DNA from: Natroniella sulfidigena | GTDB lineage: Bacteria > Bacillota > Halanaerobiia > Halobacteroidales > Halobacteroidaceae | DNA length: 64,000 nucleotides | Reading direction: 5' to 3' | Assembly (NCBI RefSeq): GCF_023223645.1 | Contig: NZ_JALKBY010000006.1 | Location: 62,001 to 126,000 of the forward strand | Shown here: one piece after another, positions 1-64,000 of the stretch | How positions within the stretch are numbered: position 1 is the first letter of the stretch | How the letters are laid out: every line of letters starts with the position of its first letter | The notes under the pieces: model-generated | What the model was told of the DNA's origin: nothing | The model's input: only the letters and a program-made list of their open reading frames with translations | Database searches by the model: none | Made by a program: the position numbers and the translations under genes

Positions 1-1450
1 GCAATCCCCAAATCAAAAAAGCATAATCATCAGCATAAGCTAAATAAGCAGCTTCCCCAGCTCGGTACCTAGCTAATAAGCGATCTTGATAGAGATTTTC
101 CCACAAAAAATCACTAGCTTGCTGGGCCAACTGTTGATACTTACCTTCACCTAATACTCTTGCTCCTAAGGACATAGCAGCAATCATCAACCCATTCCAA
201 CCGGTCAAGATCTTATCATCCTTATCCGGATGTACCCTTTTCTCACGAGCTGCAAATAACTTCTCTCTAGCATCCTTAAACCTCTCATCTACTTCAGCTT
301 TATTGAACTGTTGGCCAATTAAGTTGGGGATACTCTTCCCTTCAAAATTCCCCTCTTCAGTAATATCATAATATTGACAAAACTCTTCGCCTTCCTTATC
401 ACCTAAGACCTCTTTGATCTCTGCTGGAGTCCAGACATAAAACTTACCTTCTACCCCTTCAGAGTCAGCATCTTCTGCGGAATAAAATCCTCCGCTTGTA
501 GAGGTCATATCTCGGCTAACATAAGTTAGAATCTCCTCAGCAACTCGAGCATAAGCATCATCATCGGTAATCTGATAGGCTTCTAAGTAAGCAATCGCCA
601 ATAAAGCGTTATCATACAACATCTTTTCAAAATGCGGTACTAACCATTTTCTATCTGTAGAGTATCTAGCAAATCCATAACCCAAATGATCATAGATTCC
701 ACCAGCATACATATTATCTAATGTCTTAGTTACTAGATCTAGTGCTTCCTGATCAGCACTTAATTTCCAATATCTCATTAGAAATAGTAAGTTATGGGCC
801 AACGGAAATTTAGGTGCTGAACCAAATCCACCATACTCTCTATCAAAAGTACCTTTGAAATTTTGATAGGCACGTTCAATCAAATCCTCCATCTCTGTTG
901 TTGAGAGATTGGTCTGTGAATCAACTTTCTCTTTTTGTTTGATTGCTTCCATTATCTGACTGCTAGATTGTAATAAAGCAGAGCGATCATCCTCCCAAGC
1001 GGATTGAATCCCCCGTAAGATCTCTAATAATCCAGGTCGCCCCATCCGCGACTCCTTTGGAAAATAAGTCCCAGCAAAGAATGGTTCTTTATCAGGGGTC
1101 ATCACTACCGTCAAGGGCCAACCCCCTCTACCAGTCAATGCTTGGCAAACCTTCATATAAATATTATCTACATCCGGTCGCTCCTCGCGATCTACCTTGA
1201 TCGAAACGAAATGTTCATTTAAAAATTCAGCTACCTCTTCATCTTCAAATGACTCCTCCTCCATCACATGGCACCAATGGCAAGTAGAGTAACCAATTGA
1301 GAGAAAAATCGGCTTATCCTCCCGCTCAGCCTTAGCAAAAGCCTTCTCATCCCATGGATACCAATCAACTGGATTGTAAGCATGCTGTAATAGGTACGGA
1401 CTCTTCTCATCTATTAAATGGTTTGCTTTCTGCTCGGTTGATGTTGGCAT
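1..1450 (-). CDS. YyaL-like thioredoxin-fold protein (DUF255), 3' part missing
   Basis: The reading frame starts at ATG 1450 and runs off the left edge, so only the first 483 or so residues are seen; family members are usually 600-700 residues. The N-terminal thioredoxin-like domain carries a C57-H-W-C60 motif after a conserved N-terminal block ([15 protein letters not shown]). The rest resembles an alpha/alpha toroid of the N-acylglucosamine-epimerase/glycosidase type ([20 protein letters not shown]). This is the YyaL/SPATA20 family, whose biochemical role is not established. GGGAGG lies 6 bases before the ATG. A perfect palindrome (1473-1505) sits just upstream of that site, so the 5' leader contains a repeat element. 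Confidence 0.9.
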
Positions 1451-1472
1451 TATTTACCTCCCGGAATAATTT

Positions 1473-1846
1473 TGATATAAAGTGGCACTGTGCCACTTTA
1501 TATCAGTTGACAGTTTACAGTGTACAGTTGACAGTGGATAGAAAAAATCTAAGAAATGATTTTTTCATCACAAAGGGTTCAAAGAACCCGAAGGAAAATC
1601 ATTAAAACCATTAAAACAAATCCAAACTATCATGAGGAATGTTTCGCAGTGACATCTAGATTTTTTCGTTTAGTTTCTTGATGAACCGGAAATCAAATCA
1701 GAGCATGAATTAGTTAATTTTCCTATTTTAAAATTAACTTGCTCTTGTTTGATTGGAGGTGAGTCTTAGAAACTCAGAAAAAATCTTTCCGAACGAGAAA
1801 CTTTCCTCATGTTAATAGCATATCGAAAGTGACACAATATTGTAAT
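1473..1846. repeat. Composite fold-back repeat, about 370 bp, with nested inverted repeats
   Basis: No gene is seen in 1451-1910. The left end is a perfect palindrome (1473-1487 and 1491-1505, 3-base centre, TGATATAAAGTGGCA). The right end is GTGACACAATATTGTAAT (1829-1846). Between them are reiterated ACAGTTNAC units (1505-1540), a small hairpin (stem 1575-1580/1584-1589), and a large fold-back from about 1631 to 1811 whose arms begin CATGAGGAA and end TTCCTCATG. Inner paired blocks include AGATTTTTTC/AGAAAAAATCT and AATCAAAT/GTTTGATT. It looks like a MITE-like element holding others. It lies between two minus-strand genes. Confidence 0.75.
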
Positions 1847-1910
1847 AAAGTTTAACTTTAAAATAAACAACTGCATTTTTAGTATATCTACATTACCCGT
1901 TTAAAATTCA

Positions 1911-2693
1911 TCATGCTTTAAAATAATACCAGACCAAACCCAACCATTCATGTACAGCCCGCAATGACTTATCTAACGCAAAACGATTTGGAATAAACCT
2001 CAGCAGACTAATCTCCGTATCAAAAGTATAATCTACAGGAGCTGCTACTAACTCTCCTTCCCAATGCTCTCTAAATGAATAGATCGAACGCCTCATATGA
2101 GTCGCACTAGTAACCAAAATAATCCTGTCATATTCATCACTAAGTAAAGCAGTAGTATTAGCAGCATTCAGCCAAGTATTTAAAGATTCTCCTTCAGTAA
2201 TTATCTGCTGATCACCAACACCCCAATCGACTAAGACATCCCTCATTATCTCCGCTTCTGATAGACCAGCAACTCCTGGTGGTACTCCACCACTAACAGC
2301 CAGATCAAAGCCAGTCTGATTATGTAACTGCCATCCTCCATACAATCTAGTTAAAGTAGTCTTTCCTATCTCTTCTCCCTGTGGTGTTCCTCGAACTACA
2401 CCACCTCCTAAGACAACTATAACAGTATCCTCCCGCTCAAACAACTCTTCTTCTGTAATAGGGGAAAATCTCTCCTCTAATGGTCTAACTAAGAGAGTCT
2501 CTCCCCAATAAGAACTTAGAATATAGATCATAGCTAATAAAACTACTAGCGGGAGAACTATTTTACTCTTTAGGGTTAAACCAAACTCTTTTCTTTTGAA
2601 ATGTAGAAACAAGAGTGATATTAATAATAATAAGATAAATAAGCCCGGTGGTAATAATAAGCTTGATAGAAATTTAACGATAAAAAAATCCAT
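1911..2693 (-). CDS. DUF218 (YdcF/ElyC/SanA-like) membrane protein
   Basis: About 260 residues with two N-terminal membrane segments (about 5-31 and 46-63) followed by a DUF218 domain. The domain shows the VIVVLGGG strand-loop near residues 92-99, an EGES-NT-NA block near 164-175 and VTSATHMRR near 200. ElyC and SanA relatives act in envelope-polymer metabolism and barrier function; the exact substrate is unknown. AAAGGAGG precedes two consecutive ATG codons; the second (2693) has the better spacing. A fold-back repeat (2710-2823) abuts the Shine-Dalgarno. Separated from the upstream oxidoreductase operon by a terminator, so likely transcribed separately. Confidence 0.85.
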   Translation of the reverse strand: MDFFIVKFLSSLLLPPGLFILLLLISLLFLHFKRKEFGLTLKSKIVLPLVVLLAMIYILSSYWGETLLVRPLEERFSPITEEELFEREDTVIVVLGGGVVRGTPQGEEIGKTTLTRLYGGWQLHNQTGFDLAVSGGVPPGVAGLSEAEIMRDVLVDWGVGDQQIITEGESLNTWLNAANTTALLSDEYDRIILVTSATHMRRSIYSFREHWEGELVAAPVDYTFDTEISLLRFIPNRFALDKSLRAVHEWLGLVWYYFKA

Positions 2694-2709
2694 CATTTCC
2701 TCCTTTTAA

Positions 2710-2823
2710 TTGATATAGCTTAAGTTTAAGGCTGAGGTTAAGTTTAAGTCAACCACTAGAAACATAAGGGCTTAGCTCTTACTTAGACTTAGACTCAGAC
2801 TCAAACTTAAAATGAATCGTAAT
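2710..2823. repeat. TTGATAT fold-back repeat, TTAAG/TTAGACT arm type
   Basis: Begins TTGATAT seven bases from the Shine-Dalgarno of the DUF218 gene and ends near CGTAAT. The arms are built from reiterated TTAAGTTTAAG and ACTTAGACTTAGACT units that pair imperfectly. The loop reads AAACATAAGGGCTTAGCTCT. Near-identical copies lie at 21829-21939 and 43608-43756, with a degenerate reverse copy in 50790-50915. Confidence 0.8.
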
Positions 2824-2877
2824 AAAATTTTACTTTAAATTAATTTTATTGTCAAATTTTATGATAGATAATAATAA

Positions 2878-2911
2878 AAGCTCTATCCTTGTGATTACAA
2901 AGATAGAGCTT
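2878..2911 (-). terminator. Rho-independent terminator of the AOR/MoaD operon
   Basis: Inverted repeat with AAGCTCTATC arms (one G-T pair) and a 4-base loop. On the minus strand it is followed by TTTTATTATTAT. It lies 14 bases past the MoaD-like stop. Confidence 0.85.
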
Positions 2912-2924
2912 AATATTTAAATTA

Positions 2925-3206
2925 TCATCCCCCACCAGATGGTGGAAAGATGGAGACCTCATCATCTTCACTTACTTCAGTCTCCAATTTATCTAGATGG
3001 AGCACATTAGTACCATTTACTAAAATAATCGTCCCCATCTTGATCTGACCATCTTCAAGTAGCTTCTCACTAAAGATACCTTCATAATCTTGATCCAACC
3101 TAGCAATAAGATCTTCGATCGTCGTCAAGCCATCCAAGTCATATTCGACTCCTGACTCCTTCAACTCAAGTTTCAACAAGGAAAAGAACTTAATCTCTAA
3201 TCCCAT
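2925..3206 (-). CDS. MoaD/ThiS-like sulfur-carrier protein
   Basis: A 93-residue ubiquitin-fold protein ending in the diagnostic PPSGGG tail, whose terminal Gly-Gly is adenylated and thiocarboxylated in MoaD/ThiS proteins. It begins only 8 bases after the aldehyde oxidoreductase stop, with GTGAGGTGAA as ribosome site, and is followed by a terminator, so the two genes form one operon. MoaD-like proteins next to AOR genes are thought to supply the sulfur of the pterin dithiolene (molybdopterin) that carries tungsten. A role dedicated to this oxidoreductase is inferred from position only. Confidence 0.88.
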   Translation of the reverse strand: MGLEIKFFSLLKLELKESGVEYDLDGLTTIEDLIARLDQDYEGIFSEKLLEDGQIKMGTIILVNGTNVLHLDKLETEVSEDDEVSIFPPSGGG

Positions 3207-3214
3207 AATTCACC

Positions 3215-5023
3215 TCACTTCAAATTGAGTTCTGTTAACTTCTCTGCAGTTGGAATTCCTTCTTCATCCCAACCTCGTTCAGTATAGTAGTTAGGTAATA
3301 ACTGATCCAATTTTGCAACAGAACCTTGATGTGGACCATCAGGTAATGGCTCTTCTAATAATCTCTTAGGCAGTGTATCCTCCTGCGGATCAATTCCAGC
3401 ATCTAGATTAAAGAGTCGCTCTAGATTATAAATTCTATCTCCTGCTGCTAACAACTCTTCTACACTGAGATCAAAACCTGCCGCAACATTAACCAAATCA
3501 CGATAATCTTCAGCTTGTAGAGCAAAGGAAGTAAATAGACACATTCCAATTGAATCAATTACAGCAGTTAAGTCCTGGAAGATCTTAACCCATTCTGGTT
3601 TTCCTTTTAACTCTTGAGGATCAAGCTTTTCTGGCACTCCTAAAACCTCAGGAGAGATCATATATCCTCTTACATGGCAGCCTCCACGATTAGACGTAGC
3701 ATAATTTAATCCTTGACCCTGTACTCCTCGCGGATCATAAGCTGGCAATTCCTGCTTTTTAACACTCATTGAAGCTTCAAGATAACCTTTATTTTCAGCC
3801 AAGCGATATGAACCTTCTGCTAATTGATCACCAAAGCCTTCTCGATAAGCCATTGCTTTTGTATAATAGACAATTGCTTCTGAAGAACCAAACTTCAACT
3901 CAGGGCCATCCTCCAACTCTTCTTGCTCAATATAATCTTTCTCATATAACTCCATTGCTGCTGCTATAGTTGCTCCAGCTGAAATAGTATCAAGACCTAA
4001 CTCATTACACATAAAGTTAGCCTCAGTAATAGCATTTAGATCATTGACCCCACAATCAGCCCCAAAAGACCAACCACTTTCATACTCTGGGCCTTCTCCA
4101 CTTCTACCATTAGGCAACTTAGTATCACGACCACAACTGATTGGACAAGCATAGCAGGCTTTATTACTCTTCAAGTAACCTTTTTCAACCAACGCCTCTC
4201 CAGAAACTTCAGCCACATCTGCAAAGGTTCCTTCTTGGAAGTTTCTAGTTGGATAGATTCCATTCTCATTAATAATATTATCCAATACCTTAGTTCCTAA
4301 TGCAGGTAAACCTTCTCCAGTAACCCCATCTTCTTTAAGGATCTTAGTATGCTTTTTAACTACTTCAATTAAGGCTTGCTTATCATACTCAACCTTCTTT
4401 TCGTTGGCCCGTACAACTACTGCCTTTAAGTTCTTAGAACCCATTACTGCACCAACACCAGTTCTACCAGCTGCTCGATTCTTTTCATTCATAATAGCTG
4501 CAAAGAGAACTTGATTTTCACCCGCTGGGCCAATACAGCTAACTTTAGCCTTTTCATCTCCAACTTGCTGTTGTAAGTAATCAGTTGTTTCAGGAACAGT
4601 CTTACCCCAGACATCTGTAGCATCCTTCAACTCAACTTGACCATCAACAATCGATAAATAGACTGGAGAGTCAGCCTTTCCTTCTAAGATAATCAAATCA
4701 TAACCAGTAAACTTCAACTCTGCACCAAAGAAACCTCCTGAATTACTAGAAGCTATAGTCCCAGTTAATGGCCCTTTAGTAACTACCATATACCTTCCAC
4801 CTGTAGATGCAGAAGTACCTGTCAATAATCCAGTAGCAAAGATCAATTTATTATCTGGACTTAAAGGGTCAACCTTAGGATCAATTTCATCATATAAGAT
4901 CTTCGATGCTAGACCTCTCCCACCTAAATATTCTTTAATTAATTCTTTAGAAATCTCTTCTTCTGTTACTTCTTGATTAGTTAAATTAACTCGTAACATT
5001 AAACCTTCATTTAATTTAGCCAC
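3215..5023 (-). CDS. aor: Tungsten-type aldehyde:ferredoxin oxidoreductase
   Basis: A 602-residue cytoplasmic enzyme of the AOR family, which oxidises aldehydes to carboxylic acids with ferredoxin as acceptor at a tungsten-bispterin centre. The N-terminal GGRGLAS and the TGPL-like/ASSNSGG region (residues 84-97) belong to the pterin-binding half. The 4Fe-4S cluster ligands are C290-x2-C293-x3-C297 and C495 (MCLF). It starts with GTG (5023) behind AAGGAGGAG. Upstream are a sigma-54 promoter (5162-5180) and an AcoR-type activator gene, so expression is probably switched on by an aldehyde- or alcohol-linked signal. It forms an operon with the MoaD-like gene. Confidence 0.95.
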   Translation of the reverse strand: MAKLNEGLMLRVNLTNQEVTEEEISKELIKEYLGGRGLASKILYDEIDPKVDPLSPDNKLIFATGLLTGTSASTGGRYMVVTKGPLTGTIASSNSGGFFGAELKFTGYDLIILEGKADSPVYLSIVDGQVELKDATDVWGKTVPETTDYLQQQVGDEKAKVSCIGPAGENQVLFAAIMNEKNRAAGRTGVGAVMGSKNLKAVVVRANEKKVEYDKQALIEVVKKHTKILKEDGVTGEGLPALGTKVLDNIINENGIYPTRNFQEGTFADVAEVSGEALVEKGYLKSNKACYACPISCGRDTKLPNGRSGEGPEYESGWSFGADCGVNDLNAITEANFMCNELGLDTISAGATIAAAMELYEKDYIEQEELEDGPELKFGSSEAIVYYTKAMAYREGFGDQLAEGSYRLAENKGYLEASMSVKKQELPAYDPRGVQGQGLNYATSNRGGCHVRGYMISPEVLGVPEKLDPQELKGKPEWVKIFQDLTAVIDSIGMCLFTSFALQAEDYRDLVNVAAGFDLSVEELLAAGDRIYNLERLFNLDAGIDPQEDTLPKRLLEEPLPDGPHQGSVAKLDQLLPNYYTERGWDEEGIPTAEKLTELNLK

Positions 5024-5161
5024 TTTTAATCTCCTCCTTAAAATATATTTATTACTTTCATAAGCTATAAACCTCTTATTTTGTTATTTCTGTAAAACAA
5101 ATCCAAAAACCTTTTTTTCATATTTCATGCTTATCTTGTATAAGAGTTCTACTTAAATCAA

Positions 5162-5180
5162 ATGCAACTTTTGTTCCAAT
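5162..5180 (-). promoter_or_regulatory. Sigma-54 (-24/-12) promoter of the AOR operon
   Basis: On the minus strand the site reads TTGGAAC-N5-TTGCAT, a close match to the sigma-54 consensus TTGGCAC-N5-TTGCA with correct GG/GC spacing. It lies about 140 bases before the AOR start. The neighbouring gene encodes a sigma-54-dependent activator. Confidence 0.8.
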
Positions 5181-5357
5181 TATCAAAATTTAATGATTAT
5201 TTTTCTGATTTTATCTTAAGAGGCTATTTTAAGGAAAATTGATTCTTGATTCATCTCAAATTAATCTGTTAAAATTACTAAAATTCGCTTTGTACTCTCA
5301 ATCGGTTAGTTATTGTTTTATTTCATTACACCCGCAAGAAGATCCAGTTCAGATAGT

Positions 5358-5374
5358 TGTTCAATTTTGGAACA
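5358..5374. promoter_or_regulatory. Candidate upstream activator site
   Basis: Inverted repeat TGTTC-N7-GAACA about 190 bases upstream of the sigma-54 promoter, a usual distance for enhancer sites of AcoR/NtrC-type activators. A second TTGGAA/TTCCAA pair spans 5367-5402 and reaches the end of the activator gene. Only one half-site pair is clear, so the call is tentative. Confidence 0.4.
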
Positions 5375-5393
5375 GCGTTAGAAAAGATAACAA

Positions 5394-7346
5394 TCATTCC
5401 AAGCTGATATTATATTTATTTATCTTGCGATAAAGAGTATTTCTAGCAATTTGAAGGCAATCAGCAGTTTTGCTTATATTACCATTAAAGTGTTGTAGAG
5501 CATTTCGGATTGCCTCTGCTTCTGCTAAAGATAATAATTTACCTGTTGGTTTATTTGAAGTCTTAGATTCTCTTAAATAATCAGGTAAATGCTCTAGTTG
5601 AATCAGATTACCCTCTACTAAATTCAATGCTCGTTCTATTATATTTTCTAATTCACGAATATTGCCGGGCCAATCATAGTTCAGTAATGCTGCTTCTACC
5701 TCTTCAGTAATCTTGACTCTACTCTTTCCTAATAGTTGTCCATATTTCTCAATAAAATGCTCAGCTAAAATAATAATATCCTTCCCTCGCTCTTGTAAAG
5801 CAGGCAACTTAATCTCAATCACATTCAAGCGATAGTAAAGATCCTCTCGAAACTCCTTATTAGCAACTCTCTTTCTTAAATTTTGATTAGTCGCTGCAAT
5901 AACTCTCGCATTAACAGGAATTACTTGATCACTACCTACTGAAGAAACCTCATTCTCCTGCAAAACCCTTAGTAATTTAACTTGAGCATTTAAAGCCATC
6001 TCTCCAATCTCATCTAAAAATATAGTTCCCCCATCTGCTAATTGAAATTTACCTTGCCTTCCTTTTTTCTTAGCACCCGTAAATGCTCCTTCTTCATAAC
6101 CAAATAACTCACTTTCTATTAAGTTATCTGGAATTGCTCCACAATTTACTGTCACAAAATTATTATCTCTCCGAGGACTTTTGTTATGGATAGCTTGGGC
6201 AAATAACTCCTTACCAGTTCCAGTTGGCCCTAATAATAATACAGAAGAATCATTGACTGCCACTTTACTAGCCAGATCGATTACTTTGGTCATTGCTTTA
6301 CTTTGGCCAATAATATCTGCAAAAGAGTATTTAGTCTTTACCTGCTTTTGCTGTGCTAATTTCTTATCAGCCAGGGAGTCTTTAACTTCAATAATCACAT
6401 CTGTAACATCCCCCTCAGCATTAGAAACTACTTTAGCCTTTGATGCAAATTGTAACTTTTCCCTTTTCAAATTCCAAACCATCTCTTCTTTAGGCTGTGC
6501 TTGGACAGATTTCACTAAGGAATCGAAAGTAGAGTTGGGAAAGAAATCCTCAATACCTCTTCCAATACACTCTTGAGGAGGATATCCTAAGATCTGACTT
6601 CCTTTTTGATTAATCTGAGTAATTATTCCATCTTGATTTAGATTAAATAGACCTTGATCAACGGATTTTAAGATTAAGCTCTGCTTTCTTTCCGAAAGAA
6701 CCAAATCCTCTTCTATATCTTTAACTAGAAGTCTATTTTGAATCAATCTAGCTGCAGCAGTTACCAATCCTAATGTATGAGCATGGGCCAACTTATAATG
6801 GCCCGAAATATCAAGAACTCCAATAAACTCATCCTCTGCATCAAATATTGGTGCTGCTGAACAGGTCAAAAAATGATTCTGTTTAAAATAATGTTCACTA
6901 GCATAAACAGTTAATGGGGATAACTCTTCTATCACCGTTCCAATGGCATTTGTTCCTTGCCTCTTTTCAGCCCAGTTGGCCCCTTCAATCAAACAGACAT
7001 CCCGAGCTTCTTCTTTAAAATTGCTATCACCAATTACCTTTAAAATATAACCGCTCTTATCAGTTAAAATTACAGTAAAATTAGACCCTTTAATCGATTG
7101 GTACAACTCCTTCATAATAGGGGTAGCTATTTGAATCAAACTCTCAAACTTATCTAACTTCTCTTGCAGCTTATTTTGTTGTAAGACATAAGCTTCATTC
7201 TTCTTATCAGCAAAAGGATCAATTGAATAATTAATACACCTTTGCCAAGAACGGCTGATCTCAGGATCTAGCTCCTCCTTTATCTCACCATTCAAAACAA
7301 AATTTTGCCATGCTGTAATCAACTTCTGCTTATCATTTCCGTTCAC
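5394..7346 (-). CDS. Sigma-54-dependent activator, AcoR-like (GAF-PAS-AAA-Fis)
   Basis: A 650-residue regulator. The N-terminal GAF-like sensory region covers about 75-200 (IGTVIEE, HFLTCSAAPIFD). A PAS domain follows at about 222-325. The AAA+ domain has Walker A GPTGTGKE at 373-380, the sigma-54 contact loop GAFTGA at 420-425 and Walker B TIFLDEIG at 441-448. A Fis-type helix-turn-helix lies near 615-645 (NISKTADCLQIARNTLYRKI). It starts with GTG behind GGGGGGAG. Domain order matches AcoR, the acetoin regulator. It lies directly upstream of the AOR operon, which has a sigma-54 promoter, so it very likely controls that operon; the ligand is unknown. Confidence 0.93.
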   Translation of the reverse strand: MNGNDKQKLITAWQNFVLNGEIKEELDPEISRSWQRCINYSIDPFADKKNEAYVLQQNKLQEKLDKFESLIQIATPIMKELYQSIKGSNFTVILTDKSGYILKVIGDSNFKEEARDVCLIEGANWAEKRQGTNAIGTVIEELSPLTVYASEHYFKQNHFLTCSAAPIFDAEDEFIGVLDISGHYKLAHAHTLGLVTAAARLIQNRLLVKDIEEDLVLSERKQSLILKSVDQGLFNLNQDGIITQINQKGSQILGYPPQECIGRGIEDFFPNSTFDSLVKSVQAQPKEEMVWNLKREKLQFASKAKVVSNAEGDVTDVIIEVKDSLADKKLAQQKQVKTKYSFADIIGQSKAMTKVIDLASKVAVNDSSVLLLGPTGTGKELFAQAIHNKSPRRDNNFVTVNCGAIPDNLIESELFGYEEGAFTGAKKKGRQGKFQLADGGTIFLDEIGEMALNAQVKLLRVLQENEVSSVGSDQVIPVNARVIAATNQNLRKRVANKEFREDLYYRLNVIEIKLPALQERGKDIIILAEHFIEKYGQLLGKSRVKITEEVEAALLNYDWPGNIRELENIIERALNLVEGNLIQLEHLPDYLRESKTSNKPTGKLLSLAEAEAIRNALQHFNGNISKTADCLQIARNTLYRKINKYNISLE

Positions 7347-7383
7347 AGCTCTCCCCCCTTTTTATCTTACTTCCGATAGCTTG

Positions 7384-7590
7384 TTCACTTTATATCAATA
7401 GTTTATAGTTGATAGTGGATAGTTAAAACAATAAAACACATTACCCCTTAGTTATAAAGGTTTTAAGAGGGTTAGATTTTGAATTTTCCATCCAGTCTAA
7501 AAAACAGACTGTTTGTGAAACCCATAGAAACCATATCTACTATCAATTTTAAACTATCAATTATCAATTGAAGTTACACAATATTATAAT
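7384..7590. repeat. Fold-back repeat, ATAGTTTAT/TATCAATT arm type
   Basis: Left arm has reiterated ATAGTTTATAGTTGATAG units (from 7399) and the right arm reads TACTATCAATTTTAAACTATC and onward, giving an imperfect inverted repeat that ends in a variant terminus ACACAATATTATAAT (7576-7590). Nested inside, in minus orientation (about 7490-7540), is a small hairpin with CAGTCT/AGACTG stem (7493-7498/7506-7511) and the ATGGTTTCTAT flank shared with copies at 1556, 15136, 43692 and 58556. Confidence 0.65.
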
Positions 7591-7606
7591 ACATCTCAAA
7601 GAAAAA

Positions 7607-7630
7607 AGCTAGGAAGCAGACTTCCTAGCT
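7607..7630 (-). terminator. Terminator overlapping the ZorB-like stop codon
   Basis: Perfect 10-bp stem AGCTAGGAAG/CTTCCTAGCT with a 4-base loop, followed on the minus strand by TTTTTTC. The TAG stop codon of the upstream gene (7625-7627) lies inside the stem. Confidence 0.9.
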
Positions 7631-8350
7631 AGCATTGATTACTTCTAACATCTCTTCCATTACTTCATCATCTTTCAAACGAAACTTAAATTCCACCCTC
7701 CGTGACTTATCCCGATTAACCGAACCATCTGGATTCATAATTAAATTACTCTCCGATCTCCCGTTAGCTGTAATTCTCTCTTTTAAAATATCTCTATACT
7801 CATACTCTGGAAAATCATCTCCCAAAATATAGCGTACCACGCTATGAGCTCTCTGCTGAGATAGCTCTAAATTATACATATAACTACCAACATCATCCGT
7901 ATGCCCCTCAACCACAATCTCTGAAACATGATCCCGATACTCCGGGGCCAAAATAACATTGATATACTCAGGAATGAACTCTTCTAACTCCTCTTTAAAC
8001 TGTGGTTGAATCTTATCTTTACCAAACCCAAATAAAACACTACCACTAAAACGAATTGCCCCAGTTCGCTGATCAACCTCAATATCCAGATCAGATTGGG
8101 CAAAGGTCTGACTTATATCCCTTACAATCTCTGCTCTAACCCCCATCAATTGTTCAATTCTACTTTGATAATAATCCAACTCTTCTTGCTGTTGTTCTAA
8201 TCTATATAATTGTGATTGCCTCAAAAACAGAGTAATAATCAAAAATAAGAGGATTACCAGAATAATTGTAGTCAACAAGTCAGTAAAACTGGGCCAAAAG
8301 CTCTCTTCTGCTGCTGTTGAACTTAAAATTCGTCTATTCTTCTTTAACAT
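7625..8350 (-). CDS. MotB/OmpA-family stator protein, ZorB-like
   Basis: A 241-residue protein with a single N-terminal membrane helix (about 22-44) that contains Asp24 in the FTDLL context, matching the ion-carrying aspartate of MotB/ZorB stators. A short coiled region (45-75) follows. The C-terminal OmpA-like peptidoglycan-binding domain shows VVEGHTDDVG (147-155) and LSQQRAHSV (163-171). The start is 12 bases after the partner MotA/ZorA-like gene stops, so the two are co-transcribed, and a terminator closes the pair. With its partner it should form an inner-membrane ion-driven rotary unit anchored to peptidoglycan. No flagellar genes are nearby, so a flagellar role is unlikely. Confidence 0.85.
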   Translation of the reverse strand: MLKKNRRILSSTAAEESFWPSFTDLLTTIILVILLFLIITLFLRQSQLYRLEQQQEELDYYQSRIEQLMGVRAEIVRDISQTFAQSDLDIEVDQRTGAIRFSGSVLFGFGKDKIQPQFKEELEEFIPEYINVILAPEYRDHVSEIVVEGHTDDVGSYMYNLELSQQRAHSVVRYILGDDFPEYEYRDILKERITANGRSESNLIMNPDGSVNRDKSRRVEFKFRLKDDEVMEEMLEVINAS

Positions 8351-8361
8351 ATACTCACCCT

Positions 8362-10107
8362 TTAATCATTTTGACTACCATTTAAATATTCTTCTAATTC
8401 TTGTGAAGTTAAGACATTGATATCACTGTTTACCTCTTTTGGTTCTCCTTCACCTTCTGAATTCGTAAATAACTCCTTCAACTCAGAGCCAACTTGAATA
8501 TTTTGATTGGTATTTTCCACTAACTCATAGACTGCTGTATTTAAATCTTTGATTACCTCTTCTAGATCATTCAGGTTAAAATCAATATCGCTCAAAAAAT
8601 TACCTAACAAGCTATCCATATTCTCAAATTTTTCATCAATCAACTGCTCTGATAATTCAATATAATTTTTAAATTCCTCTAAAACCCTCTTTAACTCTCT
8701 ATTATGAACTTGATTGAAATTATTCATAATCTTTTCCAATTGATTAATCTTGGTTACCATATTCTGATCTAATGTCTTAGCTAAATTATTCACCTTATAG
8801 ATCAACTTGCCATTAGTTTGATTAATCTTCTCACAGGCCATTACCAACTTACTCTCTTCCTCTTGTCTCTGCTCTAAACTTTGACTCTGCCTTTTAAATT
8901 CTTGACTGTAACCTTCTAAATAATCCTTTAATTCTGTAGTCAAATCAGTCAATAATTCACGTTGTGATCTATTTTCTTTTGTAATAGCAGTTTCTAACTC
9001 TCCTATCGTCTCACTAAATTGCTCAGTATAAATTTGGAAACTATCTTCTGTCTTTTTAGTTAACTCTTTTAATAAATTGAGTTCCTCTTTAAGAGTTTGA
9101 TTGCTCTGATTTTGAATCTGAGTCTGCTCTTTAAATAAGCCTAAATAACTCTCTTGCTGTTCTTGTAGACCGTTAAACACCTTAAATAATGAGTCAAAAT
9201 TATCATTTAAATCATCTAGTCCTACTTTAAATTGTTCAGTAAATTCTTCACTCTGTTGATAAGTCTCTTTTAACTTCTCCTGAACTAGATCAAATTTTTC
9301 AATGCTTTTATTTAATCGATAGTTAAATTGATTCATATGCTCCCTTCCTTCTTCAAATTCAGCAGAAAAGTTCTCAAAGCTACCCATCAATTGATAAATA
9401 TCTTCTAATACTCCTCGCAAATCATTGATTGAATTAGTATAAGTACTAGTCAATGCCTCTTGTAATTGATTGATTGATTCAGTAAATAAATTACGCTGCA
9501 TATTCTCGGTAGAAACCTGATTATCAAGGTGATTTTCTAATTTCAACATAATCTTTGTTAATAACTCCTCAGCATTAAAAAGTTTAGTTACAAAGTTGAT
9601 AAGCAAAGAATATACCATTCCAATAATACTGGTATTAAAAGCTATCTGCATCCCTGACATTACCGAACCAAATTGTTCTAAATTAATATCTGTCGTAGGC
9701 AATTGGCTTAATGAGTAATATAAACCAATAAAAGTCCCTAGCACCCCCACTAAAATAAAGATAGAGATTGATTTTTGAATAAAACTGAGTGAACTTACAA
9801 CAGGAAGTGCTAAAAATTGATTTTCATCACTCCCTAACCCTACCTCATAATCAGCAAAATAAGATTCAATAAATGAACGAGTATTTACCTCTGTCATTGA
9901 ATTTCCTAATATTTTTTTATAATCTGTTACTAATTCTTTAACTACTCCATATTCTAAACCTCCACTATCAAGTTCTTGATCTAAAAAACTCAATTCCTTG
10001 AAGATTTTAATGTAAACCAATAAATCAACAATTAATAATACAGAAAGCCCTAAAAAGACTGTTAAGCTGGTCATATTAGTAAAAATCCCTTGTAAAAAGT
10101 AAAACAT
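8362..10107 (-). CDS. MotA/TolQ/ExbB-family channel with long coiled-coil tail, ZorA-like
   Basis: From ATG 10107 the protein is 581 residues; the frame opens at GTG 10140, but only the ATG has a good site (AAAGGGG, 6 bases away). Numbered from GTG 10140, membrane helices lie at about 25-45, 124-145 and 166-186, the last two with the AFNTSIIGM signature of MotA/TolQ/ExbB channels. About 370 residues of heptad-rich Glu/Gln/Asn/Leu helix follow (190-560) and would project into the cytoplasm. This layout, paired with an OmpA-tailed MotB-like gene, is that of ZorA in Zorya anti-phage systems, but no zorC, zorD or zorE gene is adjacent. It may also be a non-defence motor of unknown role. Confidence 0.8.
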   Translation of the reverse strand: MFYFLQGIFTNMTSLTVFLGLSVLLIVDLLVYIKIFKELSFLDQELDSGGLEYGVVKELVTDYKKILGNSMTEVNTRSFIESYFADYEVGLGSDENQFLALPVVSSLSFIQKSISIFILVGVLGTFIGLYYSLSQLPTTDINLEQFGSVMSGMQIAFNTSIIGMVYSLLINFVTKLFNAEELLTKIMLKLENHLDNQVSTENMQRNLFTESINQLQEALTSTYTNSINDLRGVLEDIYQLMGSFENFSAEFEEGREHMNQFNYRLNKSIEKFDLVQEKLKETYQQSEEFTEQFKVGLDDLNDNFDSLFKVFNGLQEQQESYLGLFKEQTQIQNQSNQTLKEELNLLKELTKKTEDSFQIYTEQFSETIGELETAITKENRSQRELLTDLTTELKDYLEGYSQEFKRQSQSLEQRQEEESKLVMACEKINQTNGKLIYKVNNLAKTLDQNMVTKINQLEKIMNNFNQVHNRELKRVLEEFKNYIELSEQLIDEKFENMDSLLGNFLSDIDFNLNDLEEVIKDLNTAVYELVENTNQNIQVGSELKELFTNSEGEGEPKEVNSDINVLTSQELEEYLNGSQND

Positions 10108-10200
10108 AATTAGCCCCTTTCTAATTAATTGATTAATCACCTCTATCTATTTTATATTCAATCTTTAGGAGAAATATTTTTAAATTGGAATATTTTATTT

Positions 10201-10230
10201 AATCATTTAGTCATAAGTGACTAAATGATT
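10201..10230. promoter_or_regulatory. Perfect 13-bp inverted repeat upstream of the motor operon
   Basis: AATCATTTAGTCA and its exact complement, separated by TAAG, 94 bases upstream of the ZorA-like start. It has no T-run in the minus direction beyond an AT-rich tail. It could be an operator for the motor operon or a hairpin left from the upstream terminator region. Confidence 0.4.
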
Positions 10231-10251
10231 TCTGAACATAATTCGTAAAAT

Positions 10252-10276
10252 AAAAAAAGCAGAGGATTTCTCCCCT
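10252..10276 (-). terminator. Terminator after the 129-residue helical gene
   Basis: Minus-strand hairpin AGGGGA-GAAA-TCCTCT (GNRA tetraloop, one G-T pair) followed by GCTTTTTTTATTTT. It separates the small gene from the ZorA/ZorB-like pair. Confidence 0.75.
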
Positions 10277-10298
10277 ACCTAAAGCCTTAATTATTCAG

Positions 10299-10688
10299 TT
10301 AATCTTTCCTTTTTTTCGTAATCACTTTCTTAATCGTCTTCTTTCCATCTGCTACTTCCTCAATAATCTCCTCTTCTACTTCTACCTCCATTACATCCTC
10401 TGGTTCACTCTGATTAACTTCAGCTTGACTCAGTTTTAAGATATCTTCTAAATCAGCCCGTAATAACTGTTGTAAATCGATACCTGTTCTCATTATTTGA
10501 TCTACCCTCTTTTGAAATTTAAGCAACTTCTTAGCACTCATATCTTCCCAATCTACTACTTTTTTCAATTCTTCAGCCTCAGCATTAACTAACTGAGCAA
10601 GTGCTGTTCTAGCTAGAGCGGTAGATTCTAATACATCAGTAATTGCTTCTTCTCTATCCTTTTTCGCCGGTACTAACTCTTCAAACAT
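10299..10688 (-). CDS. Small helical hypothetical protein
   Basis: A 129-residue, strongly charged protein without signal peptide or membrane segment. Residues 15-50 form an amphipathic helix with an ALARTALAQLVNAEAEEL pattern that resembles short helical segments of many Firmicutes hypothetical proteins. The C-terminus is very acidic (about 95-112) and then ends in a lysine-rich tail (KKVITKKRKD). I do not recognise a family firmly. A terminator separates it from the downstream ZorA/ZorB-like genes, so it is probably a single-gene unit and a link to the motor is not supported. Confidence 0.6.
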   Translation of the reverse strand: MFEELVPAKKDREEAITDVLESTALARTALAQLVNAEAEELKKVVDWEDMSAKKLLKFQKRVDQIMRTGIDLQQLLRADLEDILKLSQAEVNQSEPEDVMEVEVEEEIIEEVADGKKTIKKVITKKRKD

Positions 10689-10799
10689 TATCCAACCCTC
10701 CCTATATGTTTATAAATTGATTATTTTACATTATATTCTATTGGAGGGTTGGACTAAATATCACTAGATTAGATAAATATTTAAATTTAATTGGTTTTA

Positions 10800-10850
10800 A
10801 AGGCTCTTGACTTTAACACACACTCATTACTCACACTGACACTGTTTAAT
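10800..10850. repeat. Partial CACTCACA-type repeat arm
   Basis: ACACACACTCATTACTCAC followed by ACTGACACTG matches the vocabulary of one arm of the repeats at 40145 and 61296, and a similar half arm at 62750-62780, but no second arm is present. It lies in the spacer before the FabI stop. Confidence 0.45.
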
Positions 10851-10858
10851 TTAATTAC

Positions 10859-11641
10859 CTACCCTATAATATTATAACCACCATCAACATGAATAATCTC
10901 TCCTGTTACCCCTTGGGATAGATCACTTAATAAATAAAGAGCACTCTTAGCTATTTCTTCACCTTTAACCAACCTCTTCATCGGAGCCCGCTCAGAAAAG
11001 GCTTTCAATAAACCTCTAAAATCAGAGATTCCACACGCTGCTCGAGTCAAAACTGGCCCAGGCGATAAAGCATTAACTCTAATCCCTTCTTCACCAAAGT
11101 CATCTGCTAAATAAGCAACTGATGATTCCAATGCAGCTTTAGCCACTCCCATTACATTATAATTAGGCATTACCTTTTCACTCCCATAATAAGAAAGGGT
11201 AATCGCTGACGAATCTCTACCCTTCATCAATGGCTGGGCCAACTGTAATGCTTTCGTAAATGAATAAACACTGACTTCCATCGCCTTAATAAAACCTTCC
11301 CGTGAAGTAGCTACATACTTTCCTTGTAACTCATCCTTATTAGGGCCACCAGCAATCGCATGAACTAAAAAGTCTAATTCACCATTAAAGTAATCATTCA
11401 ATTTATTAAAAACTTGAGTAAATTGCTGATCATCTAATACATCCAATTCTTCATAAAATTCTGCTCCTAATTCATCAAATAAGGGAATTACCTTCTTAGC
11501 TACCTGCTCATTTTGATAAGTAAAAGCTAACTCTGCCCCTTGCTTGTGCATCTGTTGGGCAATCTTCCAGGCAATTGATTTATTATTAGCAACTCCCATA
11601 ACCAGACCTTTCTTTCCTTGCATTAAGTTTTGAGTCATCAT
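10859..11641 (-). CDS. fabI: Enoyl-[acyl-carrier-protein] reductase (NADH), FabI
   Basis: About 260 residues, short-chain dehydrogenase fold. The N-terminal nucleotide loop GVANNKSIAW is the FabI-specific variant of the glycine motif. The catalytic Tyr and Lys lie in PNYNVMGVAK, six residues apart (Y163/K170 counted from the upstream GTG 11647), preceded by SYYGSE. The C-terminus GEIIHVDGGYNI is typical. It reduces trans-2-enoyl-ACP in the last step of each fatty-acid elongation cycle. AGGGGTG precedes two close ATG codons (11641, 11638). It lies 117 bases after the ATP-grasp gene with no clear terminator, so read-through from the thiol operon is possible. Confidence 0.95.
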   Translation of the reverse strand: MMTQNLMQGKKGLVMGVANNKSIAWKIAQQMHKQGAELAFTYQNEQVAKKVIPLFDELGAEFYEELDVLDDQQFTQVFNKLNDYFNGELDFLVHAIAGGPNKDELQGKYVATSREGFIKAMEVSVYSFTKALQLAQPLMKGRDSSAITLSYYGSEKVMPNYNVMGVAKAALESSVAYLADDFGEEGIRVNALSPGPVLTRAACGISDFRGLLKAFSERAPMKRLVKGEEIAKSALYLLSDLSQGVTGEIIHVDGGYNIIG

Positions 11642-11763
11642 TTTCACCCCTACAATTATTTAATTTAACCACGTACAATTAGTTACCTTTAATATAAATT
11701 CTAGATTTGGTTTCTAATACCTTCTTTTACAATTAAGTTTATCTTAAGGTTATTATTAACTTT

Positions 11764-13098
11764 TTAAGAGTTGCAATTATCTGCTTTACTTATAAAATTA
11801 GGTAAAGTAACACAACCGGTTGCACTAGCAATCACATCTTGTTGAGCTGCTCTAGTATAAATCCCTTTAAATTCTTGATTATACAAAAACAGTCCTAGAA
11901 TATACTTATAAGGCTCAAATTTAAGCTTGCCATCTACAAAGACTGCTAACTCTTGACTAGGTAATGAGCAATATTCTTGGACTAAATAAGTCCCTGGCTC
12001 TATCTTATCTAATTTAGCCTGCCACTCTTGTTCAGTTACATCTTTACCAATCACTACCCCTTGAGCACCATACAAATCTAATGGCTTTAAAACAAAATCT
12101 TCTTGATTCTTTTTAACTTGATTGACTTGCTTATTATTAGTAGGTTGATATTGAAATGTGAGCGGAATATGCTGCTTAATAAATTCTTTTTCAGTTTGCT
12201 CTAAAAAATGAACCTTTTGTTCATCATGCAAAATAGAAAAGATAACCTTATTATGTATGATCTGTGATCTGAGCGGGCCAACAACACAGACATCTTGATT
12301 GCGATAAGCAGCCAAAAAATCCTCTATCTGTTGATAATGCTCCATTAGATCTAAGGTCACTGCCCGCCGATAAATCAAATCAACCCTAAAATCATCCTTA
12401 TATAAGTTATCCCCATCATAACTTAATTCTCTAGGATCAATAATCTGAACCGAATAACCTTTCTGCTCTAATACCTCTTGAAAATACTCAAATTCACTGA
12501 CCATCCCATAACCTTCAAAATCCATAATCCCAATATTAGGTTGCTCTAGTTGGCCACCAAATTGAGAATAATTATCTAGTAGGGTATCTAGCCAACTCTC
12601 TACTAATTCACAATACTCAATTTGATAATCTTCAGCTAAAGTTTTGACTGCTACAGTATCTAAAAAATGTTCTTCTAAGGTATTAGTCTTAACCATCCCT
12701 GAAGAACCATCTGCATTTAACTCACAAAATTTAAAGTCTGTTGGCCCGTGATAAAAGATATCAAAACGAGCCATTGGAAAGTAAGAATCATAGCCAGGAT
12801 CAACTAAATTTAACTCTTCTAACTCCTTAGAAAATCCAAAGTATGATCGAAACTCTTGGTCAGTTAAATATCTATCAACAACCTTCACTAATATCTCAGT
12901 CAGTTGAGCAGTTAATTCTTTAAACTGCTTAATCTCTTTAGCAGTAAAGAAAAAAGGTTGATATAAGAAAGGAATCACTGCCCCTTGGTAGTAGGCAGCT
13001 GAATCCTCAAGCTTATGATATAATAACTGGTAATCCTCAGCATATCTTGCCTCATCTGCTGTTAACAACTCTTGATATACCCGAAATAGTCGATCCAT
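11764..13098 (-). CDS. ATP-grasp ligase, glutathionylspermidine-synthase/circularly permuted type
   Basis: A 444-residue cytoplasmic protein. A pre-ATP-grasp block near 115-140 reads ARFDIFYHG...FKFCELNADGSSG, the acidic/Asn signature seen in glutathionylspermidine-synthase-like ligases. The ATP-grasp part near 330-385 reads VLKPLDLYGAQGVVIG and YLVQEYCSLPS, supplying nucleotide and magnesium ligands. It is not a canonical GshB. The start is 4 bases from the glutamate-cysteine ligase stop, behind GGAGGGAG. Position suggests it adds a second group to gamma-glutamylcysteine, making glutathione or a related thiol; the substrate is not shown by the sequence. Residues near the C-terminus include Cys (SATGCVTLPNF). 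Confidence 0.75.
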   Translation of the reverse strand: MDRLFRVYQELLTADEARYAEDYQLLYHKLEDSAAYYQGAVIPFLYQPFFFTAKEIKQFKELTAQLTEILVKVVDRYLTDQEFRSYFGFSKELEELNLVDPGYDSYFPMARFDIFYHGPTDFKFCELNADGSSGMVKTNTLEEHFLDTVAVKTLAEDYQIEYCELVESWLDTLLDNYSQFGGQLEQPNIGIMDFEGYGMVSEFEYFQEVLEQKGYSVQIIDPRELSYDGDNLYKDDFRVDLIYRRAVTLDLMEHYQQIEDFLAAYRNQDVCVVGPLRSQIIHNKVIFSILHDEQKVHFLEQTEKEFIKQHIPLTFQYQPTNNKQVNQVKKNQEDFVLKPLDLYGAQGVVIGKDVTEQEWQAKLDKIEPGTYLVQEYCSLPSQELAVFVDGKLKFEPYKYILGLFLYNQEFKGIYTRAAQQDVIASATGCVTLPNFISKADNCNS

Positions 13099-13101
13099 CC
13101 T

Positions 13102-14397
13102 CTATTCTCCCTCCAGATAAAGGTTTAAAATATCCCTTTTAAAAGCTTCTGTCCTACCTGCTTGTAACTTAGACTTAATCTGATCAGCTAAAGTCTCTTT
13201 AGAATCAATAATATCAGCTAATGGCTCTAAATAATCGACTTCTGAATCACTAAGACCTACTTTGGCCCACTCCAATAATTGAGCAGCTAAATCTATCAAT
13301 TTATAATCCCCTAACATTGCATCTAAACCATCAACCATACTGTTTTTCCGAGCAGCTAAAACCTCTTCTAAACTGAACCCTTCTACTAACTGATATAACC
13401 TTTCTAAATTCTGTTGATCATAAAATAACCCTTTATATAAGGCTACCATAGCCCAACTCAAATCAGGAGGAATAGAATCTGTCATTCTAATCTCAATAAA
13501 GTGTTTTAACCTGACATCAGGAAAAACCATTGTCAAGATATGTTCTAGTTCTTCACTCCCAAGCTCATCTTCCTCAAAAATCTCTCGACAAGTCTGATCA
13601 CCAGTAGCTAGATATTGATCATTGCTCTTAAGTAGTATTGGTTCTCTAGTTAAGATATACTCAGCGTACTTTCTATAACCAAAATCTTCAGCAAAAGCTT
13701 CCTCAATAATTCCTGTTCGAGCAGGATCAGTATTATCCCAGATATGTGTTCGTACAGTCTGCTGAGGATAAACCTCCCCTTCAAAAACAGGAGCATTATC
13801 TGTTAAGATTGCAAAGAGAGGAGATAAAGCATTAGCAATTCTAAATTTATGTATAAAGTCCGATTCATCTTCATAATCCAAAGCTACCTGTAAAGCTGCT
13901 GTTCCTTTCATCATATTATGGGCACAGCTTCCTTTGCTTTCTAAATAATTTGACATAATTTGATATCTCTGTTTAGGATTCCACTCTATCTGATCAATCT
14001 TACTTTTAGGCTGATAACCAGTTGTGATCAAGTAGTAACCTTTCTTATCTAAGATTGGAATTAGATCTGTTAAGAAAGTAGAATAGACTTCTTCTAGCTT
14101 CTTAATCTCCTTCTGCGGGTGGCTACTGGCCTCTATTTGCCCTCCTGGTTCTAAAGTGACCTCTGCCTGCTGAGAAGTTAAACCTACTAAATGGCCATTC
14201 TCTTCATTTTTCTCCCACCCTTTCTGGGCCAACTCTTCTAAAATATCTTCTATTCCATCATCTTCTCGATAATCAATTGCTCGCCAGCTAGATTGCTCCA
14301 CTATAAAATGCTCAAACTCTACTCCTAGCTTCTGCTGATTAGTCTCTCCTGCTTTAAAAAAACTTTCTAATTTATCTAATTGTTCTTGATACTCCAC
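13102..14397 (-). CDS. gshA: Glutamate-cysteine ligase (GCS2/plant-type)
   Basis: About 431 residues from GTG 14397, which has GGGGTGA five bases upstream; a TTG at 14430 opens the same frame but lacks a site. It condenses glutamate and cysteine with ATP to gamma-glutamylcysteine. Recognisable blocks are KLGVEFEHFIV, VTLEPGGQIEASSHP, MMKGTAALQVALDY, and IEIRMTDSIPP, all of the GCS2 family fold. It lies between a GloB-like hydrolase gene and an ATP-grasp gene with nearly no spacing, so all three are one transcript. Glutathione synthesis is uncommon in anaerobic Firmicutes, which makes the cluster noteworthy. Confidence 0.88.
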   Translation of the reverse strand: MEYQEQLDKLESFFKAGETNQQKLGVEFEHFIVEQSSWRAIDYREDDGIEDILEELAQKGWEKNEENGHLVGLTSQQAEVTLEPGGQIEASSHPQKEIKKLEEVYSTFLTDLIPILDKKGYYLITTGYQPKSKIDQIEWNPKQRYQIMSNYLESKGSCAHNMMKGTAALQVALDYEDESDFIHKFRIANALSPLFAILTDNAPVFEGEVYPQQTVRTHIWDNTDPARTGIIEEAFAEDFGYRKYAEYILTREPILLKSNDQYLATGDQTCREIFEEDELGSEELEHILTMVFPDVRLKHFIEIRMTDSIPPDLSWAMVALYKGLFYDQQNLERLYQLVEGFSLEEVLAARKNSMVDGLDAMLGDYKLIDLAAQLLEWAKVGLSDSEVDYLEPLADIIDSKETLADQIKSKLQAGRTEAFKRDILNLYLEGE

Positions 14398-14430
14398 CTT
14401 CTTCACCCCATTTACAAAAATATAAATCAA

Positions 14431-15063
14431 TTACTTCTTTAACATATCCTTTACAATCCGATTTCTCTTTCTTTCTCTCCCTAAAGTACTCTGACCAAGA
14501 TGTCCTGGATAAACTTCCAACTGATCATCTAACTTCATTACTTTTTGGGAAATTGAATCAGCTAACTGCTGATAACTTCCTCCAGTTAAATCTGTTCTGC
14601 CTACTGAACCTTTAAATAAAGTATCTCCAGTTAATAAAATATCATCTATCTTAATACAAATCCCTCCTGGAGTATGCCCTGGAGTATGAATTATCTCTAA
14701 TTTTAACTGACCTACTTTTATCTTTTCCCCATCTTGCAATAATTTATCAGCCTCAATACTGACACTTGGCACTGAAGGACTACTCGATAAATTCAACTCA
14801 GGTTTAAGTAATCCTTCCGCATCTGCTTCATGAATCCAAACAGGCACTTGCAACTCCTGTTGTAAATCTTCAACAGCTAAAATATGATCGTAATGATAAT
14901 GAGTTAAGACTATAGCTTTAATGTTCAACTCTTCTTGTTCAATATAATTAAGAATAGTATCCTTACCACCACCTGGATCTACAATTATTCCTGCTCCTTC
15001 TTCATCAGTGACGAGATAACAGTTAACATTTCCGATTCCTACTTTGAAATTTTTTAATTTCAT
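14431..15063 (-). CDS. Metallo-beta-lactamase-fold hydrolase, glyoxalase II-like
   Basis: A 210-residue hydrolase with the metal motif THYHYDH (H55, H57, D59, H60), a third histidine in HTPGHTPGG (about 131-139), the bridging aspartate in TGDTLF, and the final histidine in YPGHLG. This pattern is that of GloB and related thioesterases; the short length without the C-terminal helical GloB domain places it among the compact MBL-fold relatives. It heads the operon with glutamate-cysteine ligase and ATP-grasp, and a divergent glyoxalase I lies 362 bases away, which supports a role in hydrolysing S-lactoyl-thiol. Start ATG is behind GGGAGG. Confidence 0.85.
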   Translation of the reverse strand: MKLKNFKVGIGNVNCYLVTDEEGAGIIVDPGGGKDTILNYIEQEELNIKAIVLTHYHYDHILAVEDLQQELQVPVWIHEADAEGLLKPELNLSSSPSVPSVSIEADKLLQDGEKIKVGQLKLEIIHTPGHTPGGICIKIDDILLTGDTLFKGSVGRTDLTGGSYQQLADSISQKVMKLDDQLEVYPGHLGQSTLGRERKRNRIVKDMLKK

Positions 15064-15082
15064 TTTCTATTCCTCCCTTTAT

Positions 15083-15311
15083 TGATATTTAGTGGCACTT
15101 TGCCACTAAATATCAGTGTACAGTTTACGGTAGATATGGTTTTTATGGATTTCACGAAGGGTCTTGATAAAGACCCGTAGGTACAGTTAACAGTTAAAAG
15201 CATTAAATCCTTAAAATCAAAAACCACATGAGCTTGTAAGTATAAGTCTTTTTAGAGATCTTTTTTTATTTTTGAATTTTAACTGTAAACTGTTCACTGT
15301 TAACTGTCAAC
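15083..15311. repeat. Fold-back repeat filling the GloB operon leader, ACAGTTTAC arm type
   Basis: Starts with a perfect palindrome TGATATTTAGTGGCA-CTT-complement (15083-15115), continues with GTGTACAGTTTACGGT units, a nested small hairpin (15136-15181, stem GGGTCTT/AAGACCC), and closes with AACTGTAAACTGTTCACTG units. It lies between the likely promoter (15330-15335 -10) and the Shine-Dalgarno, so it should be transcribed as a roughly 260-base structured leader. Confidence 0.75.
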
Positions 15312-15329
15312 TATTATTTACTACCCCCT

Positions 15330-15338
15330 ATTATAACA
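15330..15338 (-). promoter_or_regulatory. Extended -10 promoter for the GloB-GshA-ATP-grasp operon
   Basis: On the minus strand TG-T-TATAAT forms an extended -10 element (-10 at 15330-15335); the -35 region is weak. It is back to back with the GloA promoter. Confidence 0.5.
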
Positions 15339-15361
15339 GCATTCCAAATAAGAATAAAGGT

Positions 15362-15390
15362 TTGACATCTAATTAATTATTTATTAGAAT
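15362..15390 (+). promoter_or_regulatory. Sigma-A promoter of gloA
   Basis: Consensus -35 TTGACA (15362-15367), 17-base spacer, -10 TAGAAT (15385-15390). It lies about 36 bases before the GloA start and is followed by AGGAGG. Confidence 0.8.
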
Positions 15391-15425
15391 GTAAGTTAAA
15401 TAATTCTATTCTTAGGAGGTGCCAC

Positions 15426-15815
15426 ATGTCTCAAGATTATAAGTTTGTTCATTCTTGTATTAGAGTTCTTGATTTAGAAAAATCAATCGAATTTTACCAA
15501 CAAGCATTAGGATTAGAAATAGCCAGAAAAAGAGATTTTCCTGAATATGAATTCACTTTAGTCTATCTTAAGAGTAAAACAGGAGATTTCGAAATTGAAC
15601 TTACATATAACTATGACCGAAAAGAGCCTTATACAATTGGAGATGGCTACAGCCATATTGCTGTTACCGTTGATGATTTAGAAAGCTCTTATCAACGTCA
15701 CCAAAAGTTAGGATATGAAGTTAGCGATATTAATAGCCTCAGTGAAGAAGCAAGTGGAGGCTATTACTTCCTAACAGACCCTGATGGGTATCGTACTGAA
15801 ATCATTCAAAAATAA
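15426..15815 (+). CDS. gloA: Glyoxalase I (lactoylglutathione lyase)
   Basis: A 129-residue vicinal-oxygen-chelate protein. The four metal ligands expected for GloA are visible: H9, E58 (ELTYN block), H77 (YSHIAV) and E125 (YRTEI). The length is close to the 135-residue E. coli enzyme. It isomerises the hemithioacetal of methylglyoxal and a thiol to S-lactoyl-thiol. It is the only plus-strand gene in this part, has its own TTGACA promoter and AGGAGGT site, and is divergent from the GloB-like/thiol biosynthesis operon, which together would form a complete methylglyoxal detoxification module. A terminator follows. Confidence 0.93.
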   Translation: MSQDYKFVHSCIRVLDLEKSIEFYQQALGLEIARKRDFPEYEFTLVYLKSKTGDFEIELTYNYDRKEPYTIGDGYSHIAVTVDDLESSYQRHQKLGYEVSDINSLSEEASGGYYFLTDPDGYRTEIIQK

Positions 15816-15819
15816 ATGC

Positions 15820-15857
15820 AAAAATAACCTCCTTTGCTGGCAAAGGAGGTTATTTTT
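15820..15857. terminator. Bidirectional terminator between gloA and the transglycosylase gene
   Basis: Perfect 18-bp stem AAAAATAACCTCCTTTGC with a 2-base centre and T-runs in both directions, between convergent genes. Confidence 0.92.
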
Positions 15858-15875
15858 ATATTTGCATCTTATAAA

Positions 15876-16538
15876 TTATTCTAATTCCAAAAATAACTGC
15901 TCAAAATGTTGACTAGCATATCCTCCATAATAATTAATCCGTTCCTTATAGAACTTATAGCGACCTAACACTTGAAATAAGTAATTATGATAAAGTTCAT
16001 CTGAATGTTTAGAATTAGCATTTGTAAAGCCCTGGTTATAAGAGATAATAGTTCGATTAAGATCACTATCATAAAGTTGTTGAGCTAAAGCTAGATAATA
16101 AACAGCAAATTTAATCCCTAAATCAGTTGGATCTAACTTTCGCCATTTATTATAATCAACCTCTAACTTCTCTGCAATCCATTTAGCAGTATCTATCTTC
16201 ATACTAGATATTCCAATACTTTTTCCTTGATCATAATCAGCTCTTGAAACAAAATTAGTCTCTGTTTCCAAAATAGCAGCCACCAATAACGGATCAACAT
16301 CTACATTAAATTTTTCAGAATAATGATTAGACCACTTAATTATCTCATCTGTATAATCCCTGACTCTCGATTTGGGCAAAGTTAAACTTGTATTAAAGGC
16401 ATTACTATGGACATATTTAATTCGATAATTTAAAAAACTTCTTACTTCTTGCTCCCCCCTTTGTGCTGTATATGCCATACTATTCGTAGAAACAATGAAC
16501 AAGATCAAAAGTATAGTACCCATCATTTTCAACTTCAT
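15876..16538 (-). CDS. Secreted lytic transglycosylase (SLT domain)
   Basis: About 220 residues from ATG 16538, chosen because AAGGGGG sits in front of it and a signal peptide follows at once (MKLKMMGTILLILFIV, cleavage near SMAYT-A); the longer upstream frame has no support. The SLT-like domain carries the catalytic glutamate in AAILETETNF, followed by SIGISSMKI and the helix SYNQGF typical of Slt/MltC-like muramidases. It would cleave peptidoglycan in the periplasm. Its neighbours do not form an operon with it; gloA is convergent and DUF378 is divergent. Confidence 0.85.
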   Translation of the reverse strand: MKLKMMGTILLILFIVSTNSMAYTAQRGEQEVRSFLNYRIKYVHSNAFNTSLTLPKSRVRDYTDEIIKWSNHYSEKFNVDVDPLLVAAILETETNFVSRADYDQGKSIGISSMKIDTAKWIAEKLEVDYNKWRKLDPTDLGIKFAVYYLALAQQLYDSDLNRTIISYNQGFTNANSKHSDELYHNYLFQVLGRYKFYKERINYYGGYASQHFEQLFLELE

Positions 16539-16796
16539 ATTAATATCCCCCTTTTTAGAAATCATTAACATATTATGTATATTATTCATTGGATATGCCA
16601 TACAGAACAATTATTTTTACTAAAATAATAATTATTATTTATTCTCTTTTTTATCTGAAAATACCTTCTTAAATTTAAAATTATTTATCAAGTACCTGTT
16701 AGTTAAATTACTCAATACTTCACCTTAAAAATATTTACTGAATATCAAGTAAAGCTTTTAGAGATACTATAAAAAAAGGTAAGGAGTTGATTAATA

Positions 16797-17000
16797 ATGG
16801 ATAGAACAGCACTCATAATAATGATTATAGGAGCACTAAATTGGGGATTGATCGGTCTTTTTAGATTTGATCTAATAGCAGGTCTTTTTGGAGGGCAAGA
16901 AGCAATGCTTAGTAGAATAATCTACTCTATCGTTGGTCTTGCTGGACTATATTCTATCAGTTTACTCTTTAGAGAGCGAACCCAAAACGAAGTTGAATAA
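16797..17000 (+). CDS. DUF378 small membrane protein (YuzA-like)
   Basis: A 67-residue protein with two membrane helices (about 5-22 and 38-57). The pattern ALNWGLIGLFRFDLIAGLFG is diagnostic for DUF378. Function is unknown. AAGGAG lies before the ATG and a strong terminator follows. It is transcribed alone, convergent with the MEDS gene. Confidence 0.9.
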   Translation: MDRTALIIMIIGALNWGLIGLFRFDLIAGLFGGQEAMLSRIIYSIVGLAGLYSISLLFRERTQNEVE

Positions 17001-17007
17001 CCAAAAT

Positions 17008-17040
17008 AATAAGGCCTTGTTAAGTTAACAAGGCCTTATT
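17008..17040. terminator. Bidirectional terminator
   Basis: Perfect 16-bp inverted repeat AATAAGGCCTTGTTAA around a single base, between two convergent genes. Confidence 0.9.
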
Positions 17041-17048
17041 AACACTTA

Positions 17049-17591
17049 TTATACTGCTAATCCACTTGCAGTTAGATTAAGATATTCACCACCATTTAAT
17101 AAGCACTGGTGCTGAGATAAAGCTTGCTCTAACCAAGGCTTTAAACTGTCATTTTCAATCACATCTGTAACATCATACATACATAACACTAACAGGTTAC
17201 TACCTTCTAATGCCTCATTCATCACCTGTTCTAAGTCCAAAACAGCTTTTTGACCAACTTCTTTTACTGCTTTGCTAACTTGATATAAACTCCTAATCTT
17301 AGTAAACTTTCCTGAAGATAAGGTTTTTAATTCTTCTTGCAAAGCTTCTTTGCCAAATTGTGAATAAATCTCTATTAAATCTAGATCAGATATAAATTCT
17401 ATTTGGTCAGAATGTTGATATTGTTGATCAATTGCTTCTAAAACCTGCTCTTTCAGATCATCTTCTACATAAAAAAAGACTTTTTCTCCTTCTTGTAAAC
17501 CTTGGTTTAAGAAATGAACTGCCTTTACTAAAAAATGTTCTTTCCCATAATAAAGGCTACATACATGTCTGTTACCCTCATCTAAACTCAT
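17049..17591 (-). CDS. MEDS-domain protein (DcmR-like sensory)
   Basis: A 180-residue protein whose N-terminus HVCSLYYGKEHFLVKAVHF fits the MEDS (methanogen/methylotroph DcmR sensory) domain, including the conserved H-x-C-x2-Y motif. It continues with a GLQEGEKVFFYV strand and the LLVLCMYDV block near the end. MEDS domains are related to KaiC/RecA folds and are often found in regulators; here there is no attached output domain, so it is a stand-alone sensory or adaptor protein. Good AAGGAGG site. Confidence 0.82.
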   Translation of the reverse strand: MSLDEGNRHVCSLYYGKEHFLVKAVHFLNQGLQEGEKVFFYVEDDLKEQVLEAIDQQYQHSDQIEFISDLDLIEIYSQFGKEALQEELKTLSSGKFTKIRSLYQVSKAVKEVGQKAVLDLEQVMNEALEGSNLLVLCMYDVTDVIENDSLKPWLEQALSQHQCLLNGGEYLNLTASGLAV

Positions 17592-17803
17592 CTGGTTTCC
17601 TCCTTGACTTCTAATTGAAACTTTATAGATTAAACTTAGTAGATAATTTTAGTGAATTAAATAACTAAATGCCTAACTTGCTAAAAGTATTATAACAGAT
17701 ATTAGTACGTATTTCAAGTATATTTTTTCTTTATCTTCAATTATTTTACATTAATTGTATTGATATTGGGGTTAACCTAAAATAATTTCTTAAACAATTA
17801 AAA

Positions 17804-17837
17804 ATGAGACAAGAATTTAATTAAATTCTTGTCTCAT
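17804..17837 (-). terminator. Terminator overlapping the zntA stop codon
   Basis: Perfect 17-bp palindrome centred on TTAA and followed on the minus strand by TTTTTAATTG. The stop codon of the P-type ATPase is in the stem. Confidence 0.88.
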
Positions 17838-20042
17838 AATAATTCTAAGAGCATTAAAGATAGCTAATAAAGCTACTCCTACATCTGCAAAGATTGCTGC
17901 CCACATCGTCGTAATTCCAAATACCCCCATCAGCAGTACAATCCCTTTGACTCCCAATGCTAAAATAATATTTTGCCAGACTACTCCCCGAGTAAAACGA
18001 GCAATCTTAATTGCTTCTACTAATTTAGTCGGTTCATCAGTCATCAATACAACATCTGCTGCTTCAATAGCTGCATCTGAACCTAAACCTCCCATAGCTA
18101 CCCCTATATCACTTCTAGCTAACACAGGAGCATCATTAATGCCATCTCCTACAAAGATAACCTTAGACCCTTCTTCTTTTCCTTCAATAAATTGCTCCAT
18201 TAATTCTACTTTATTTTCAGGTAACAACTCTGCATAGTATTCATCCAAGTTTAACTCATCCTTTACCTGTAAAGCTACTTGCTTAAGATCACCAGTCAAC
18301 ATTGCTAAATTATCAACCTTTAATTCTCGTAAAGCTTTAACTGCTCCCTTAGCATCAGATTTGATTTGATCAGAAATTAAGATAGTCCCTATCAGTTCTT
18401 GCCCATAACTAACATAGACCTCTGTTCCTTTAAAGTTACTAACCTCAAATTCTACCCCTGCCCTAGCCAATAACTTTTGATTACCTACTAGAAGTTCCTT
18501 ACCCCTTACAGTTGCTGTCAGCCCTTGACCAGAAACTTCTCGATAATTTTCAACCTCTTTAGTACTGACTTCCTTAGGACACGCTTTTACAATCGATTTA
18601 GCAATGGGATGGTTAGAATTTAATTCTACCATTGCAGCTAATTCCAATACCTCTTCCTCTGTCCAACCAGTTTGAGTATTGATCTTAACTACTTCAAAGA
18701 CCCCTTCTGTTAAAGTACCAGTCTTATCAAAGACAACCTGCTTGACATCATTTAAAGCTTCTAAATAATTACCACCCTTGACTAAAATTCCATTTTTGGA
18801 AGCAGCTCCAATGCCCCCAAAAAAACCGAGTGGAATCGAGATTACCAAAGCACAAGGACATGAAATAACTAAAAATACTAAAGCCCGATAAAACCAGAGA
18901 CTGAATGCTTCTCCCATAAATAATGGTGGTATGGTAGCCACTAAAAAAGCTCCTGCTACAACCAATGGGGTATAGTATCTAGCAAATTTAGTAATGAAAT
19001 TTTCAGTTGGTGCTTTCTTAGCAGCAGCATTTTCAACTAGATCTAGCACTTTAGCTACTGCAGAATCATTAAATTCCTTTGTAACTCTAACTGTTAAAGC
19101 TCCATCTTGATTGATAAAGCCACTTAAGATCTCATCATCTACTGTTATCTTTTGTGGTACTGATTCTCCTGTTAGAGCAGAAGTATCAACCCTAGCTGCT
19201 CCATCAATCACCTCACCATCAACAGGAACTTTATCTCCTGGCTTGAGCACAATTATATCTCCAGCCTCAAGTTCTTCCGGTGCTACTTGCTTGATTTGAT
19301 CACCAACTTTTAAACTAGCATAATCAGCTTTGATTTCTAGCAAAGATTTGATTGAACGGCGCGAATGATCGACAGCTCTTGCTTGAAAGATTTCACCTGT
19401 TTTATAAAATAACATCACTGCCACTGCTTCAGGAAACTCTCCAATTGCAAAAGCACCAACAGTAGCAATAGTCATTAAGAAATTTTCATCAAATAGTTGG
19501 CCCTTGCCAATATTTTTAATTGCCTTCAAAACTACACTTCCACCGATTATTAAGTAACTACTCCCATACAAAACTAAGCTTTGTAAAAAAGAAAGTTCAA
19601 AGAATAAAGCTGCTACAAATAGGCTACTCCCCACAATTAATTTAATCATCTTACTACGTAAACTATTCTTTTTTTCTTCTTTTTTTGTGTCTGATGTTTC
19701 ACTTTGTCGTTCAGTAGATACTCTAACTTCAGGTTCTATACGATTGACAATCTTATTAACTGACTCAATTAGTTCACTATTTACTACATCTTTCTCAGTA
19801 ATAATTGTCAACTTTTCTGAGATAAAATCCAATCTCGCCTCTTGTACATCAGACAACTGTTTGACTTCTCTTTCAATTTTAGCAGCACAATCAGCACAGC
19901 CCAATCCTTCCAGCCTTAATTCCATACTTTCTCCTTTTATATCTGGTTTTGAGTTTGAGTCTATTTTCTCTACCTCCTCTATTATTTTATCTTTAGCTTT
20001 AGACTCTTTTTTTATTTCTGTAACCAGTTTTTTAGCCTCCAT
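17817..20042 (-). CDS. zntA: Zn/Cd/Pb-exporting P1B-type ATPase
   Basis: A 741-residue membrane pump. An N-terminal HMA domain has G-C49-A-D-C52; a basic linker precedes six to eight membrane helices. The CPC ion motif is at 395-397 (ISCPCALVIS), the TGES phosphatase loop at 291-294, and the phosphorylated aspartate is D439 (DKTGTLT). CPC with a CadC-type repressor next to it favours Zn2+/Cd2+/Pb2+ over copper. It exports the metal from the cytoplasm using ATP. The promoter lies in the 114-base gap after arsR, with two operators. RBS AGGAGGGG. Confidence 0.93.
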   Translation of the reverse strand: MEAKKLVTEIKKESKAKDKIIEEVEKIDSNSKPDIKGESMELRLEGLGCADCAAKIEREVKQLSDVQEARLDFISEKLTIITEKDVVNSELIESVNKIVNRIEPEVRVSTERQSETSDTKKEEKKNSLRSKMIKLIVGSSLFVAALFFELSFLQSLVLYGSSYLIIGGSVVLKAIKNIGKGQLFDENFLMTIATVGAFAIGEFPEAVAVMLFYKTGEIFQARAVDHSRRSIKSLLEIKADYASLKVGDQIKQVAPEELEAGDIIVLKPGDKVPVDGEVIDGAARVDTSALTGESVPQKITVDDEILSGFINQDGALTVRVTKEFNDSAVAKVLDLVENAAAKKAPTENFITKFARYYTPLVVAGAFLVATIPPLFMGEAFSLWFYRALVFLVISCPCALVISIPLGFFGGIGAASKNGILVKGGNYLEALNDVKQVVFDKTGTLTEGVFEVVKINTQTGWTEEEVLELAAMVELNSNHPIAKSIVKACPKEVSTKEVENYREVSGQGLTATVRGKELLVGNQKLLARAGVEFEVSNFKGTEVYVSYGQELIGTILISDQIKSDAKGAVKALRELKVDNLAMLTGDLKQVALQVKDELNLDEYYAELLPENKVELMEQFIEGKEEGSKVIFVGDGINDAPVLARSDIGVAMGGLGSDAAIEAADVVLMTDEPTKLVEAIKIARFTRGVVWQNIILALGVKGIVLLMGVFGITTMWAAIFADVGVALLAIFNALRIIMRQEFN

Positions 20043-20057
20043 CTAACCCCTCCTAAT

Positions 20058-20117
20058 AATATATGATTGACTGCTCATATATTATTTAAAAAATATATGA
20101 GTGTTCGTTCATATATA
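20058..20117. promoter_or_regulatory. Tandem ArsR/SmtB-type operators
   Basis: Two copies of an inverted repeat AATATATGA-N8-TCATATAT: 20058-20083 (perfect 9-bp arms) and 20092-20117, spaced 34 bases centre to centre. They match the 12-2-12-type operators of CadC/SmtB repressors and cover the start region of the zntA promoter. Confidence 0.8.
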
Positions 20118-20146
20118 TTATATTACCTTTTAGGAGGTTTTGTCAA
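20117..20146 (-). promoter_or_regulatory. Sigma-A promoter of zntA
   Basis: Minus-strand -35 TTGACA (20141-20146), 18-base spacer, -10 TATAAT (20117-20122). Both hexamers are consensus; repression by the downstream operators would be needed to keep it off. Confidence 0.85.
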
Positions 20147-20155
20147 CCAAATTTT

Positions 20156-20518
20156 TTATTTTTCTTCTCTAACATGCTCCAAGCCTTGGCTAAATAGTTG
20201 TAAAATATGGTCATCATCCAATGAATAATAAACAACTCTACCTTCTTTCCTATATTTAACCAATTTAAACTCTCGTAATTTCCTTAATTGATGAGAAATA
20301 GCAGATTGGCTCATCTTTAGTACTTCAGAAATATCACAGACACATAACTCCTGACTAGCTAACGCATGGATGATTTTAATTCGTGTTGGATCTCCTAAGA
20401 CCTTAAAGACATCTGCTAATTGAGCAATAATCTCTTCAGATAGCGTATCCTTCTTGAGTTTTTCGATAATTTCTGATTGGATACAGTATTCCTGACATAC
20501 CAACTTATCTTCTTCCAT
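20156..20518 (-). CDS. Metal-sensing ArsR/SmtB repressor, CadC-like
   Basis: A 120-residue winged-helix repressor. Cysteines C8, C12 and the pair C59/C61 in ELCVCD align with CadC ligands C7, C11, C58 and C60, the Cd/Pb/Bi site that links the N-terminal arm to helix alpha-4. The DNA-recognition helix is SQSAISHQLRKLRE. It should release the operators next to zntA on metal binding. The gene lies between resA and zntA; it starts 42 bases after resA, so it could also be read from the ccdA-resA transcript. Confidence 0.92.
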   Translation of the reverse strand: MEEDKLVCQEYCIQSEIIEKLKKDTLSEEIIAQLADVFKVLGDPTRIKIIHALASQELCVCDISEVLKMSQSAISHQLRKLREFKLVKYRKEGRVVYYSLDDDHILQLFSQGLEHVREEK

Positions 20519-20559
20519 TTACAACCCCCCAGTTCGATTCACGATTAAGTTCAAGAGAT

Positions 20560-21117
20560 TTAAAATAGATCTCTTCTCAGTTCAGTCAATTCTTCTTTAG
20601 TAACTATACCCCGTTTAACATATTTAATTCTTCCTTCTTGATCTATAAAATAAGTCGTAGGCAAAGCTGAAACCGCATATTCTCCTGTAACCAAACTGGC
20701 TTGATCTAATAAGTTTAAAAATTGATACCCTTCATCAGTAATAAATTCCTTAACTACATCTTTTTCTTCTCCAACATTAACCCCTAAAACTATAGTATCA
20801 TCGTATTTGGCATCAAATTGATCTAAATCAGGCATTTCTTCTCGACAGTATGAGCACCAGCTGGCCCAAAAATTAAGTATTACATTCTGCCCTCTAAACT
20901 GAGACAATGATACCTCATCTCCTGCTAAATTAGTTAAATTAAAATCAGGAGCAATCTGTCCAACTTCAATCCCAATATCTTGCTCTAGCTCCTTTTCAGC
21001 AAATTCTTCGACTAATTGATCAGAACTAGCAGGGCCAAGATAGATCACAGCCAAACTGAACAACCCTAAGATTGCTATCCCAAGCACCATATACTTAAAA
21101 TAATACTTCTTCTTCAT
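20560..21117 (-). CDS. resA: Membrane-anchored thioredoxin-like reductant, ResA/TlpA family
   Basis: A 185-residue protein with an N-terminal membrane anchor (about 8-30) and a periplasmic thioredoxin fold with the WC88-S-Y-C91 active site in WASWCSYCREEMPDL. The cis-Pro loop is ALPTTYFID. It should reduce extracytoplasmic disulfides with electrons passed by CcdA, encoded 15 bases upstream. In an anaerobe without visible cytochrome c genes here, the target is more likely metal-stress-damaged thiols than apocytochrome; this is inference from the adjacent repressor and metal pump. Confidence 0.9.
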   Translation of the reverse strand: MKKKYYFKYMVLGIAILGLFSLAVIYLGPASSDQLVEEFAEKELEQDIGIEVGQIAPDFNLTNLAGDEVSLSQFRGQNVILNFWASWCSYCREEMPDLDQFDAKYDDTIVLGVNVGEEKDVVKEFITDEGYQFLNLLDQASLVTGEYAVSALPTTYFIDQEGRIKYVKRGIVTKEELTELRRDLF

Positions 21118-21132
21118 CTTATCAACTCTCCC

Positions 21133-21816
21133 TTAATAAAATAATCCAGCCCAGCGACCAAGCAGATCAAGATAAATAATAAACCCAAAGATAATCAAAA
21201 TAATCCCGCTTATCCTCTCAATCAGCGGTAAGTACTTATTAAATCTAGTGCTTGAAGTAGCAAATTTATCAACCATTACTGCAGCTAATAAGAAAGGAAT
21301 TCCTAAGCCTAATGAATAACTACCCAGCAATAAAACCCCCATTCCTATCGTTTGAGAAGTCCCGGCATACAATAAAATAGAAGCTAAAACCGGGCCAACA
21401 CAGGGAGTCCAGCCAGTAGCAAAAGAGATTCCCACCAACATAGAGCCAAACCAACTAGTAACTTCTTGAGGTTTGTTGGCCCTAAACTCCCGATACAACA
21501 ACTTAATCTCAAATACACCTAGAATATGTAAGCCAAATAAAATAATTATAATCCCACTTATCCTGGTCAATAATCTCCTATATCTAGCAAAGAGTTGGCC
21601 CAAATAACTGGCCGAAGCTCCTAACAGAATAAAGATAATCGAAAATCCAATTACAAACCCAACCGCTCTAACAAAGACAAAAGTCCTATCCTGCTCAGAA
21701 GCACTACTTCCCGTTATATAGCTCAAATAAGCAGGTACTAAAGGCAAAATACAAGGAGACAAAAAGGATAACAGGCCTGCTAGAAAAGCAATTGTTATTG
21801 AAACTTCTTCCATCAA
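21133..21816 (-). CDS. ccdA: CcdA/DsbD-type thiol-electron transporter
   Basis: A 227-residue protein with six predicted membrane helices. The first helix has SPCILPLVPAY and the fourth FATGWTPCVGPVLAS, the two redox cysteines that pass electrons across the membrane from cytoplasmic thioredoxin. It starts with two ATG codons behind AAGGAGGAG and leads directly into the ResA-like gene. A fold-back repeat lies immediately before its Shine-Dalgarno (21829-21939). Confidence 0.92.
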   Translation of the reverse strand: MMEEVSITIAFLAGLLSFLSPCILPLVPAYLSYITGSSASEQDRTFVFVRAVGFVIGFSIIFILLGASASYLGQLFARYRRLLTRISGIIIILFGLHILGVFEIKLLYREFRANKPQEVTSWFGSMLVGISFATGWTPCVGPVLASILLYAGTSQTIGMGVLLLGSYSLGLGIPFLLAAVMVDKFATSSTRFNKYLPLIERISGIILIIFGFIIYLDLLGRWAGLFY

Positions 21817-21828
21817 TCTCCTCCTTTA

Positions 21829-21939
21829 TTGATATTAAGTGTAAGTTTAAGGCTGAGGTTAAGTTTAAGTCAACCATTAAAAACATAAGGTTTTAGCTCT
21901 TACTTAGACTTAGACTCAAACTTAAGCTTAATTGTAATT
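21829..21939. repeat. TTGATAT fold-back repeat, TTAAG/TTAGACT arm type
   Basis: Second copy of the 2710-2823 element: same TTAAGTTTAAGG arm, CAACCATTAAAAACATAAGG loop and TTAGACTTAGACT arm, ending ATTGTAATT. It lies between the M24 peptidase gene and the ccdA ribosome site. Confidence 0.8.
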
Positions 21940-21966
21940 AAGCTTCACTTTAAGGTTAAACGCCTA

Positions 21967-23154
21967 TCAAACAATAATCAACTCTGAAGAAGCCGTAGTC
22001 AAACACTCTGCTTTCCCCTCAGTTATTAAATATGTATTCTCAATCCCAACTAAACCTATCTCAGGAACTAACAACTTAGGCTCTAAAGCAACTAGCATCC
22101 CTGCTTGTAGCTTGGTATCAAAACCTGGGGCCAAAAATGGAAATTCATTCAACTCCAATCCAACTCCATGCCCTACAAACCTGACCTGATTATCTCCAAA
22201 TCCTAGATAATATTCACTAACCCCTAACTCTTTTGCTAACTGCAAACTCTGCTGATAAATATCTGCCCAACTATGATCAACAGTTAAATAATTACTCAAC
22301 TCCAATTGAAACCGAACCATCTTTTGATATAACTCTTTAATCTGAGTAGATGGTTGACCAATCATTGCCAATCTAGTCTGATCAACATGATAACCATGAT
22401 AATTATTGACATAGTCAAAGACAATCAACTCTCCAGCAGCAATCTTCCGCTCAGTCGGGCCAATCCCTACTCCAGGATAAGTCCCACTCCCTCCTGCCAA
22501 AGCATCAGTCTTAACAGGTTGTAAAGCATTCTCTCCTGCTGCACAGATTCCTATCGTAATCTCATTATTTAACCCTCGCATCCTAATTAAACCTGTATGG
22601 CCACTCTTTCGTAATTCAGCTTCAATAATTGCTGATAATTCTAATTCACTAATTCCTTCCCTTAAATGTTCCTTAATCAACTCAGGAATCACAGCCAGTT
22701 GAGTAGCAGACTTCTGTACATATTGTAGTTCATAATCAGATTTAATCATCCTTAACTCTCTAGTTAGTCCTGTAACTCCAATTACTTCCTCAACCCCAAA
22801 AATTCTTTCTACTTTAAGTACATCTTGATAAGCTACAACATCTATCTCCAAACCTAGATTGGATGGGCTTTCAATCCCCAATCGACTGAGTTGCTCAGGA
22901 ATCTCCTTAGAACTTCCAAACTGAATTACATTAGCTAGGTTACTCTCTGCTTTGGCCCGTTCTACTCCACTTCTAGTCAATAATACCGGCTCTCCTTGTT
23001 GTGGAATACATAAGTACTCAGCCTGAACTGTACCACTAAAATAATAGAGGTTTATATTATCAATAATTATAGCTAAATCAATCTCTTTATGCCTTAGTTT
23101 CTTTTGAAACTCTTCAATTCTTGTAATTAATTCTTGATTTGGTGTTTGTTCCAT
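21967..23154 (-). CDS. M24-family Xaa-Pro aminopeptidase
   Basis: A 395-residue protein with a creatinase-like N-terminal domain (about 1-150) and an M24 pita-bread domain. The metal-site blocks visible are FDYVNNYHGYHVDQTR (two aspartates), FVGHGVGLELNE (histidine), ALEPKLLVP (glutamate) and GIENTYLI (glutamate). It removes N-terminal residues before proline. The sequence FDYVNNYHGYHVDQ departs from the commoner D-x-GA form, so a special substrate is possible. RBS GGAAAGGAT. Confidence 0.88.
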   Translation of the reverse strand: MEQTPNQELITRIEEFQKKLRHKEIDLAIIIDNINLYYFSGTVQAEYLCIPQQGEPVLLTRSGVERAKAESNLANVIQFGSSKEIPEQLSRLGIESPSNLGLEIDVVAYQDVLKVERIFGVEEVIGVTGLTRELRMIKSDYELQYVQKSATQLAVIPELIKEHLREGISELELSAIIEAELRKSGHTGLIRMRGLNNEITIGICAAGENALQPVKTDALAGGSGTYPGVGIGPTERKIAAGELIVFDYVNNYHGYHVDQTRLAMIGQPSTQIKELYQKMVRFQLELSNYLTVDHSWADIYQQSLQLAKELGVSEYYLGFGDNQVRFVGHGVGLELNEFPFLAPGFDTKLQAGMLVALEPKLLVPEIGLVGIENTYLITEGKAECLTTASSELIIV

Positions 23155-23196
23155 TAGTGATCATCCTTTCCTTAAATATTGCTTTATCTGCAAAAA

Positions 23197-25065
23197 TTAA
23201 AATAATGTCAACTCACCAGCAGCAGAATTTCCTTCATCTTCAGTAGCAAAGAATTCTTGAGCAACATCTCGCTCTAAATAAGTAGTAAATTGAGCAACCA
23301 ATTCTTGTAACTGTTCATCATTGATCTCCCAGCTATCTTTGCCTAACATAGCTAAATTCTTATCTTCTTCCTCAATTGCTAGATTAATTATCCTTTGTAA
23401 AAAGTTGATTACCTCTGCCCCTTTATTCTTTAAGCTCTCTGTACTCTTTATTTTTTTAGAGATCTCAAATAACTCTTCCTTTAAATTCTTAATTTCATCA
23501 GATAATGCTAAGACAGCCTGATTAATAATTTCATTGGTCATCTCTAATTGTTCAAGAGAATCTTCAACTTCTGTCGCCGCTTGATTAATTTGAGTTTGAT
23601 TATCAACTATAATCCTATCAAACTCATCTATATCAGTCAATAACTCATCTTTCAACTCATAGAAGAGCTTATTATTTTGCTCTACAGTCTCAACTACTTC
23701 TGTTACTACATCCTCAATCTGTTCTCCTACCCCACTATCTCTTTGCTCAATTCTTGCTAATTCAATCCGGGCCAACAATTCAACCCTATTCAACCTATTT
23801 ACTTGCCCGGCTACTTTCTTTATACTATTTCCTAATTTAAAAAAGTTATCATTAAAAAGCTTTTTATCACCACTGAGTTTGTCTACAAATTGATCAATCT
23901 CTACTAATGATTTTACAATCCCTACTGTAAAGTTATGAACAGTTTCAAATGTAACATCAATCATTCCATGCTCTTGTTGATCTACTAAATCTCCTACAGA
24001 GAAATATTCAGCTAAATTTTGAGCATCATCTTCTACCTCAGCCAATGAATCTAATAAACTATCCATCCCTTCTACAATCTGATCGACCGACATAAATAAT
24101 TCGTCAAATGTATTAATACTTAGCTGCTCTAGCAATTCCAAACCCTTTCTCACAAAAACAATATAATCTAACCTTTCTAAAGAAGGATTTTGTTGGCCCA
24201 ATTCAAGATAAACTTGATATTTATTAGCAATCAATTGTAATGACTTGATCAAGTTTTCAAAATTTTGCCTGATTAAATCTTGGCTCTGAATCTGAACCAT
24301 CAAATCCTGAACTGGAGCAACAACTTCAGTTACATTATCCATCAGATCACGCAAAATTTGATTAACTGTCTGAAGTGACTCCCTCACCTTCAGAAAAACA
24401 TTGTCAACTTGACCGACTTGCTCTTTGACTACCTCTTCTTGACGATTAATTATTTCAGTTACACTTGCTTGAAAGTTCTGATGCCAATTAGATAACTGAC
24501 TTAAAATAGCCGTAATCTTTTCAAATTCGTTCCTTAAAACTGAAGAAATTTGATGAATATTATTAGAAACCACCCGAAATCCTGTACCATCTTCCTCTAA
24601 TTTAGAAGCAAAAATAATAGCATTTAATGATATCAATTCTACATCTTCTAGAATCATCTTTATATCGCCCATAAGTTCTAATAGATCTGAAAAAGAACCT
24701 CGTCCATCTTCAGTTGTCAAAAATAGACTTAAAATCTGATCCATTTGCTCTTGATCAAGCAATAAGCGATCAATCTCCTTTAGATTCTTCTTAATTTCTG
24801 CTAAAGTCTTAGAAACAAGATTACTTTCTAGATCTCTTCCTTCCAAATCAAGATCTTTAATAGCATCAACTTCTTCAATATTAATAAAATAATCAATTAA
24901 AATAGCTATCTCTTGCCTATTCAGTTCTATATTTTGCTCAATTTCAGGCAGTGTCTCATAAATTAATTGGTAATAATCTTCAGTATCAACAATAACCTCT
25001 TCTAGATCATCTATCAGTAATTTAAATTGTTCTGCTATATTTTGATTTAATTTAAAACTAGTCAT
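23197..25065 (-). CDS. Cytosolic MCP-like coiled-coil protein of the chemosensory operon
   Basis: A 622-residue, almost fully helical protein with no membrane segment or ligand domain. Around residues 141-170 the stretch ELISLNAIIFASKLEEDGTG echoes the tip of the MCP signalling hairpin ([18 protein letters not shown]) but lacks several conserved positions, for example the terminal AEVRNLA block. Farther on, IQSQDLIRQNFENLI is another chemoreceptor/CheZ-like helix. It is the last gene of the chemosensory cluster, after STAS and a terminator-like hairpin. It may be a degenerate soluble receptor or adaptor. The exact family is not recognised. Confidence 0.7.
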   Translation of the reverse strand: MTSFKLNQNIAEQFKLLIDDLEEVIVDTEDYYQLIYETLPEIEQNIELNRQEIAILIDYFINIEEVDAIKDLDLEGRDLESNLVSKTLAEIKKNLKEIDRLLLDQEQMDQILSLFLTTEDGRGSFSDLLELMGDIKMILEDVELISLNAIIFASKLEEDGTGFRVVSNNIHQISSVLRNEFEKITAILSQLSNWHQNFQASVTEIINRQEEVVKEQVGQVDNVFLKVRESLQTVNQILRDLMDNVTEVVAPVQDLMVQIQSQDLIRQNFENLIKSLQLIANKYQVYLELGQQNPSLERLDYIVFVRKGLELLEQLSINTFDELFMSVDQIVEGMDSLLDSLAEVEDDAQNLAEYFSVGDLVDQQEHGMIDVTFETVHNFTVGIVKSLVEIDQFVDKLSGDKKLFNDNFFKLGNSIKKVAGQVNRLNRVELLARIELARIEQRDSGVGEQIEDVVTEVVETVEQNNKLFYELKDELLTDIDEFDRIIVDNQTQINQAATEVEDSLEQLEMTNEIINQAVLALSDEIKNLKEELFEISKKIKSTESLKNKGAEVINFLQRIINLAIEEEDKNLAMLGKDSWEINDEQLQELVAQFTTYLERDVAQEFFATEDEGNSAAGELTLF

Positions 25066-25146
25066 TCAGTCAACTCCTCTCCTTACAACTTAGCAAGATT
25101 ACTATTAGATTTGATTACAAAATTTAAGTGCTGGATTAATTAAAAA

Positions 25147-25190
25147 CCTGAATTCGACAATTATCTACTTCTCCTCAAGTCGAATCCAGG
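25147..25190 (-). terminator. Terminator-like hairpin between STAS and the MCP-like gene
   Basis: Minus-strand stem CCTGGATTCGAC pairing with GTCGAATTCAGG (one mismatch), 20-base loop, then TTTTTAATTAA. It may limit, not fully stop, transcription into the last gene. Confidence 0.7.
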
Positions 25191-25200
25191 ATTATATTAT

Positions 25201-25521
25201 CTATTTTTCTAATCCTTCAATCTTGATCAACTGATCAAGATTGATCATCTTAAACATCTTTTTAATATAATCATTCTTAACATTGATAATTCGTAATTCA
25301 CCATTACTACCTCTTAACTTCTTATAAATTGCTAATAACTTACCTAAACCAGAACTATCAATTCGCTCAACATTCTTAAAATCGATCACAATTTCACTAT
25401 AACCCTGGTCAGAGACCGCCAGTAATTCTTCCTTAAATTCTTGCGAATTACAGACATCAATCTTACCTTTAGGAACAACAACTACCTGTGAACTCTCTTG
25501 TTGCTCAACTTTCAATCCCAT
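25201..25521 (-). CDS. STAS-domain protein (anti-sigma-factor-antagonist type)
   Basis: About 106 residues from ATG 25521, which is preceded by AGGGGGATTAGGT; a longer TTG frame is unsupported. The SpoIIAA-like STAS fold shows VIDFKNVERIDSSGLG, with the phosphorylatable serine of the DSSG motif intact. STAS proteins of this kind bind kinase partners when unphosphorylated. Here it lies downstream of CheW in the chemosensory operon, so it may couple the pathway to a partner-switch. Compare the STAS gene at the other end of the operon, which has alanine at this place. Confidence 0.85.
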   Translation of the reverse strand: MGLKVEQQESSQVVVVPKGKIDVCNSQEFKEELLAVSDQGYSEIVIDFKNVERIDSSGLGKLLAIYKKLRGSNGELRIINVKNDYIKKMFKMINLDQLIKIEGLEK

Positions 25522-25561
25522 ACCTAATCCCCCTACTAATATCAATATTATTCTAGATCAA

Positions 25562-26101
25562 TCAATTAAAACCTGCTTCTTCTTCAAAATCACCAAGTTC
25601 TTCTAATTCCTCAAAAGAAAGAATTCGTTTAGGATCCAATAATAAGACAATCTCCTGATCTACTTTGGCTATTCCTTTCAGATGTTCCGTCTTAATATCA
25701 TCAGCAAACTCCTGGTCAACAATTTGAATATCATCTTGACTGAAACTCATAATATCAGAGACTCGATCTACTATCATGCCCATCATCTTATCTGCTACCT
25801 CAAAGACAATAATCACAGTAAATTTATCATACTCTATCTCAGGTAGATTAAACTTACGATGCATATCAATAATCGGTATTACATTCCCTCTAAAGTTGAT
25901 CAATCCTTCGATTACTGGATTAGCATTAAAAACTTTAGTTGACTTACTATAACGAATAATCTCTTGCACCAACATAATATTTATCCCATAGTGTTCTTCT
26001 CCGATTTTAAAGGTTACATACTGATTTTCAGCAGACATATTGGTCAACTGTTGATTTAGGATGTTTAAGGTATTGCCTTCCCTGATGCTCCTTTCACTCA
26101 T
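25562..26101 (-). CDS. cheW: Chemotaxis adaptor CheW
   Basis: A 179-residue CheW domain (SH3-like double barrel). Typical blocks are YVTFKIGEEHYGINIMLVQEI, LINFRGNVIPIIDM and KMMGMIVDRVSDIM. It links the receptor to the CheA P5 domain. A negatively charged tail of about 20 residues follows the core. Behind AAGGGGGG, it follows the MCP gene and precedes the STAS gene in the operon. Confidence 0.94.
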   Translation of the reverse strand: MSERSIREGNTLNILNQQLTNMSAENQYVTFKIGEEHYGINIMLVQEIIRYSKSTKVFNANPVIEGLINFRGNVIPIIDMHRKFNLPEIEYDKFTVIIVFEVADKMMGMIVDRVSDIMSFSQDDIQIVDQEFADDIKTEHLKGIAKVDQEIVLLLDPKRILSFEELEELGDFEEEAGFN

Positions 26102-26113
26102 TCTTTACCCCCC

Positions 26114-26250
26114 TTTATATCAATTTACAATGCACAATTAACAATTGTCAATTAAAGATCAAACCTTTAATTTCAAAAGCTTTTAATAATTTTTAATTAT
26201 AAATTGTACATTTCGTCAATTGTCCATTGTGAAGATATTTTATAATATCA
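26114..26250. repeat. Fold-back repeat, ACAATT arm type
   Basis: ATATCAATTTACAATGCACAA and ATTAACAATTGTCAATT units on the left pair with ATTATAAATTGTAC and CAATTGTCCATTGTG units on the right. It lies between the MCP stop and the CheW ribosome site inside the operon. Confidence 0.6.
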
Positions 26251-26262
26251 TGTGTCCTGGAG

Positions 26263-28341
26263 TTAAAACTTTTCAAAATCATCTTCATCCCAGTCAAATT
26301 CATCTTCACCAGACTCCTCTTCAGTAGCTGCTGCTTTAGCTTGTGGCTTATTCTTTCTCTGCTTAGCTGAAGAAGAATTGCTACTTTGCATCCTTCTTCT
26401 AGAGTTGCCTGTAGAATCCAATTGTTGTTCATCTTCATCCAATTTAAACTGCCCTACTAATTCTGCTAATTTTAAAGCTTCTCCATTCATATTCTCACTG
26501 GAACTAGCAATCTCCTCGACCAGAGATGAATTCTGTTGGGTTACATTATTTAATTCCTCAACTGTATCCCTAATCTCATCTGCTGCAGCATTCTGTTCTT
26601 GCAATGAAGCAGCTATCTCACCTACCAAATCTGTGGTTTTATTAGTATTAGTGATAATCTCTTCTAATACTGAACCAGTCTCATCCATTAATTGATTTCC
26701 ATTATCTATCCGCTCAATACTCTGATTGATTAACTTCTCAATCTCTTCTGCTGACTCTGCAGCTCGCCCTGCTAAATTTCTTACTTCTGCAGCAACAACT
26801 GCAAAACCTTGCCCTGCTTCGCCTGCTCTAGCTGCTTCTACTGCTGCATTTAATGCCAACAGATTGGTCTGAAAAGCAATATCATTGACCTTAGCAATAA
26901 TTTCAGAGATGTCTTGACTACTTTTCGTAATATCCTCCATAGCACCTTTCATCTCTGTAACTACTTCCTCACCCTGTTCTACACTCTTTAATGTTTGGCT
27001 AGACAGCTCATCTGCTTCAGTAGCATTAGCAGTAGAAGCCTGCATTGAAGATGTCATCTCCTCAATAGTAGCAGAAAATTCTTCTATAGATGAAGCCTGT
27101 TCTTCAGTCCGCTGTGATAGATCTTGATTTCCTTGAGAAATCTCTGTCGTCCCCTGTGATACTGTATCAGATGCTTCTTTCACCTGGACTAATGAGCGAT
27201 TTAATTGCTCAATAGTATAATCTAAATCATCAGCCATCTGACCAATTTCATCCTCTCCATTAACCTCAGCTCTAACCGTCAAATCTCCTGCGGATAACTT
27301 GGCAAGCTTTTTCTTTATCTTCTGAATAGGTTTAATAATTGTAGAAGCACTGAAGAAAGCTAATAATGCTACAACTACAAAGGTTATTAGAGCAATAATA
27401 ATGATCATATTTCTCAACTGTTCCACATTAGCAAAGGCTTCTGCTTGCTCAATTTCTACAACTAATCCCCGTGGCTCTCCTCCAAAGCTAAATACATCCA
27501 TTGAACCAAGTACTTCTTCTCCTTGATGATTTAGATATTCAGCATTCTCATGAAAATTAAAATCACCTCTAGTTATCGGATTAGAAAGAAGTTCGACTGC
27601 TTCAGTATCCACAGTTCTATTTAAAGCTGCATCCTGGGCCAACTCCCCTTGCCTAGTATTACTATATAGTAGACCAGACTGATCTACAAAGTAAGCATCC
27701 GTTGTTGTCCCAAATTGCTCAAGTCCAGTATGGGCCAAATAATCTATCTCCTCCTGGGCAGCTGCTAAATTAAAGGTTCCTAGAATGTCACCTGTCTGTC
27801 CTTCAGTTCTGATCGGCACTGACAACACCATTACATTATCATCAACTACATCCGAATAAAAATATTCCGACCAAGTTCTTGTTCCATCCAAAGAACTTTG
27901 CACATAATTACGCTCAGAAAGATCAGCTCCCATAACTTGATCATGATTTGAATAAATTCCTCTCCCCTCTTGGTCAGTAATAAAGATAAATCCATAACCT
28001 TTTTCAGCAACTAACTCCTCAACTGTCTCTTCAATCATCTCAACCCTTTCTAACCACTCTGGATGATCCAGATCCCAGTCATGATCTTCTAAAATATCAA
28101 GACTATGATAAATATCCCTAGTATTAGAGAAAAGAAGAGCATCAGCTTCAACCTGTTCAAAATACTCTTCGATCTGATCAGTAGTTAACTCCATAAAGAG
28201 ATCCATTTGGGCCAACACCTCTTGCTCAATACTTTCAGCAGCATTCTGATAACTCAAAACACCTACAACCCCCAGCGGAATCAACCCAATCAATAAAAAC
28301 ATTCCAATTAGCTTAACCTTTAAGCTCAATTTTTTTAACAT
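26263..28341 (-). CDS. Methyl-accepting chemotaxis protein with dCache-type sensor
   Basis: About 692 residues from ATG 28341 (site GGGGGGAG). The first membrane helix is at about 9-30, a large extracytoplasmic sensor with dCache-like features at about 35-300, the second helix at about 308-330, then HAMP. The signalling hairpin has [20 protein letters not shown]. The tail (about 640-692) is a flexible, low-complexity linker ending in [10 protein letters not shown], which may tether CheR or CheD. It is the single membrane receptor in the operon and probably the one that feeds its CheA. Confidence 0.93.
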
Positions 28342-28363
28342 TTTACTCCCCCCCTTAATGAAG

Positions 28364-28402
28364 ATCAGTGTACAGTTTACAGTTGACAATGTACAGTTAA
28401 AT
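28364..28402. repeat. Half-arm of the ACAGTTTAC repeat
   Basis: GTGTACAGTTTACAGTTGAC and further reiterated units upstream of the MCP ribosome site; no matching right arm. A second low-complexity run of TTCC units (CTGGTTCCTGGTTCCTAATT) follows at 28463-28495. Confidence 0.6.
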
Positions 28403-28493
28403 TCAAAATCTCAAACTATACAACACCGCCATAAGTTAAGAACTATGGCTCTGATATCTGATTTACTGGTTCCTGGTTCCTAATTCCTGATTC

Positions 28494-29564
28494 CTAGTCA
28501 CTAACACTTAACTCTACAATCCTACTCGCTATCTGATCTAACGGAAGAACTTGCTCAACTCCCCCCAAAGCAATTGCTTGTTTAGGCATCCCAAAAACTA
28601 TAGAACTTGCTTCATCCTGAGCAATGGTAAAACTGCCTCTATCATACATTCGTTTTAGCCCCTTCGCCCCATCACTGCCCATTCCAGTCAAAATAATACC
28701 TATACAGTTAGGAGCTACAAGATCGGCTACTGAAGCAAATGTCTTATCTACAGCAGGGCGATGATAATTGACTGGCGGGTCATCATTAAGCTTGAGGTAA
28801 TAATCATTGATTCCTCCTTCTAAAACCAAATGTTGATCTCCTGGAGCTATATAGACAGTACCTGACTTTAACTGCTCACCATCAACTACCTCTTTAACCC
28901 TTAACGAACAACTCTTATCTAAATTTTTAGCATAAGATGCAGTAAAGCTTTTGGGCATATGTAAGACCACAATAATTCCTGGTAGATTACTGGGTAGCTT
29001 TTGTAATATATTTCTAACTGCTACCGTCCCTCCAGTAGAAGCACCAATCGCAATCAATTCAATCGTACTATTAATTCGATCATTATTATCAACTGAGCTT
29101 GATACTACCTCAGCCTGATCTCTTAATTTATCCTTCTTGAACTGTCTGGTCAGTTTTTGGCGATCGATACTAGCACCATTTTTAACCTTCTTCCTAATCT
29201 CAGCAGCTAACTCTTCAAGTCCTCGATTGATCCCTACCCTAGGCTTAGCCACAAAATCTAACGCTCCCAGTTCCAATGCCTTAATAGTTTCTGAACTGCC
29301 CTGTCTAGTTAAAGAGCTAATTACAATCACTGGCAAAGGATGAATCACCATCAACCTCTTTAAAAATGTTAAACCATCCATCTTCGGCATCTGCAAATCC
29401 AAAGTCAAAACATCAGGCTTCTTCTCCTTAATTAATTTAATTGCAGCGACAGGATCATTAGCTGTCCCGACTACATCTATCATCTCATCAGCAGCTAAGA
29501 TCTCACTCAACACTTTCCTTACTAAAGCAGAATCATCAATCACTAATACCTTAATCCTCTTCAC
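28494..29564 (-). CDS. cheB: Chemotaxis methylesterase/deamidase CheB
   Basis: About 356 residues from GTG 29564 (AGGAGG nine bases before); a TTG at 29582 overlaps cheD but has no site. Receiver domain: the acidic pair (VIDDS) and the phosphorylation site in LTLDLQMPKMDG (D62 counted from the upstream TTG). Methylesterase domain: Ser in GASTGGTVAV, His in VVLHMPKSF and Asp in GMGSDGAKG. It removes methyl groups from receptors and feeds back on CheA output. It lies between cheD and the MCP gene. Confidence 0.95.
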   Translation of the reverse strand: MKRIKVLVIDDSALVRKVLSEILAADEMIDVVGTANDPVAAIKLIKEKKPDVLTLDLQMPKMDGLTFLKRLMVIHPLPVIVISSLTRQGSSETIKALELGALDFVAKPRVGINRGLEELAAEIRKKVKNGASIDRQKLTRQFKKDKLRDQAEVVSSSVDNNDRINSTIELIAIGASTGGTVAVRNILQKLPSNLPGIIVVLHMPKSFTASYAKNLDKSCSLRVKEVVDGEQLKSGTVYIAPGDQHLVLEGGINDYYLKLNDDPPVNYHRPAVDKTFASVADLVAPNCIGIILTGMGSDGAKGLKRMYDRGSFTIAQDEASSIVFGMPKQAIALGGVEQVLPLDQIASRIVELSVSD

Positions 29565-29578
29565 TTCTGTTAACCTCC

Positions 29579-30175
29579 TCAATCTCTAAATAATGTTACA
29601 TCACTCCCCTGATCCTGCTCTTTTTTAATTCTCCTAAATAAGCCTTTTTCATGCTGGATAGTATCTTTGATCTTTCGTGTTTCTCCTAATCGCTTTAAAT
29701 AAATATCAAATGTTTCTGACAGCAGATATATCTTTCTCCCTTGCTTTCCTCCCACATCATGAGCCACAATCGGAATCTCCTCCATCTGCAAATAAGAAAA
29801 GATGAAATCAATATTAGCTTGAGCAACATTATTTAAGCCACTACCCATAACTTGTCCACCACCAAAGACTTTGGCATTGAGCCTTCCTCTGTTGGCCCCT
29901 AGCTTCATCATCCGATTGATCAACTTCTCCATCGCATTGATACCATAACGAGCATCTTGATTAGCAATTACATCCCTGACCCTATGAGTACTAGGCAACA
30001 TAAAATGATTCAAACCAACTATTTGTGCTACTTCATCCTTCAAGCAAACAGCAATACAAGAACCAAGCAATGTCTGTAAGATAACATTCTGTTCAGTAGT
30101 AGCATAATATTCTCCAGCAAATATCTCATAAACATCACAGTTGAATTTATCATCAAATCTCTTCCTCATAACCAA
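29579..30175 (-). CDS. cheD: Chemoreceptor deamidase CheD
   Basis: A 198-residue protein with the catalytic Cys in LLGSCIAV (C40) and the His in GLNHFMLP (H57); the KVFGGGQVMGSG and VGGKQGRK loops complete the site. It converts receptor glutamines to glutamates. The start is probably TTG 30175 (AAGGATGTGAT). The C-terminus, about 40 residues beyond the core, is lysine-rich and unusual. No cheC is present in the window, so CheD regulation by CheC is not supported here. Confidence 0.93.
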   Translation of the reverse strand: MVMRKRFDDKFNCDVYEIFAGEYYATTEQNVILQTLLGSCIAVCLKDEVAQIVGLNHFMLPSTHRVRDVIANQDARYGINAMEKLINRMMKLGANRGRLNAKVFGGGQVMGSGLNNVAQANIDFIFSYLQMEEIPIVAHDVGGKQGRKIYLLSETFDIYLKRLGETRKIKDTIQHEKGLFRRIKKEQDQGSDVTLFRD

Positions 30176-30185
30176 ATCACATCCT

Positions 30186-31046
30186 TCAAGGAAGTTTTTG
30201 ATAGATAGTCGGTCTAATTAACTCCCATTTACTCCCTTGGTTTAGTAAATTAATTTTTTCGGAATGGCCCATCAATAATAGACCTCCTTCAGTCAGATGT
30301 TGATAAAATCGATTTATAATTTCATTCTGTGTCTCTTGATTAAAGTAGATAAAAACATTTCTACACAGAATAATATCTAATGGTTCAGCAATCGGGTATG
30401 AACGATCAGCAGCTAAATTGATCCGATAAAAAGTAATCATTTTACTCAGCTTCTCTTTAACCTTCAATAGACCCTGGTTAGGGCCAACCCCTAACTTAAA
30501 ATAGTCAGTCAATAAATGGTACGGAATCTTTTTTACCTGTTCTTTACTATAAACCCCTCTTTTAGCTACACTCAATACTTCTGTATTAATATCAGAAGCT
30601 AAAATCTCTATCTTCCATCCTTTATCCCTAAAATAATCAGCTGCTACAATAGCCACAGAATATGCTTCTTCTCCTGTCGAACAAGCAGCCGACCAGATCC
30701 TAACTCTCTTAGACTTTTTTTTAGCTTCAGCTTGCTCTTCAAGCTGAGGAAATAACTCCTCTGTCAAGTAATCAAAGTGATGCTCTTCTCTAAAAAAATG
30801 GGTTACATTAGTCGTAATTAGATTAAACATCATCTCTTTTTCTTTTTTATCTTCTTCAACCAACTCTAAATACTGACTAAAATCACTCAACCCCAACTTT
30901 CTTAACCTTTTAGATAGTCTTGAGATAACCAGCTGTTTTTTCTTAGTTGTCAAATTGACACCAATAGAATCAGCAACCAATTGTCGAATTGTATTGAATT
31001 CAACTTCAGATAACCTCTCTGCTCTCTTCTCTTCCAAGTTAACCAA
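30186..31046 (-). CDS. cheR: Chemoreceptor methyltransferase CheR
   Basis: A 286-residue SAM-dependent methyltransferase that methylates receptor glutamates. The N-terminal helical domain is followed by the SAM site in RIWSAACSTGEEAYSVAI, ASDINTEVL, and DIILCRNVFIYFN. It overlaps the cheA stop by 8 bases. The start is TTG (31046 or 31037), with AAAGG as a weak ribosome site, so its translation may be coupled to cheA. Confidence 0.94.
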   Translation of the reverse strand: MVNLEEKRAERLSEVEFNTIRQLVADSIGVNLTTKKKQLVISRLSKRLRKLGLSDFSQYLELVEEDKKEKEMMFNLITTNVTHFFREEHHFDYLTEELFPQLEEQAEAKKKSKRVRIWSAACSTGEEAYSVAIVAADYFRDKGWKIEILASDINTEVLSVAKRGVYSKEQVKKIPYHLLTDYFKLGVGPNQGLLKVKEKLSKMITFYRINLAADRSYPIAEPLDIILCRNVFIYFNQETQNEIINRFYQHLTEGGLLLMGHSEKINLLNQGSKWELIRPTIYQKLP

Positions 31047-33138
31047 CCTTTAATCTCTTAGCCAACTTAAATAAAGTTGGAACATCTAAGATCAAAGCTA
31101 CATTCCCATCACCTAAGATAGTAGCTCCAGCAATCCCTTCAGCTTGGCCCATATTCTCTTTAACATTCTTGATGACTACCTGTTCTTGACCAATTACCTC
31201 ATCTATTTGAACTGCAATCTGCTTTTGATCATCTTTTAGAATAATCAAGACTCCTGTTGGTTCTTCTTTGAGATTATTAAAGCTACCTTCCAGCTGCAAA
31301 AGCTCATTTAAGGCCATACAGGGAATATATTGCTCTCTAATACTAACAATTAAACCTTTACCTTCTACCTGCTTAATCTGTTGCTTACTAGCATCAATAA
31401 ATTCAACAATCGAATTGAGAGGAATTACAACCCTCTCTCCTCCCACTCGAACAATCATTCCATCTATAATTGCTAAGGTTAATGGCAATTTAATCTTAAT
31501 TTTAGTCCCTTGATTTTTTTCCGAAAAGACTTCAACATTACCCCGAATATCCTTAATATTACTCATCACTACATCCAAACCTACTCCTCTACCAGAAATA
31601 TCCGTTACTTCTTGAGCAGTAGAAAAACCAGGCTTAAATAACAGATTATAAATTTCAGAATCATCCAATTGGCTCTCTTGCTCAATCATTCCTTTCTCTT
31701 TTGCTTTAGCTAAAACAGCCTCTTTATCAATTCCTCGCCCATCATCAACAATTTCGATAATAATACTTCCTTCCTGATGATAAGCATCTAATTCGATAGT
31801 TCCTGTCGGAGGTTTCCCTAATTTTTCTCTCTGCTCAGGTCGCTCCACTCCATGATCGACAGCATTACGGACCAAATGCTTTAGTGGATCAGCCAACTGC
31901 TCAATAATCTTTCTATCCAATTCAGTATCCTCACCACTAATAACCAACTTTACATCCTTCTCTTTTTCGGCAGCAATATCCCTTACCATCCTCTTTAACC
32001 TAGTAAAAGTATCACCGATCGGTATCATACTAGCACTCATAACCTCTTCTTGGACCCGCCGAATAAGCTTATCGACTTCTTGAAAGGAGTTGACAATTTC
32101 AGATTGTAAGGAGCGATCGAGGCCAACAATTCCAGTGGCCAACTCCTTAACCCTCGATTGTGCAATCAACAGCTCCGCTATATCATTTAAAATCCCCTCT
32201 AATTTATCAGTAGCAACCCTGATAGTCTCTGTCCTCTTTTGCTTATGTAAGTTTCTAACTTGCTTATCAGCTTGTCCAGTCTCTTCTTTAGTAGTCTTAC
32301 TTTGCAAAAATAGTGACTCACCTATCTGCTCTTGCTTTGCTAATACTTGATCTAGGTCAACATTAGAAATAAATTCTTCTTTTCGTAATAACTTTTCAGT
32401 CTCTTCTCCTCCACTGAACCACTGCTCCAACTCTTCACTTATCTCTTCAATAACTATTTGATTATCTTCCTTAACAAAGATAAATATATCTTCAATCTTA
32501 TCTAAAGATTGCTCTGATTCCAAAAAAATAGTCCAGTTCATCAAAAGTAGATGAGGATTCAAGTGAAATAGATCATCTACTTGTTCTCTATTGAGATATG
32601 AAGCTAAGATAGTTCCTACTTCTTCTAACTCCAATACTAACATTAACGGATCGGTTCCTGTTTCAAAAATGGTCTCTCGAAATTTCAAGTTAATCTTATA
32701 ATATTTTTGGCCAGTCTGTTGTTGAATAGTTTGTTCATCCGATGACCCTTCTTGAGTTACTAATTGATAATGCTTGATTGCTTTCTTAAGTTCAGTCAAC
32801 TCCCGTCCTACACTTTTAGCTGTTAAGTCATTATCTTCTATCATCTGTCTGATGAGATCTATCCCAGCAAAAAGCAGATTGAAAATATCATCCGGTAATT
32901 TAGGATTAGCAGCTTGCCTTATCTCTTCTAATATATTCTCTAGATAATGAGCAAGCTCACCAATCTCCTCAAAACCAACTAAACCTGCTCCCCCCTTAAT
33001 ACTATGCATCGCTCTAAATACAAGATCGATTAACTCTTGGTCAGCAGGTGCCTGCTCTAAATCAAGCAGAGATTCCTCTACTACTTGCAAATTTTCTTCA
33101 GTTTCTTCAATAAAAGTCTGTATCAAATCTTGATTCAT
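31039..33138 (-). CDS. cheA: Chemotaxis histidine kinase CheA
   Basis: A 699-residue kinase. P1 has the phosphorylated histidine H45 in MHSIKGGAGL. A long linker (about 130-290) contains a P2-like region that is not well conserved. P3 dimerisation (about 300-360), P4 ATPase (N box LVRNAVDHGVERPEQR, G1 VDDGRGID, G2 DISGRGVGLDVV), and P5 CheW-like regulatory domain follow. It phosphorylates the CheY encoded 12 bases upstream and CheB. RBS AAGGGGGG. Confidence 0.95.
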   Translation of the reverse strand: MNQDLIQTFIEETEENLQVVEESLLDLEQAPADQELIDLVFRAMHSIKGGAGLVGFEEIGELAHYLENILEEIRQAANPKLPDDIFNLLFAGIDLIRQMIEDNDLTAKSVGRELTELKKAIKHYQLVTQEGSSDEQTIQQQTGQKYYKINLKFRETIFETGTDPLMLVLELEEVGTILASYLNREQVDDLFHLNPHLLLMNWTIFLESEQSLDKIEDIFIFVKEDNQIVIEEISEELEQWFSGGEETEKLLRKEEFISNVDLDQVLAKQEQIGESLFLQSKTTKEETGQADKQVRNLHKQKRTETIRVATDKLEGILNDIAELLIAQSRVKELATGIVGLDRSLQSEIVNSFQEVDKLIRRVQEEVMSASMIPIGDTFTRLKRMVRDIAAEKEKDVKLVISGEDTELDRKIIEQLADPLKHLVRNAVDHGVERPEQREKLGKPPTGTIELDAYHQEGSIIIEIVDDGRGIDKEAVLAKAKEKGMIEQESQLDDSEIYNLLFKPGFSTAQEVTDISGRGVGLDVVMSNIKDIRGNVEVFSEKNQGTKIKIKLPLTLAIIDGMIVRVGGERVVIPLNSIVEFIDASKQQIKQVEGKGLIVSIREQYIPCMALNELLQLEGSFNNLKEEPTGVLIILKDDQKQIAVQIDEVIGQEQVVIKNVKENMGQAEGIAGATILGDGNVALILDVPTLFKLAKRLKVG

Positions 33139-33150
33139 TCATTTCCCCCC

Positions 33151-33531
33151 TTACTTCACAAATTTCTGAATGACACCAAGTAATTGTTCTTGTTTAAAAG
33201 GCTTAACTAACCAACCAGCTGCTCCGGCCTTTTTCCCTTCCATCTTCTTCTTATCTTGTGATTCAGTAGTCAAGACCAAGATTGGAGTAAATTTAAAAAA
33301 TGACATCTTTTTAGCCTCTTTGATAAATTCAATCCCATCCATCCGAGGCATATTGATATCAGTAATAATCATCGCCGGCTTTTTAAGCTCTTCTTTTAAC
33401 TCCTTTAACTTCTCTACCCCCTCCTGACCATCCTTAGCCAAAACCACTTCATAACCTTCTTTAGTTAATGTATATTCCAAAGACGCTCTAATAGTTTTAG
33501 AATCATCAACAGCAACTATCAATTTACTCAT
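33151..33531 (-). CDS. cheY: Response regulator CheY
   Basis: A 126-residue single receiver. D9/D10 form the acidic pocket, D58 in TDINMPRMDG is the phosphorylation site, the switch threonine is in LVLTTES (T88/T89), and K110 precedes Pro in LVKPF. A four-residue longer beta3-alpha3 region and a KPAM segment are normal variation. With no flagellar switch genes in the window the target may be the type IV pilus motor (inference). It overlaps the STAS gene stop. Confidence 0.93.
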   Translation of the reverse strand: MSKLIVAVDDSKTIRASLEYTLTKEGYEVVLAKDGQEGVEKLKELKEELKKPAMIITDINMPRMDGIEFIKEAKKMSFFKFTPILVLTTESQDKKKMEGKKAGAAGWLVKPFKQEQLLGVIQKFVK

Positions 33532-33824
33532 TGTACATTCACTCCTTTTTCTTCAGTAATAATAAATTCTGCTCCTGCTAGAGTAAGTAATTTTTTTAAT
33601 TCATTAGATAAATTATTTATTTGCAACACTAAATCATTTTTATTAGCTGTTTTATAAGCTGACACCAATAATTGTAAACCAGCTGCATCAATATCCTCTA
33701 CCTCAGCCGCCTCCAAAATCAGTTGGCCCTGCTCAGCTTCTACTTTAGTTTCAAAATATGTTATTAGCTCCTCCTGTATCTGTTCTACATTATAGATCGT
33801 TAAATTTGTAGGTAATTCAAACAT
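33528..33824 (-). CDS. STAS-domain protein lacking the phosphorylatable serine
   Basis: A 98-residue STAS-like fold (LTIYNVEQIQEELITYF, EVEDIDAAGLQLL). The position that is Ser in the DSSG motif of SpoIIAA-like proteins is alanine (DAAG), so switching by serine phosphorylation is not expected. It is the first gene of the chemosensory operon and overlaps cheY. It could be a constitutively binding partner or a structural remnant. AAGGGGGAG site. Confidence 0.8.
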   Translation of the reverse strand: MFELPTNLTIYNVEQIQEELITYFETKVEAEQGQLILEAAEVEDIDAAGLQLLVSAYKTANKNDLVLQINNLSNELKKLLTLAGAEFIITEEKGVNVQ

Positions 33825-33844
33825 ACCTCTCCCCCTTACTTATC

Positions 33845-33892
33845 TTATCATCCAACTTTAAGCTAAAACATTAAAATTAAGTTAGATGATAA
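33845..33892. promoter_or_regulatory. Inverted repeat in the chemosensory operon leader
   Basis: TTATCATCCAACTT pairs with AAGTTAGATGATAA (one mismatch) with a 20-base loop, just upstream of the STAS ribosome site. A TATAAT -10-like hexamer lies upstream on the minus strand near 33977-33982. It may be an operator or a leader hairpin. Confidence 0.4.
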
Positions 33893-34023
33893 TCAATTCA
33901 CTTACTTTTTTCCTTCTACTACTACCACTATTTTCCCTGCTTTTTTATGATATTTCTTATATTTTCACATCCATTATAAAGTTTCTTTGTCGAAATTTAG
34001 CGGTTTTTGATTTCCCCCTATAA

Positions 34024-34050
34024 GAAAAAAGCACCCTTACGGGTACTCTT
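34024..34050 (-). terminator. Terminator after the beta-propeller gene
   Basis: Minus-strand hairpin GTACCC-GTAA-GGGTGC followed by TTTTTTC. Confidence 0.6.
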
Positions 34051-34086
34051 TACTGAATATAGGGTATTAGCCTATAAAAATAAATT

Positions 34087-35103
34087 TTATTGTTCAAGAA
34101 AAGCTATCTCGTGTGGATCATTACCAGTCTCAAGCTCCTTAATCTTCTCAAAGTTATTAGCATCAAAAATAATCAACCCATCTTCCATCTGATCAGTCAC
34201 GAAAACCTCTTCTCCAGTTGGAGAAAAAGCTATATGATTAGGCTGAGGCAGATCTATTTCTTTAACTAATTCCCAGTCTTGTTCTGCATCAAAGATATAG
34301 ACTCCACTACCTTCATCAGCTCTTCCTACTTCGCCACGAGACACAACCCAAACATAACGATCATCAGAAGATACTGCTACATCATGAGCATTCTTTCCAG
34401 CTGGGAGCTGTTTTAAAAGCTCTCCACTAACAGTATCTAAAACAGAAAGATTTTTATCACTATCAAGATAATTTACAACATAAAGATATTGATCATCATA
34501 AGAAGTTATGCCGGTATAAGCTCCACGTAGCGGCCATCTAGATTCAACACTGAAATCTTCCATATTCCCTACGACTACAGAAGTCTCAGAACTACTAAAT
34601 CCTTCATTATCATCAGGTCGTGCTCCCATATAAACCTGCTCTCCATCATTAGAAAAACGCAAATGAGATAATTGCTCTAACGGCTCTGGCAAATCAAAAG
34701 TACCTACAACCTCATTCTTCTCGGTATCAATAACATGAGGTATCTGACCGATAACTAAGTAACGACCTTCTTGGTCAAGATCAATCCCATGCAGATCATT
34801 TCCAATATCTATAGAGGTTATTTCTTCACCGCTAAATGGATCAAGAACAAGCATATCTTGCCCTCCCATAAGACCGGTATAAAGCTGCTTCCCATCAGGT
34901 GTTACCTCTATTCCATGGGCAATATTTTGCTCGCTAACTTCAATCTCACGGCTTATCTCCCCTTCAGTACTATCATAAACACTTATAACCCCATCTGCAG
35001 CATTAGGAACAAAGGCATAATAATCTACATCACCACCCCAGTTACCAAACCAAGCTATTGATCCTACTGCTAATACTAGTAACAAAATTCCTAGTTTCTT
35101 CAT
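34087..35103 (-). CDS. Secreted YVTN/WD40-like beta-propeller protein
   Basis: About 338 residues from ATG 35103, where a signal peptide begins (MKKLGILLLVLAVGSIAWFG); the longer frame lacks support. Repeats of about 40 residues include VPNAADGVISVYD, DLHGIDLDQEGRYLVIG, KNAHDVAVSSDDRYVWVV and QPNHIAFSPTGEEVFVTD, the pattern of YVTN-family seven-bladed propellers. Histidines recur at the start of the blades. The role is unknown; related propellers often bind metals or cofactors. It begins the copper/envelope-stress region but has its own leader and terminator. Confidence 0.82.
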   Translation of the reverse strand: MKKLGILLLVLAVGSIAWFGNWGGDVDYYAFVPNAADGVISVYDSTEGEISREIEVSEQNIAHGIEVTPDGKQLYTGLMGGQDMLVLDPFSGEEITSIDIGNDLHGIDLDQEGRYLVIGQIPHVIDTEKNEVVGTFDLPEPLEQLSHLRFSNDGEQVYMGARPDDNEGFSSSETSVVVGNMEDFSVESRWPLRGAYTGITSYDDQYLYVVNYLDSDKNLSVLDTVSGELLKQLPAGKNAHDVAVSSDDRYVWVVSRGEVGRADEGSGVYIFDAEQDWELVKEIDLPQPNHIAFSPTGEEVFVTDQMEDGLIIFDANNFEKIKELETGNDPHEIAFLEQ

Positions 35104-35154
35104 TAAAAGTCCATCCCCTTTCTTATACTTAATACTCTCAACCCACTTCAATTA

Positions 35155-35220
35155 ACAACTTACAATGCACGATTCACAATTAAGTTCACAATATCAAAAT
35201 TAAAGCAGTGCAAGAGTCAA
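35155..35220. repeat. Partial ACAATT-type repeat
   Basis: TTAACAACTTACAATGCACG and ATTCACAATTAAGTTC units between the beta-propeller and the 40-residue membrane gene; similar wording occurs at 20525-20550, 50728-50755 and 58650-58670. No complete second arm. Confidence 0.5.
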
Positions 35221-35241
35221 TCTTTAGGAGTCAAAAGATGA

Positions 35242-35364
35242 TTAATGACAGGAAAAATCATCATCATTATCATCCTTCTGCTCAAGAGCTCCCATCTTCT
35301 TACCAATCAAACCAAACAATCCTATTACAACTACAAATAAAAGCAACGCAGCTAAAGCTTCCAT
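35242..35364 (-). CDS. 40-residue membrane peptide with SCH tail
   Basis: From ATG 35364 behind AAGGGGTGG, this small protein has one membrane helix (about 4-25), then KKMGALEQKDD and an acidic tail ending DDDFSCH. The longer frame back to 35496 has no ribosome site and is rejected. The final Ser-Cys-His resembles the C-terminal CH of the DUF2933 neighbour and may bind a soft metal. Its place in the copper island suggests an envelope metal role; no family is recognised. Confidence 0.55.
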   Translation of the reverse strand: MEALAALLLFVVVIGLFGLIGKKMGALEQKDDNDDDFSCH

Positions 35365-35547
35365 TTTACCACCCCTTTTCTTATTTCTACCTATTACCAT
35401 ACACCTGCAGGGTATAAGAGTATCAAAAAAACAATTATTAATCCTTCTATAATTTAAATTATAGAAGATAAATATTAAGAAACTATTAATAAACAATTAA
35501 AATTTCTTTAACAACTATCTTTTCTTTCGTCAAACTGTAACCAGAAG

Positions 35548-35581
35548 AAAGAAAGAGCGACATAAATATCGCTCTTTCTTT
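35548..35581 (-). terminator. Terminator after the ICMT-like gene
   Basis: Perfect 13-bp stem AAAGAAAGAGCGA with an 8-base loop. It lies 15 bases downstream of the stop; T-rich ends. Confidence 0.8.
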
Positions 35582-35595
35582 AAAATATTACATAC

Positions 35596-36207
35596 TTAAA
35601 ATACAAAGGGAATAAATTTAGCTGTAGTCTTCATATATTCTTGATAATCCGCACCAAACTCTTCTAATAAATCCTCTTCTTCTTTTTTAGCTAACCGATA
35701 GTACGAATATAATAAAATCGGCCACATGATCAATGTCAATATCGTAGGCCACTGAATCATCATTCCAGTAGTCAATAAAAACATTCCTAAATACTGTGGG
35801 TGGCGAATATAATTATAGATCCCGCTTTCAACTAACTCTCCTCGCCCACGATAGACATGCCACCATCCTACACCGATTATAATCAACCCTAACAAAAATA
35901 TAATACTTCCTAAATCACAGATTAGTGTTGCCTGCTCAACCCCAAGCCCAAAGACCGCTAATAAATGTCCACTCTCATGAGCATAAGGGTTTAAGGTTGG
36001 AATATTATAACCTACTACCGAGCTCAAAAAATAGATTGTCAAGGGAATCCCATACATCTCCGTAAAGAGTGAAACAAAGAAAGCACTGACTACTCCCATT
36101 GACTTCCATTCCCGTTTCTTTCTTGGTCGAAGAAACCCTAACAAAAAGATTAATATAAATAATACATTGACTATCACTAGTTCCCATAATCCATAATCAT
36201 AGTTCAT
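35596..36207 (-). CDS. Isoprenylcysteine-methyltransferase-like membrane protein
   Basis: A 203-residue integral membrane protein with about five helices. The C-terminal part has the ICMT/PEMT signature: GIYNYIRHPQYLGMFLL and RLAKKEEEDLLEEFG-DYQEY, with the RHPxY and E residues that bind S-adenosylmethionine. Bacterial members methylate unknown membrane substrates; they are often found in heavy-metal resistance clusters. It is next to DUF2933, YibE/F, Lgt, SHOCT, Spy and CopA genes, which supports a metal/envelope role. Behind GGAGGAA. Confidence 0.85.
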   Translation of the reverse strand: MNYDYGLWELVIVNVLFILIFLLGFLRPRKKREWKSMGVVSAFFVSLFTEMYGIPLTIYFLSSVVGYNIPTLNPYAHESGHLLAVFGLGVEQATLICDLGSIIFLLGLIIIGVGWWHVYRGRGELVESGIYNYIRHPQYLGMFLLTTGMMIQWPTILTLIMWPILLYSYYRLAKKEEEDLLEEFGADYQEYMKTTAKFIPFVF

Positions 36208-36226
36208 TCTAATTCCTCCACTATAC

Positions 36227-36410
36227 AGCAGTGTACAGTTAACAGTTGACGGTTGACAATTAAAAACCTAAGTTCAAAGAAGCTCTAAGGCTATAGATAT
36301 AAGACTTTTCATAGTTCTTAAGCTTTTTTAAGATTTTGATTCATAACTGTAAACTGTAAACCGTAAACTGTCAACTTAATATTGTGGCACTTTTATGCCA
36401 CAATATTGTA
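36227..36410. repeat. Composite fold-back repeat, ACAGTTAAC arm type, with joined end
   Basis: GTGTACAGTTAACAGTTGAC (36233 onward) pairs with AACTGTAAACTGTAAACCG units on the right. The right end has a perfect 12-6-12 hairpin AATATTGTGGCA (36378-36407), which looks like an element of two joined termini. It lies between the ICMT-like and DUF2933 genes. Confidence 0.7.
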
Positions 36411-36656
36411 TTAATGACAATCTTCCTCTTCCTCATCACCTTTATCCTTATGACACATTCCTTTCATCATAAATAAATGCATCAATGGACATAACAAAAA
36501 GATCAACCATCTAAAATTACCACCTGCCAAAGTATCTCTTCCTACTTCTAGGCCTGTTCCTCCTGCAAACCACCATATTCCAGCAAACATAGCTAGACAA
36601 CAAAGTAACATCATCCACATATGGTTACCACCATGCTGATGCCCTTTCTTAGACAT
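36411..36656 (-). CDS. DUF2933 His/Cys-rich membrane protein
   Basis: An 81-residue protein with two membrane helices. The pattern MWMMLLCCLAMFAG and LLCPLMHLFMMKGMCH is diagnostic of DUF2933. Histidines at the N-terminus (KGHQHGGNH) and a Cys-His end (EEDCH) are metal-ligand-like. DUF2933 genes are regularly found next to copper-translocating ATPases; function unknown. RBS GAGGAGG. Confidence 0.85.
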   Translation of the reverse strand: MSKKGHQHGGNHMWMMLLCCLAMFAGIWWFAGGTGLEVGRDTLAGGNFRWLIFLLCPLMHLFMMKGMCHKDKGDEEEEDCH

Positions 36657-36685
36657 AAGATTACCTCCTCAAATTTAATTTAAAA

Positions 36686-37870
36686 TTAATCTCGATACTT
36701 CTTAAGCAAAACTCCTGTTATTAATGCAGTTACGGGAATCGAAATAACTAATCCTATACTCCCTGTCAATCCCCTGACGACCTCAGTAGCAATCAAGTCT
36801 AAATTAATAATCCTAATCCAAGGCATCTCTGTCCCCATCAATAATAACAATAATGGAATTACTCCTCCTACATAAGCTAATAATAAAGTGTTGGCCATCG
36901 TACCCATAATATCACGACCTACATTCATACCCGATTTGATTAGCTCAACCTGTTCGATCTGGGGATTATTTCGCTTGATTTCAGCCATCGATGAGGCTAC
37001 TGACATGCTGACATCTGTAACTGCTCCTAAAGAACCAATAATTATCCCTGCAAATAATAATCCTTGAATATTGATTGACTGATCCATCACCATTAACATT
37101 TGAGCTTCCTGACTACTAAATCCAGTTAAGTTCGCCAATCTTCCAATCCATAAAGCTAAAAATCCTGCTACTACAACTCCAACACTGGTACCTGCCATTG
37201 CTGCTAATGATTTAAAATTAAACCCACTGACCAATAAGAAGGTAGGAATTAAAATAATAATTGCACTTGCTACTCCTACAGTAATTGGGTTATGACCTGC
37301 CAACATTAACGGCAACATAAAGTAAACAATTGTAACTCCTGCTAAGAATAACGTTATTAATGTCTTTAACCCTTTGAACTTCCCTATCACTAATAAACAG
37401 ACTATAAAGATGACTGCTAAATACAATAAGCTCTTATCTCGAGCAAGATCATATAAATAGATGCCTTCCAAGCTATCTTCTTCCATTGCTACTAAAATAA
37501 CTTCCATATCTTCTTCAAGATAGAGATTGTAATAGTAGTGACCTTCTTGATAGGTATTATCAACATCAATCACTTCATCTTGATGTGGGCCTGTTGTAAT
37601 CACAACTCTGGCCCGTTGATTTATCTGTTCTTCAGTACTAAATTCATCATCTGTTTCAACATCCTGCACTAAAACAACTCGACCTCGATAATAAACTTCT
37701 CCCTGTTCTGCTCCTTGCTCTACTTGTTCTTGTGGCTGCTGATCTACTTCTTCTGGTGGTGTTATTTGCTGCTCTGAACCATTGAAAACAACTTCTTCAG
37801 CCATAATAGTAGTCGTACCAACAATCACCATAATTAAAATTAACATAATTACCTTTAGTTTCTGATTCAT
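36686..37870 (-). CDS. YibE/F family membrane protein
   Basis: About 394 residues from ATG 37870, with AAAGGG nine bases before; the frame opens at ATG 37891, overlapping lgt. The N-terminus has a signal-like helix (about 5-25), a short extracytoplasmic segment with beta character, then eight membrane helices matching YibE/F (DVSMSVASSMAEIKRNNP, GRDIMGTMANTLLLAYVGG). Its transport substrate is not known. It is translationally adjacent to lgt and probably one transcript with it. Confidence 0.88.
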   Translation of the reverse strand: MNQKLKVIMLILIMVIVGTTTIMAEEVVFNGSEQQITPPEEVDQQPQEQVEQGAEQGEVYYRGRVVLVQDVETDDEFSTEEQINQRARVVITTGPHQDEVIDVDNTYQEGHYYYNLYLEEDMEVILVAMEEDSLEGIYLYDLARDKSLLYLAVIFIVCLLVIGKFKGLKTLITLFLAGVTIVYFMLPLMLAGHNPITVGVASAIIILIPTFLLVSGFNFKSLAAMAGTSVGVVVAGFLALWIGRLANLTGFSSQEAQMLMVMDQSINIQGLLFAGIIIGSLGAVTDVSMSVASSMAEIKRNNPQIEQVELIKSGMNVGRDIMGTMANTLLLAYVGGVIPLLLLLMGTEMPWIRIINLDLIATEVVRGLTGSIGLVISIPVTALITGVLLKKYRD

Positions 37871-37890
37871 ATTTCTCAGCCCTTTACTCA

Positions 37891-38718
37891 TTAATATAGA
37901 GAATAATAGATCACTACAGATAAGATCATCAAACCTATAACTACGAAATTATCCCTTATCTTTTCTGATTTATCTATTAGTTCCTCCTTAGCTGGCAATT
38001 TATTCTTTTTAAGATATAAACCTAACCCTGCTGTTACTATAATTAACAGTAAGCTGGTTACATGAGCTACAGTAAACTGCCCGACAACAATTGGATTGGT
38101 TCTGAAAAATTCAATAATTGCTCGATTAATTGAGAAACCAATTAGATAAAATACAAATAACTGACCATCATATTTAATTTTATCTCTATAGTTCCATAAT
38201 ATCAAGAACAATCCATAATTAAGCAGTGACTCGTAAATCTGGACTGGGTGTACAAGCTGATTATCTAACATCACACCCCAAAATCGCGAATTAGCCATTG
38301 GAATTCCAAAGACATCACAACCTACTCTAGCAATTGCTTGCCCTAAGATTATTGCCGGGCCAAATGCATCGGCAACCTTCCAGAAGGAGATTTTGTAATA
38401 TTTAGTATAAGCCACTCCAAATAAGATCGCTCCTAGCAAACCTCCTTGAATAGATAATCCTCCAGTATGAACCATCAAGATCTGTCCTGGATTATTAAGA
38501 TAATAAGTTGGATTAAAGACTAATACATAATAAATTCTGGCCCCAACAATTCCTGCTACCATACCCAGTAAGGCCAAGTTAAATACTTGATCTACATCTA
38601 ACCCTTTTCGCTCTGCTTCCTTTTGAACTACATATATCCCTGCTAACATTCCTAAAGCAATAAATACTCCAAATAAATGAACGGAAAAAGGTCCTAGGTG
38701 AATAATTGCTTCTCTCAT
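37891..38718 (-). CDS. lgt: Prolipoprotein diacylglyceryl transferase
   Basis: A 275-residue membrane enzyme with about seven helices. The signature region reads AIARVGCDVFGIPM, the HGGLSIQGG and GFSINRAIIEFFR blocks are present, with the essential His/Arg/Glu residues. It transfers diacylglycerol from phosphatidylglycerol to the lipobox cysteine. Its place among metal-resistance genes suggests an accessory Lgt dedicated to the island, not the housekeeping copy; this needs a genome-wide count. RBS AGAGAGGG. Confidence 0.92.
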   Translation of the reverse strand: MREAIIHLGPFSVHLFGVFIALGMLAGIYVVQKEAERKGLDVDQVFNLALLGMVAGIVGARIYYVLVFNPTYYLNNPGQILMVHTGGLSIQGGLLGAILFGVAYTKYYKISFWKVADAFGPAIILGQAIARVGCDVFGIPMANSRFWGVMLDNQLVHPVQIYESLLNYGLFLILWNYRDKIKYDGQLFVFYLIGFSINRAIIEFFRTNPIVVGQFTVAHVTSLLLIIVTAGLGLYLKKNKLPAKEELIDKSEKIRDNFVVIGLMILSVVIYYSLY

Positions 38719-38801
38719 TTTTTCAACCCTCTCTAATATTTAGCGATTAGTAATTAGTAACTTGTAGCTAGTTGAAATAAATATTGAAACTTAAAACTTA
38801 A

Positions 38802-38963
38802 TTGATATATTGTGTCACTTTTCATTCGTGCAATAATGTGTTTGTGTAGGGGCGAACCTATGTGTTCGCCCTGGTTTTGATTTCATCCTTGGGGCAGACA
38901 CATGGGTCTGCCCCTACAAATATCATTTCTGCCCGCCAAAACAAAAGTGACACAATATTGTAA
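38802..38963. repeat. ATATTGTGTCAC element with GTAGGGGC element nested inside
   Basis: Outer inverted ends: ATATTGTGTCACTTTT (38807-38822) and its exact complement, followed by TTGTAAT (38943-38963). Inside lies a separate 74-base element (38845-38918) bounded by TGTAGGGGC and GCCCCTACA, with two hairpins (38850-38871, GGGCGAAC/GTTCGCCC; 38891-38914, GGGGCAGAC/GTCTGCCCC). GTAGGGGC-type repeats occur in many bacterial genomes; here one sits exactly in the loop of another repeat. Confidence 0.85.
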
Positions 38964-38995
38964 TTTCACTCCAACAGCATTTAAACATTTAATCT

Positions 38996-39165
38996 TCAAC
39001 TACTAGTGTTAGTTATACACATTTGATAATCAGTATCATTACTATTATATGAAATAGCTAATAAAATCACAATGGAAATTACCACTATAATAATCGTAAT
39101 CCCTTTTTATTCCCTTCTCTTTTATCTTCTTCCTTTAAACTTTCCTTACTCCAATCCCCACTCAA
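38996..39165 (-). pseudogene. Possible frameshifted small membrane-peptide gene
   Basis: On the minus strand an open frame from TTG 39165 reads SGDWSKESLKEEDKREGNKKG. A one-base shift in an A-run (near 39111-39116) would join it to the next frame, ITIIIVVISIVILLAISYNS, a typical membrane helix, ending at TGA 38996. It overlaps the 3' end of the gene encoding the 181-residue secreted protein. This may be chance, a decayed gene, or a base-calling error. Confidence 0.25.
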
Positions 39166-39691
39166 ATTGATGCTCAGCACCATTAATCTCTTTAAACCTC
39201 AACTCAATAAAAGTTGTATTATCATCAATTAGTAATTGACCTTTTTCAGTCTCGTTGCTAACTTCTAATTTGCCACTAGGATGATGACTATCTTCTTGTA
39301 CCCACTCCCAGCTTACTCCTTCTGCCACTCCATTATCAGTTGTAACTTCAGTAACCTCTTCAATCTCCAAGTCTAATAAATTACCGCTATGAGTATCCAT
39401 ATAAACTTCAAACTCTAACCCCTCTTCAGCTTGCTCAGGATTTGATAAAAAAGCTCCAATCGTTACTCCAGCTTGATTAGAACTACGACTCCAATCCTCT
39501 TCAACTACCTCAGCTTCAGTAACATCTTCTGGTAAATATTCATCTTCAACCTCTTCAGCCGCAGATACATTATTAGTATTTAACTCATCATTTCCAGTTT
39601 CACTGGTTCCTAAGTAGTAAGCCCCCCCCAGAAAAACTAACACTCCTATTAATAAAACGCTTAGATTCTTTTTACTTGGTTTAAAGCACAT
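39146..39691 (-). CDS. Secreted acidic protein of unknown function
   Basis: A 181-residue protein with an N-terminal membrane anchor (about 9-28, KKNLSVLLIGVLVFLGGAYY), then a very acidic linker and a beta-rich domain from about 70 (VTIGAFLSNP, EFEVYMDTHSGNLLDLEI). The DTHS segment recalls small periplasmic domains found in heavy-metal and respiratory contexts, but I cannot name the family. It is in the copper island, between lgt and SHOCT genes. RBS GGAGG. Confidence 0.55.
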   Translation of the reverse strand: MCFKPSKKNLSVLLIGVLVFLGGAYYLGTSETGNDELNTNNVSAAEEVEDEYLPEDVTEAEVVEEDWSRSSNQAGVTIGAFLSNPEQAEEGLEFEVYMDTHSGNLLDLEIEEVTEVTTDNGVAEGVSWEWVQEDSHHPSGKLEVSNETEKGQLLIDDNTTFIELRFKEINGAEHQFEWGLE

Positions 39692-39751
39692 TTTTATAAC
39701 CTCCTTTTACATTATATATAGTACCCAGGTAAGGTATATGCAAGATGAAAA

Positions 39752-39862
39752 AGCTGGCTTTGCCAACTCAGTTTAAGTCTAAGATTGAGTTTAAGTAAAA
39801 CCAACAAATACAAGCTAGTAAAAGTTATCCCCAACCTCTAAAAAGCATAATTTCCTTAATGC
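39752..39862. repeat. Intergenic repeat beginning with a GCTGGC/GCCAAC hairpin
   Basis: A short stem-loop, then CAGTTTAAGTCTAAGATTGA, CAACAAATACAAGCTAGTAA and CATAATTTCCTTAATGC-type segments. A copy of about 110 bases with the same order lies at 52285-52415, and its first part again at 50763-50800. Confidence 0.7.
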
Positions 39863-39870
39863 TAAAAAAA

Positions 39871-40125
39871 TTAATCGTTCTTTAAATCATTCAGTAGTTT
39901 TTGATACTCTTCTTTACTGATCTCTCCGCGAGCATATCTCTTCTTAGCTATTTCTATTGCATCTTCTGATTTAGTTTTATTCAATTGTTTATTACTGTAA
40001 TTATTATTAGTAGTTAAACCTTTGATCAAATAAATCGCTAATGCAATAATTATTATCCAAAAAATTGCCATTCCAATCATATGCAACCATCCTGTTCCAT
40101 ATCCATATCCCCAATTATGCATCAT
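39871..40125 (-). CDS. SHOCT-domain small membrane protein
   Basis: An 84-residue protein with a Tyr/His/Trp-rich N-terminus (MMHNWGYGYGTGWLHM), one membrane helix (about 18-37) and a C-terminal SHOCT motif (AIEIAKKRYARGEISKEEYQKLLNDL). Such small proteins commonly accompany copper ATPases; SHOCT is an oligomerisation module. Start behind GGAGGAGATC with ATGATG. A fold-back repeat lies just upstream of its ribosome site, past the terminator of the Spy-like gene. Confidence 0.85.
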   Translation of the reverse strand: MMHNWGYGYGTGWLHMIGMAIFWIIIIALAIYLIKGLTTNNNYSNKQLNKTKSEDAIEIAKKRYARGEISKEEYQKLLNDLKND

Positions 40126-40144
40126 TAAGATCTCCTCCTTTTAA

Positions 40145-40254
40145 TTGATATTTAGTGTCAGTGTGAGTAGTGTGTGTGAGTAAAAGCAAAACCTTAGTCC
40201 TTATGCTTTTGACCTCACTCACACTCGCACACATAACTGACACAATATTGTAAT
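40145..40254. repeat. TTGATAT fold-back repeat, GTGTGAG/CACTCAC arm type
   Basis: TTGATATTTAGTGTCAGTG at the left and CTGACACAATATTGTAAT at the right. The arms repeat GTGTGAGTAGTGTGTG against CTCACTCACACTCGC. The loop is ACCTTAGTCCTTATGCTTTT, similar to the complement of the 2710-2823 loop. The copy at 61296-61411 differs at few positions and has a longer right arm. Confidence 0.85.
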
Positions 40255-40268
40255 TTCTCCACAAGAAG

Positions 40269-40296
40269 AAACAAGGACTCCACTGAGCCCTTGTTT
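40269..40296 (-). terminator. Terminator after the Spy/CpxP gene
   Basis: AAACAAGG-ACTC paired with GAGC-CCTTGTTT (one mismatch) around CACT; T-rich flanks. It overlaps the Spy-like gene's 3' side. Confidence 0.65.
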
Positions 40297-40300
40297 TATA

Positions 40301-40804
40301 TTACCAACCCATCATTCCACCATGATGACCTCTTCCCATATGAGAAGAGTAGGACCCTCTTTCAGAATATCCAGGGCAATCAAATTCGCTCATACCACCC
40401 ATCATATATTTAGAATCACTCATTCTATCCAACTGCTCGGTATTCAATATATCTCTTAACGCCAATTGATAATCTGCTCGTAGTGCATCTAACTCTCGCT
40501 CTAACTGCTCAACTTCTGCTTGCTGTTTTTCAATTCTACTGTTGCTTACCTCAGCATCAAAATATAATTCTCGCAATTCATACCTCTTATCTCTCAATTC
40601 ATAGCTAAGCTCTCTAGCTTGACGATAATGATCTTCAGTCAACCTATCTATTTCTTCAGACTGTTCTTGAGACAAATCTAATCCATCCCAACCTCTTTCT
40701 TCATAACCTCTATGGTTTCTTCCGCTCATCATTCCATACCCTAAAGCGGAAAAACCAACCAATAAAGTAAGCACTACTACTAAGCTAACAATCCGCTTAT
40801 TCAT
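40301..40804 (-). CDS. Spy/CpxP-family periplasmic protein
   Basis: A 167-residue protein with a signal peptide (about 1-25, LVVVLTLLVGFSALGYG) and an all-helical LTxxQ-like domain: LSQEQSEEIDRLTEDHYRQA near 44-63 and the second copy near 110-130 (LRDILNTEQLDRM). The ends are Met/His/Tyr-rich (MMGGMSEF, SHMGRGHHGGMMGW), as in metal-responsive Spy/CpxP/ZraP proteins. It would buffer metal or refold proteins in the periplasm. It is placed downstream of copA with a clear gap and has its own site (AGGAGGAGA). Confidence 0.85.
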   Translation of the reverse strand: MNKRIVSLVVVLTLLVGFSALGYGMMSGRNHRGYEERGWDGLDLSQEQSEEIDRLTEDHYRQARELSYELRDKRYELRELYFDAEVSNSRIEKQQAEVEQLERELDALRADYQLALRDILNTEQLDRMSDSKYMMGGMSEFDCPGYSERGSYSSHMGRGHHGGMMGW

Positions 40805-40950
40805 CTCTATCTCCTCCTTATTAAATTCTATTTACCTTTGTCAATCTTATTATATGGCAGAAATATTAAGAAAATATTAAGAAAATAATAAGTTTCATTT
40901 AAAATTTAAGATTCTATTAAGCTACTTACTAATATACCACATTTTTAAAT

Positions 40951-40982
40951 AAGTAATCCATCTGAATTCAGATGGATTACTT
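40951..40982 (-). terminator. Terminator of copA
   Basis: Perfect 32-base palindrome AAGTAATCCATCTGAA plus complement, 10 bases past the stop, with an ATTTAAAAA tail on the minus strand. Confidence 0.75.
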
Positions 40983-40991
40983 ATCAATCAA

Positions 40992-43469
40992 TTAATTTTT
41001 ATAAGAAGGCTTAATATTAACTTTTTTCAATCGTGTAGAGTTCAAAACTACATTGATTGAACTGGTAGCCATTGCTGCAGCACCAATAATTGGGTGAATT
41101 AACCCCATAAAAGCTGCTGGGATAGCTAACGCATTATAGAACCACGCCCAGAAGTAATTCTGTTTAATCTTCTTAAAGGTAGCATTGGATAACTTAATAC
41201 CTGAAATCACAGCACTTAAATCTCCACGAACTAAAGTAATATCTGCTGCTTCAATCGCAATATCCGTTCCGGTTCCAATAGCTATACCAACATTTGCTTG
41301 TTTTAGGGCTGGAGCATCATTAATTCCATCTCCGACCATAGCTACTGTATCATACTCTTCTTGTAACCTTTCTACTTCCTCTACTTTGCCATCTGGTAAT
41401 ACTTCAGCTAATACTCTACTAATACCTACTTTTTCAGCAATTGCTTTAGCAGTCCGTTGATTATCTCCTGTAATCATTGCTGTCTTAATTCCCATCTCTT
41501 CAATCTCAGCAATCGCCTGGATAGAGTCCTCTTTAATTGCATCAGCTACAGCTATAATTCCAGTAAGCTTGCCATCAACAGCCAATAACATAGCTGTTTT
41601 AGCTTCGTTTTCTAATCTCTCTAATTCTGATTGCTGTTCAGCATGCTCTATATTATTTTCATCCATCAGCTTTCGATTACCGATTAGTACTTCTTGACCA
41701 TCTACTAATCCTCTAACACCTTTTCCAGTAATTGAAGAAAAATCTTTTGCTTCCTGGAGCTCAATATCTTCTGCTTTAGCTCCCTCCACAATCGCTTCCC
41801 CTAATGGGTGCTCAGAAGCAAGTTCTATACTTCCGGCATAGAATAATACATCCTGTTGACTATAGTCATTAAAACTCAATATATCAGTAACTTCTGGAGC
41901 CCCTTTCGTAATCGTTCCGGTCTTATCGAAAGCAATAATCTTTGTATCCTTAATCGTCTGAATTGCTTCACCTTTTCTAATTAAAACACCATTCTCTGCC
42001 CCTAAGCCACTACCAACCATGATTGCTGTCGGCGTAGCTAATCCCAATGCACAGGGACAAGAGATAACTAAGACTGAAATTGTAGCTAAGATTGCTAAAG
42101 CAAAGACTGACAATTCAGGAGTTATCCATGGTATATTAAGAAATTCCACAACTCCTAGATGAAATTCAGGAAATAACATCCACGAAGTGAAAGATAAAGC
42201 AGCAATTACTAATACCCCAGGCACAAAATAACCGGTGACTCTATCTGCAAATTCTTGAATCGGAACCTTAGAACCTTGACACTCTTCAACCATCTTAATT
42301 ACTTGAGAGAAGAAGGTATCCTTACCTACTTTAGTTGCTTTAACCTTTAGCATACCTTGCTTATTAATGGTAGAACCGATAACTTCAGCACCTTCAGCCT
42401 TTTTAACAGGCACTGGTTCTCCAGTGGCCATTGACTCATCAACAGCACTCTGCCCATCGACTACTACACCATCAGTCGGAATCTTCTCACCAGGCTTAAT
42501 CAACATTATATCGCCCTCTTGAAGCTCTTCAATAGGTATCTCTTTTTCTACACCATCCACAATTATTCTTGCTTCCTTAGCTTCCATCTCCAATAGCTTC
42601 TTAATTGCTTGCGAAGCCTTTCCTTTGGCTTTAGCTTCTAAATATCTCCCTACTAGATGTAAGGTTATAATCGAAGCTGCCATCTCCACAAAAGATATTA
42701 TTGGTAACCAAAAAGCTAAAAAGTTCAAAAGATAAGCAATCAAAGAACCCATAGTCACCAATGTATCCATATTAGGACTTAAGTTTTTAACAGCTTTAAA
42801 AGTTGCCTTATGAGTCTCCCAACCAGCAATCACTATCGGTGGAAAACCTAAAATCGTAATGATAGTAAAATAATAAGGAATCTCTACAATAAACATATGA
42901 ATCATCATTAAAATCATGATTGGAGCAGCAAACGAAATCCCAAGCATCATTTTTTTAAATGCTTGATCTATTTTCTTCTGCTCTCGATCCTCTTCTTGTT
43001 CCTTCTCTTGATCAACCACTTCATAACCTGTTGCTTCAATCGTATCCTTAATTTTTTCTGTCGTCAGTTGGCTAGGATTATATTTAATTGTAGCTTTTTC
43101 AATGTTAAAATTAACATTTACTTCTTTAACTCCAGGTAAATCTTTTAAGCTCTTTTCTATTCGCTGTGCACAAGCTGTACAGGTCATTCCTGCTAATTGT
43201 AAACTTAACTTTTTCTGCTGATCATCCATCAACTCAGCTTTATAGCCTGCTTGATCGATCAATTCAAGAACCTGATCAAGCTCAATTTCTGCCGGATTAT
43301 ATTCAATGTAAGCTTTCTCGACCGCAAAATTAACCTGTGCTGATTCTATTGCTTCTTCTTGTTGTAAAGCTTTCTCTACACGCTGCGAACAACTGGTACA
43401 AGTCATTCCTGAAACCTTTAAAGTGATCTTCTTTGCTTGATCACTCTTTATCTGTGCTGTAGAACTCAT
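40992..43469 (-). CDS. copA: Copper-exporting P1B-type ATPase
   Basis: An 825-residue pump with two N-terminal HMA domains (GMTC24TSC27 and GMTC97TAC100). CPC in [21 protein letters not shown] as the phosphatase loop, DKTGTIT as the phosphorylation site, and the [11 protein letters not shown] hinge are visible. Conserved Tyr/Asn and Met/Ser residues in the last helices ([30 protein letters not shown]) match the CopA Cu(+) site. It exports Cu(+) from the cytoplasm. It starts behind GGAGGGA; a CsoR-type box is in its leader. Confidence 0.95.
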
Positions 43470-43534
43470 CTGTCATCCCTCCTCTAATTATTCCTTACTA
43501 TATTATTTCCCCGCTAGTAAAATTAATACCTTTT

Positions 43535-43550
43535 TACCCCTAGGGGGTAT
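43535..43550. promoter_or_regulatory. CsoR-type operator
   Basis: TACCCCTAGGGGGTAT, a GC-tract palindrome in an AT-rich region, matches CsoR-family operators (TACCCCCTAGGGGTA-like). It lies just downstream of the copA promoter. No csoR gene is in the window. Confidence 0.75.
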
Positions 43551-43562
43551 GTCGTGTTTATA

Positions 43563-43591
43563 AGATTACCATACCTTGAGCATTATGTCAA
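43563..43591 (-). promoter_or_regulatory. Promoter of copA
   Basis: Minus-strand -35 TTGACA (43586-43591), 17-base spacer, -10 TAATCT (43563-43568). The CsoR-type box follows at about +5 to +20. Confidence 0.6.
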
Positions 43592-43607
43592 GTCTTTTTC
43601 GAGTTCG

Positions 43608-43756
43608 TTGATATATAGCTTAAGTTTAAGGCTGAGGTTAAGTTTAAGTCAACCACTAGAAACATAAGGGCTTAGCTCTTACTTAGACTTACCTCCGGGT
43701 TTATAAAAACCCTTCGTAATAAAAACCATTTACTCAAACTTAAACTTAATTCTAAT
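43608..43756. repeat. TTGATAT fold-back repeat with small hairpin inserted
   Basis: Third copy of the TTAAG/TTAGACT-type repeat (compare 2710, 21829). The right arm is interrupted after ACTTAGACTTA by a 38-base hairpin (43692-43729; stem GGGTTT 43697-43702, AAACCC 43707-43712, flank ATGGTTTTTATTACGAA on the minus strand). It lies between the copA promoter and the divergent copper-storage gene. Confidence 0.8.
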
Positions 43757-43821
43757 TATTCTTAGCATATTTTATCCGCTATAATCCAATAATAAACTAG
43801 AAGGAGGAAATACATATCACT

Positions 43822-44160
43822 ATGACAACCCATATGGATAAATACCAGACCTGTATTGAACTGACTACTAAGTGCCTAAATGAATGTGAATTTTGTTTAG
43901 ATGCTTGTTTGAATGCTACTGATGTCGATCAACGTATTACATGTATTGAACTACTCAGAGATTGTGCTGATATCTGTGCCTTAACTACCAAATTCATGAC
44001 TAGAAATAGTAACTTTGCTACAGAGATCGCTAATTTATGTGCTGATATCTGTAATGCCTGTGCCACTGAATGTGAAAAGTTCGATGATCCACACTGCCAG
44101 CCTTGTGCTAAGATATGTCGTCAGTGTGCTACTGAATGCCGTAATATGGCTCAGTCTTAA
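43822..44160 (+). CDS. Cys-rich four-helix-bundle copper-storage protein (Csp/DUF326)
   Basis: A 112-residue all-helical protein with 17 cysteines spaced on one face of the helices (C-x3-C, C-x2-C and C-x6-C patterns) and no signal peptide, as in cytosolic Csp3-type copper-storage proteins that hold many Cu(+) ions in the bundle core. It is divergent from copA across the copper promoter region, and its own leader has AAGGAGG, though 14 bases from the ATG, which is long. A ferritin-like gene follows. It would buffer excess cytosolic copper. Confidence 0.9.
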   Translation: MTTHMDKYQTCIELTTKCLNECEFCLDACLNATDVDQRITCIELLRDCADICALTTKFMTRNSNFATEIANLCADICNACATECEKFDDPHCQPCAKICRQCATECRNMAQS

Positions 44161-44219
44161 TCTGAATAGATCTCTATTCTATACTTCAAAATATTAATAA
44201 TTATACGAGGAGGGTTACT

Positions 44220-44729
44220 TTGAAAAATTCACCACTTGACTTAGCGATTGAACTGGAGAAAAAAGGACACGAGTATTATCAAAAACATGCTGCTACTGCT
44301 GAAAACCCTTTAGCTAAAAAAGTACTATCCAGCTTAGCTTCCCAAGAACTGGATCATATCGACGATATTAAAGAGATAGCTGAAGGAAAAAAACTTTTCG
44401 ATCCTGATTCTGACCAAGCAATAGATGATCTCGAAGCTGAAGTCAAAGAAGTATTTAATAATTTCTCAAAACAGGAACGACAAGGTTGGAAAGCAGAAAA
44501 TAAAAAGGTTTATGAACATGCTATGAAATTAGAAAAAGATATCTATGAAACCTATCAACAATTAGCAGAAGAAGCTGAAGACGAAGATCAGAAAAAATTC
44601 TTCCAATCACTAATGAAAGAAGAAAGTAAGCATTTAGAAGCAATCGAAAATGTCTACTTTTACTTAACGAAGCCTAAAGAATGGTTGGCCCAAGAAGAGA
44701 GCAAGGTCTGGAATTGGATGAATCTTTAA
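44220..44729 (+). CDS. Ferritin-like/rubrerythrin-type diiron protein
   Basis: A 169-residue four-helix protein. ExxxH pairs are visible at DLAIELEKKGHEYY, SQELDHI, and MKLEKDIYETYQQLAEEAED/EESKHL, giving two E-x2-H-type iron sites as in erythrin domains; there is no rubredoxin domain. It likely handles peroxide or iron. The start is TTG 44220 after GAGGAGGG. It follows the copper-storage gene by 59 bases on the same strand, and a terminator ends the pair. Confidence 0.85.
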   Translation: MKNSPLDLAIELEKKGHEYYQKHAATAENPLAKKVLSSLASQELDHIDDIKEIAEGKKLFDPDSDQAIDDLEAEVKEVFNNFSKQERQGWKAENKKVYEHAMKLEKDIYETYQQLAEEAEDEDQKKFFQSLMKEESKHLEAIENVYFYLTKPKEWLAQEESKVWNWMNL

Positions 44730-44733
44730 GTTT

Positions 44734-44772
44734 AAAGAGACTGTTACTGAATATTTAAGTAACAGTCTCTTT
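44734..44772. terminator. Bidirectional terminator
   Basis: Perfect 15-bp stem AAAGAGACTGTTACT with a 9-base loop and TTTATTATT on the plus side, between the ferritin-like gene and the amylase gene. Confidence 0.9.
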
Positions 44773-44773
44773 A

Positions 44774-46222
44774 TTATTCGGCCACCCAAACAGACCAACC
44801 TTGCTCTTCAGTTGCTTTAACTTTAAAATCTCCATAACCAAAAGTATCTGTCTTAACTCTTTCTTTTACATTTCCCGTATAATCATAAAAGAGAGTATCG
44901 GGCTGTCTAGAATTGATTCTTTTATTGATAATTCCTCCATCAGTCTGTTGAGTAATCATCATCACTAATCCACTACCAGCTACCTCTTTAGAACCTGCCC
45001 TCACATAAGAATAAGTATTGTGATCATTGGTTTCTGTTTCATAGCTTGGCCCGTAGGCAAATCTTCTTCTTGCTGCTAGCAACTTATCTAATCCTTCTTT
45101 CATACCATAAATATAATAATCCTTCCAAAAAACAGTCGGTAATCCATGTTCACGCATTAAAATATAAGTATAAGCTTGATATTTACGTTTAGAAATTGGC
45201 CTTATTCCATATCCTCCTTGATCACGATCGGTATCATGATTATCAATAAAGGTCACTGCTCGATTCTGATATCCATCTTTATTTACCAGACCACGCCCTC
45301 CTAGCCACCTTAGATCTAAATTTCCATCTCTTAATTCTTCAAATGCTTGACGTAAAGAAAAATCAAAAGTTTTCAATAACTGATTATCAACTGCATTTAA
45401 ATAGCCAATTATCTCACCTTCACTTTCAAACCAAGCTTCTCCAATAAAACAAAGTTCCTGATTACATTCACAACTATACTGTAAGCTATTGATCCATTCC
45501 CGCATAAAATCAACATCAATATGGCGTACTGCATCTAATCTAAACCCATTAATTCCTATTTGATTAACAAGCCAACAGCCCCATTCTTTCATCTGCTCTC
45601 TTACTTGAGGGTTCAAATAGTCAAAATCAACCCCCATCAGATAATCATCCTCCCAGTGATAAGTATTGTCCCAGTTCTTTCCTTCAAATAAATATAAACT
45701 TCCACAGCCAATTCCTTCTATACAATCTGTCCCATTAAAATGCTGCCAATTCCACTCAAAGTTACTATACTTATCTCGACCAGAAAAATAAAATTTAGTC
45801 CAAACTTCTACCTCTTCTCCTGGTAAATTAGGACTATTTTCATCTAATCTTACAACTTCAGTCTCATCTGCACCCATCATATGATTTAAAACTGCATCAT
45901 AAAAAACCTTGATCCCTTGTTGATGTAATTTTTTTATTGCGTGTTCTAGCTCATCTTTTGTGCCATATTTAGTTCTTGTTGTACCTTTTTGCTTAAATTC
46001 TCCTAAATCCCATAAATCATAACTTCCATATCCCACATCATCAATTCCTGCATTTCCTTTATTAGCAGGAGGAATCCACATAATTGTAATTCCTGCCCGG
46101 GCCAACTCCTCTGCTCGCTCGGCAAGTAGATTCCATAAATCAGCCTCCTCTGGATAATACTCAGCATAATCTCCTGTGTTCATCTCCCAGTAAAACCCCT
46201 GCATTAATGTTTGATTCTTCAT
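44774..46222 (-). CDS. Cytoplasmic GH13 alpha-amylase
   Basis: A 482-residue GH13 (subfamily 5-like) amylase without signal peptide. Region I is DAVLNHM, region II GFRLDAVRHI (nucleophile Asp), region III FIGEAWFES (acid/base Glu), and region IV FIDNHDTDR. It would hydrolyse internal alpha-1,4-glucan such as glycogen or imported maltodextrin. Start behind AATGAGGTG. It is a single-gene unit with terminator on one side and rubrerythrin on the other. Confidence 0.93.
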   Translation of the reverse strand: MKNQTLMQGFYWEMNTGDYAEYYPEEADLWNLLAERAEELARAGITIMWIPPANKGNAGIDDVGYGSYDLWDLGEFKQKGTTRTKYGTKDELEHAIKKLHQQGIKVFYDAVLNHMMGADETEVVRLDENSPNLPGEEVEVWTKFYFSGRDKYSNFEWNWQHFNGTDCIEGIGCGSLYLFEGKNWDNTYHWEDDYLMGVDFDYLNPQVREQMKEWGCWLVNQIGINGFRLDAVRHIDVDFMREWINSLQYSCECNQELCFIGEAWFESEGEIIGYLNAVDNQLLKTFDFSLRQAFEELRDGNLDLRWLGGRGLVNKDGYQNRAVTFIDNHDTDRDQGGYGIRPISKRKYQAYTYILMREHGLPTVFWKDYYIYGMKEGLDKLLAARRRFAYGPSYETETNDHNTYSYVRAGSKEVAGSGLVMMITQQTDGGIINKRINSRQPDTLFYDYTGNVKERVKTDTFGYGDFKVKATEEQGWSVWVAE

Positions 46223-46274
46223 TTACTTCACCTCATTCTAATTAGTCAGCAGTTACCAACTACTAAATAATAAA

Positions 46275-46308
46275 CCCTACGTTAAAGAATTGCTCCTTTA
46301 GCGTAGGG
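46275..46308 (-). terminator. Terminator of the rubrerythrin operon
   Basis: CCCTACG-TTAAAG paired with CTTTAG-CGTAGGG (one G-T pair), 8-base loop; followed on the minus strand by TTTATTATTT. Confidence 0.85.
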
Positions 46309-46324
46309 CCAACTTAAAGATCAA

Positions 46325-46900
46325 TTAATAATTCTCTTCTTTCAATTCAAAGTAACTCTGTGGGTGAGCACAGGAAGGACAAGTTTCTAAAGCTTCCTCA
46401 CCTTCATGAACATAACCACAATTATCACACTTCCATCTTACTGCTTCATCCCTCTTAAAGACTTCACCTTCTTCGATATTCTCTAGTAAAGTCACATATC
46501 TTTTCTCATGCTCTGCTTCAACTTTAGCTATCTCCCTAAAGACTTGAGCTACCTCAGTAAATCCTTCTTCCTCAGCAACATCAGCAAATTCAGGATATAA
46601 TTCAGTATGTTCTTCATTTTCTCCCTCGGCAGCAGCTTTCAAATTCTCTTCAGTCGTACCGATCACTCCTGCTGCATATGTAGCAGTTATCTCTACAGCA
46701 CCACCTTCTAAAAATTGAAAGAAGGTCTTAGCATGGGCTCTTTCATTACGAGCAGTCTCTAAAAAGATATTAGCGATCTGATTATAACCCTCTTTTTTAG
46801 CTACTGAAGCAAAGAAGCTATACATATTTCGTGCTTGAGATTCTCCAGCAAAAGCCTTCAATAAATTCTTTTCAGTTGCAGTTCCTTTTATCGTTGCCAT
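46325..46900 (-). CDS. rbr: Rubrerythrin
   Basis: A 191-residue peroxidase. The N-terminal diiron domain has LLKAFAGESQARNMY, NERAHAKTFFQFLE and AKVEAEHEKRY, and the C-terminal rubredoxin domain has CDNCG near 157-160 and CPSC near 174-177. It reduces hydrogen peroxide with electrons from rubredoxin-type carriers. It forms an operon with superoxide reductase, 34 bases upstream, the usual anaerobe pair against oxygen toxicity. Confidence 0.96.
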   Translation of the reverse strand: MATIKGTATEKNLLKAFAGESQARNMYSFFASVAKKEGYNQIANIFLETARNERAHAKTFFQFLEGGAVEITATYAAGVIGTTEENLKAAAEGENEEHTELYPEFADVAEEEGFTEVAQVFREIAKVEAEHEKRYVTLLENIEEGEVFKRDEAVRWKCDNCGYVHEGEEALETCPSCAHPQSYFELKEENY

Positions 46901-46934
46901 AAATAAATCTCTCCTTTATTATTTAAATATCTAA

Positions 46935-47312
46935 CTATGCTTTCCATAAACCATGTAAATTACAATACTCACGCACTTCAATCACTTCATCCTTAGCTAC
47001 ATTAAACTGAGCTATTGGGTCTTGATCTCTATCAAGTTCAGCACGCAATACCTGCTCAGTAGTTAAAACTTCAATAAATTTAATATAATGCTCTTCTTCC
47101 ATTGGATGATGAGTACTACCAACAACTACTTCAATCCCATCAGTAGTCTCTTCAACTACAGGAACATGCTTTTGTTCAGCAGGATCAGCAGTTTGAGCTT
47201 CTAGCTGTTCCATATTTTCACCACAACAGACTAAAGCTGGTGCACCTTGATGAAGGATTTGAACTACATTCCCACACTTATCACACTTATATAACTCTCT
47301 TAGTTGAGTCAC
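46935..47312 (-). CDS. dfx: Desulfoferrodoxin (superoxide reductase, class 1)
   Basis: A 125-residue protein with an N-terminal desulforedoxin-type site (C10-x2-C13 and C29-C30) and a C-terminal superoxide-reductase site: H49, the HH pair in GSTHHP, and C-x2-H in EYCNLHGLW. It reduces superoxide to peroxide in the cytoplasm, which rubrerythrin then removes. It starts with GTG 47312 behind AGGAGGG. Confidence 0.96.
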   Translation of the reverse strand: MTQLRELYKCDKCGNVVQILHQGAPALVCCGENMEQLEAQTADPAEQKHVPVVEETTDGIEVVVGSTHHPMEEEHYIKFIEVLTTEQVLRAELDRDQDPIAQFNVAKDEVIEVREYCNLHGLWKA

Positions 47313-47385
47313 TATTATCCCTCCTTTTTTATTTGTTGATTAATTTGATTTTAAAAAATGCTGTGGAATAATTCTAACTTATTCC

Positions 47386-47400
47386 TAATAATAATTATTA
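47386..47400. promoter_or_regulatory. Possible PerR/Fur-like box upstream of superoxide reductase
   Basis: TAATAATAATTATTA, a near-perfect 7-1-7 dyad about 75 bases upstream of the superoxide-reductase start, similar to PerR boxes. The rest of 47313-47579 is AT-rich spacer with no other clear signal. Low information content; tentative. Confidence 0.3.
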
Positions 47401-47645
47401 CTCGTAACTATTATTTTCTAGACTGAATTTATTTTTCCTGCTTATTTTCAATTTTTTCTTGAATTAATTCACATGTTAAACTTTAACAATGATTTTAGAA
47501 ATTATTTCTTATAAATGATTATTAATTTATTAAAGGTAAATTAATATTATTATAGAAATAAACTATATGATCTTCAACTATGAGTTTGGCTTGTTTTTAC
47601 ATATGCTTTAAAACATTCATTATTTTTACTGAGGAGGAAATTCAA

Positions 47646-49454
47646 TTGATAATCGGCACCTTAACAATAATTACTATAACTCTAATTATCCTACAGCTAA
47701 AATGTAAGAAAAAGAAACAGAAATTAATCGCAAAAGAAAAATTCAATAATAAAATTATCAATGCTACTAACTCATTAATCATTGTCTTTAATCAAGATTA
47801 TAAGATTACTTCCTTCAATAGTTATTCAACGGAATTAACAGGTTATAAAGAAGCAGAGGTTATTGGGGAAAACTTCTTAAATCTATTACAAGATAATAAT
47901 ACTAAAAAAGAATTACAAAATAATTTACCCCAGTTGTTAGCTGATAATAAATCTCAACAACCATCAATTACAACTCAAATCAACTGTAAAGAAGGTACAG
48001 AGTGTAATAATGATAAATGTTTAATTTCTTGGACCTTTTCTGAAATTGAATCTCTTAATCAAGAAGGTGACTCCTTCTTAGCTATCGGCAAAAATATAAC
48101 TGAATTGCATAAAGTTAAGGAAAATTTGAAATATCAAAATTATCATGATCATTTAACAGGACTACCTAATCGTAAGTATTTTAATGATCAGTTTAAAAAA
48201 GAGGTTGAATATGCAACCGATAATAATTATAAATTTGCAGTAATGTTATTAGATATTGATCGCTTTAAACTGATTAATAGTATTCATGGACATCAGACAG
48301 GCGATCAACTTCTAAAAAAAATTGGTAAACAATTGAAAGATATTTTAAAACCTAGAGATCAAATTGCCAGAATGAGTGGCGATGAATTCATGGGTCTATT
48401 AACCCAAATTAGAAAGCCCAAAAAGGAAATTGAAATAATTGTCAATCAAATCTTAGAATTATTTGAAAGACCTTTTGAAATTAATGATAAAGAATTTAAT
48501 TTAACTGTTAGTATAGGTATTGCCTTTTATCCTTCTGATGGTAAAAGTGCAGAAGAATTATTAAAACATGCTGATATAGCCGTTTATCGGGCCAAAGAAA
48601 TTAGAGGTAATAACTTTGAATTATATGATATTGATATGAATCATAAGGTCAATGAAAAATTATTTATTGAACGGGACTTAAGAAAAGCAATCGACAATCA
48701 TCAATTAGAAGTCTATTATCAACCGATTGTAGATTTTAAAACTGGAAAGATTACCAAAGCCGAAGCATTAGTCCGCTGGAATCATCCACAACGTGGTCTA
48801 ATTTCACCAGGTAAGTTTATCCCTTTAGCCGAAGAAACAGGACTGATTGTCCCTTTAGGCAACTATGTTTTAAAAAGTGCTTGTCAGCAGATTAAGCACT
48901 GGGCTGAAGCTGGATATAATCCAATTAAAGTTTCAGTCAACCTCTCAGCCCAGCAACTACATAAACCTGGCTTAGAAGAAAACATAAGCAAGATCTTAGC
49001 TAATACTAATCTAAGACCTGATCTTCTAGGAATTGAAATTACAGAAAGTATCGCTATGCAGAATATTCCCTTAACCAGCTCTATTTTAGAAAGATTTAAA
49101 GAAATGGGAATTTCAGTCTTACTTGATGATTTTGGTACAGGGTATTCTTCTTTAAGTTATTTGAATAAATTCCCAATTGATATCCTCAAAATAGATCGTT
49201 CTTTTATCAAGGGTATCTCTATCGAAGATGAGAAGAGTGCTATAGTTTCTGCAATAATAGCTATGGCTAATAAGTTGCAGATTAAAACAGTAGCCGAAGG
49301 AATTGAGACAATCAAGCAATTTAATTTAGCTAAAGAATATAATTGTGATGAAGCACAAGGATATCTTTTCAGTAAACCTATCCCTGCTGCTGAATTTGAA
49401 AAGTTATTACAAAAAGAACAGAATTTCAATCAACTAAATATTAAAACTAACTAA
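47646..49454 (+). CDS. PAS-GGDEF-EAL cyclic-di-GMP enzyme
   Basis: The best start is TTG 47646, with GAGGAGG 8 bases before; an ATG at 47580 opens the same frame without a site. About 602 residues: one membrane helix near the N-terminus, a PAS domain (about 30-155), a GGDEF domain and an EAL domain (about 345-590). The cyclase signature reads SGDEF, a variant that may reduce but need not abolish activity. The EAL signature is intact (AEALVRWNHP), and DDFGTGYSS is the loop-6 motif. It should make or, more probably, break c-di-GMP. It is convergent and overlapping with an HD-GYP gene. Confidence 0.9.
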   Translation: MIIGTLTIITITLIILQLKCKKKKQKLIAKEKFNNKIINATNSLIIVFNQDYKITSFNSYSTELTGYKEAEVIGENFLNLLQDNNTKKELQNNLPQLLADNKSQQPSITTQINCKEGTECNNDKCLISWTFSEIESLNQEGDSFLAIGKNITELHKVKENLKYQNYHDHLTGLPNRKYFNDQFKKEVEYATDNNYKFAVMLLDIDRFKLINSIHGHQTGDQLLKKIGKQLKDILKPRDQIARMSGDEFMGLLTQIRKPKKEIEIIVNQILELFERPFEINDKEFNLTVSIGIAFYPSDGKSAEELLKHADIAVYRAKEIRGNNFELYDIDMNHKVNEKLFIERDLRKAIDNHQLEVYYQPIVDFKTGKITKAEALVRWNHPQRGLISPGKFIPLAEETGLIVPLGNYVLKSACQQIKHWAEAGYNPIKVSVNLSAQQLHKPGLEENISKILANTNLRPDLLGIEITESIAMQNIPLTSSILERFKEMGISVLLDDFGTGYSSLSYLNKFPIDILKIDRSFIKGISIEDEKSAIVSAIIAMANKLQIKTVAEGIETIKQFNLAKEYNCDEAQGYLFSKPIPAAEFEKLLQKEQNFNQLNIKTN

Positions 49455-50715
49455 GTTCTTCATTAACTGCTTGATATTCTTCTTCTTCCCGCAATTGAAT
49501 TTTCTTGCGGGTTATATTAATTTCTTCGTAATTATCAGTTAAAGTTGCTACTATTGTCTTATCTAAGATTGATTCATCTACCAGATCATTTAATACAGCT
49601 AAAGCCTCTTCTTGCTCCATCCCTTGCCGATAAGGTCTATCTTCTGTAATAGCTGTAAATACATCTGCTACAGCTATTATTCTAGCTTCTAAAGGAATTT
49701 CTTTAGCTGACAGCCGAAAAGGATAACCACTACCATCCAATTTTTCATGATGGTAAGCAGCCCAGCTAGCTATCTCCTTTAGCTCTTCAATCCGCTCCAA
49801 AATTCGATAGGTATAAAATGGATGCACCTTAATTTTATTATACTCCTCTGCTGATAATTTCCCTGGCTTATTTAAAATTTTGACCGGCGTAGCTAATTTA
49901 CCTAGATCATGTAAATAACCAGCAATCTCTAATTTTTGACATTTCTTTTTATTCAACCCCATCAATTCCGCTAGCATCCTTCCACTAGCAGCTACTCCTC
50001 TAGAATGAGTAGCAGTAAACTGGCTTCTAAAATCTATAATTTCACTGAACATTTCAGCTAAAGCATATAAATTAGACAGCCCTAACTTTAATTTAACCCC
50101 CTGCAATCTATTAGTCAAAATCCGACTCAAAATTGATGAATCAAGATCAAACCAAAAACTTTCCTTGCTAGCTAGATTATTAAAAGCCTCTACAAATTCA
50201 GGAATAAACTTGGCACCTGCTTCTTGATTAATCGTGGCTTTAATTCTATCCCGTTGGCCCAATATCTCTTCTTCATTATTAATTAAAACATCAATCCGGT
50301 CTGCTAAATGAATCAAATGACTCTCCTTAGGCACAGAATTTCCATTGTAAATTTGACCTGCACCCTCTTCCCAGTTCAGGTGATGATAACGAACAAAGTC
50401 AGCTACTTCCGTAAAAGGAGCAAACTTTCTTAAGATCATAAATCCTCGTTCTGCATGCTTAAATGCAGCAGCTCCTACTTCAAAATTTAGAGCAGTCAAC
50501 CGTTCTTCCAAAGAAAAAGCTCCTACATCATGTAAACTACCAGCTAAAATTAAATCTTTTTCTTTTTCTTGGGACATTCCTAGCTCCAATGCCAAACTAG
50601 AGGCAATATACGCTACCCGTTTATGATGACCATTTACGACAGGACTGACCAAATCTATTGCATCAGATAAACATAAAATCATATCAAATAATGAAACCTT
50701 TTCAAACTGACTCAT
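49447..50715 (-). CDS. HD-GYP domain protein with two HD modules
   Basis: A 422-residue cytoplasmic protein. The first HD-like module (about 25-175) has GHHKRVAYI and SLHDVG; the second is a complete HD-GYP domain (about 215-400) with THSRGV, LHDLGK, HHEKLDGSGYP and DRPYR, the ligands of the bi- or trinuclear iron site. It probably hydrolyses c-di-GMP to pGpG/GMP. It shares 8 bases at its 3' end with the GGDEF-EAL gene and is next to the type IV pilus locus, a typical c-di-GMP target. Confidence 0.9.
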   Translation of the reverse strand: MSQFEKVSLFDMILCLSDAIDLVSPVVNGHHKRVAYIASSLALELGMSQEKEKDLILAGSLHDVGAFSLEERLTALNFEVGAAAFKHAERGFMILRKFAPFTEVADFVRYHHLNWEEGAGQIYNGNSVPKESHLIHLADRIDVLINNEEEILGQRDRIKATINQEAGAKFIPEFVEAFNNLASKESFWFDLDSSILSRILTNRLQGVKLKLGLSNLYALAEMFSEIIDFRSQFTATHSRGVAASGRMLAELMGLNKKKCQKLEIAGYLHDLGKLATPVKILNKPGKLSAEEYNKIKVHPFYTYRILERIEELKEIASWAAYHHEKLDGSGYPFRLSAKEIPLEARIIAVADVFTAITEDRPYRQGMEQEEALAVLNDLVDESILDKTIVATLTDNYEEINITRKKIQLREEEEYQAVNEELS

Positions 50716-50727
50716 TAAATCCCCTCC

Positions 50728-50915
50728 GTTTCAATTAACAATTTACGATGCACAATTAAATTTAATAAAAAAGTTGCCTCCGGCAACTCAGTTTAAGTCT
50801 AAGATTGAATAATAAATCATTCTGTTAGAATTACTTAAGTTGATGAGTATAGCCTCAACCTTTATGCTTTTAATGGTTGACTTAGTCTTAGCCTTAAACT
50901 TAAGATATCTCTATT
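50728..50915. repeat. Compound repeat region (three repeat types side by side)
   Basis: TTAACAATTTACGATGCACA (ACAATT type), GTTGCCTCCGGCAAC hairpin and CAGTTTAAGTCTAAGATTGA (39752 type), then a reverse-strand copy of the 2710 type: CCTTTATGCTTTTAATGG loop, TTGACTTAGTCTTAGCC arm, TTAAACTTAAGATATC end. Confidence 0.65.
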
Positions 50916-50949
50916 TAATATTTAATCATTTTAGCATAAAATACCTTTT

Positions 50950-52206
50950 TTAATCTTTATCCTCTGCAGATTTTTTAGTTATAAACTCCTCTACAACCTC
51001 CGAGCTAATTTGTTCTTGCTCATCAGTCATAATTTGAGGGGTAATAAAGATTACTAACTCCGTCTTCTGTAGATCCATCTGCTCTCGACTAAACAACTGA
51101 CCCACTACAGGAATATCCCCCAAGACTGGAACCTTAGATATATTTTTAATCTCTTCATCCTTGATCAAACCACCGATTGCAATCGTCTCATTACTTGCAA
51201 CCCGAATCTGAGTTTCAACTTCTCTAGTACTGATTACTGGATAATCATTATTTTGGCCCGTTCCTGTTACTGCACTTACTTCAGGATTCAACTCAATCAA
51301 GACTTGCTTTTGATCAGTTATGCGAGGAGTCATTTGAAGACTGATTCCTACATCTATAAACTCTACATCAACCTCCCCCTCTCCTACTTCCCTTGTAATT
51401 GGCTCTCGGTCACCAATCTTAATTGTTGCTTCTTCCCCATCAAGAGTAGCAAGCTGAGGACTTGCTAAAATAGATGCTTCTTCTTGGGATTCTAATAAAT
51501 TCAAAATCGCATTATAATTAAAAAGGCTATTTCCAATTTTAAATCCACTTCCTTTATCATTAGAGCTATTAAAATCAATCTCACTGGACTGCCAATCAAT
51601 TCCTAAACTATCCTTCTTCTTATAAGAAATTTCTACTAATTTAACCTCTAAAGCTACTTGTTCTTTAGCTAAATCAAAATTTTTGATCAACCGCTCTACT
51701 TTTTCTAATTGACTTTCATAAGTAGTAACGATTAGACTATTGGTTCGTTGATCAATTACAATCTTACTATCATTAATTACAGAACTTAAACTCTCTTTTA
51801 ATTCCTCAGGTTCTGAATTCTTTAATTTGAATATTTCAGTAACTTGTTGCTCAAGCTGTCCACCTGGAAAGATAAGTACTGTCCCATCAACAATCTTATA
51901 CTCCAAATTATGAGTAGTAGTTATTAACTCTATAATTTCTAGTAAAGACAGATCTCGTAAAGTTAAAGTTGCTTTTCCTTGAACTGAGCTATCAACTATT
52001 AAATTAACCCCAGCTAACTCGGTTAAGGTTCTAAACACATCCTGTAATTCTGCTTCCTTAAAATTCAAGTCAATTCCATCTATCTCCTCTAGGTTAATTT
52101 CAGCTGCTTTAACCACAGAAGAAAAATTTATACTTCCCAGACAAATCAACAATATTACTATCCAGAGCAACCTTTTATTAACTTTAATCATCATTCCTCC
52201 TTTCAT
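50950..52206 (-). CDS. Secretin-family protein, second PilQ-like
   Basis: A 418-residue protein with a signal helix, an N-domain (DGIDLNFKEAELQDVFRTL, about 40-60), another N1-like domain, and a C-terminal secretin domain (VALEVKLVEISYK at about 190 on, ISTREVETQIRVASNETIAIGGLI, PVLGDIPVVGQLF, ELVIFITPQI). It should form an outer-membrane pore or part of one. It repeats the neighbour at 52458-54059 but lacks the C-terminal SPOR domain. A terminator and a repeat lie between the two, so it may be transcribed on its own. RBS AAAGGAG. Confidence 0.88.
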   Translation of the reverse strand: MKGGMMIKVNKRLLWIVILLICLGSINFSSVVKAAEINLEEIDGIDLNFKEAELQDVFRTLTELAGVNLIVDSSVQGKATLTLRDLSLLEIIELITTTHNLEYKIVDGTVLIFPGGQLEQQVTEIFKLKNSEPEELKESLSSVINDSKIVIDQRTNSLIVTTYESQLEKVERLIKNFDLAKEQVALEVKLVEISYKKKDSLGIDWQSSEIDFNSSNDKGSGFKIGNSLFNYNAILNLLESQEEASILASPQLATLDGEEATIKIGDREPITREVGEGEVDVEFIDVGISLQMTPRITDQKQVLIELNPEVSAVTGTGQNNDYPVISTREVETQIRVASNETIAIGGLIKDEEIKNISKVPVLGDIPVVGQLFSREQMDLQKTELVIFITPQIMTDEQEQISSEVVEEFITKKSAEDKD

Positions 52207-52284
52207 CCGCTACTCCTTTTAGTTTTAAATTATGATTTTATTGGAAAGAATATGTTTATTTTCCATATTGAATTAATTATTGGA

Positions 52285-52415
52285 GTGAATAAAAAAGTTG
52301 CCTCCGGCAACTCAGTTTAAACCTAAGATTAAGTTTAAGTAAAATCAACAAATACAAGCTAGTAAAAGTTATTCATAACCTCTAAAAAACATACTTTCCT
52401 TAATGATAAAAAAAG
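52285..52415. repeat. Intergenic repeat, second copy of the 39752 type
   Basis: GTTGCC/GGCAAC hairpin, CAGTTTAAACCTAAGATTAA, then CAACAAATACAAGCTAGTAA, ending in TTCCTTAATGATAAAA. Confidence 0.7.
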
Positions 52416-52449
52416 GCCCAGACCATTTAGAAATGATCTGAACCTCTTT
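52408..52449 (-). terminator. Terminator after the first secretin gene
   Basis: Minus-strand stem GGTTCAGATCATTT/AAATGGTCTGGGCC (all positions pair, with G-T wobble) followed by TTTTTTTATC. Confidence 0.75.
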
Positions 52450-52457
52450 TTTAGCTT

Positions 52458-54059
52458 TTAGTTATTAGCTTCTTTCAGTTCTAGATACTCTTCTTCTGGA
52501 AACAGCTCTAAAACAGAAGGAAAATCACCTTTTTCTAAACGTCTAGCCAAACTCTGTGCCTGGCTCCACTCCGTAGAGAAACCTACATGAACTAAATCAA
52601 GCCCCTTATAAGGAATAATATAAGTTGAATAATCCATCTCTTCTAACTTATCAATCATCTTGTAGGTATTTTCTTCCTCTTCAAAAGCACCAACTTGAAC
52701 TGCATACAACGAGGTAGTTATCTGCTGCTTAAGATCCTTTTTATCTTTTTGCTCTTGACTAGAATCCTCGTCGGTTTTTATCTGAACCAACTCCTCTTCC
52801 TTTTTCTCCTCTTCTAACTCCTCTTTCCTTTCTAATAATTCTTCTTGATCCTCAATCTCCTCATCTATAATAGTAGGGGTCATAAAGATCACCAACTCTG
52901 TCTTATCAGTCTCAGTTGTAGTCCAACTAAAGATCCTTCCTAGTAGTGGAAGGTCACCTAGTAGCGGTAACTTCCGCTTTCTTTCAAATTCTTCATCTTT
53001 GATCAGACCACCGATCACAATCGTTTCTTCATCAGCTACTCGAATATTTGTCTCCACCCTACGATTACTGAAGACTGGATATTGATTTCCCGTCATCCGA
53101 TCCTCTCGATATTCTATAATAGCTGTTATCTCTGGTACTACCTCCACAAATATCTGCTCACTTTCTGTAATCCGTGGAGTAATCTCTAAATCAATTCCTA
53201 CCTCTCTATAATCAACCGATACTTCCTCGCTTCCATCTTCATCCATACTATAAGTAAAAATAGGTTCTTCATCCCCAATCATAATGGTAGCTTTTTCACC
53301 ATCGATAGTAGAAATTTGAGGACGGGCCAAAATACTACTTTCACCTTCACTCTCTATAAATTTTAAAATATCTCTATAACCTCGATAATCTAAAGTACTC
53401 AAATTATCTAAACTCAAATCATCACCACTTAAACCTACCTCTTCCATTTTATCATGAGAAAACTCCTCAATCCTAACCTCTAAAGCAATCTGTCTTTTAG
53501 CCCCATCAAGCTCACTAATAAGCCTTTCTATTATCTTAAGTTCCTCTTGATAAGCAGTAATAATCAAACTTTTTGTCCGTTCATCAACTCTAATATTACT
53601 ACTATCTGTAATCAAATCCAGAGTCTCCTTTACCTCTTCAGGCTCTGAATTATTGAGCCCAAAAACCCGAGTCTCCTGCTCACTATAAAATTCCTTTAAC
53701 CGATCAGGTGTTGAGATTACTATCGAATTATTAAGCAACTTATAATCTAAACCACTAGTTTTAGTCAAAAGATCTAAAGCTTCAAAGAATTCAAGCTCGT
53801 CTAACCGAAGCGTAACCTGACCTTCTACAGAACCATCGGTCACTATATTTACCTCAGCTATCTCAGCTAGAGCACTGAAAGCATCCTTTAGCTCGACCCC
53901 TCTTAAATTTAAATCTATTTTCGTATCTTTGATTCTAGACTCCAGTACAGATTCATCTTCAGCAAGTGACTCTACTACATCCGTTGCTAAAAACAAAGTA
54001 CTAAATCCCACTAGTGCAATAATGATTAAGACCCTTTGCTTTAATTTAATCCTCTTCAC
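52458..54059 (-). CDS. pilQ: Type IV pilus secretin PilQ with C-terminal SPOR domain
   Basis: A 533-residue protein. Signal helix, secretin N-domain (KIDLNLRGVELKDAFSALAEIAE), NolW-like domain (FGLNNSEPEEVKETL), secretin domain (IALEVRIEEFS..., RRVETNIRVADEETIVIGGLI, PLLGDLPLLGRIF, ELVIFMTP), then a coil-rich linker and a SPOR domain at the end (LYAVQVGAFEEEENTYKMI), which binds denuded peptidoglycan. It starts with GTG in overlap with the pilP-like gene and should be co-translated. It forms the outer-membrane exit pore for the pilus. Confidence 0.93.
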   Translation of the reverse strand: MKRIKLKQRVLIIIALVGFSTLFLATDVVESLAEDESVLESRIKDTKIDLNLRGVELKDAFSALAEIAEVNIVTDGSVEGQVTLRLDELEFFEALDLLTKTSGLDYKLLNNSIVISTPDRLKEFYSEQETRVFGLNNSEPEEVKETLDLITDSSNIRVDERTKSLIITAYQEELKIIERLISELDGAKRQIALEVRIEEFSHDKMEEVGLSGDDLSLDNLSTLDYRGYRDILKFIESEGESSILARPQISTIDGEKATIMIGDEEPIFTYSMDEDGSEEVSVDYREVGIDLEITPRITESEQIFVEVVPEITAIIEYREDRMTGNQYPVFSNRRVETNIRVADEETIVIGGLIKDEEFERKRKLPLLGDLPLLGRIFSWTTTETDKTELVIFMTPTIIDEEIEDQEELLERKEELEEEKKEEELVQIKTDEDSSQEQKDKKDLKQQITTSLYAVQVGAFEEEENTYKMIDKLEEMDYSTYIIPYKGLDLVHVGFSTEWSQAQSLARRLEKGDFPSVLELFPEEEYLELKEANN

Positions 54060-54678
54060 CCCCTAGCTTATAAGTAACTTGTTGATCTTCTTGCTCAATA
54101 ACAACCTCATTAGCCGTTATTACTTCTATCTTTAACCCCTCAATTTCAAAACCCTGTTCAACTATATAGCTACTACCATCAATCTCTAAAATACCTCTCC
54201 TATTAGCTCCAGTTCCTAAAATCCCTAGCACTTCAACCCTTCTTTTAAGTTCTATCTCATCTTCCTCTTCCTCACCAGATACTGAAGTATCTAGATCTTC
54301 ACTTGATTCTTCACTCTCTTCTACTCCCTTAATTTCTTCTATCTCAGATTGATCAGTAGAATCTACTAACTCTGTCAATTGAGCACTAAAAGGATTTCTA
54401 TTCTTTAGATCATAGTCTAAAGCTCCTAGATTACCCCTTTTAGCACTTAATTTTTTTAATTCAACAGGTAATTCAGCCTCAACCTCAGCCCTACGTTGCT
54501 CATCAATCATAGTCACCAACTCATCTTCAAACTCAACTAAACCTTGATTGAAAAAATCACCACTCAAAAAACGATAAGCTAAGATAAGACCGCTAGCAAA
54601 GAAGAAAAGAACGAGCAAAAAAATCAGAACTAACTTTAGCTTAGCTAAGCTAAAGTCATCTTTAAATTTAGTAATCAA
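54046..54678 (-). CDS. pilP: PilP-like pilus assembly protein
   Basis: About 211 residues from TTG 54678 behind GAGAGGGGG; an ATG at 54705 opens the frame inside the pilO gene. One membrane helix lies near 15-40, then an acidic linker and a C-terminal beta domain (EVLGILGTGANRRGILEIDG, VITANEVVIEQEDQQVTYKL) like the PilP C-domain that contacts the secretin. It is between pilO and pilQ, the usual place. Sequence similarity to PilP is only structural, so order is the main evidence. Confidence 0.7.
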   Translation of the reverse strand: MITKFKDDFSLAKLKLVLIFLLVLFFFASGLILAYRFLSGDFFNQGLVEFEDELVTMIDEQRRAEVEAELPVELKKLSAKRGNLGALDYDLKNRNPFSAQLTELVDSTDQSEIEEIKGVEESEESSEDLDTSVSGEEEEDEIELKRRVEVLGILGTGANRRGILEIDGSSYIVEQGFEIEGLKIEVITANEVVIEQEDQQVTYKLGGEED

Positions 54679-54679
54679 C

Positions 54680-55234
54680 TCAATCCCCCTCTCCTTGGAA
54701 AGCATAACCTAATACCTCTACTTCAAAGTTGAGCTCTCCACTCAAAGTCGCTGGTGATGAAATTTCTAGATTGTTGGCCCGTACCAAGTAATCAAATTCA
54801 GATAACTCTTTAATAAAATCTAACAAGCTACTATAATCACCAACCAAGGCTAAGTTGACTGGATACTGAAGATAAGCATCCTCTTCACGAGTGCTAGCTG
54901 GATTGATACTCAACAATTCCATCCCTGCTGCTAAGGCTGCTTCATCAAGATCTACAACCAACCTATTCCTTTGCCCAACTTCTAAAAACTCAACTCCTCC
55001 ATCTTTCAATCCTTCTAACTCTTTTATCTCCTCTTTTAAAAGCCTGACTCTACGCAGTTCAAAACTGCTCAATTCTAACTCCTGTAACCGCTCTTCAAGT
55101 TCATCCTCCAGTCGAGCCCGCTCTTCCCATTGGGGGGCATAAAAGAAGTGATAGGCTCCTGCTATAATAGATACAATCACAAGAATAATCAATAACTTCT
55201 TTTCTCTAGCAGTCAATTCTCTAAATTCCATCAT
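54680..55234 (-). CDS. pilO: PilO-like inner-membrane alignment protein
   Basis: A 184-residue bitopic protein with N-terminal cytoplasmic tail (TAREKKLLI), one membrane helix (about 13-30), a coiled coil (35-75) and a ferredoxin-like domain ending in LVRANNLEISSPA. It overlaps pilN by the shared ATGA. It pairs with PilN to link PilM with PilP/PilQ. Confidence 0.88.
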   Translation of the reverse strand: MMEFRELTAREKKLLIILVIVSIIAGAYHFFYAPQWEERARLEDELEERLQELELSSFELRRVRLLKEEIKELEGLKDGGVEFLEVGQRNRLVVDLDEAALAAGMELLSINPASTREEDAYLQYPVNLALVGDYSSLLDFIKELSEFDYLVRANNLEISSPATLSGELNFEVEVLGYAFQGEGD

Positions 55235-55791
55235 TGCTCACCCTGATTTCTGGCTATAGTGCCACTCAATTGAAAAAAGATAGCTTTCTCTTCTGCATAA
55301 CCTAAGTAACTAATCTCCCTCTGTTCAGCATACTCAACCTCTAAATCACTAAAATAAGGTGAAGTCTCTAATTTTTCAACCAGACTTCTAACTTGAGGTC
55401 TTAAGACATAACCATCAAGGTTGAACTCTTGAGCAGAGTAGATATTAAACTCCTCAATCCAAGCTTCATTAGGCATCAATAATTCCACCTTTTCCATCAT
55501 CCCTAACCAGTCCACCTGCTGACCTATTATCTCAGCTCTATTTTCGATTCTACTTGTTAACTCCTCCTTATCAGACTCCAAAGCTGGTAAATTTTCTAAT
55601 TCAGCTTGAACCTGGCTTAACTTATCTTCTGTAATTTCCAACTTCATCCGCTGTTCTCTATTATATAAGACTAATCGCACAGAGGTGACAAGAACTACTA
55701 AGATAATAATGACTACTAAACTGCTAATTAAAATCTTCAACCAATCAACCTTCTGCTCCTCTAAATACTCAGGTGGTAATAGATTAATCAT
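55231..55791 (-). CDS. pilN: PilN-like inner-membrane alignment protein
   Basis: A 186-residue bitopic protein beginning MINLLPPEYLEEQK, the conserved PilN segment that binds PilM, then one membrane helix (about 22-45), a coiled coil and a periplasmic ferredoxin-like domain. It overlaps the 3' end of pilM and the start of pilO. Confidence 0.92.
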   Translation of the reverse strand: MINLLPPEYLEEQKVDWLKILISSLVVIIILVVLVTSVRLVLYNREQRMKLEITEDKLSQVQAELENLPALESDKEELTSRIENRAEIIGQQVDWLGMMEKVELLMPNEAWIEEFNIYSAQEFNLDGYVLRPQVRSLVEKLETSPYFSDLEVEYAEQREISYLGYAEEKAIFFQLSGTIARNQGEQ

Positions 55792-56866
55792 CTCCTCTTA
55801 CCCCCCTTAAAGCCAGCCCAACACTGACTCCTAATAACTGATTTGCAGCTAGCTCTTTACTATTCTCTATTTCAACTCTTAAAGAGTCCAATAACTCTAA
55901 TTTGTTGACCTCTATTCCAAACTCTTCGCTTAAATGCTCAGCAAAACCTATCAACCTACTTCCGCCACCAGTTAGAACTATCTGCTCGATATTATAGCTC
56001 TTAAATTTAACCTGAAAGTAATCTAGAGAGCGATAAATAGTAGTAGTTAGATTTCTGATAATTAAGCCCAACTCTTCTTCAAAGAGGTTATGATTACACT
56101 TATATTCTTCCGCTTCCTCCAATTCAAGATCGTGATTATCAGCTACCTCTTCGGTAATATTACTCCCACCTACACTGATCGTTCTAGTAAATAAGAGTTG
56201 GCCCTGGCTACAGATAGAAACATCGGTAGTCGAAGCACCCATATCTATAATAGCTAAGGTTTGGCCCGGATAAAGATGTTCAAGTGCTCTAATTAGGGCC
56301 AACGGTTCTATCTCTATAGCAAGTGCTTTAAGATCTAATCGCTCAAAAAGTTCTAAGTAACTATCTATAATATCCCGATCTACAGCTACCAACATCAATT
56401 CGTAACTCCCATTCTCCTTCTTATTTATAATCTCATAATCTAAGATTACATTCTCTAAAGACATTGGAAGCTGCTCTTGAGCCTCCCATTTGACAGCCTC
56501 TGGCAGCTCCTCTTTAGGGATAGCAGGGATCTCAACCATTCTAATAATCAGCTCCTCCCCACTGATAGCAGTCACTACATGGGTCGCTTCGAAGCCATTA
56601 TTAGCTAGTAGCTCCTCTATCTTAGCACCCAAAGCATCAAGGTCAGCTATCTTTCCTTCTTCAAGTGCATCCGGAGGGGTCGTTGCTATAGCCAAGTTGT
56701 TAAGTACAATCTCTGCTCCATCTAGCTCAGCACTGACGATTTTGATCAGATTAGAACCGATATCAAGACCGATCGTCTTTTTATTGAGCAAGCCTGAGAT
56801 ATTGTTTTGGAAGAGATTTGCTATATTATTTTGCAATAGGTCTCCTAATTTATCCACTATTTGCAT
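55784..56866 (-). CDS. pilM: PilM, actin-like pilus assembly ATPase
   Basis: A 360-residue actin-fold protein of the PilM/FtsA-like family. Nucleotide blocks are IGLDIGSNLIKIV near the N-terminus, AIIDMGASTTDVSI near 205-218 and IVLTGGGSRLIGF near 290-302. It sits on the cytoplasmic face and binds PilN. RBS AAGGAGGGG. First gene of the pilMNOPQ set. Confidence 0.95.
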   Translation of the reverse strand: MQIVDKLGDLLQNNIANLFQNNISGLLNKKTIGLDIGSNLIKIVSAELDGAEIVLNNLAIATTPPDALEEGKIADLDALGAKIEELLANNGFEATHVVTAISGEELIIRMVEIPAIPKEELPEAVKWEAQEQLPMSLENVILDYEIINKKENGSYELMLVAVDRDIIDSYLELFERLDLKALAIEIEPLALIRALEHLYPGQTLAIIDMGASTTDVSICSQGQLLFTRTISVGGSNITEEVADNHDLELEEAEEYKCNHNLFEEELGLIIRNLTTTIYRSLDYFQVKFKSYNIEQIVLTGGGSRLIGFAEHLSEEFGIEVNKLELLDSLRVEIENSKELAANQLLGVSVGLALRGVRGDD

Positions 56867-56893
56867 TTTATCACCCCTCCTTCATTCTCAATT

Positions 56894-58003
56894 TTAACTT
56901 TCATCCCACCGAATTATTTGTAAGGTTTCGCTAGAACCACCTTCTAATAGATCATAATTAATCGGCAAGCTACTATCATAAGTTATTTCTGGAGTGTTAT
57001 TTTGGGCACTATCACTATTGCCTTGACCTAAGCCAGATAAATCAATCTCTTCAGAACTCATTAGCATACCATTATATTTATAATGAGGACTACTATTAAC
57101 TTCTTCAAAATTAAAACCATCCTCAGCATAAATATAAGCTCCATTTTCATCTGAATTAGGAGCATTACCCTTCATTTTAAATTCACCATTAACTATAAAA
57201 AAAATATTTTCTAATTCAAAATCACTTCCAGTATTATGAATAGTTAAATCTCCATTAACTACAACTATTGTAGCTTCATCTTTTAAACCAATTATTTTTT
57301 CAGTGGAGTTCAATTCTAATCCATTTTCATCTGGCTCAACATAAACAAATTCCTCACTAAATTCTATACTGTCTCCTGAATTACCTGAACCTTCATTTAT
57401 ATAATTTGATAAATCATCATTAATAGTTCCTTCATTTTCTGCTTTAGTTTTATAAACATCAAAATTAAAACTGATCATATTATCTAAACCTGCTAGATTA
57501 TCTCCTCCTTTAAATTCTCCATTAAACACAATATCTTCAACTCCAGGTATTATACCATCTCCAGAGGCAACAGAAATATCCTCTAACTCATTTTCAAAAA
57601 AATCATCCCACTCATCTTCGGTAAATTCTTTTCCAAATTCGACATCTAACTCTACTCTTCGTGTAACACCATTTTCTAATTCACCATCAGAACTAATTTT
57701 ATATTCATACGGAAAACTTAAACTCTTAACTTCTATATTATATTTATAATTCCCCGCTCCTAAATCGTCTCCACCGTCAACATTTTCACTTAAATATCCA
57801 CCATCAGCCGCAATAATATCCCTAAATGCTCTTTCTACTCCTGCTTCAGCAATATAAAAGGCCTTAACATAATCTTCACTGCTACTAGTTAATCTAATCT
57901 CACTTTTAACTAATACAGACATTCCTGTAACCAAAACAGTCAAGACAACCATCACCAACAAAGCCAATAAAAGCACTGAACCTTCTTCCCGATGAATAAA
58001 CAT
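56894..58003 (-). CDS. PilX-like prepilin-class protein with large acidic domain
   Basis: About 369 residues. The N-terminus reads HREEGSVLLLALLVMVVLTVLV, a prepilin-like hydrophobic helix with Gly at -1 and the PilX_N pattern (FYIAEAGVERA near 48). The rest (from about 140) is a large acidic beta-rich domain (EDIVFNGEFKG, TIVVVNGDLTIHNTG, FFIVNGEFKMKG) that looks like a right-handed beta-helix or a DUF of pilus tip proteins. It may be the tip or adhesin-bearing minor pilin. Start at ATG 58003 or 58009. Confidence 0.8.
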   Translation of the reverse strand: MFIHREEGSVLLLALLVMVVLTVLVTGMSVLVKSEIRLTSSSEDYVKAFYIAEAGVERAFRDIIAADGGYLSENVDGGDDLGAGNYKYNIEVKSLSFPYEYKISSDGELENGVTRRVELDVEFGKEFTEDEWDDFFENELEDISVASGDGIIPGVEDIVFNGEFKGGDNLAGLDNMISFNFDVYKTKAENEGTINDDLSNYINEGSGNSGDSIEFSEEFVYVEPDENGLELNSTEKIIGLKDEATIVVVNGDLTIHNTGSDFELENIFFIVNGEFKMKGNAPNSDENGAYIYAEDGFNFEEVNSSPHYKYNGMLMSSEEIDLSGLGQGNSDSAQNNTPEITYDSSLPINYDLLEGGSSETLQIIRWDES

Positions 58004-58024
58004 CTTCATCCACCTCCTTCAAGC

Positions 58025-58522
58025 TTAATTTCTGAGATAGACTGTATTTTGAAGTTCATATTTTTGATTCCCTTGCTTCAACTTAAGATTAATAACGACC
58101 AATCCTTCATCAATTTTGTCAATATCAAAAAATTGACTATCATTATAAGCATCCATATCTATAATTTCCGCAGTTAATGAGCGACTAGTTTCATCATTTA
58201 TCGTCCTTGTTAGCTTTCCCAAACTTGAATCATCATCTTTGATTACTTTATATTGTATTTCTTGACCTTCATAGACCAGATTTAGTTGAAAGCCGCCTCC
58301 TATGCCATTCTCTGCTGGCTTAGCCCTGCGAGCATCCCTACCGATTTGCATCATTATCAGACGAGCAGCCTGTTGAAGCTCCACACGATCTTGGCTAAAA
58401 CTCCAGACTCGCCAGCCTGTCAGGTGAGTATTATAAATAGCTGTAAAGACAACTCCGATAATAGCTATTACAATTAACAGTTCTATTAAAGTTACAGCCT
58501 CTTCTTTATGGAAATTCTGCAT
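58025..58522 (-). CDS. PilW-like minor prepilin with Ala at the cleavage site
   Basis: About 165 residues from ATG 58522 (GGGTGGG site). An upstream in-frame start at 58606 is rejected because that stretch is a small repeat hairpin (58556-58593). The N-terminus is HKEEAVTLIELLIVIAII: the usual Gly before the mature Phe/Val is Ala. The helix and QQAARLIMMQIGRDARRA segment match PilW-type minor pilins that prime pilus assembly. Confidence 0.82.
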   Translation of the reverse strand: MQNFHKEEAVTLIELLIVIAIIGVVFTAIYNTHLTGWRVWSFSQDRVELQQAARLIMMQIGRDARRAKPAENGIGGGFQLNLVYEGQEIQYKVIKDDDSSLGKLTRTINDETSRSLTAEIIDMDAYNDSQFFDIDKIDEGLVVINLKLKQGNQKYELQNTVYLRN

Positions 58523-58555
58523 AAACCCACCCCCAGCTCTAATTATAATACTCTC

Positions 58556-58593
58556 CCTACAAGTCTTATTAGACTTTCCGTAATAAAAACCAT
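58556..58593 (-). repeat. Small covarying hairpin element
   Basis: Minus strand reads ATGGTTTTTATTACGG, then stem AAGTCT-AATA-AGACTT (58571-58576/58561-58566), then GTAGG. Same flanks as copies at 1556, 7490, 15136 and 43692, with a different but still paired stem. Confidence 0.7.
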
Positions 58594-58649
58594 TTGCTAA
58601 ATTCAATACTGTTATGATAACACTTGACGGATATCTAAATCTTTCTTCA

Positions 58650-58780
58650 CTCCCGTTTCAATTCACAATTAAATTCAAAATATTAAAATCAAAAAGCTGA
58701 AAGAATCAATAGTCAAAAATATGAAATAATTAGATTTTTTCTATCCACTGTTAACTGCTCACTATTCACTGCTCACTGCT
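58650..58780. repeat. Repeat arms of two different vocabularies
   Basis: CAATTCACAATTAAATTC on the left and CTGTTAACTGCTCACTATTC plus ACTGCTCACTGC on the right; poor pairing between them. Lies between two minor prepilin genes. Confidence 0.5.
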
Positions 58781-58785
58781 TTGAC

Positions 58786-59175
58786 TTATCTTTTTGTAAT
58801 CAAAGTTACTAATTCAATCTTTTGGCTATCATCATCCTCCCAGGAAACAGTAACCGTCACTTTCTTAATATCTTCCAAAGCATCTGGTTCCTCTTCAACC
58901 TCAATATCTAAATCAAAACTAAAATTACCTACTTCTTTAGTTTTCTCTTTATCTTCTAACCCCTCAAAATCTTGAGCCTTCAACTCTTCCATCATCTGTT
59001 GGCCCACATTCAAAGCCTGAGTCCGTTGATCAGTCCTACCTATAAAACTGAGACTACTACTAAAAAAACTCAAAGTCGGTATCAAAACAATAGAGAGGAT
59101 AGCAATCCCGATGACCATTTCAAGCAGACTGAATCCTTCTTCTTTAGAAAAAATCTCTTGATAGATCATCGGCAT
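58786..59175 (-). CDS. PilV-like minor prepilin
   Basis: A 129-residue type IV prepilin. The cleavage site is KEEG-FSLLEMVIGIAILSIV, with Gly at -1 and Glu at +5. The following helix continues to QALNVGQQMMEELK. A short acidic beta domain ends in TVSWEDDDSQKIELVTLI. Minor pilins of this type start fibre assembly. It is between prepilin peptidase and PilW-like genes. Confidence 0.85.
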   Translation of the reverse strand: MPMIYQEIFSKEEGFSLLEMVIGIAILSIVLIPTLSFFSSSLSFIGRTDQRTQALNVGQQMMEELKAQDFEGLEDKEKTKEVGNFSFDLDIEVEEEPDALEDIKKVTVTVSWEDDDSQKIELVTLITKR

Positions 59176-59187
59176 TACTCCCCCCTC

Positions 59188-59345
59188 TAGATAGTTTACG
59201 GTTTACAGTTGACAGTTAAAATCACTTAAAACCTTGCTTCATTACCAAATCCAAGTTACAAATGTTAACTACCTTAATAATAAATGGCTTGATATTGTTA
59301 ATTCTTTAAGAACTAATTAACTATCAATTATCAATTTTCAACTCT
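59188..59345. repeat. Fold-back repeat, ACAGTTGAC/ATCAATT arms
   Basis: GTTTACGGTTTACAGTTGAC on the left against CTATCAATTATCAATTTTC and CAACTCTCAACT on the right. Lies between the pilD and pilV-like genes; no gene seen. Confidence 0.55.
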
Positions 59346-59382
59346 CAACTAAAACTATTTCATAACATAATCCTAAATTTCA

Positions 59383-60132
59383 CTAATTAAACCTAAATAA
59401 ATTCAAATACCACGCAATAATCTGCTCTCCCCCTAAGATCATCAGCACCGCTCCTAAAGCAATCAGTGGCCCAAAGGCAATCCGATCCTTTCTATCCTTA
59501 ACACCTGCTATCAGCAAGGGAACAAGTACCACTGCACCAATCAATGAACCAAAAAACAAGCTAAACAGAGCCAATCTTGCTCCCAAAAAGCTCCCAATCA
59601 TTGCTAAAAATTTGACATCACCCATGCCCATATCGCCACTCACTACAGCCAGTAAGAATAAAGCTCCCCCTGCTATTACTATCCCAAGCAGAGAGGAAGC
59701 TAAAGAGATGTGATCAAATAATAAATTGAATATAAGTCCGACCCCAATCCCAAAATAATTGATCTGATTGGGGATAATCTGTTGCTTAAAGTCAATCACA
59801 CTGGCTGGTATTAAGAGTATTAGCAAGAAGCTATAGACCAGAAACTGAGAGCTTAAAGAATACTGCTGATAGAGGAGCAGAAAGAGGAGTCCGGTCAACA
59901 ACTCCACCACTGGATACTGTAAAGAAAATCTGCTCTTGCAATAACGACACCGTCCCCCCAACAGCAAGTAACTGACAACAGGTATTAGATCTCGAGCACC
60001 AAGCTTGGTCTGGCACTGACTACACTGGGAGCGAGGAAAGACTATTGATTTACCAGCAGGTAGACGGTAGATGACAACATTGAGAAAGCTACCGATCAGC
60101 AGTCCGAAGATGAAAATTAGTATATTTAGCAT
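59383..60132 (-). CDS. pilD: Prepilin peptidase/N-methyltransferase PilD
   Basis: A 249-residue membrane protease of the A24 family. The N-terminal methyltransferase part has CSQCQ...CRYCK, a zinc-finger-like cysteine quartet, and FGLLIGSFLNVVIYRLP at the start. The catalytic aspartates are in ASVIDFKQQIIPN and GDMGMGDVKFLAM. It cleaves and N-methylates all prepilins in the locus. RBS AAGGAGCGAG. Confidence 0.95.
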   Translation of the reverse strand: MLNILIFIFGLLIGSFLNVVIYRLPAGKSIVFPRSQCSQCQTKLGARDLIPVVSYLLLGGRCRYCKSRFSLQYPVVELLTGLLFLLLYQQYSLSSQFLVYSFLLILLIPASVIDFKQQIIPNQINYFGIGVGLIFNLLFDHISLASSLLGIVIAGGALFLLAVVSGDMGMGDVKFLAMIGSFLGARLALFSLFFGSLIGAVVLVPLLIAGVKDRKDRIAFGPLIALGAVLMILGGEQIIAWYLNLFRFN

Positions 60133-60189
60133 TTATCTCGCTCCTTATTAATAAACCTTACTTATTTTTAAAATAATGAATACTAAATA

Positions 60190-60633
60190 TTAGTCAGTAT
60201 CAGTAGGTTCCCAAGAAGATTCCCATTCACTATCGTCATCCCACTCTTTCACTATACCATGTTCTCCTGTTATGGCTATATACTCTCCACCTTCTTCAAT
60301 CGTAAATACATAATCTTCATCATCTGCATTACCATATACAAAGTTTAAACCACTAGGCATTTCAATACCCATATCATCATCCAAATCACCAAAAGTTGGT
60401 TTATTCTCTTCTTCTCCAGGCCAATTTCCTGTCATAGTGTGATACATGTCTATTGAATTTTGTACAGTTCTAGCATTAGCCTCTAAAGCTGACCTTTCAG
60501 CCTGATCACCAACCCCAGTTAACCGTGGTACAGCCACCCCAGCCAAAACTCCTAAGACCACAATCACCAACATCAACTCAACCAAAGTAAAGCCTTCTTC
60601 GCCACCAAGTCTCCTTCTTAACTTTGTTATCAT
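60190..60633 (-). CDS. Type IV prepilin (possible major pilin)
   Basis: A 147-residue prepilin: EEG-FTLVELMLVIVVLGVLAGVAVPRL, cleaved after Gly, with Glu at +5. The mature helix contains LEANARTVQNSIDMYHTMTG, followed by an acidic beta domain with NFVYGNADDEDYVFTIEEG. It has the PulG/PilA layout. One of two similar tandem pilin genes. RBS AAAGGGGGA. Confidence 0.92.
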   Translation of the reverse strand: MITKLRRRLGGEEGFTLVELMLVIVVLGVLAGVAVPRLTGVGDQAERSALEANARTVQNSIDMYHTMTGNWPGEEENKPTFGDLDDDMGIEMPSGLNFVYGNADDEDYVFTIEEGGEYIAITGEHGIVKEWDDDSEWESSWEPTDTD

Positions 60634-60647
60634 TTTTATCCCCCTTT

Positions 60648-60740
60648 TTTAGTTTACAGTTGACGGTTAAACCCATAAAACCCAAAAACAAATATTTTAA
60701 GATTTTGAACTGTAACTATCAACTATCAATTATCAATTCC
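60648..60740. repeat. Fold-back repeat before the prepilin ribosome site
   Basis: AGTTTACAGTTGACGGTTAA against TAACTATCAACTATCAATTA. Followed at 60790-60860 by degenerate TTTGAATCTGAGCTTAAGG and CTAAGTAAGATC segments like the 2710 type. No gene in the spacer. Confidence 0.55.
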
Positions 60741-60871
60741 CAACTATATATAACAATTATAACATATCAATCTAAAAGTAATCTAAAATTAGTTTGAATC
60801 TGAGCTTAAGGCTAAGTAAGATCAAAATCTTAACACTACTAAGCAAAAAACATAAAATGGATCCAACTTTT

Positions 60872-61279
60872 TTAATCATTCCAATCTTTACTAATACTCT
60901 CTTCAGTAATGGTCAACTGATTACCATAATCATCTGCTATAGTTAACGTAAATGAATCATCATCTCCAAATGGAGGTTCATCATCATCAATTATTTCGAC
61001 ATCTAAATCAGAAATACTAAATTCATCTCCTAAAGCCTCATTTAAATCTGCTATACTATTAATATCATCATCTAAATCAGGATAAGAACCCTCAAAAGTC
61101 CGATACATTTCCATCACATTACGAATCGTATTGGCATTGGCCTCTAAGACAGACCGCTGGGCCCGCTCCTGAATCCCACTCAACCTCGGAATTGCAACCC
61201 CCGCCAGGATTCCTAAAACTGTAATAACTACCAACAGCTCAATCAAAGTAAAGCCATCCTCCCTAGCCCACCTTTCCAT
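60872..61279 (-). CDS. Type IV prepilin
   Basis: About 135 residues from ATG 61279 (AGGAGGG nine bases before); ATG 61285 is too close to the site. REDG-FTLIELLVVITVLGILAGVAIPRL gives a standard prepilin cleavage site. The helix and its LEANANTIRNVMEMYRTFEG segment closely parallel the next prepilin, so the pair probably arose by duplication. It ends with an acidic domain. A GTGTGAG-type repeat lies directly upstream of its ribosome site. Confidence 0.92.
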   Translation of the reverse strand: MERWAREDGFTLIELLVVITVLGILAGVAIPRLSGIQERAQRSVLEANANTIRNVMEMYRTFEGSYPDLDDDINSIADLNEALGDEFSISDLDVEIIDDDEPPFGDDDSFTLTIADDYGNQLTITEESISKDWND

Positions 61280-61295
61280 CGGCATCCCTCCTTTC

Positions 61296-61411
61296 TTGAT
61301 ATTTAGTGTCAGTGTGAGTAGTGTGTGTGAGTAAAAGCAAAACCTTAGCCCTTATGTTTTTGACCTCACTCACACTCACACTCACACACATAACTGACAC
61401 ATAATTGTAAT
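61296..61411. repeat. TTGATAT fold-back repeat, GTGTGAG/CACTCAC arm type
   Basis: Second copy of the 40145-40254 element: TTGATATTTAGTGTCAGTG start, loop ACCTTAGCCCTTATGTTTTT, right arm with several extra ACTCACAC units, ACACATAATTGTAAT end. It lies between pilC and a prepilin gene, next to the Shine-Dalgarno. Confidence 0.85.
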
Positions 61412-61432
61412 AATTATCAACTATAAACTGAC

Positions 61433-62647
61433 TTAAAACCCTTGTATCATCTCAAACATCGGCAGCATCACCGAAATTACAATTCCCCCGACAACGATTC
61501 CTAAAATGAGAATCATCGCCGGTTCAATCAAGGAAATCATAGCATCAACCTTATACTCTACTTCTCGCTCATAAAAATCAGCTACCTTTTCTAGCATTCC
61601 ATCGAGATTTCCAGTCTCTTCACCGACTCTGATCATCTGGAGTACCATCGTCGGAAATAAACCATCCTGCACAAAAGGAGTAGCAATGCTCTGTCCTTCA
61701 CTGACACTCTGACGAGCCTCCATGATCCTCTCTGCTATCACCCGATTGGTCATGATCCTAGCTACAATCTCAAACCCCTCTAAAATTGTGACTCCACTTC
61801 TGATCAGAATAGAGAGGGTCTTGCTAAATCTAGTCACCGCAATCTTGATCAGCAGATCTCCAACCAGAGGTATCTTTAGTAAGAGTGCATCAATCCTTCT
61901 CCTACCATCCTCACTCTGATAATAGCGATACAGAGCAAAGATCATTGCTACTGTTGTTAATAGAATCAAATACCAATAATTGGCGACAAAACTGGTAATC
62001 ATCATCAAAATCCTAGTTGGTAGAGGTAAATCAATATCCATTCCTGCAAACATATCGACAAAGGTAGGTAGGACAACTCCTACTAAAAAAGCGACGACTC
62101 CCATAGCTACCACCATAATTACGACCGGATAAGCTAAAGCTGAAGTAATCTTTTGGTTGAGTTCATTCTCTCGTTCAAAGTGATCAGCCATCTCATTTAA
62201 GGTCTCATCTAAGACCCCTCCCACCTCACCGGCCTCCATCATACTGATAAAGAGCTGAGGAAAGATATAATCCTCCTCTGCTAAAGCCTCAGAGAGGGAC
62301 ATCCCCCCTTCCACATTCTCCCGCACAGAGTTGATCGCTTCTCGTAATTTATGTTTAGTAGCCTGCTCAGCAAGGATATTAAGCGATCTAACTAATGTAA
62401 GTCCAGAATCAATCATAGTCGCAAACTGACGACAAAAAAGGGAAAGATCCTTTAAATTGACCTTCTGAAGTTGATGGAATCGCTCCCGCAAACCACCTCC
62501 ACCAACACTGATCTCTTCAATAGAGGTAATATAATAACCACGGTTGCGTAATCGCATCACCACTGCTTTCTCACTTTCAGCCTCTATTCTACCTTCAGTC
62601 AGCACTCCCTCACTATCTCGAGCCTTATATTTGAATAATTGTGGAAT
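61433..62647 (-). CDS. pilC: Inner-membrane platform protein PilC with probable AUU start
   Basis: From ATT 62647 it is about 404 residues; the first ordinary start (GTG 62605) would remove the conserved N-terminus PQLFKYKARDSEG. The ATT has GGGAGGGGG seven bases or less before it, and no ATG, GTG or TTG lies upstream in frame before a stop. Two T2SSF domains (about 70-190 and 270-395) and three membrane helices are visible (MVVAMGVVAFLVGVVLPTF, LTTVAMIFALYRYY, GIVVGGIVISVMLPMF). It anchors the PilB/PilT motors. Confidence 0.9.
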   Translation of the reverse strand: MPQLFKYKARDSEGVLTEGRIEAESEKAVVMRLRNRGYYITSIEEISVGGGGLRERFHQLQKVNLKDLSLFCRQFATMIDSGLTLVRSLNILAEQATKHKLREAINSVRENVEGGMSLSEALAEEDYIFPQLFISMMEAGEVGGVLDETLNEMADHFERENELNQKITSALAYPVVIMVVAMGVVAFLVGVVLPTFVDMFAGMDIDLPLPTRILMMITSFVANYWYLILLTTVAMIFALYRYYQSEDGRRRIDALLLKIPLVGDLLIKIAVTRFSKTLSILIRSGVTILEGFEIVARIMTNRVIAERIMEARQSVSEGQSIATPFVQDGLFPTMVLQMIRVGEETGNLDGMLEKVADFYEREVEYKVDAMISLIEPAMILILGIVVGGIVISVMLPMFEMIQGF

Positions 62648-62664
62648 GGAACCCCCTCCCCTCT

Positions 62665-62785
62665 CTTACTAATTTACAATTGATAATTGACAGTTAAAAT
62701 CAAGAACTTTAAAAACTTTTGAACTAAAAGAATTTGAATTTGTGATCTTTCACTCACACCGACACTAACACTCACACTGTTTTTC
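62665..62785. repeat. Partial repeat arms between pilT and pilC
   Basis: ACAATTGATAATTGACAG on the left; TTTCACTCACACCGACACTA and CTCACACTG on the right. The two arms belong to different repeat types. No gene seen. Confidence 0.5.
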
Positions 62786-63832
62786 TTAGATTAGTTTCTG
62801 TAATACCTCAACATTATTTGCCTTATCGAACGCCGTCTCCCGACTAATCTCACCTTCTAAATAAAGATCACGCAATGAATAATCCATACTGTGCATCCCC
62901 TTATCGCCTCCAGTCTGCATAATCGAGTCAAGCTGATGAGTCTTACCTTCCCGAATCAAATTTCTGACAGCTGAATTGACAAGCAATAACTCTGTAGCTG
63001 CTACACGATTCATACGATCCACAGTAGGTAATAACTGCTGAGATAAGACCCCTTCTAAGGTTAAGGAGAGCTGAGTTCGAATCTGAGTCTGCTGGTGAGG
63101 AGGAAAGACATCGATTACCCGTTCAATGGTTTCGGAAGCACTATTAGTATGTAAAGTGGCAAAAACTAAATGTCCTGTCTCGGCAGCCGTAATAGCAGTA
63201 GATATCGTTTCTAGATCACGCATCTCACCTACCAGAATTACATCAGGATCTTGACGTAGAGCAGCCCGTAATCCATTAGCAAAGTTCTGGGTATCTTTAC
63301 CGACTGCTCGCTGATTAACTATACTCTGCTGATGTTGATGGACATACTCGATTGGATCTTCTAAGGTAATGATATGCTTATCAGCTTCTTGATTGATCAA
63401 GTCAATCATTGCAGCTAAAGTGGTAGATTTACCGCTACCAGTAGGGCCAGTTACCAGAAACATTCCTCGAGGTTTAAAGGCCAACTCCCTTAACTGCTGA
63501 GGTAGCCCTAATTCCTTAAAACTCAAAATACGATTAGGAATGGTTCGTAAGACAGCTGCAGCGTGACCTCGCTGTTGGAAGGCATTGACCCTGAATCTAT
63601 AATCCTCTAAATGATAAGCAAAGTCTACCTCTCCTTGCTCCAAAAACTCCTTTTCTTCCTCAGGGTTCATCATCTTCTTGATCATCCGCTCAGCCTCCTC
63701 GGCTGTCAGTTTCGAATTCTTACTACTTCTTAACTCCCCATTGATTCTATATCTAGGCTCTATTCCTACTGTCAGATGTAAGTCCGAAGCCCCTAATTTA
63801 ATCCCTTCCTCTAACAATTGATCTAACCGCAT
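62786..63832 (-). CDS. pilT: Pilus retraction ATPase PilT
   Basis: A 348-residue hexameric ATPase. Walker A GPTGSGKST near 130-138, Asp box TLEDPIEYVH, Walker B DPDVILVGEMRD, His box TGHLVFATLHT, and a C-terminal ATELLLVNSAVRNLIREGK with the AIRNLIRE-like retraction motif. It powers pilus retraction and twitching. It starts 4 bases after the pilB stop. Confidence 0.96.
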   Translation of the reverse strand: MRLDQLLEEGIKLGASDLHLTVGIEPRYRINGELRSSKNSKLTAEEAERMIKKMMNPEEEKEFLEQGEVDFAYHLEDYRFRVNAFQQRGHAAAVLRTIPNRILSFKELGLPQQLRELAFKPRGMFLVTGPTGSGKSTTLAAMIDLINQEADKHIITLEDPIEYVHQHQQSIVNQRAVGKDTQNFANGLRAALRQDPDVILVGEMRDLETISTAITAAETGHLVFATLHTNSASETIERVIDVFPPHQQTQIRTQLSLTLEGVLSQQLLPTVDRMNRVAATELLLVNSAVRNLIREGKTHQLDSIMQTGGDKGMHSMDYSLRDLYLEGEISRETAFDKANNVEVLQKLI

Positions 63833-63835
63833 CTT

Positions 63836-64000
63836 TTATTCCCCCTCCTCTACTTGTACCTTAGTTACTCGCATTACCTCTTCTAATGAGGTAACTCCTT
63901 GCTCTACCTTCATTAATCCAGATCCTTCTAGGGTAATCAAACCCTTCTCTTTAGCCAAATCTTCAATCTCAGAAGCTGAAGCATTTCGCATTACTAACTT
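63836..64000 (-). CDS. pilB: Pilus extension ATPase PilB, C-terminal 54 residues only
   Basis: The frame is open from the right edge and ends at TAA 63836. The visible part reads IEDLAKEKGLITLEGSGLM and KVEQGVTSLEEVMRVT, the conserved end of PilB/GspE (GMTTLREDGLLKVLQGITTLEEVLRVT-like). The rest lies outside the window. With pilT and pilC it forms the motor part of the pilus operon. Confidence 0.88.
   Translation of the reverse strand, partial: KLVMRNASASEIEDLAKEKGLITLEGSGLMKVEQGVTSLEEVMRVTKVQVEEGE

Follow-up and report, generated by a model that had tools for sequence, protein, structure and literature searches.

A putative bacterial glutathione synthetase with a predicted eukaryotic-type fold, encoded beside glutamate-cysteine ligase in anaerobic Firmicutes

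Introduction

To our knowledge, anaerobic Firmicutes are mostly held to be without glutathione synthesis. Which enzyme, then, follows glutamate-cysteine ligase (GCL) in Natroniella sulfidigena, where a GCL gene is adjoined by an ATP-grasp gene at the place in which gshB would be expected? We analysed a stretch of 64,000 nucleotides from this species (the window; contig NZ_JALKBY010000006.1, positions numbered from its first letter) together with the host genome (2.63 Mb, 98.7% complete). An earlier note, made from the letters of the window, had described a complete thiol-glyoxalase module of four genes here, in which a non-canonical ATP-grasp ligase would complete a glutathione-like cofactor. 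We report here that the conserved core is the pair of GCL and ATP-grasp genes, and that the ATP-grasp protein is probably a glutathione synthetase.

Locus and gene order

Each of the four genes claimed for the locus was found at its given coordinates (Table 1).

Table 1. Features of the N. sulfidigena locus (positions in the window)
Feature	Position	Strand	Remarks
fabI-like gene	11647-10859	-	116 bases downstream of the ATP-grasp gene
ATP-grasp amide ligase gene	11764..13098	-	444 aa; PF03738, 51.4 bits
GCL gene (plant-type, GCS2 family)	13102..14430	-	PF04107 (GCS2), 111.9 bits
GloB-like metallo-beta-lactamase-fold hydrolase gene	14431..15063	-	210 aa; PF00753, 130 bits
Divergent intergenic region	15064..15425		Promoter-like sites in both directions; hairpin
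gloA (glyoxalase I)	15426..15815	+	NF050074, 183.7 bits; divergent from the operon

On the minus strand, gloB, GCL, and ATP-grasp genes follow one another with touching ends or 3-base gaps, a spacing that is that of one operon. The distance from the GCL stop to the ATP-grasp ATG is 3 bases, not the 4 counted earlier. The start codon of GCL is uncertain: a TTG at 14430 directly adjoins the stop codon of gloB, while a more internal GTG suits the alignment better. The gloA/gloB intergenic region holds promoter-like sequences in both directions (TTGACA-17-TAGAAT, 15362-15390, plus strand; TTGACA-17-TACAGT, 15310-15282, minus strand), the total count of such sites being not above that in shuffled sequences. 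A perfect 15-bp hairpin (15083-15115) stands immediately ahead of the gloB ribosome-binding site, and an Rfam search of the window matched no RNA element.

The divergent GloA, encoded on the plus strand, carries the four metal ligands described for it (H9, E58, H77, and E125, by motif), exceeds the NF050074 cut-off of 165 bits, and has E. coli GloA (1f9z) among its PDB matches. The GloB-like protein, which was called a metallo-beta-lactamase hydrolase, earns that name by its PF00753 score and its full set of metal motifs (HxHxDH with H55/H57/D59/H60, H130, D147, and H188), but it is a short form resembling PDB entries 7l0b and 2xf4 rather than full-length GloB, and its 97.9 bits against TIGR03413 lie below the cut-off of 200.8.

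The GCL, the sole GCS2 protein encoded by the N. sulfidigena genome, had been called plant-type. This agrees with its GCS2 domain and with its full-length likeness to plant GCL, the family profile matching plant GCL structures with E of about 3e-73 over profile positions 8-410. Because its score against TIGR01436, the plant GCL model, is 268.9 bits and thus under the cut-off of 463.15, it is a bacterial relative and not the plant equivalog.

Conservation of the GCL/ATP-grasp pair

In all 13 genomes analysed from the host order, GCL is followed directly by the ATP-grasp gene; these genomes include the nearest relative, Natroniella acetigena, whose ATP-grasp protein is 79% identical. When 84,980 species genomes were scanned, 148 ATP-grasp relatives were obtained, of which 80 were kept (6 of these loci are also among the 13 genomes above) and 76 were scorable, the remaining 4 stopping at a contig edge. 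GCL is found immediately upstream and on the same strand in 66 of the 76 scorable Firmicutes loci, that is, in 64 clean loci, in one with a broken ATP-grasp frame (L071), and in one with a split GCL (L076). This neighbourhood survey had been set beforehand as a test by which the pathway reading could be refuted, and the homologues mostly adjoin GCL. The ATP-grasp gene stands without an adjacent plant-type GCL in L052, L056, L058, L065, L072, L097, L099, L102, L104, and L105; at the Formimonas locus (L058), a GCL from the other family (PF04262, 460 bits) is encoded at a distance of 1.7 kb.

In a phylum sample of 119 genomes, the ATP-grasp gene (counted at E below 1e-100) was present in nine, with a strong GCS2 gene beside it in every case, while a comparably strong GCS2 gene occurred in just one further genome (Fisher p about 1e-12, relatedness ignored). 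The pair was also found together in four of four genomes from another class, that of G106, two of which belong to this sample. On the Selenomonas plasmid pSRC2, a GCL-family gene is followed by a MATE transporter gene and then by an ATP-grasp gene whose product, annotated "hypothetical protein," is 34% identical to ours. Carriage by phage as a means of mobility was rejected, since no phage match was found. Across 61 loci, the distances among GCL proteins are correlated with those among ATP-grasp proteins (Mantel r 0.84, the largest of 2000 permutations being 0.19), and much of this correlation comes from shared descent alone. Farther away, homologues with 20-24% identity are encoded on Pantoea and Mesorhizobium plasmids, where GCL is absent among the listed neighbours; the one in Pantoea sits in a biosynthesis-like cluster, and some distant homologues are annotated as "glutathionylspermidine synthase family protein."

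The glyoxalase genes are less constant. Of the 13 genomes from the host order, 10 have an intact GloA next to the pair, N. acetigena keeps only a remnant, and two lack it locally, while GloB is local to the pair in five; among loci outside the host order, GloA was not seen beside the pair. Because GloA and GloB come and go, we reject the four-gene module as a conserved unit: the complete glyoxalase module is present at this locus as claimed, but its two genes are frequent, dispensable neighbours elsewhere. The GloA subfamily was found in 4 of 9 genomes with the pair and 2 of 110 without it (p 2e-4). Because these latter two, G092 and G038, have GloA without the pair, the subfamily is no proof of the pair, and its use as a strict pathway marker was rejected, as it is enriched in pair genomes and not restricted to them. 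Methylglyoxal removal is thus plausible as a local function of the thiol but does not explain why the pair exists.

Other thiol and polyamine genes

The presence of a canonical gshB or gshF at another locus had been named as evidence that would count against the ATP-grasp protein as second enzyme. We found no gshB, GSH-S_ATP match, or gshF in the 98.7% complete N. sulfidigena genome, and a canonical second enzyme was rejected. In the phylum-sample genomes with the pair, matches to PF02955 (GSH-S_ATP) remain weak, reaching 31 bits at most; they fall mostly in frames of about 880-940 aa, the size of cyanophycin synthetase, and in one case on the ATP-grasp gene of the pair. Bacillithiol was rejected as the host thiol, because none of the eight genomes of the host family has bshC. 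Four of five genomes of the sister family do have it and thus carry both thiol systems.

The spermidine synthase family gave a single match in N. sulfidigena (20.3 bits, below the cut-off of 22.9) and none in N. acetigena and three other pair-bearing genomes of the host order. Without a clear spermidine synthase, a spermidine conjugate is unlikely as the product, uptake or carboxyspermidine routes being possible sources.

Family, fold, and residues of the ATP-grasp protein

The assignment of this protein to the glutathionylspermidine-synthase/circularly permuted type was borne out by the HMM search, in which it passes both PF03738 (GSP_synth; cut-off 29.3 bits) and PF14403 (40.6 bits; cut-off 32). 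It fails all GshB models (e.g., TIGR01380, 11.5 against 299 bits), and its match to PF02955 is weak and partial (14.4 bits; cut-off 23). No eukaryotic glutathione synthetase (GSS) model occurs among its Pfam matches up to E = 1.

An AlphaFold2 model from 59 sequences (pLDDT 93.7, pTM 0.92) found its top Foldseek matches in human and potato glutathione synthetases, Cp1B, a putative GSP synthase, yeast GSS, YgiC, and GspS. The VIA-align Z values were up to 31.1 for YgiC/YjfC, 29.6 for GspS, 29.1 for soybean homoglutathione synthetase, 28.1 for human GSS, and 27.9 for Cp1B, against only 9.5 for E. coli GshB (1gsa), where 215 residues of the C-terminal part were aligned. The prediction thus groups the protein with eukaryotic GSS, YgiC/YjfC, and GspS, all of which have a circularly permuted ATP-grasp fold. 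As the top Z values are close to one another, the fold alone gives no choice between a glutathione synthetase and a spermidine ligase, and the protein is only about 15% identical to enzymes of known function.

R111, D113, E126, N128, K284, K338, P339, Q374, and R416, of which all but P339 are assigned as catalytic, are invariant in 59 of 59 relatives and, by alignment, shared unchanged with GspS and YgiC of E. coli (in GspS, R316, D318, E330, N332, K498, K533, and R598 correspond to R111, D113, E126, N128, K284, K338, and R416). A second set, R84, G131, S133, D193, E202, Y243, R244, R245, and G274, is likewise invariant (59/59) and kept in Selenomonas, but mostly different in the two spermidine ligases GspS and YgiC and in the homologues from Pantoea and Mesorhizobium. 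Judging from this distribution, the second set may well bind gamma-glutamylcysteine (gamma-Glu-Cys); human GSS binds this substrate with S151 and R267, which appear to occupy equivalent places. The segment WKTWAWE of GspS (FKLYPWE in YgiC), which presumably matters to polyamine use, is absent; our protein has YRRAVT instead, and the family as a whole YRRxVT, with YRR invariant (59/59). In the last loop, I423 is followed by S, A, or G and then mostly by S or G in most of the 59 members. The corresponding loop in eukaryotic enzymes sets the size of the nucleophile, and work on plants has found that glycine-using enzymes carry small residues in it. The protein has no amidase domain.

Proposed reaction and alternative explanations

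We infer substrate, nucleophile, product, and physiological role as follows. GCL would join glutamate and cysteine to gamma-Glu-Cys, the cysteine carboxylate of which would be converted by the ATP-grasp enzyme, at the expense of ATP, to an acyl phosphate, with the RxD...ExN motif and Mg2+ keeping it in place. Attack on the acyl phosphate by a small amine, which is most likely glycine, would then give glutathione, and the thiol would serve redox and detoxification enzymes, here including the adjacent GloA and GloB, which would clear methylglyoxal. The earlier proposal that the ATP-grasp enzyme takes the place of GshB and completes a thiol from gamma-Glu-Cys is supported by the comparative evidence; the further suggestion that the cofactor is perhaps an uncommon one is indicated by nothing in our results, ordinary glutathione being the simplest product. 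Taken together, the ATP-grasp protein is probably a bacterial glutathione synthetase whose predicted fold is circularly permuted as in the eukaryotic type and is not that of GshB. Because spermidine is unlikely and the loop residues are small, glycine is favoured as the amine, and we would hold to it with good confidence if the pathway is as drawn from these comparisons.

The same pathway with another amine is an unlikely variant, in which beta-alanine, serine, alanine, or another small amine would give a gamma-Glu-Cys-X thiol, homoglutathione-like or new. The near-equal Z value of homoglutathione synthetase, which has the same fold, speaks for it, as do the acceptance of bulky amino acids by Cp1B, a related fold (PMC12568646), and the remoteness of our enzyme from every characterised one; the small residues after I423 favour a small amine, however, and the adjacent GloA falls in a lactoylglutathione lyase family. 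It is similarly doubtful that the pair makes an undescribed major low-molecular-weight gamma-Glu-Cys-X thiol of anaerobic Firmicutes through a further glutathione-synthetase-like lineage.

A glutathionylspermidine synthetase or peptide-spermidine ligase, which would use spermidine, as do GspS, YgiC, and YjfC, and link it to gamma-Glu-Cys or glutathione, seems highly improbable. PF03738 is the best curated family and the top Z values belong to YgiC/YjfC and GspS, but spermidine synthase scores above the cut-off are wanting in the host and the four other pair genomes, YRRxVT replaces the polyamine-ligase segment, the amidase domain is missing, and no GshB provides glutathione for conjugation. 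We also consider it very unlikely that the enzyme acts on a peptide, protein, or natural product and only travels with GCL, the cell thiol being gamma-Glu-Cys itself as in haloarchaea. Gamma-Glu-Cys is a major thiol in halobacteria according to Newton and Javor (1985), as cited in PMC7278568, and the distant Pantoea and Mesorhizobium homologues, with their GCL-free listed neighbourhoods, fit such a role. Yet the linkage to GCL is kept across several classes and on a plasmid, the co-occurrence of the two genes is strict, a replacement-type GCL lies near the ATP-grasp gene in Formimonas, and the pocket residues are invariant in the GCL-linked family and mostly not outside it.

If the pair makes glutathione or a sister thiol, a thiol pathway would have been missed by annotation in scores of species, among the Halanaerobiales, Tissierellia, Alkaliphilus-type Clostridia, Lachnospiraceae, and Anaerococcus. 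It would also show clearly that bacteria can use the fold of eukaryotic glutathione synthetase to make glutathione; the novelty would lie in the different second enzyme, the pathway itself being known. Our literature search found no report of glutathione in anaerobic Firmicutes with the pair, including the Halanaerobiales, and nothing on the GCL/ATP-grasp pair or CAC1539/CAC1540, although an earlier prediction in older work is possible.

Comparison with known systems

The eukaryotic glutathione and homoglutathione synthetases (human 2hgs, potato 5oes, and soybean 3kal) resemble the predicted structure along its entire length (Z 28-29 for about 400 aligned residues; Foldseek E as low as 1e-18), and they share the expected substrate, gamma-Glu-Cys, and a GCL partner that is here of the plant type; the identity is only about 13-15%, however, and the host is an anaerobic Firmicute. 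The E. coli GspS synthetase domain, YgiC, and YjfC have PF03738, the fold, and the catalytic residues in common with our protein, which differs in the YRRxVT segment, the linkage to GCL, the lack of an amidase domain, and the occurrence of its gene in several genomes without a clear spermidine synthase. With GshB and GshF it would share the reaction expected of the ATP-grasp step and GCL as partner, while its ATP-grasp fold is arranged otherwise and its NCBIfam scores are far below the cut-offs. The best sequence-level PDB match of the family profile (E 5.5e-7) is fungal Cp1B (9cjn) of E-64 biosynthesis, which couples an acid with an amino acid and whose activity is lost upon a change of R139, D141, E163, or N165 (PMC12568646); these four residues correspond to R111, D113, E126, and N128 of our protein. 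Cp1B has the RxD...ExN motif and uses an amino acid as nucleophile, as proposed here (PMC12568646), whereas its acid substrate is trans-epoxysuccinate and its gene lies within a fungal natural product cluster.

Gene content around the GCL/ATP-grasp pair

In the Natroniella acetigena locus, gloA has been reduced to a remnant readable only over residues about 80-129, while the GCL and ATP-grasp genes are both intact. The high-scoring GloA subfamily also occurs without either gene in two genomes of the phylum sample (G092 and G038); in each of them, a protein of RimK/LysX size gives a GSH-S_ATP match of 50-58 bits.

A PF04262-type GCL lies near the ATP-grasp gene of Formimonas, where an adjacent plant-type GCL is absent, and this is a possible non-orthologous replacement of the first enzyme. 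No GCL is adjacent to the ATP-grasp gene at the loci of four Anaerococcus genomes (L097, L099, L104, and L105), which share an identical set of four neighbors upstream of it. Two GCL reading frames carry long N-terminal extensions (L090, with a weak DUF2007 match, and L091), which may reflect real fusions or wrong starts. The MATE efflux transporter encoded between the GCL-family and ATP-grasp genes on the Selenomonas plasmid pSRC2 may export the thiol or a thiol conjugate.

Coordinates of features in the window and at homologous loci
Feature	Sequence	Position
Perfect inverted repeat (15 bp, 3-nt loop)	Window	15083-15115
Imperfect inverted repeats	Window	15111-15307
Short motif copies	Window	near 36236; near 58747
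Hairpin	N. acetigena L015	about 4647-4673
gloA remnant	N. acetigena L015	4937-5056
PF04262-type GCL	Formimonas L058	9011-10552
Extended GCL (509 aa)	L090	79-1608
Extended GCL (713 aa)	L091	2184-4325
MATE transporter	Selenomonas L115	3168-4901

Repeats between gloA and gloB

The perfect inverted repeat lies immediately ahead of the gloB ribosome-binding site. At the equivalent position N. acetigena carries a hairpin with another sequence (TTGATATAAAGC/GCTTTATATCAA); pairing is thus preserved despite letter changes, and a 5′ UTR structure or an operator is possible. The several imperfect repeats in the same intergenic region are centered on ACAGTTAACAGTT, a motif with short copies elsewhere in the window, and are perhaps a small repeat element.

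Co-occurrence with BshC

In the sister family, G001, G003, G004, and G005 each encode both BshC, a bacillithiol enzyme, and the GCL/ATP-grasp pair; therefore, two thiol systems may coexist in these genomes.

Follow-up and report, generated by a model that had tools for sequence, protein, structure and literature searches.

Intergenic DNA of Natroniella sulfidigena contains hundreds of small hairpin-forming repeats, many of which have common ends and differing interiors. Such elements raise the question of how a single pair of ends comes to enclose arms spelled in different words. Here we address this question in a window of 64,000 nucleotides (G000:C29:62001-126000) of the 2.63 Mb draft genome of the salt-loving Natroniella sulfidigena. 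An initial annotation of this window had described fold-back repeats with similar loops and ends and different arms, and had proposed that the arms are rewritten as short reiterated words while their pairing is kept. For comparison we used its sister species in the same genus, Natroniella acetigena Z-7937, the closest named relative, whose GspF is 90% identical. We set 833 kb of N. sulfidigena, about one third of its genome, against first 659 kb and then 1.05 Mb of N. acetigena, and supplemented this comparison by genome searches.

The arms of the elements are tandem heptamers or hexamers, and we named the classes by these words: A, GTGTGAG arms; A1, GTCTGTG words; B, TTAAG arms (subtypes B1 and B2); C, ACAGTT words; D, ACAATT words; E, ATAGTT words; F, AGCTATGAG words; and G, the TGTAGGGGCG/TGTAGGGGC palindrome. 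The window contains the following features.

1472..1506, + strand: further left-end palindrome, adjoining an ACAGTT-word element
2710..2823, + strand: B1 element with TTAAG/TTAGACT arms; with respect to the ends, its loop runs opposite to that of A
7390..7590, + strand: ATAGTT-word (E) fold-back with right end TTACACAATATTATAAT; hairpin X nested at about 7493-7537
15082..15116, + strand: left-end palindrome TTGATATTTAGTGGCACTTTGCCACTAAATATCA(G), the terminal hairpin of an ACAGTT-word element
15117..15311, + strand: ACAGTT-word (C) fold-back core; the N. acetigena site has a core of AATCAGT/AATCAGG words along with a left hairpin of its own
15133..15182, + strand: nested hairpin X (GATATGG..TTTCACGAA[stem]CGTAGGT) between words of the 5′ arm
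21829..21938, + strand: B1 element
26114..26246, + strand: ACAATT-word (D) fold-back
36227..36377, + strand: ACAGTT-word (C) fold-back core
36378..36412, + strand: right-end hairpin of the C element
38802..38963, + strand: TGTAGGGGCGAACC palindrome as core, enclosed by the same two ends, left and right
40145..40253, + strand: A element with GTGTGAG arms, composed of left end TTGATATTTAGTGTCA, 5′ arm, loop AGTAAAAGCAAAACCTTAGTCCTTATGCTTTTGACC (40179-40214), 3′ arm and right end TGACACAATATTGTAA
43608..43756, + strand: B1 element with a small hairpin nested in the 3′ arm; the N. acetigena site has an ATAGTT/ATAATT-word core with matching ends
43692..43733, + strand: the nested mini-hairpin CCTCCGGGTTTATAAAAACCCTTCGTAATAAAAACCATTT in the arm of the 43608 element
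59188..59349, + strand: ACAGTT-type fold-back; in the N. acetigena ortholog the 5′ arm has one more heptamer and the 3′ arm is missing
61296..61410, + strand: A element with GTGTGAG arms; the orthologous N. acetigena site (L051) has an ACAATT-word element instead

Every string quoted in the initial annotation was located at its position, and folding bore out both of its groups. Folded as single-stranded DNA, the GTGTGAG-arm element at 40145 reaches -23.4 kcal/mol (z -6.2) and the one at 61296 reaches -22.4 kcal/mol (z -4.6), values that no shuffle equalled, and the TTAAG-arm elements at 2710, 21829 and 43608 have z scores of -3.4, -2.6 and -2.8 against shuffles. The reiterated-word fold-backs placed at 7384, 15083, 26114, 36227 and 59188 were found as described. 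These elements are short, non-coding, multi-copy and bounded by terminal inverted repeats, as MITEs are. The 40145 element has 42 matches in the N. sulfidigena genome, about half of them near full length, and A elements are 101-115 bp long. The B element is comparable to A in copy number, with 36-46 blast matches in the N. sulfidigena sample and 9-11 in that of N. acetigena. An A-like element of N. acetigena has GTGTCTG/GTCAGTG arms and a similar-looking loop.

The ends recur far beyond the window. The left end, TTGATATNNNGTGNCA, has 57 exact matches in N. sulfidigena, 86 in N. acetigena, 7 in a genome of the same family (G004) and 40 in one of another family of the same order (G011), and a reversed control pattern has none in any of the four. 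The right end, TGNCACANNATTGTAA (reverse complement TTACAATNNTGTGNCA), occurs 52 times in N. sulfidigena and 67 times in N. acetigena, against 0 for its control; elsewhere TTACAATNNTGTGNCA has one match in G005 and none in the remaining genomes (21 searched). At least five core types lie inside these same ends, among them A, C with extra terminal hairpins, F, and the TGTAGGGGCG palindrome (G). Base preference adjoining the ends is weak, with T at -4 and A at -1. The start TTGATAT reported for the A and B elements is present in all five (40145, 61296, 2710, 21829 and 43608). The reported right end (T)TGTAAT holds as TTGTAA(T) at 40145, 61296 and 21829 and is degenerate at 2710 (TCGTAAT) and 43608 (TTCTAAT).

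The left end was also seen in other settings. In G011 the motif flanks unrelated elements (L153:1501-1941, L135, L140, L145, L149), at least one of them of about 440 bp with left ends on both sides, and in G004 (L137, L142, L146) it occurs with AGCTATGAG-word cores and also with a different, AT-rich core (CACTGAGGCATTGTGTGG..). A compound element at L034:15809-16178 unites half an A arm, TGTAGGGGC palindromes, a nested hairpin X and half an F core between the same ends.

The loops connect the A and B classes. When a hidden Markov model of 21 A loops was run over 1.49 Mb, its first non-A matches were loops of TTAAG-arm elements (E values 2.7e-4, 2.7e-4, 5.7e-4, 0.01 and 0.02). Reciprocally, a model of 15 B loops, mostly B2, found A loops as its first matches beyond the B class (E 0.012-0.045). 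Thus the opposite-strand similarity of A and B loops noticed in the initial annotation goes beyond chance, over a short match of about 25 bases. B loops occur in both orientations: in all cases with a callable upstream end, GTCAACC adjoins the left end in B1 (13 of 13) and the right end in B2 (7 of 7); B2, the subtype matching the A loop best, therefore shares the A loop orientation. The data support a single loop and end combination whose arms are spelled in either of two vocabularies, A or B, that look unrelated. The idea of one loop and end profile across several arm classes stands for these two, most strongly for B2, and does not extend to the ACAGTT, ATAGTT and ACAATT loops, which are not significantly related. 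In a 7 kb set of loops between heptamer arms, the lowest E values of the A-loop profile were 0.006-0.017, compared with 0.032 in the shuffled control, and nothing stood clearly above controls.

Reiterated words are abundant in the intergenic DNA of both species. Period-7 runs number 160 in N. sulfidigena and 138 in N. acetigena, where second-order Markov controls give 1 and 0, and period-6 runs 39 and 11, where the controls give 0 and 2. Relaxing the threshold slightly yields 40 and 34 distinct canonical heptamers. In 55 of 111 cases adjacent runs are inverted copies within one mismatch (28.6 when shuffled, maximum 41), so that convergent tandem heptamers of the type known from Xanthomonas are present. 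The two arms agree in their majority core word in 51 of 75 elements, where 39.9 are expected (maximum 49). ACGGT variants within the ACAGTT class show no coupling between arms (Fisher p = 1), and elements whose arms mix vocabularies were found. The coupling of arms lies at the level of vocabularies, not of single words. Copying from arm to arm was rejected because variant words are uncoupled between the arms.

Other regularities of the words are less telling. By run-level shuffles the abundant heptamers resemble the end heptamers TTACAAT and TTGATAT (0.003-0.006; 0.16 at the level of distinct words), which is only suggestive of words being copies of the end heptamers. Aligned words are richer in information than shuffled ones (5.8 against at most 5.26 bits), but a universal skeleton, YNMYTRN, was discarded as evidence since the reversed pattern matches nearly as often. 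Of 299 genomes in the phylum, 20 have arrays of ACAGTT heptamers, in a patchy distribution. Within one heptamer array of G008 (L239:1467-1548) the words drift from ATAATTG by way of ACAATTG to ACAGTTG and then return, which captures a change of vocabulary inside a single array. One contig starts with about eleven perfect AAGTCAC heptamers (L049:1-77); since it begins in an array, long arrays may break assembly.

Intergenic regions of the two species were aligned by their flanking genes. An automatic classifier, crude enough that some cases moved on reading the sequences, divided 43 syntenic regions with repeats into 14 with different classes, 7 with the same or overlapping classes and 22 with an element in a single species. 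One region (L191:10855/10898 against L256) was classed as one-sided, but on reading a C core faces a GTCTGTG-word (A1) core, with the ends aligned. At the same site and with the same end orientation N. acetigena often has a different core: A against B, A against ACAGTT, or B against ATAGTT. Where A at L184:4633 faces C at L264, the flanks are contiguous through the ends on both sides with no offset. The ends are also aligned between A at L182:13869 and B at L177, where the loops can be aligned in the same orientation, and between the B element at 43608 and an ATAGTT-word (E) element (L163). For A at L192:9962 against C at L173 the right side is exact and the left side has about 30 extra bases in N. 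acetigena, and a further core switch at an orthologous site, with ends aligned, sets G at L197:7600 against C at L223. Because elements are dense, co-occupancy of an intergenic region is unsurprising, and only the exact alignment of ends is surprising. Where both species have the same C core (L185:1293 against L167), the arms are almost identical and the loop is more diverged. Since same-core arms are near identical and core switches occur at aligned ends, the arms are not hypermutable and cores seem to change as blocks. Two elements are consistent with half-replacements with breakpoints in loops: a D element lies within a B loop, the 3′ half being gone (L168:6654), and a TGTAGGGGC core stands in place of the 5′ half of a C element (L042:14548).

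In sum, the ends occur genome-wide, one end pair holds several cores, A and B have a homologous loop, and cores differ at fixed sites. We lean towards the reading that these are MITE-like non-coding fold-backs whose identity lies in their ends, TTGATATNNNGTGNCA/TGNCACANNATTGTAA, and whose cores are replaced as blocks. Almost any hairpin-forming core may fit between the ends, be it a TGTAGGGGC palindrome or a loop flanked by inverted tandem arrays of 6- or 7-base words. An enzyme that acts on the ends in trans would have dispersed the copies. Where a site is already occupied, the core would be replaced as a block, either through ectopic template switching or gene conversion with the ends as anchors, or through insertion into the loop and subsequent loss of the old arm. 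Word arrays would vary locally by slippage, and the vocabularies would represent different amplified cores, not one gradually rewritten arm. Counting against this reading, the ends are short (about 16 bp) and offer little homology for RecA-type exchange. We infer mobility rather than observe it, since no transposase gene lies between such end pairs in the 1.9 Mb sampled or in the relatives' loci examined, and syntenic comparison and a joined-flank search recovered neither a clean empty site nor a target-site duplication; all matches from the latter search were due to chance or lay among other word repeats. More tentatively, and with some doubt on our part, a recombination or mobilisation process might swap whole fold-back cores between fixed chromosomal ends like cassettes, so that address (the ends) and payload (arms and loop) evolve independently.

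Two candidate activities were set aside: IS200/IS605 TnpA as the mobiliser, as the TnpA (Y1) loci do not have TTGATAT/TTACAAT ends as element boundaries, and hairpin cleavage by SbcCD, as a search for SbcD gave nothing above the family cut-off. In N. acetigena a TnpA-like reading frame contains a TGTAGGGGCAGG palindrome (L209, G001:C36:13680-13868).

Block replacement has to be weighed against separate MITE families whose ends are common through one transposase and whose insertions at the same preferred intergenic targets were independent in the two species, with no exchange of cores. Each core class is indeed a multi-copy family of its own, and the 22 single-species regions and the base preferences next to the ends fit as well; but these preferences are weak, and several sites nevertheless have ends at about the same nucleotide in the same orientation. 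Homology of the A and B loops is left unexplained without common ancestry, and the half-replaced elements suggest overwriting. We judge independent insertion unlikely, though it is a serious contender.

Less probable still is gradual rewriting in place, a mechanism for the original proposal by which slippage would carry mutations in a word along the tandem array and copying templated by the hairpin would carry them into the other arm, so that one element gains a new vocabulary with its loop and ends unchanged. A and B2 do have the same ends and a loop in the same orientation, a relationship can be read into the hexamers of A (GTGAGT), its N. acetigena variant (GTCAGT/GTCTGT) and B (TTAAGT), abundant heptamers resemble the end heptamers, and the arm at 59188 changed in length by one heptamer. 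However, variant words within a class are uncoupled between arms, mixed arms exist, same-core arms are near identical between species, and single sites switch between unrelated cores such as TGTAGGGGC and ACAGTT. The apparent rewriting is thus better read as replacement of whole cores. We regard it as very improbable that the elements act as structured RNA (terminators or processing signals) and that selection on the hairpin accepts any complementary arm: their intergenic position, their strong folds (computed as DNA) and the pairing of nested hairpins X despite varied stems would suit such a role, but an Rfam search of the window matched no family and many sites are empty in the sister species. 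Nor does the A-class alignment have the base-pair covariation of a structured RNA family, with a covariation term of -0.05 kcal/mol and a double change in 3 of 16 pairs.

Fold-backs of this general form have parallels in known systems. Foldback and Galileo differ from the Natroniella elements in being eukaryotic and of kilobase scale, and Galileo has a known P-type transposase. These Drosophila elements are similar in their long, internally repetitive inverted repeats and structural dynamism (PMC3573991). BrickBuilt and MITE464/PgRS of Porphyromonas gingivalis are likewise intergenic and MITE-like; their TIRs are similar but the tandem repeats inside are unrelated, and they are predicted to form long stem-loops and vary in repeat number among strains (PMC4596501). 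Their repeats are 23 and 41 nt long, their TIRs resemble the IS5-family ISPg1, and the accessible part of that report mentions no core swap at one site (PMC4596501), whereas the Natroniella elements have 6-7-nt words in inverted arms, a loop common to classes and no IS partner that we found. REPINs likewise have conserved ends, a variable hairpin-forming interior and compensatory changes, and their spacers mainly retain length and hairpin capacity (PMC3116915). The ends of REPINs, however, are REP palindromes moved by RAYTs (PMC3116915). In Natroniella they are 16-bp sequences with no RAYT linked, the TnpA (Y1) loci lack these end boundaries, and the TGTAGGGGC palindrome is only one of several cores.

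Heptanucleotides are over-represented in many genomes, and the TAACTGA repeats of Beggiatoaceae, Cyanobacteria and Bacteroidetes also form patchy intergenic heptamer arrays, but these are direct repeats of one word and not inverted arms between common ends (PMC4679880). The GGGAATC arrays of Xanthomonas are degenerate intergenic heptamer arrays, with 70-75 inverted pairs able to form stem-loops, that vary in length and sequence at orthologous sites; they differ in using one G-rich vocabulary, and the accessible portion of the report mentions no transposon-like common ends (PMC4692102). Every ingredient of the Natroniella elements thus has a published precedent in BrickBuilt, REPINs or the inverted heptamers of Xanthomonas, and the statement that no standard MITE behaviour gives such a pattern was too strong in view of BrickBuilt/MITE464 (PMC4596501) and REPIN spacers (PMC3116915). 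Among open-access papers we found none that describes these features together with a switch of cores between orthologous sites.

Unexplained as they are, heptamer arrays and hairpin MITEs are found widely in intergenic DNA, and a sister pair that keeps the ends and changes the cores at the same sites makes the origin and turnover of such arrays directly testable. The elements also serve as a warning that preserved pairing in intergenic hairpins is insufficient to infer RNA function.

The mini-hairpin X, GATATGG..TATGG.TTTCACGAA[variable stem]CGTAGG, is present in dozens of copies and is hosted by the arms of most classes and by TGTAGGGGC palindromes. Beyond the copies in the window at 15133-15182 and 7493-7537, it occurs at L034, L042:14611, L171, L172, L192, L221 and other sites. 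Its stems vary while pairing is kept, as in GGGTCTT/AAGACCC, GAGTCTT/AGACTC, CAGTCTG/AGACTG and AGGGCT/AGCCCT.
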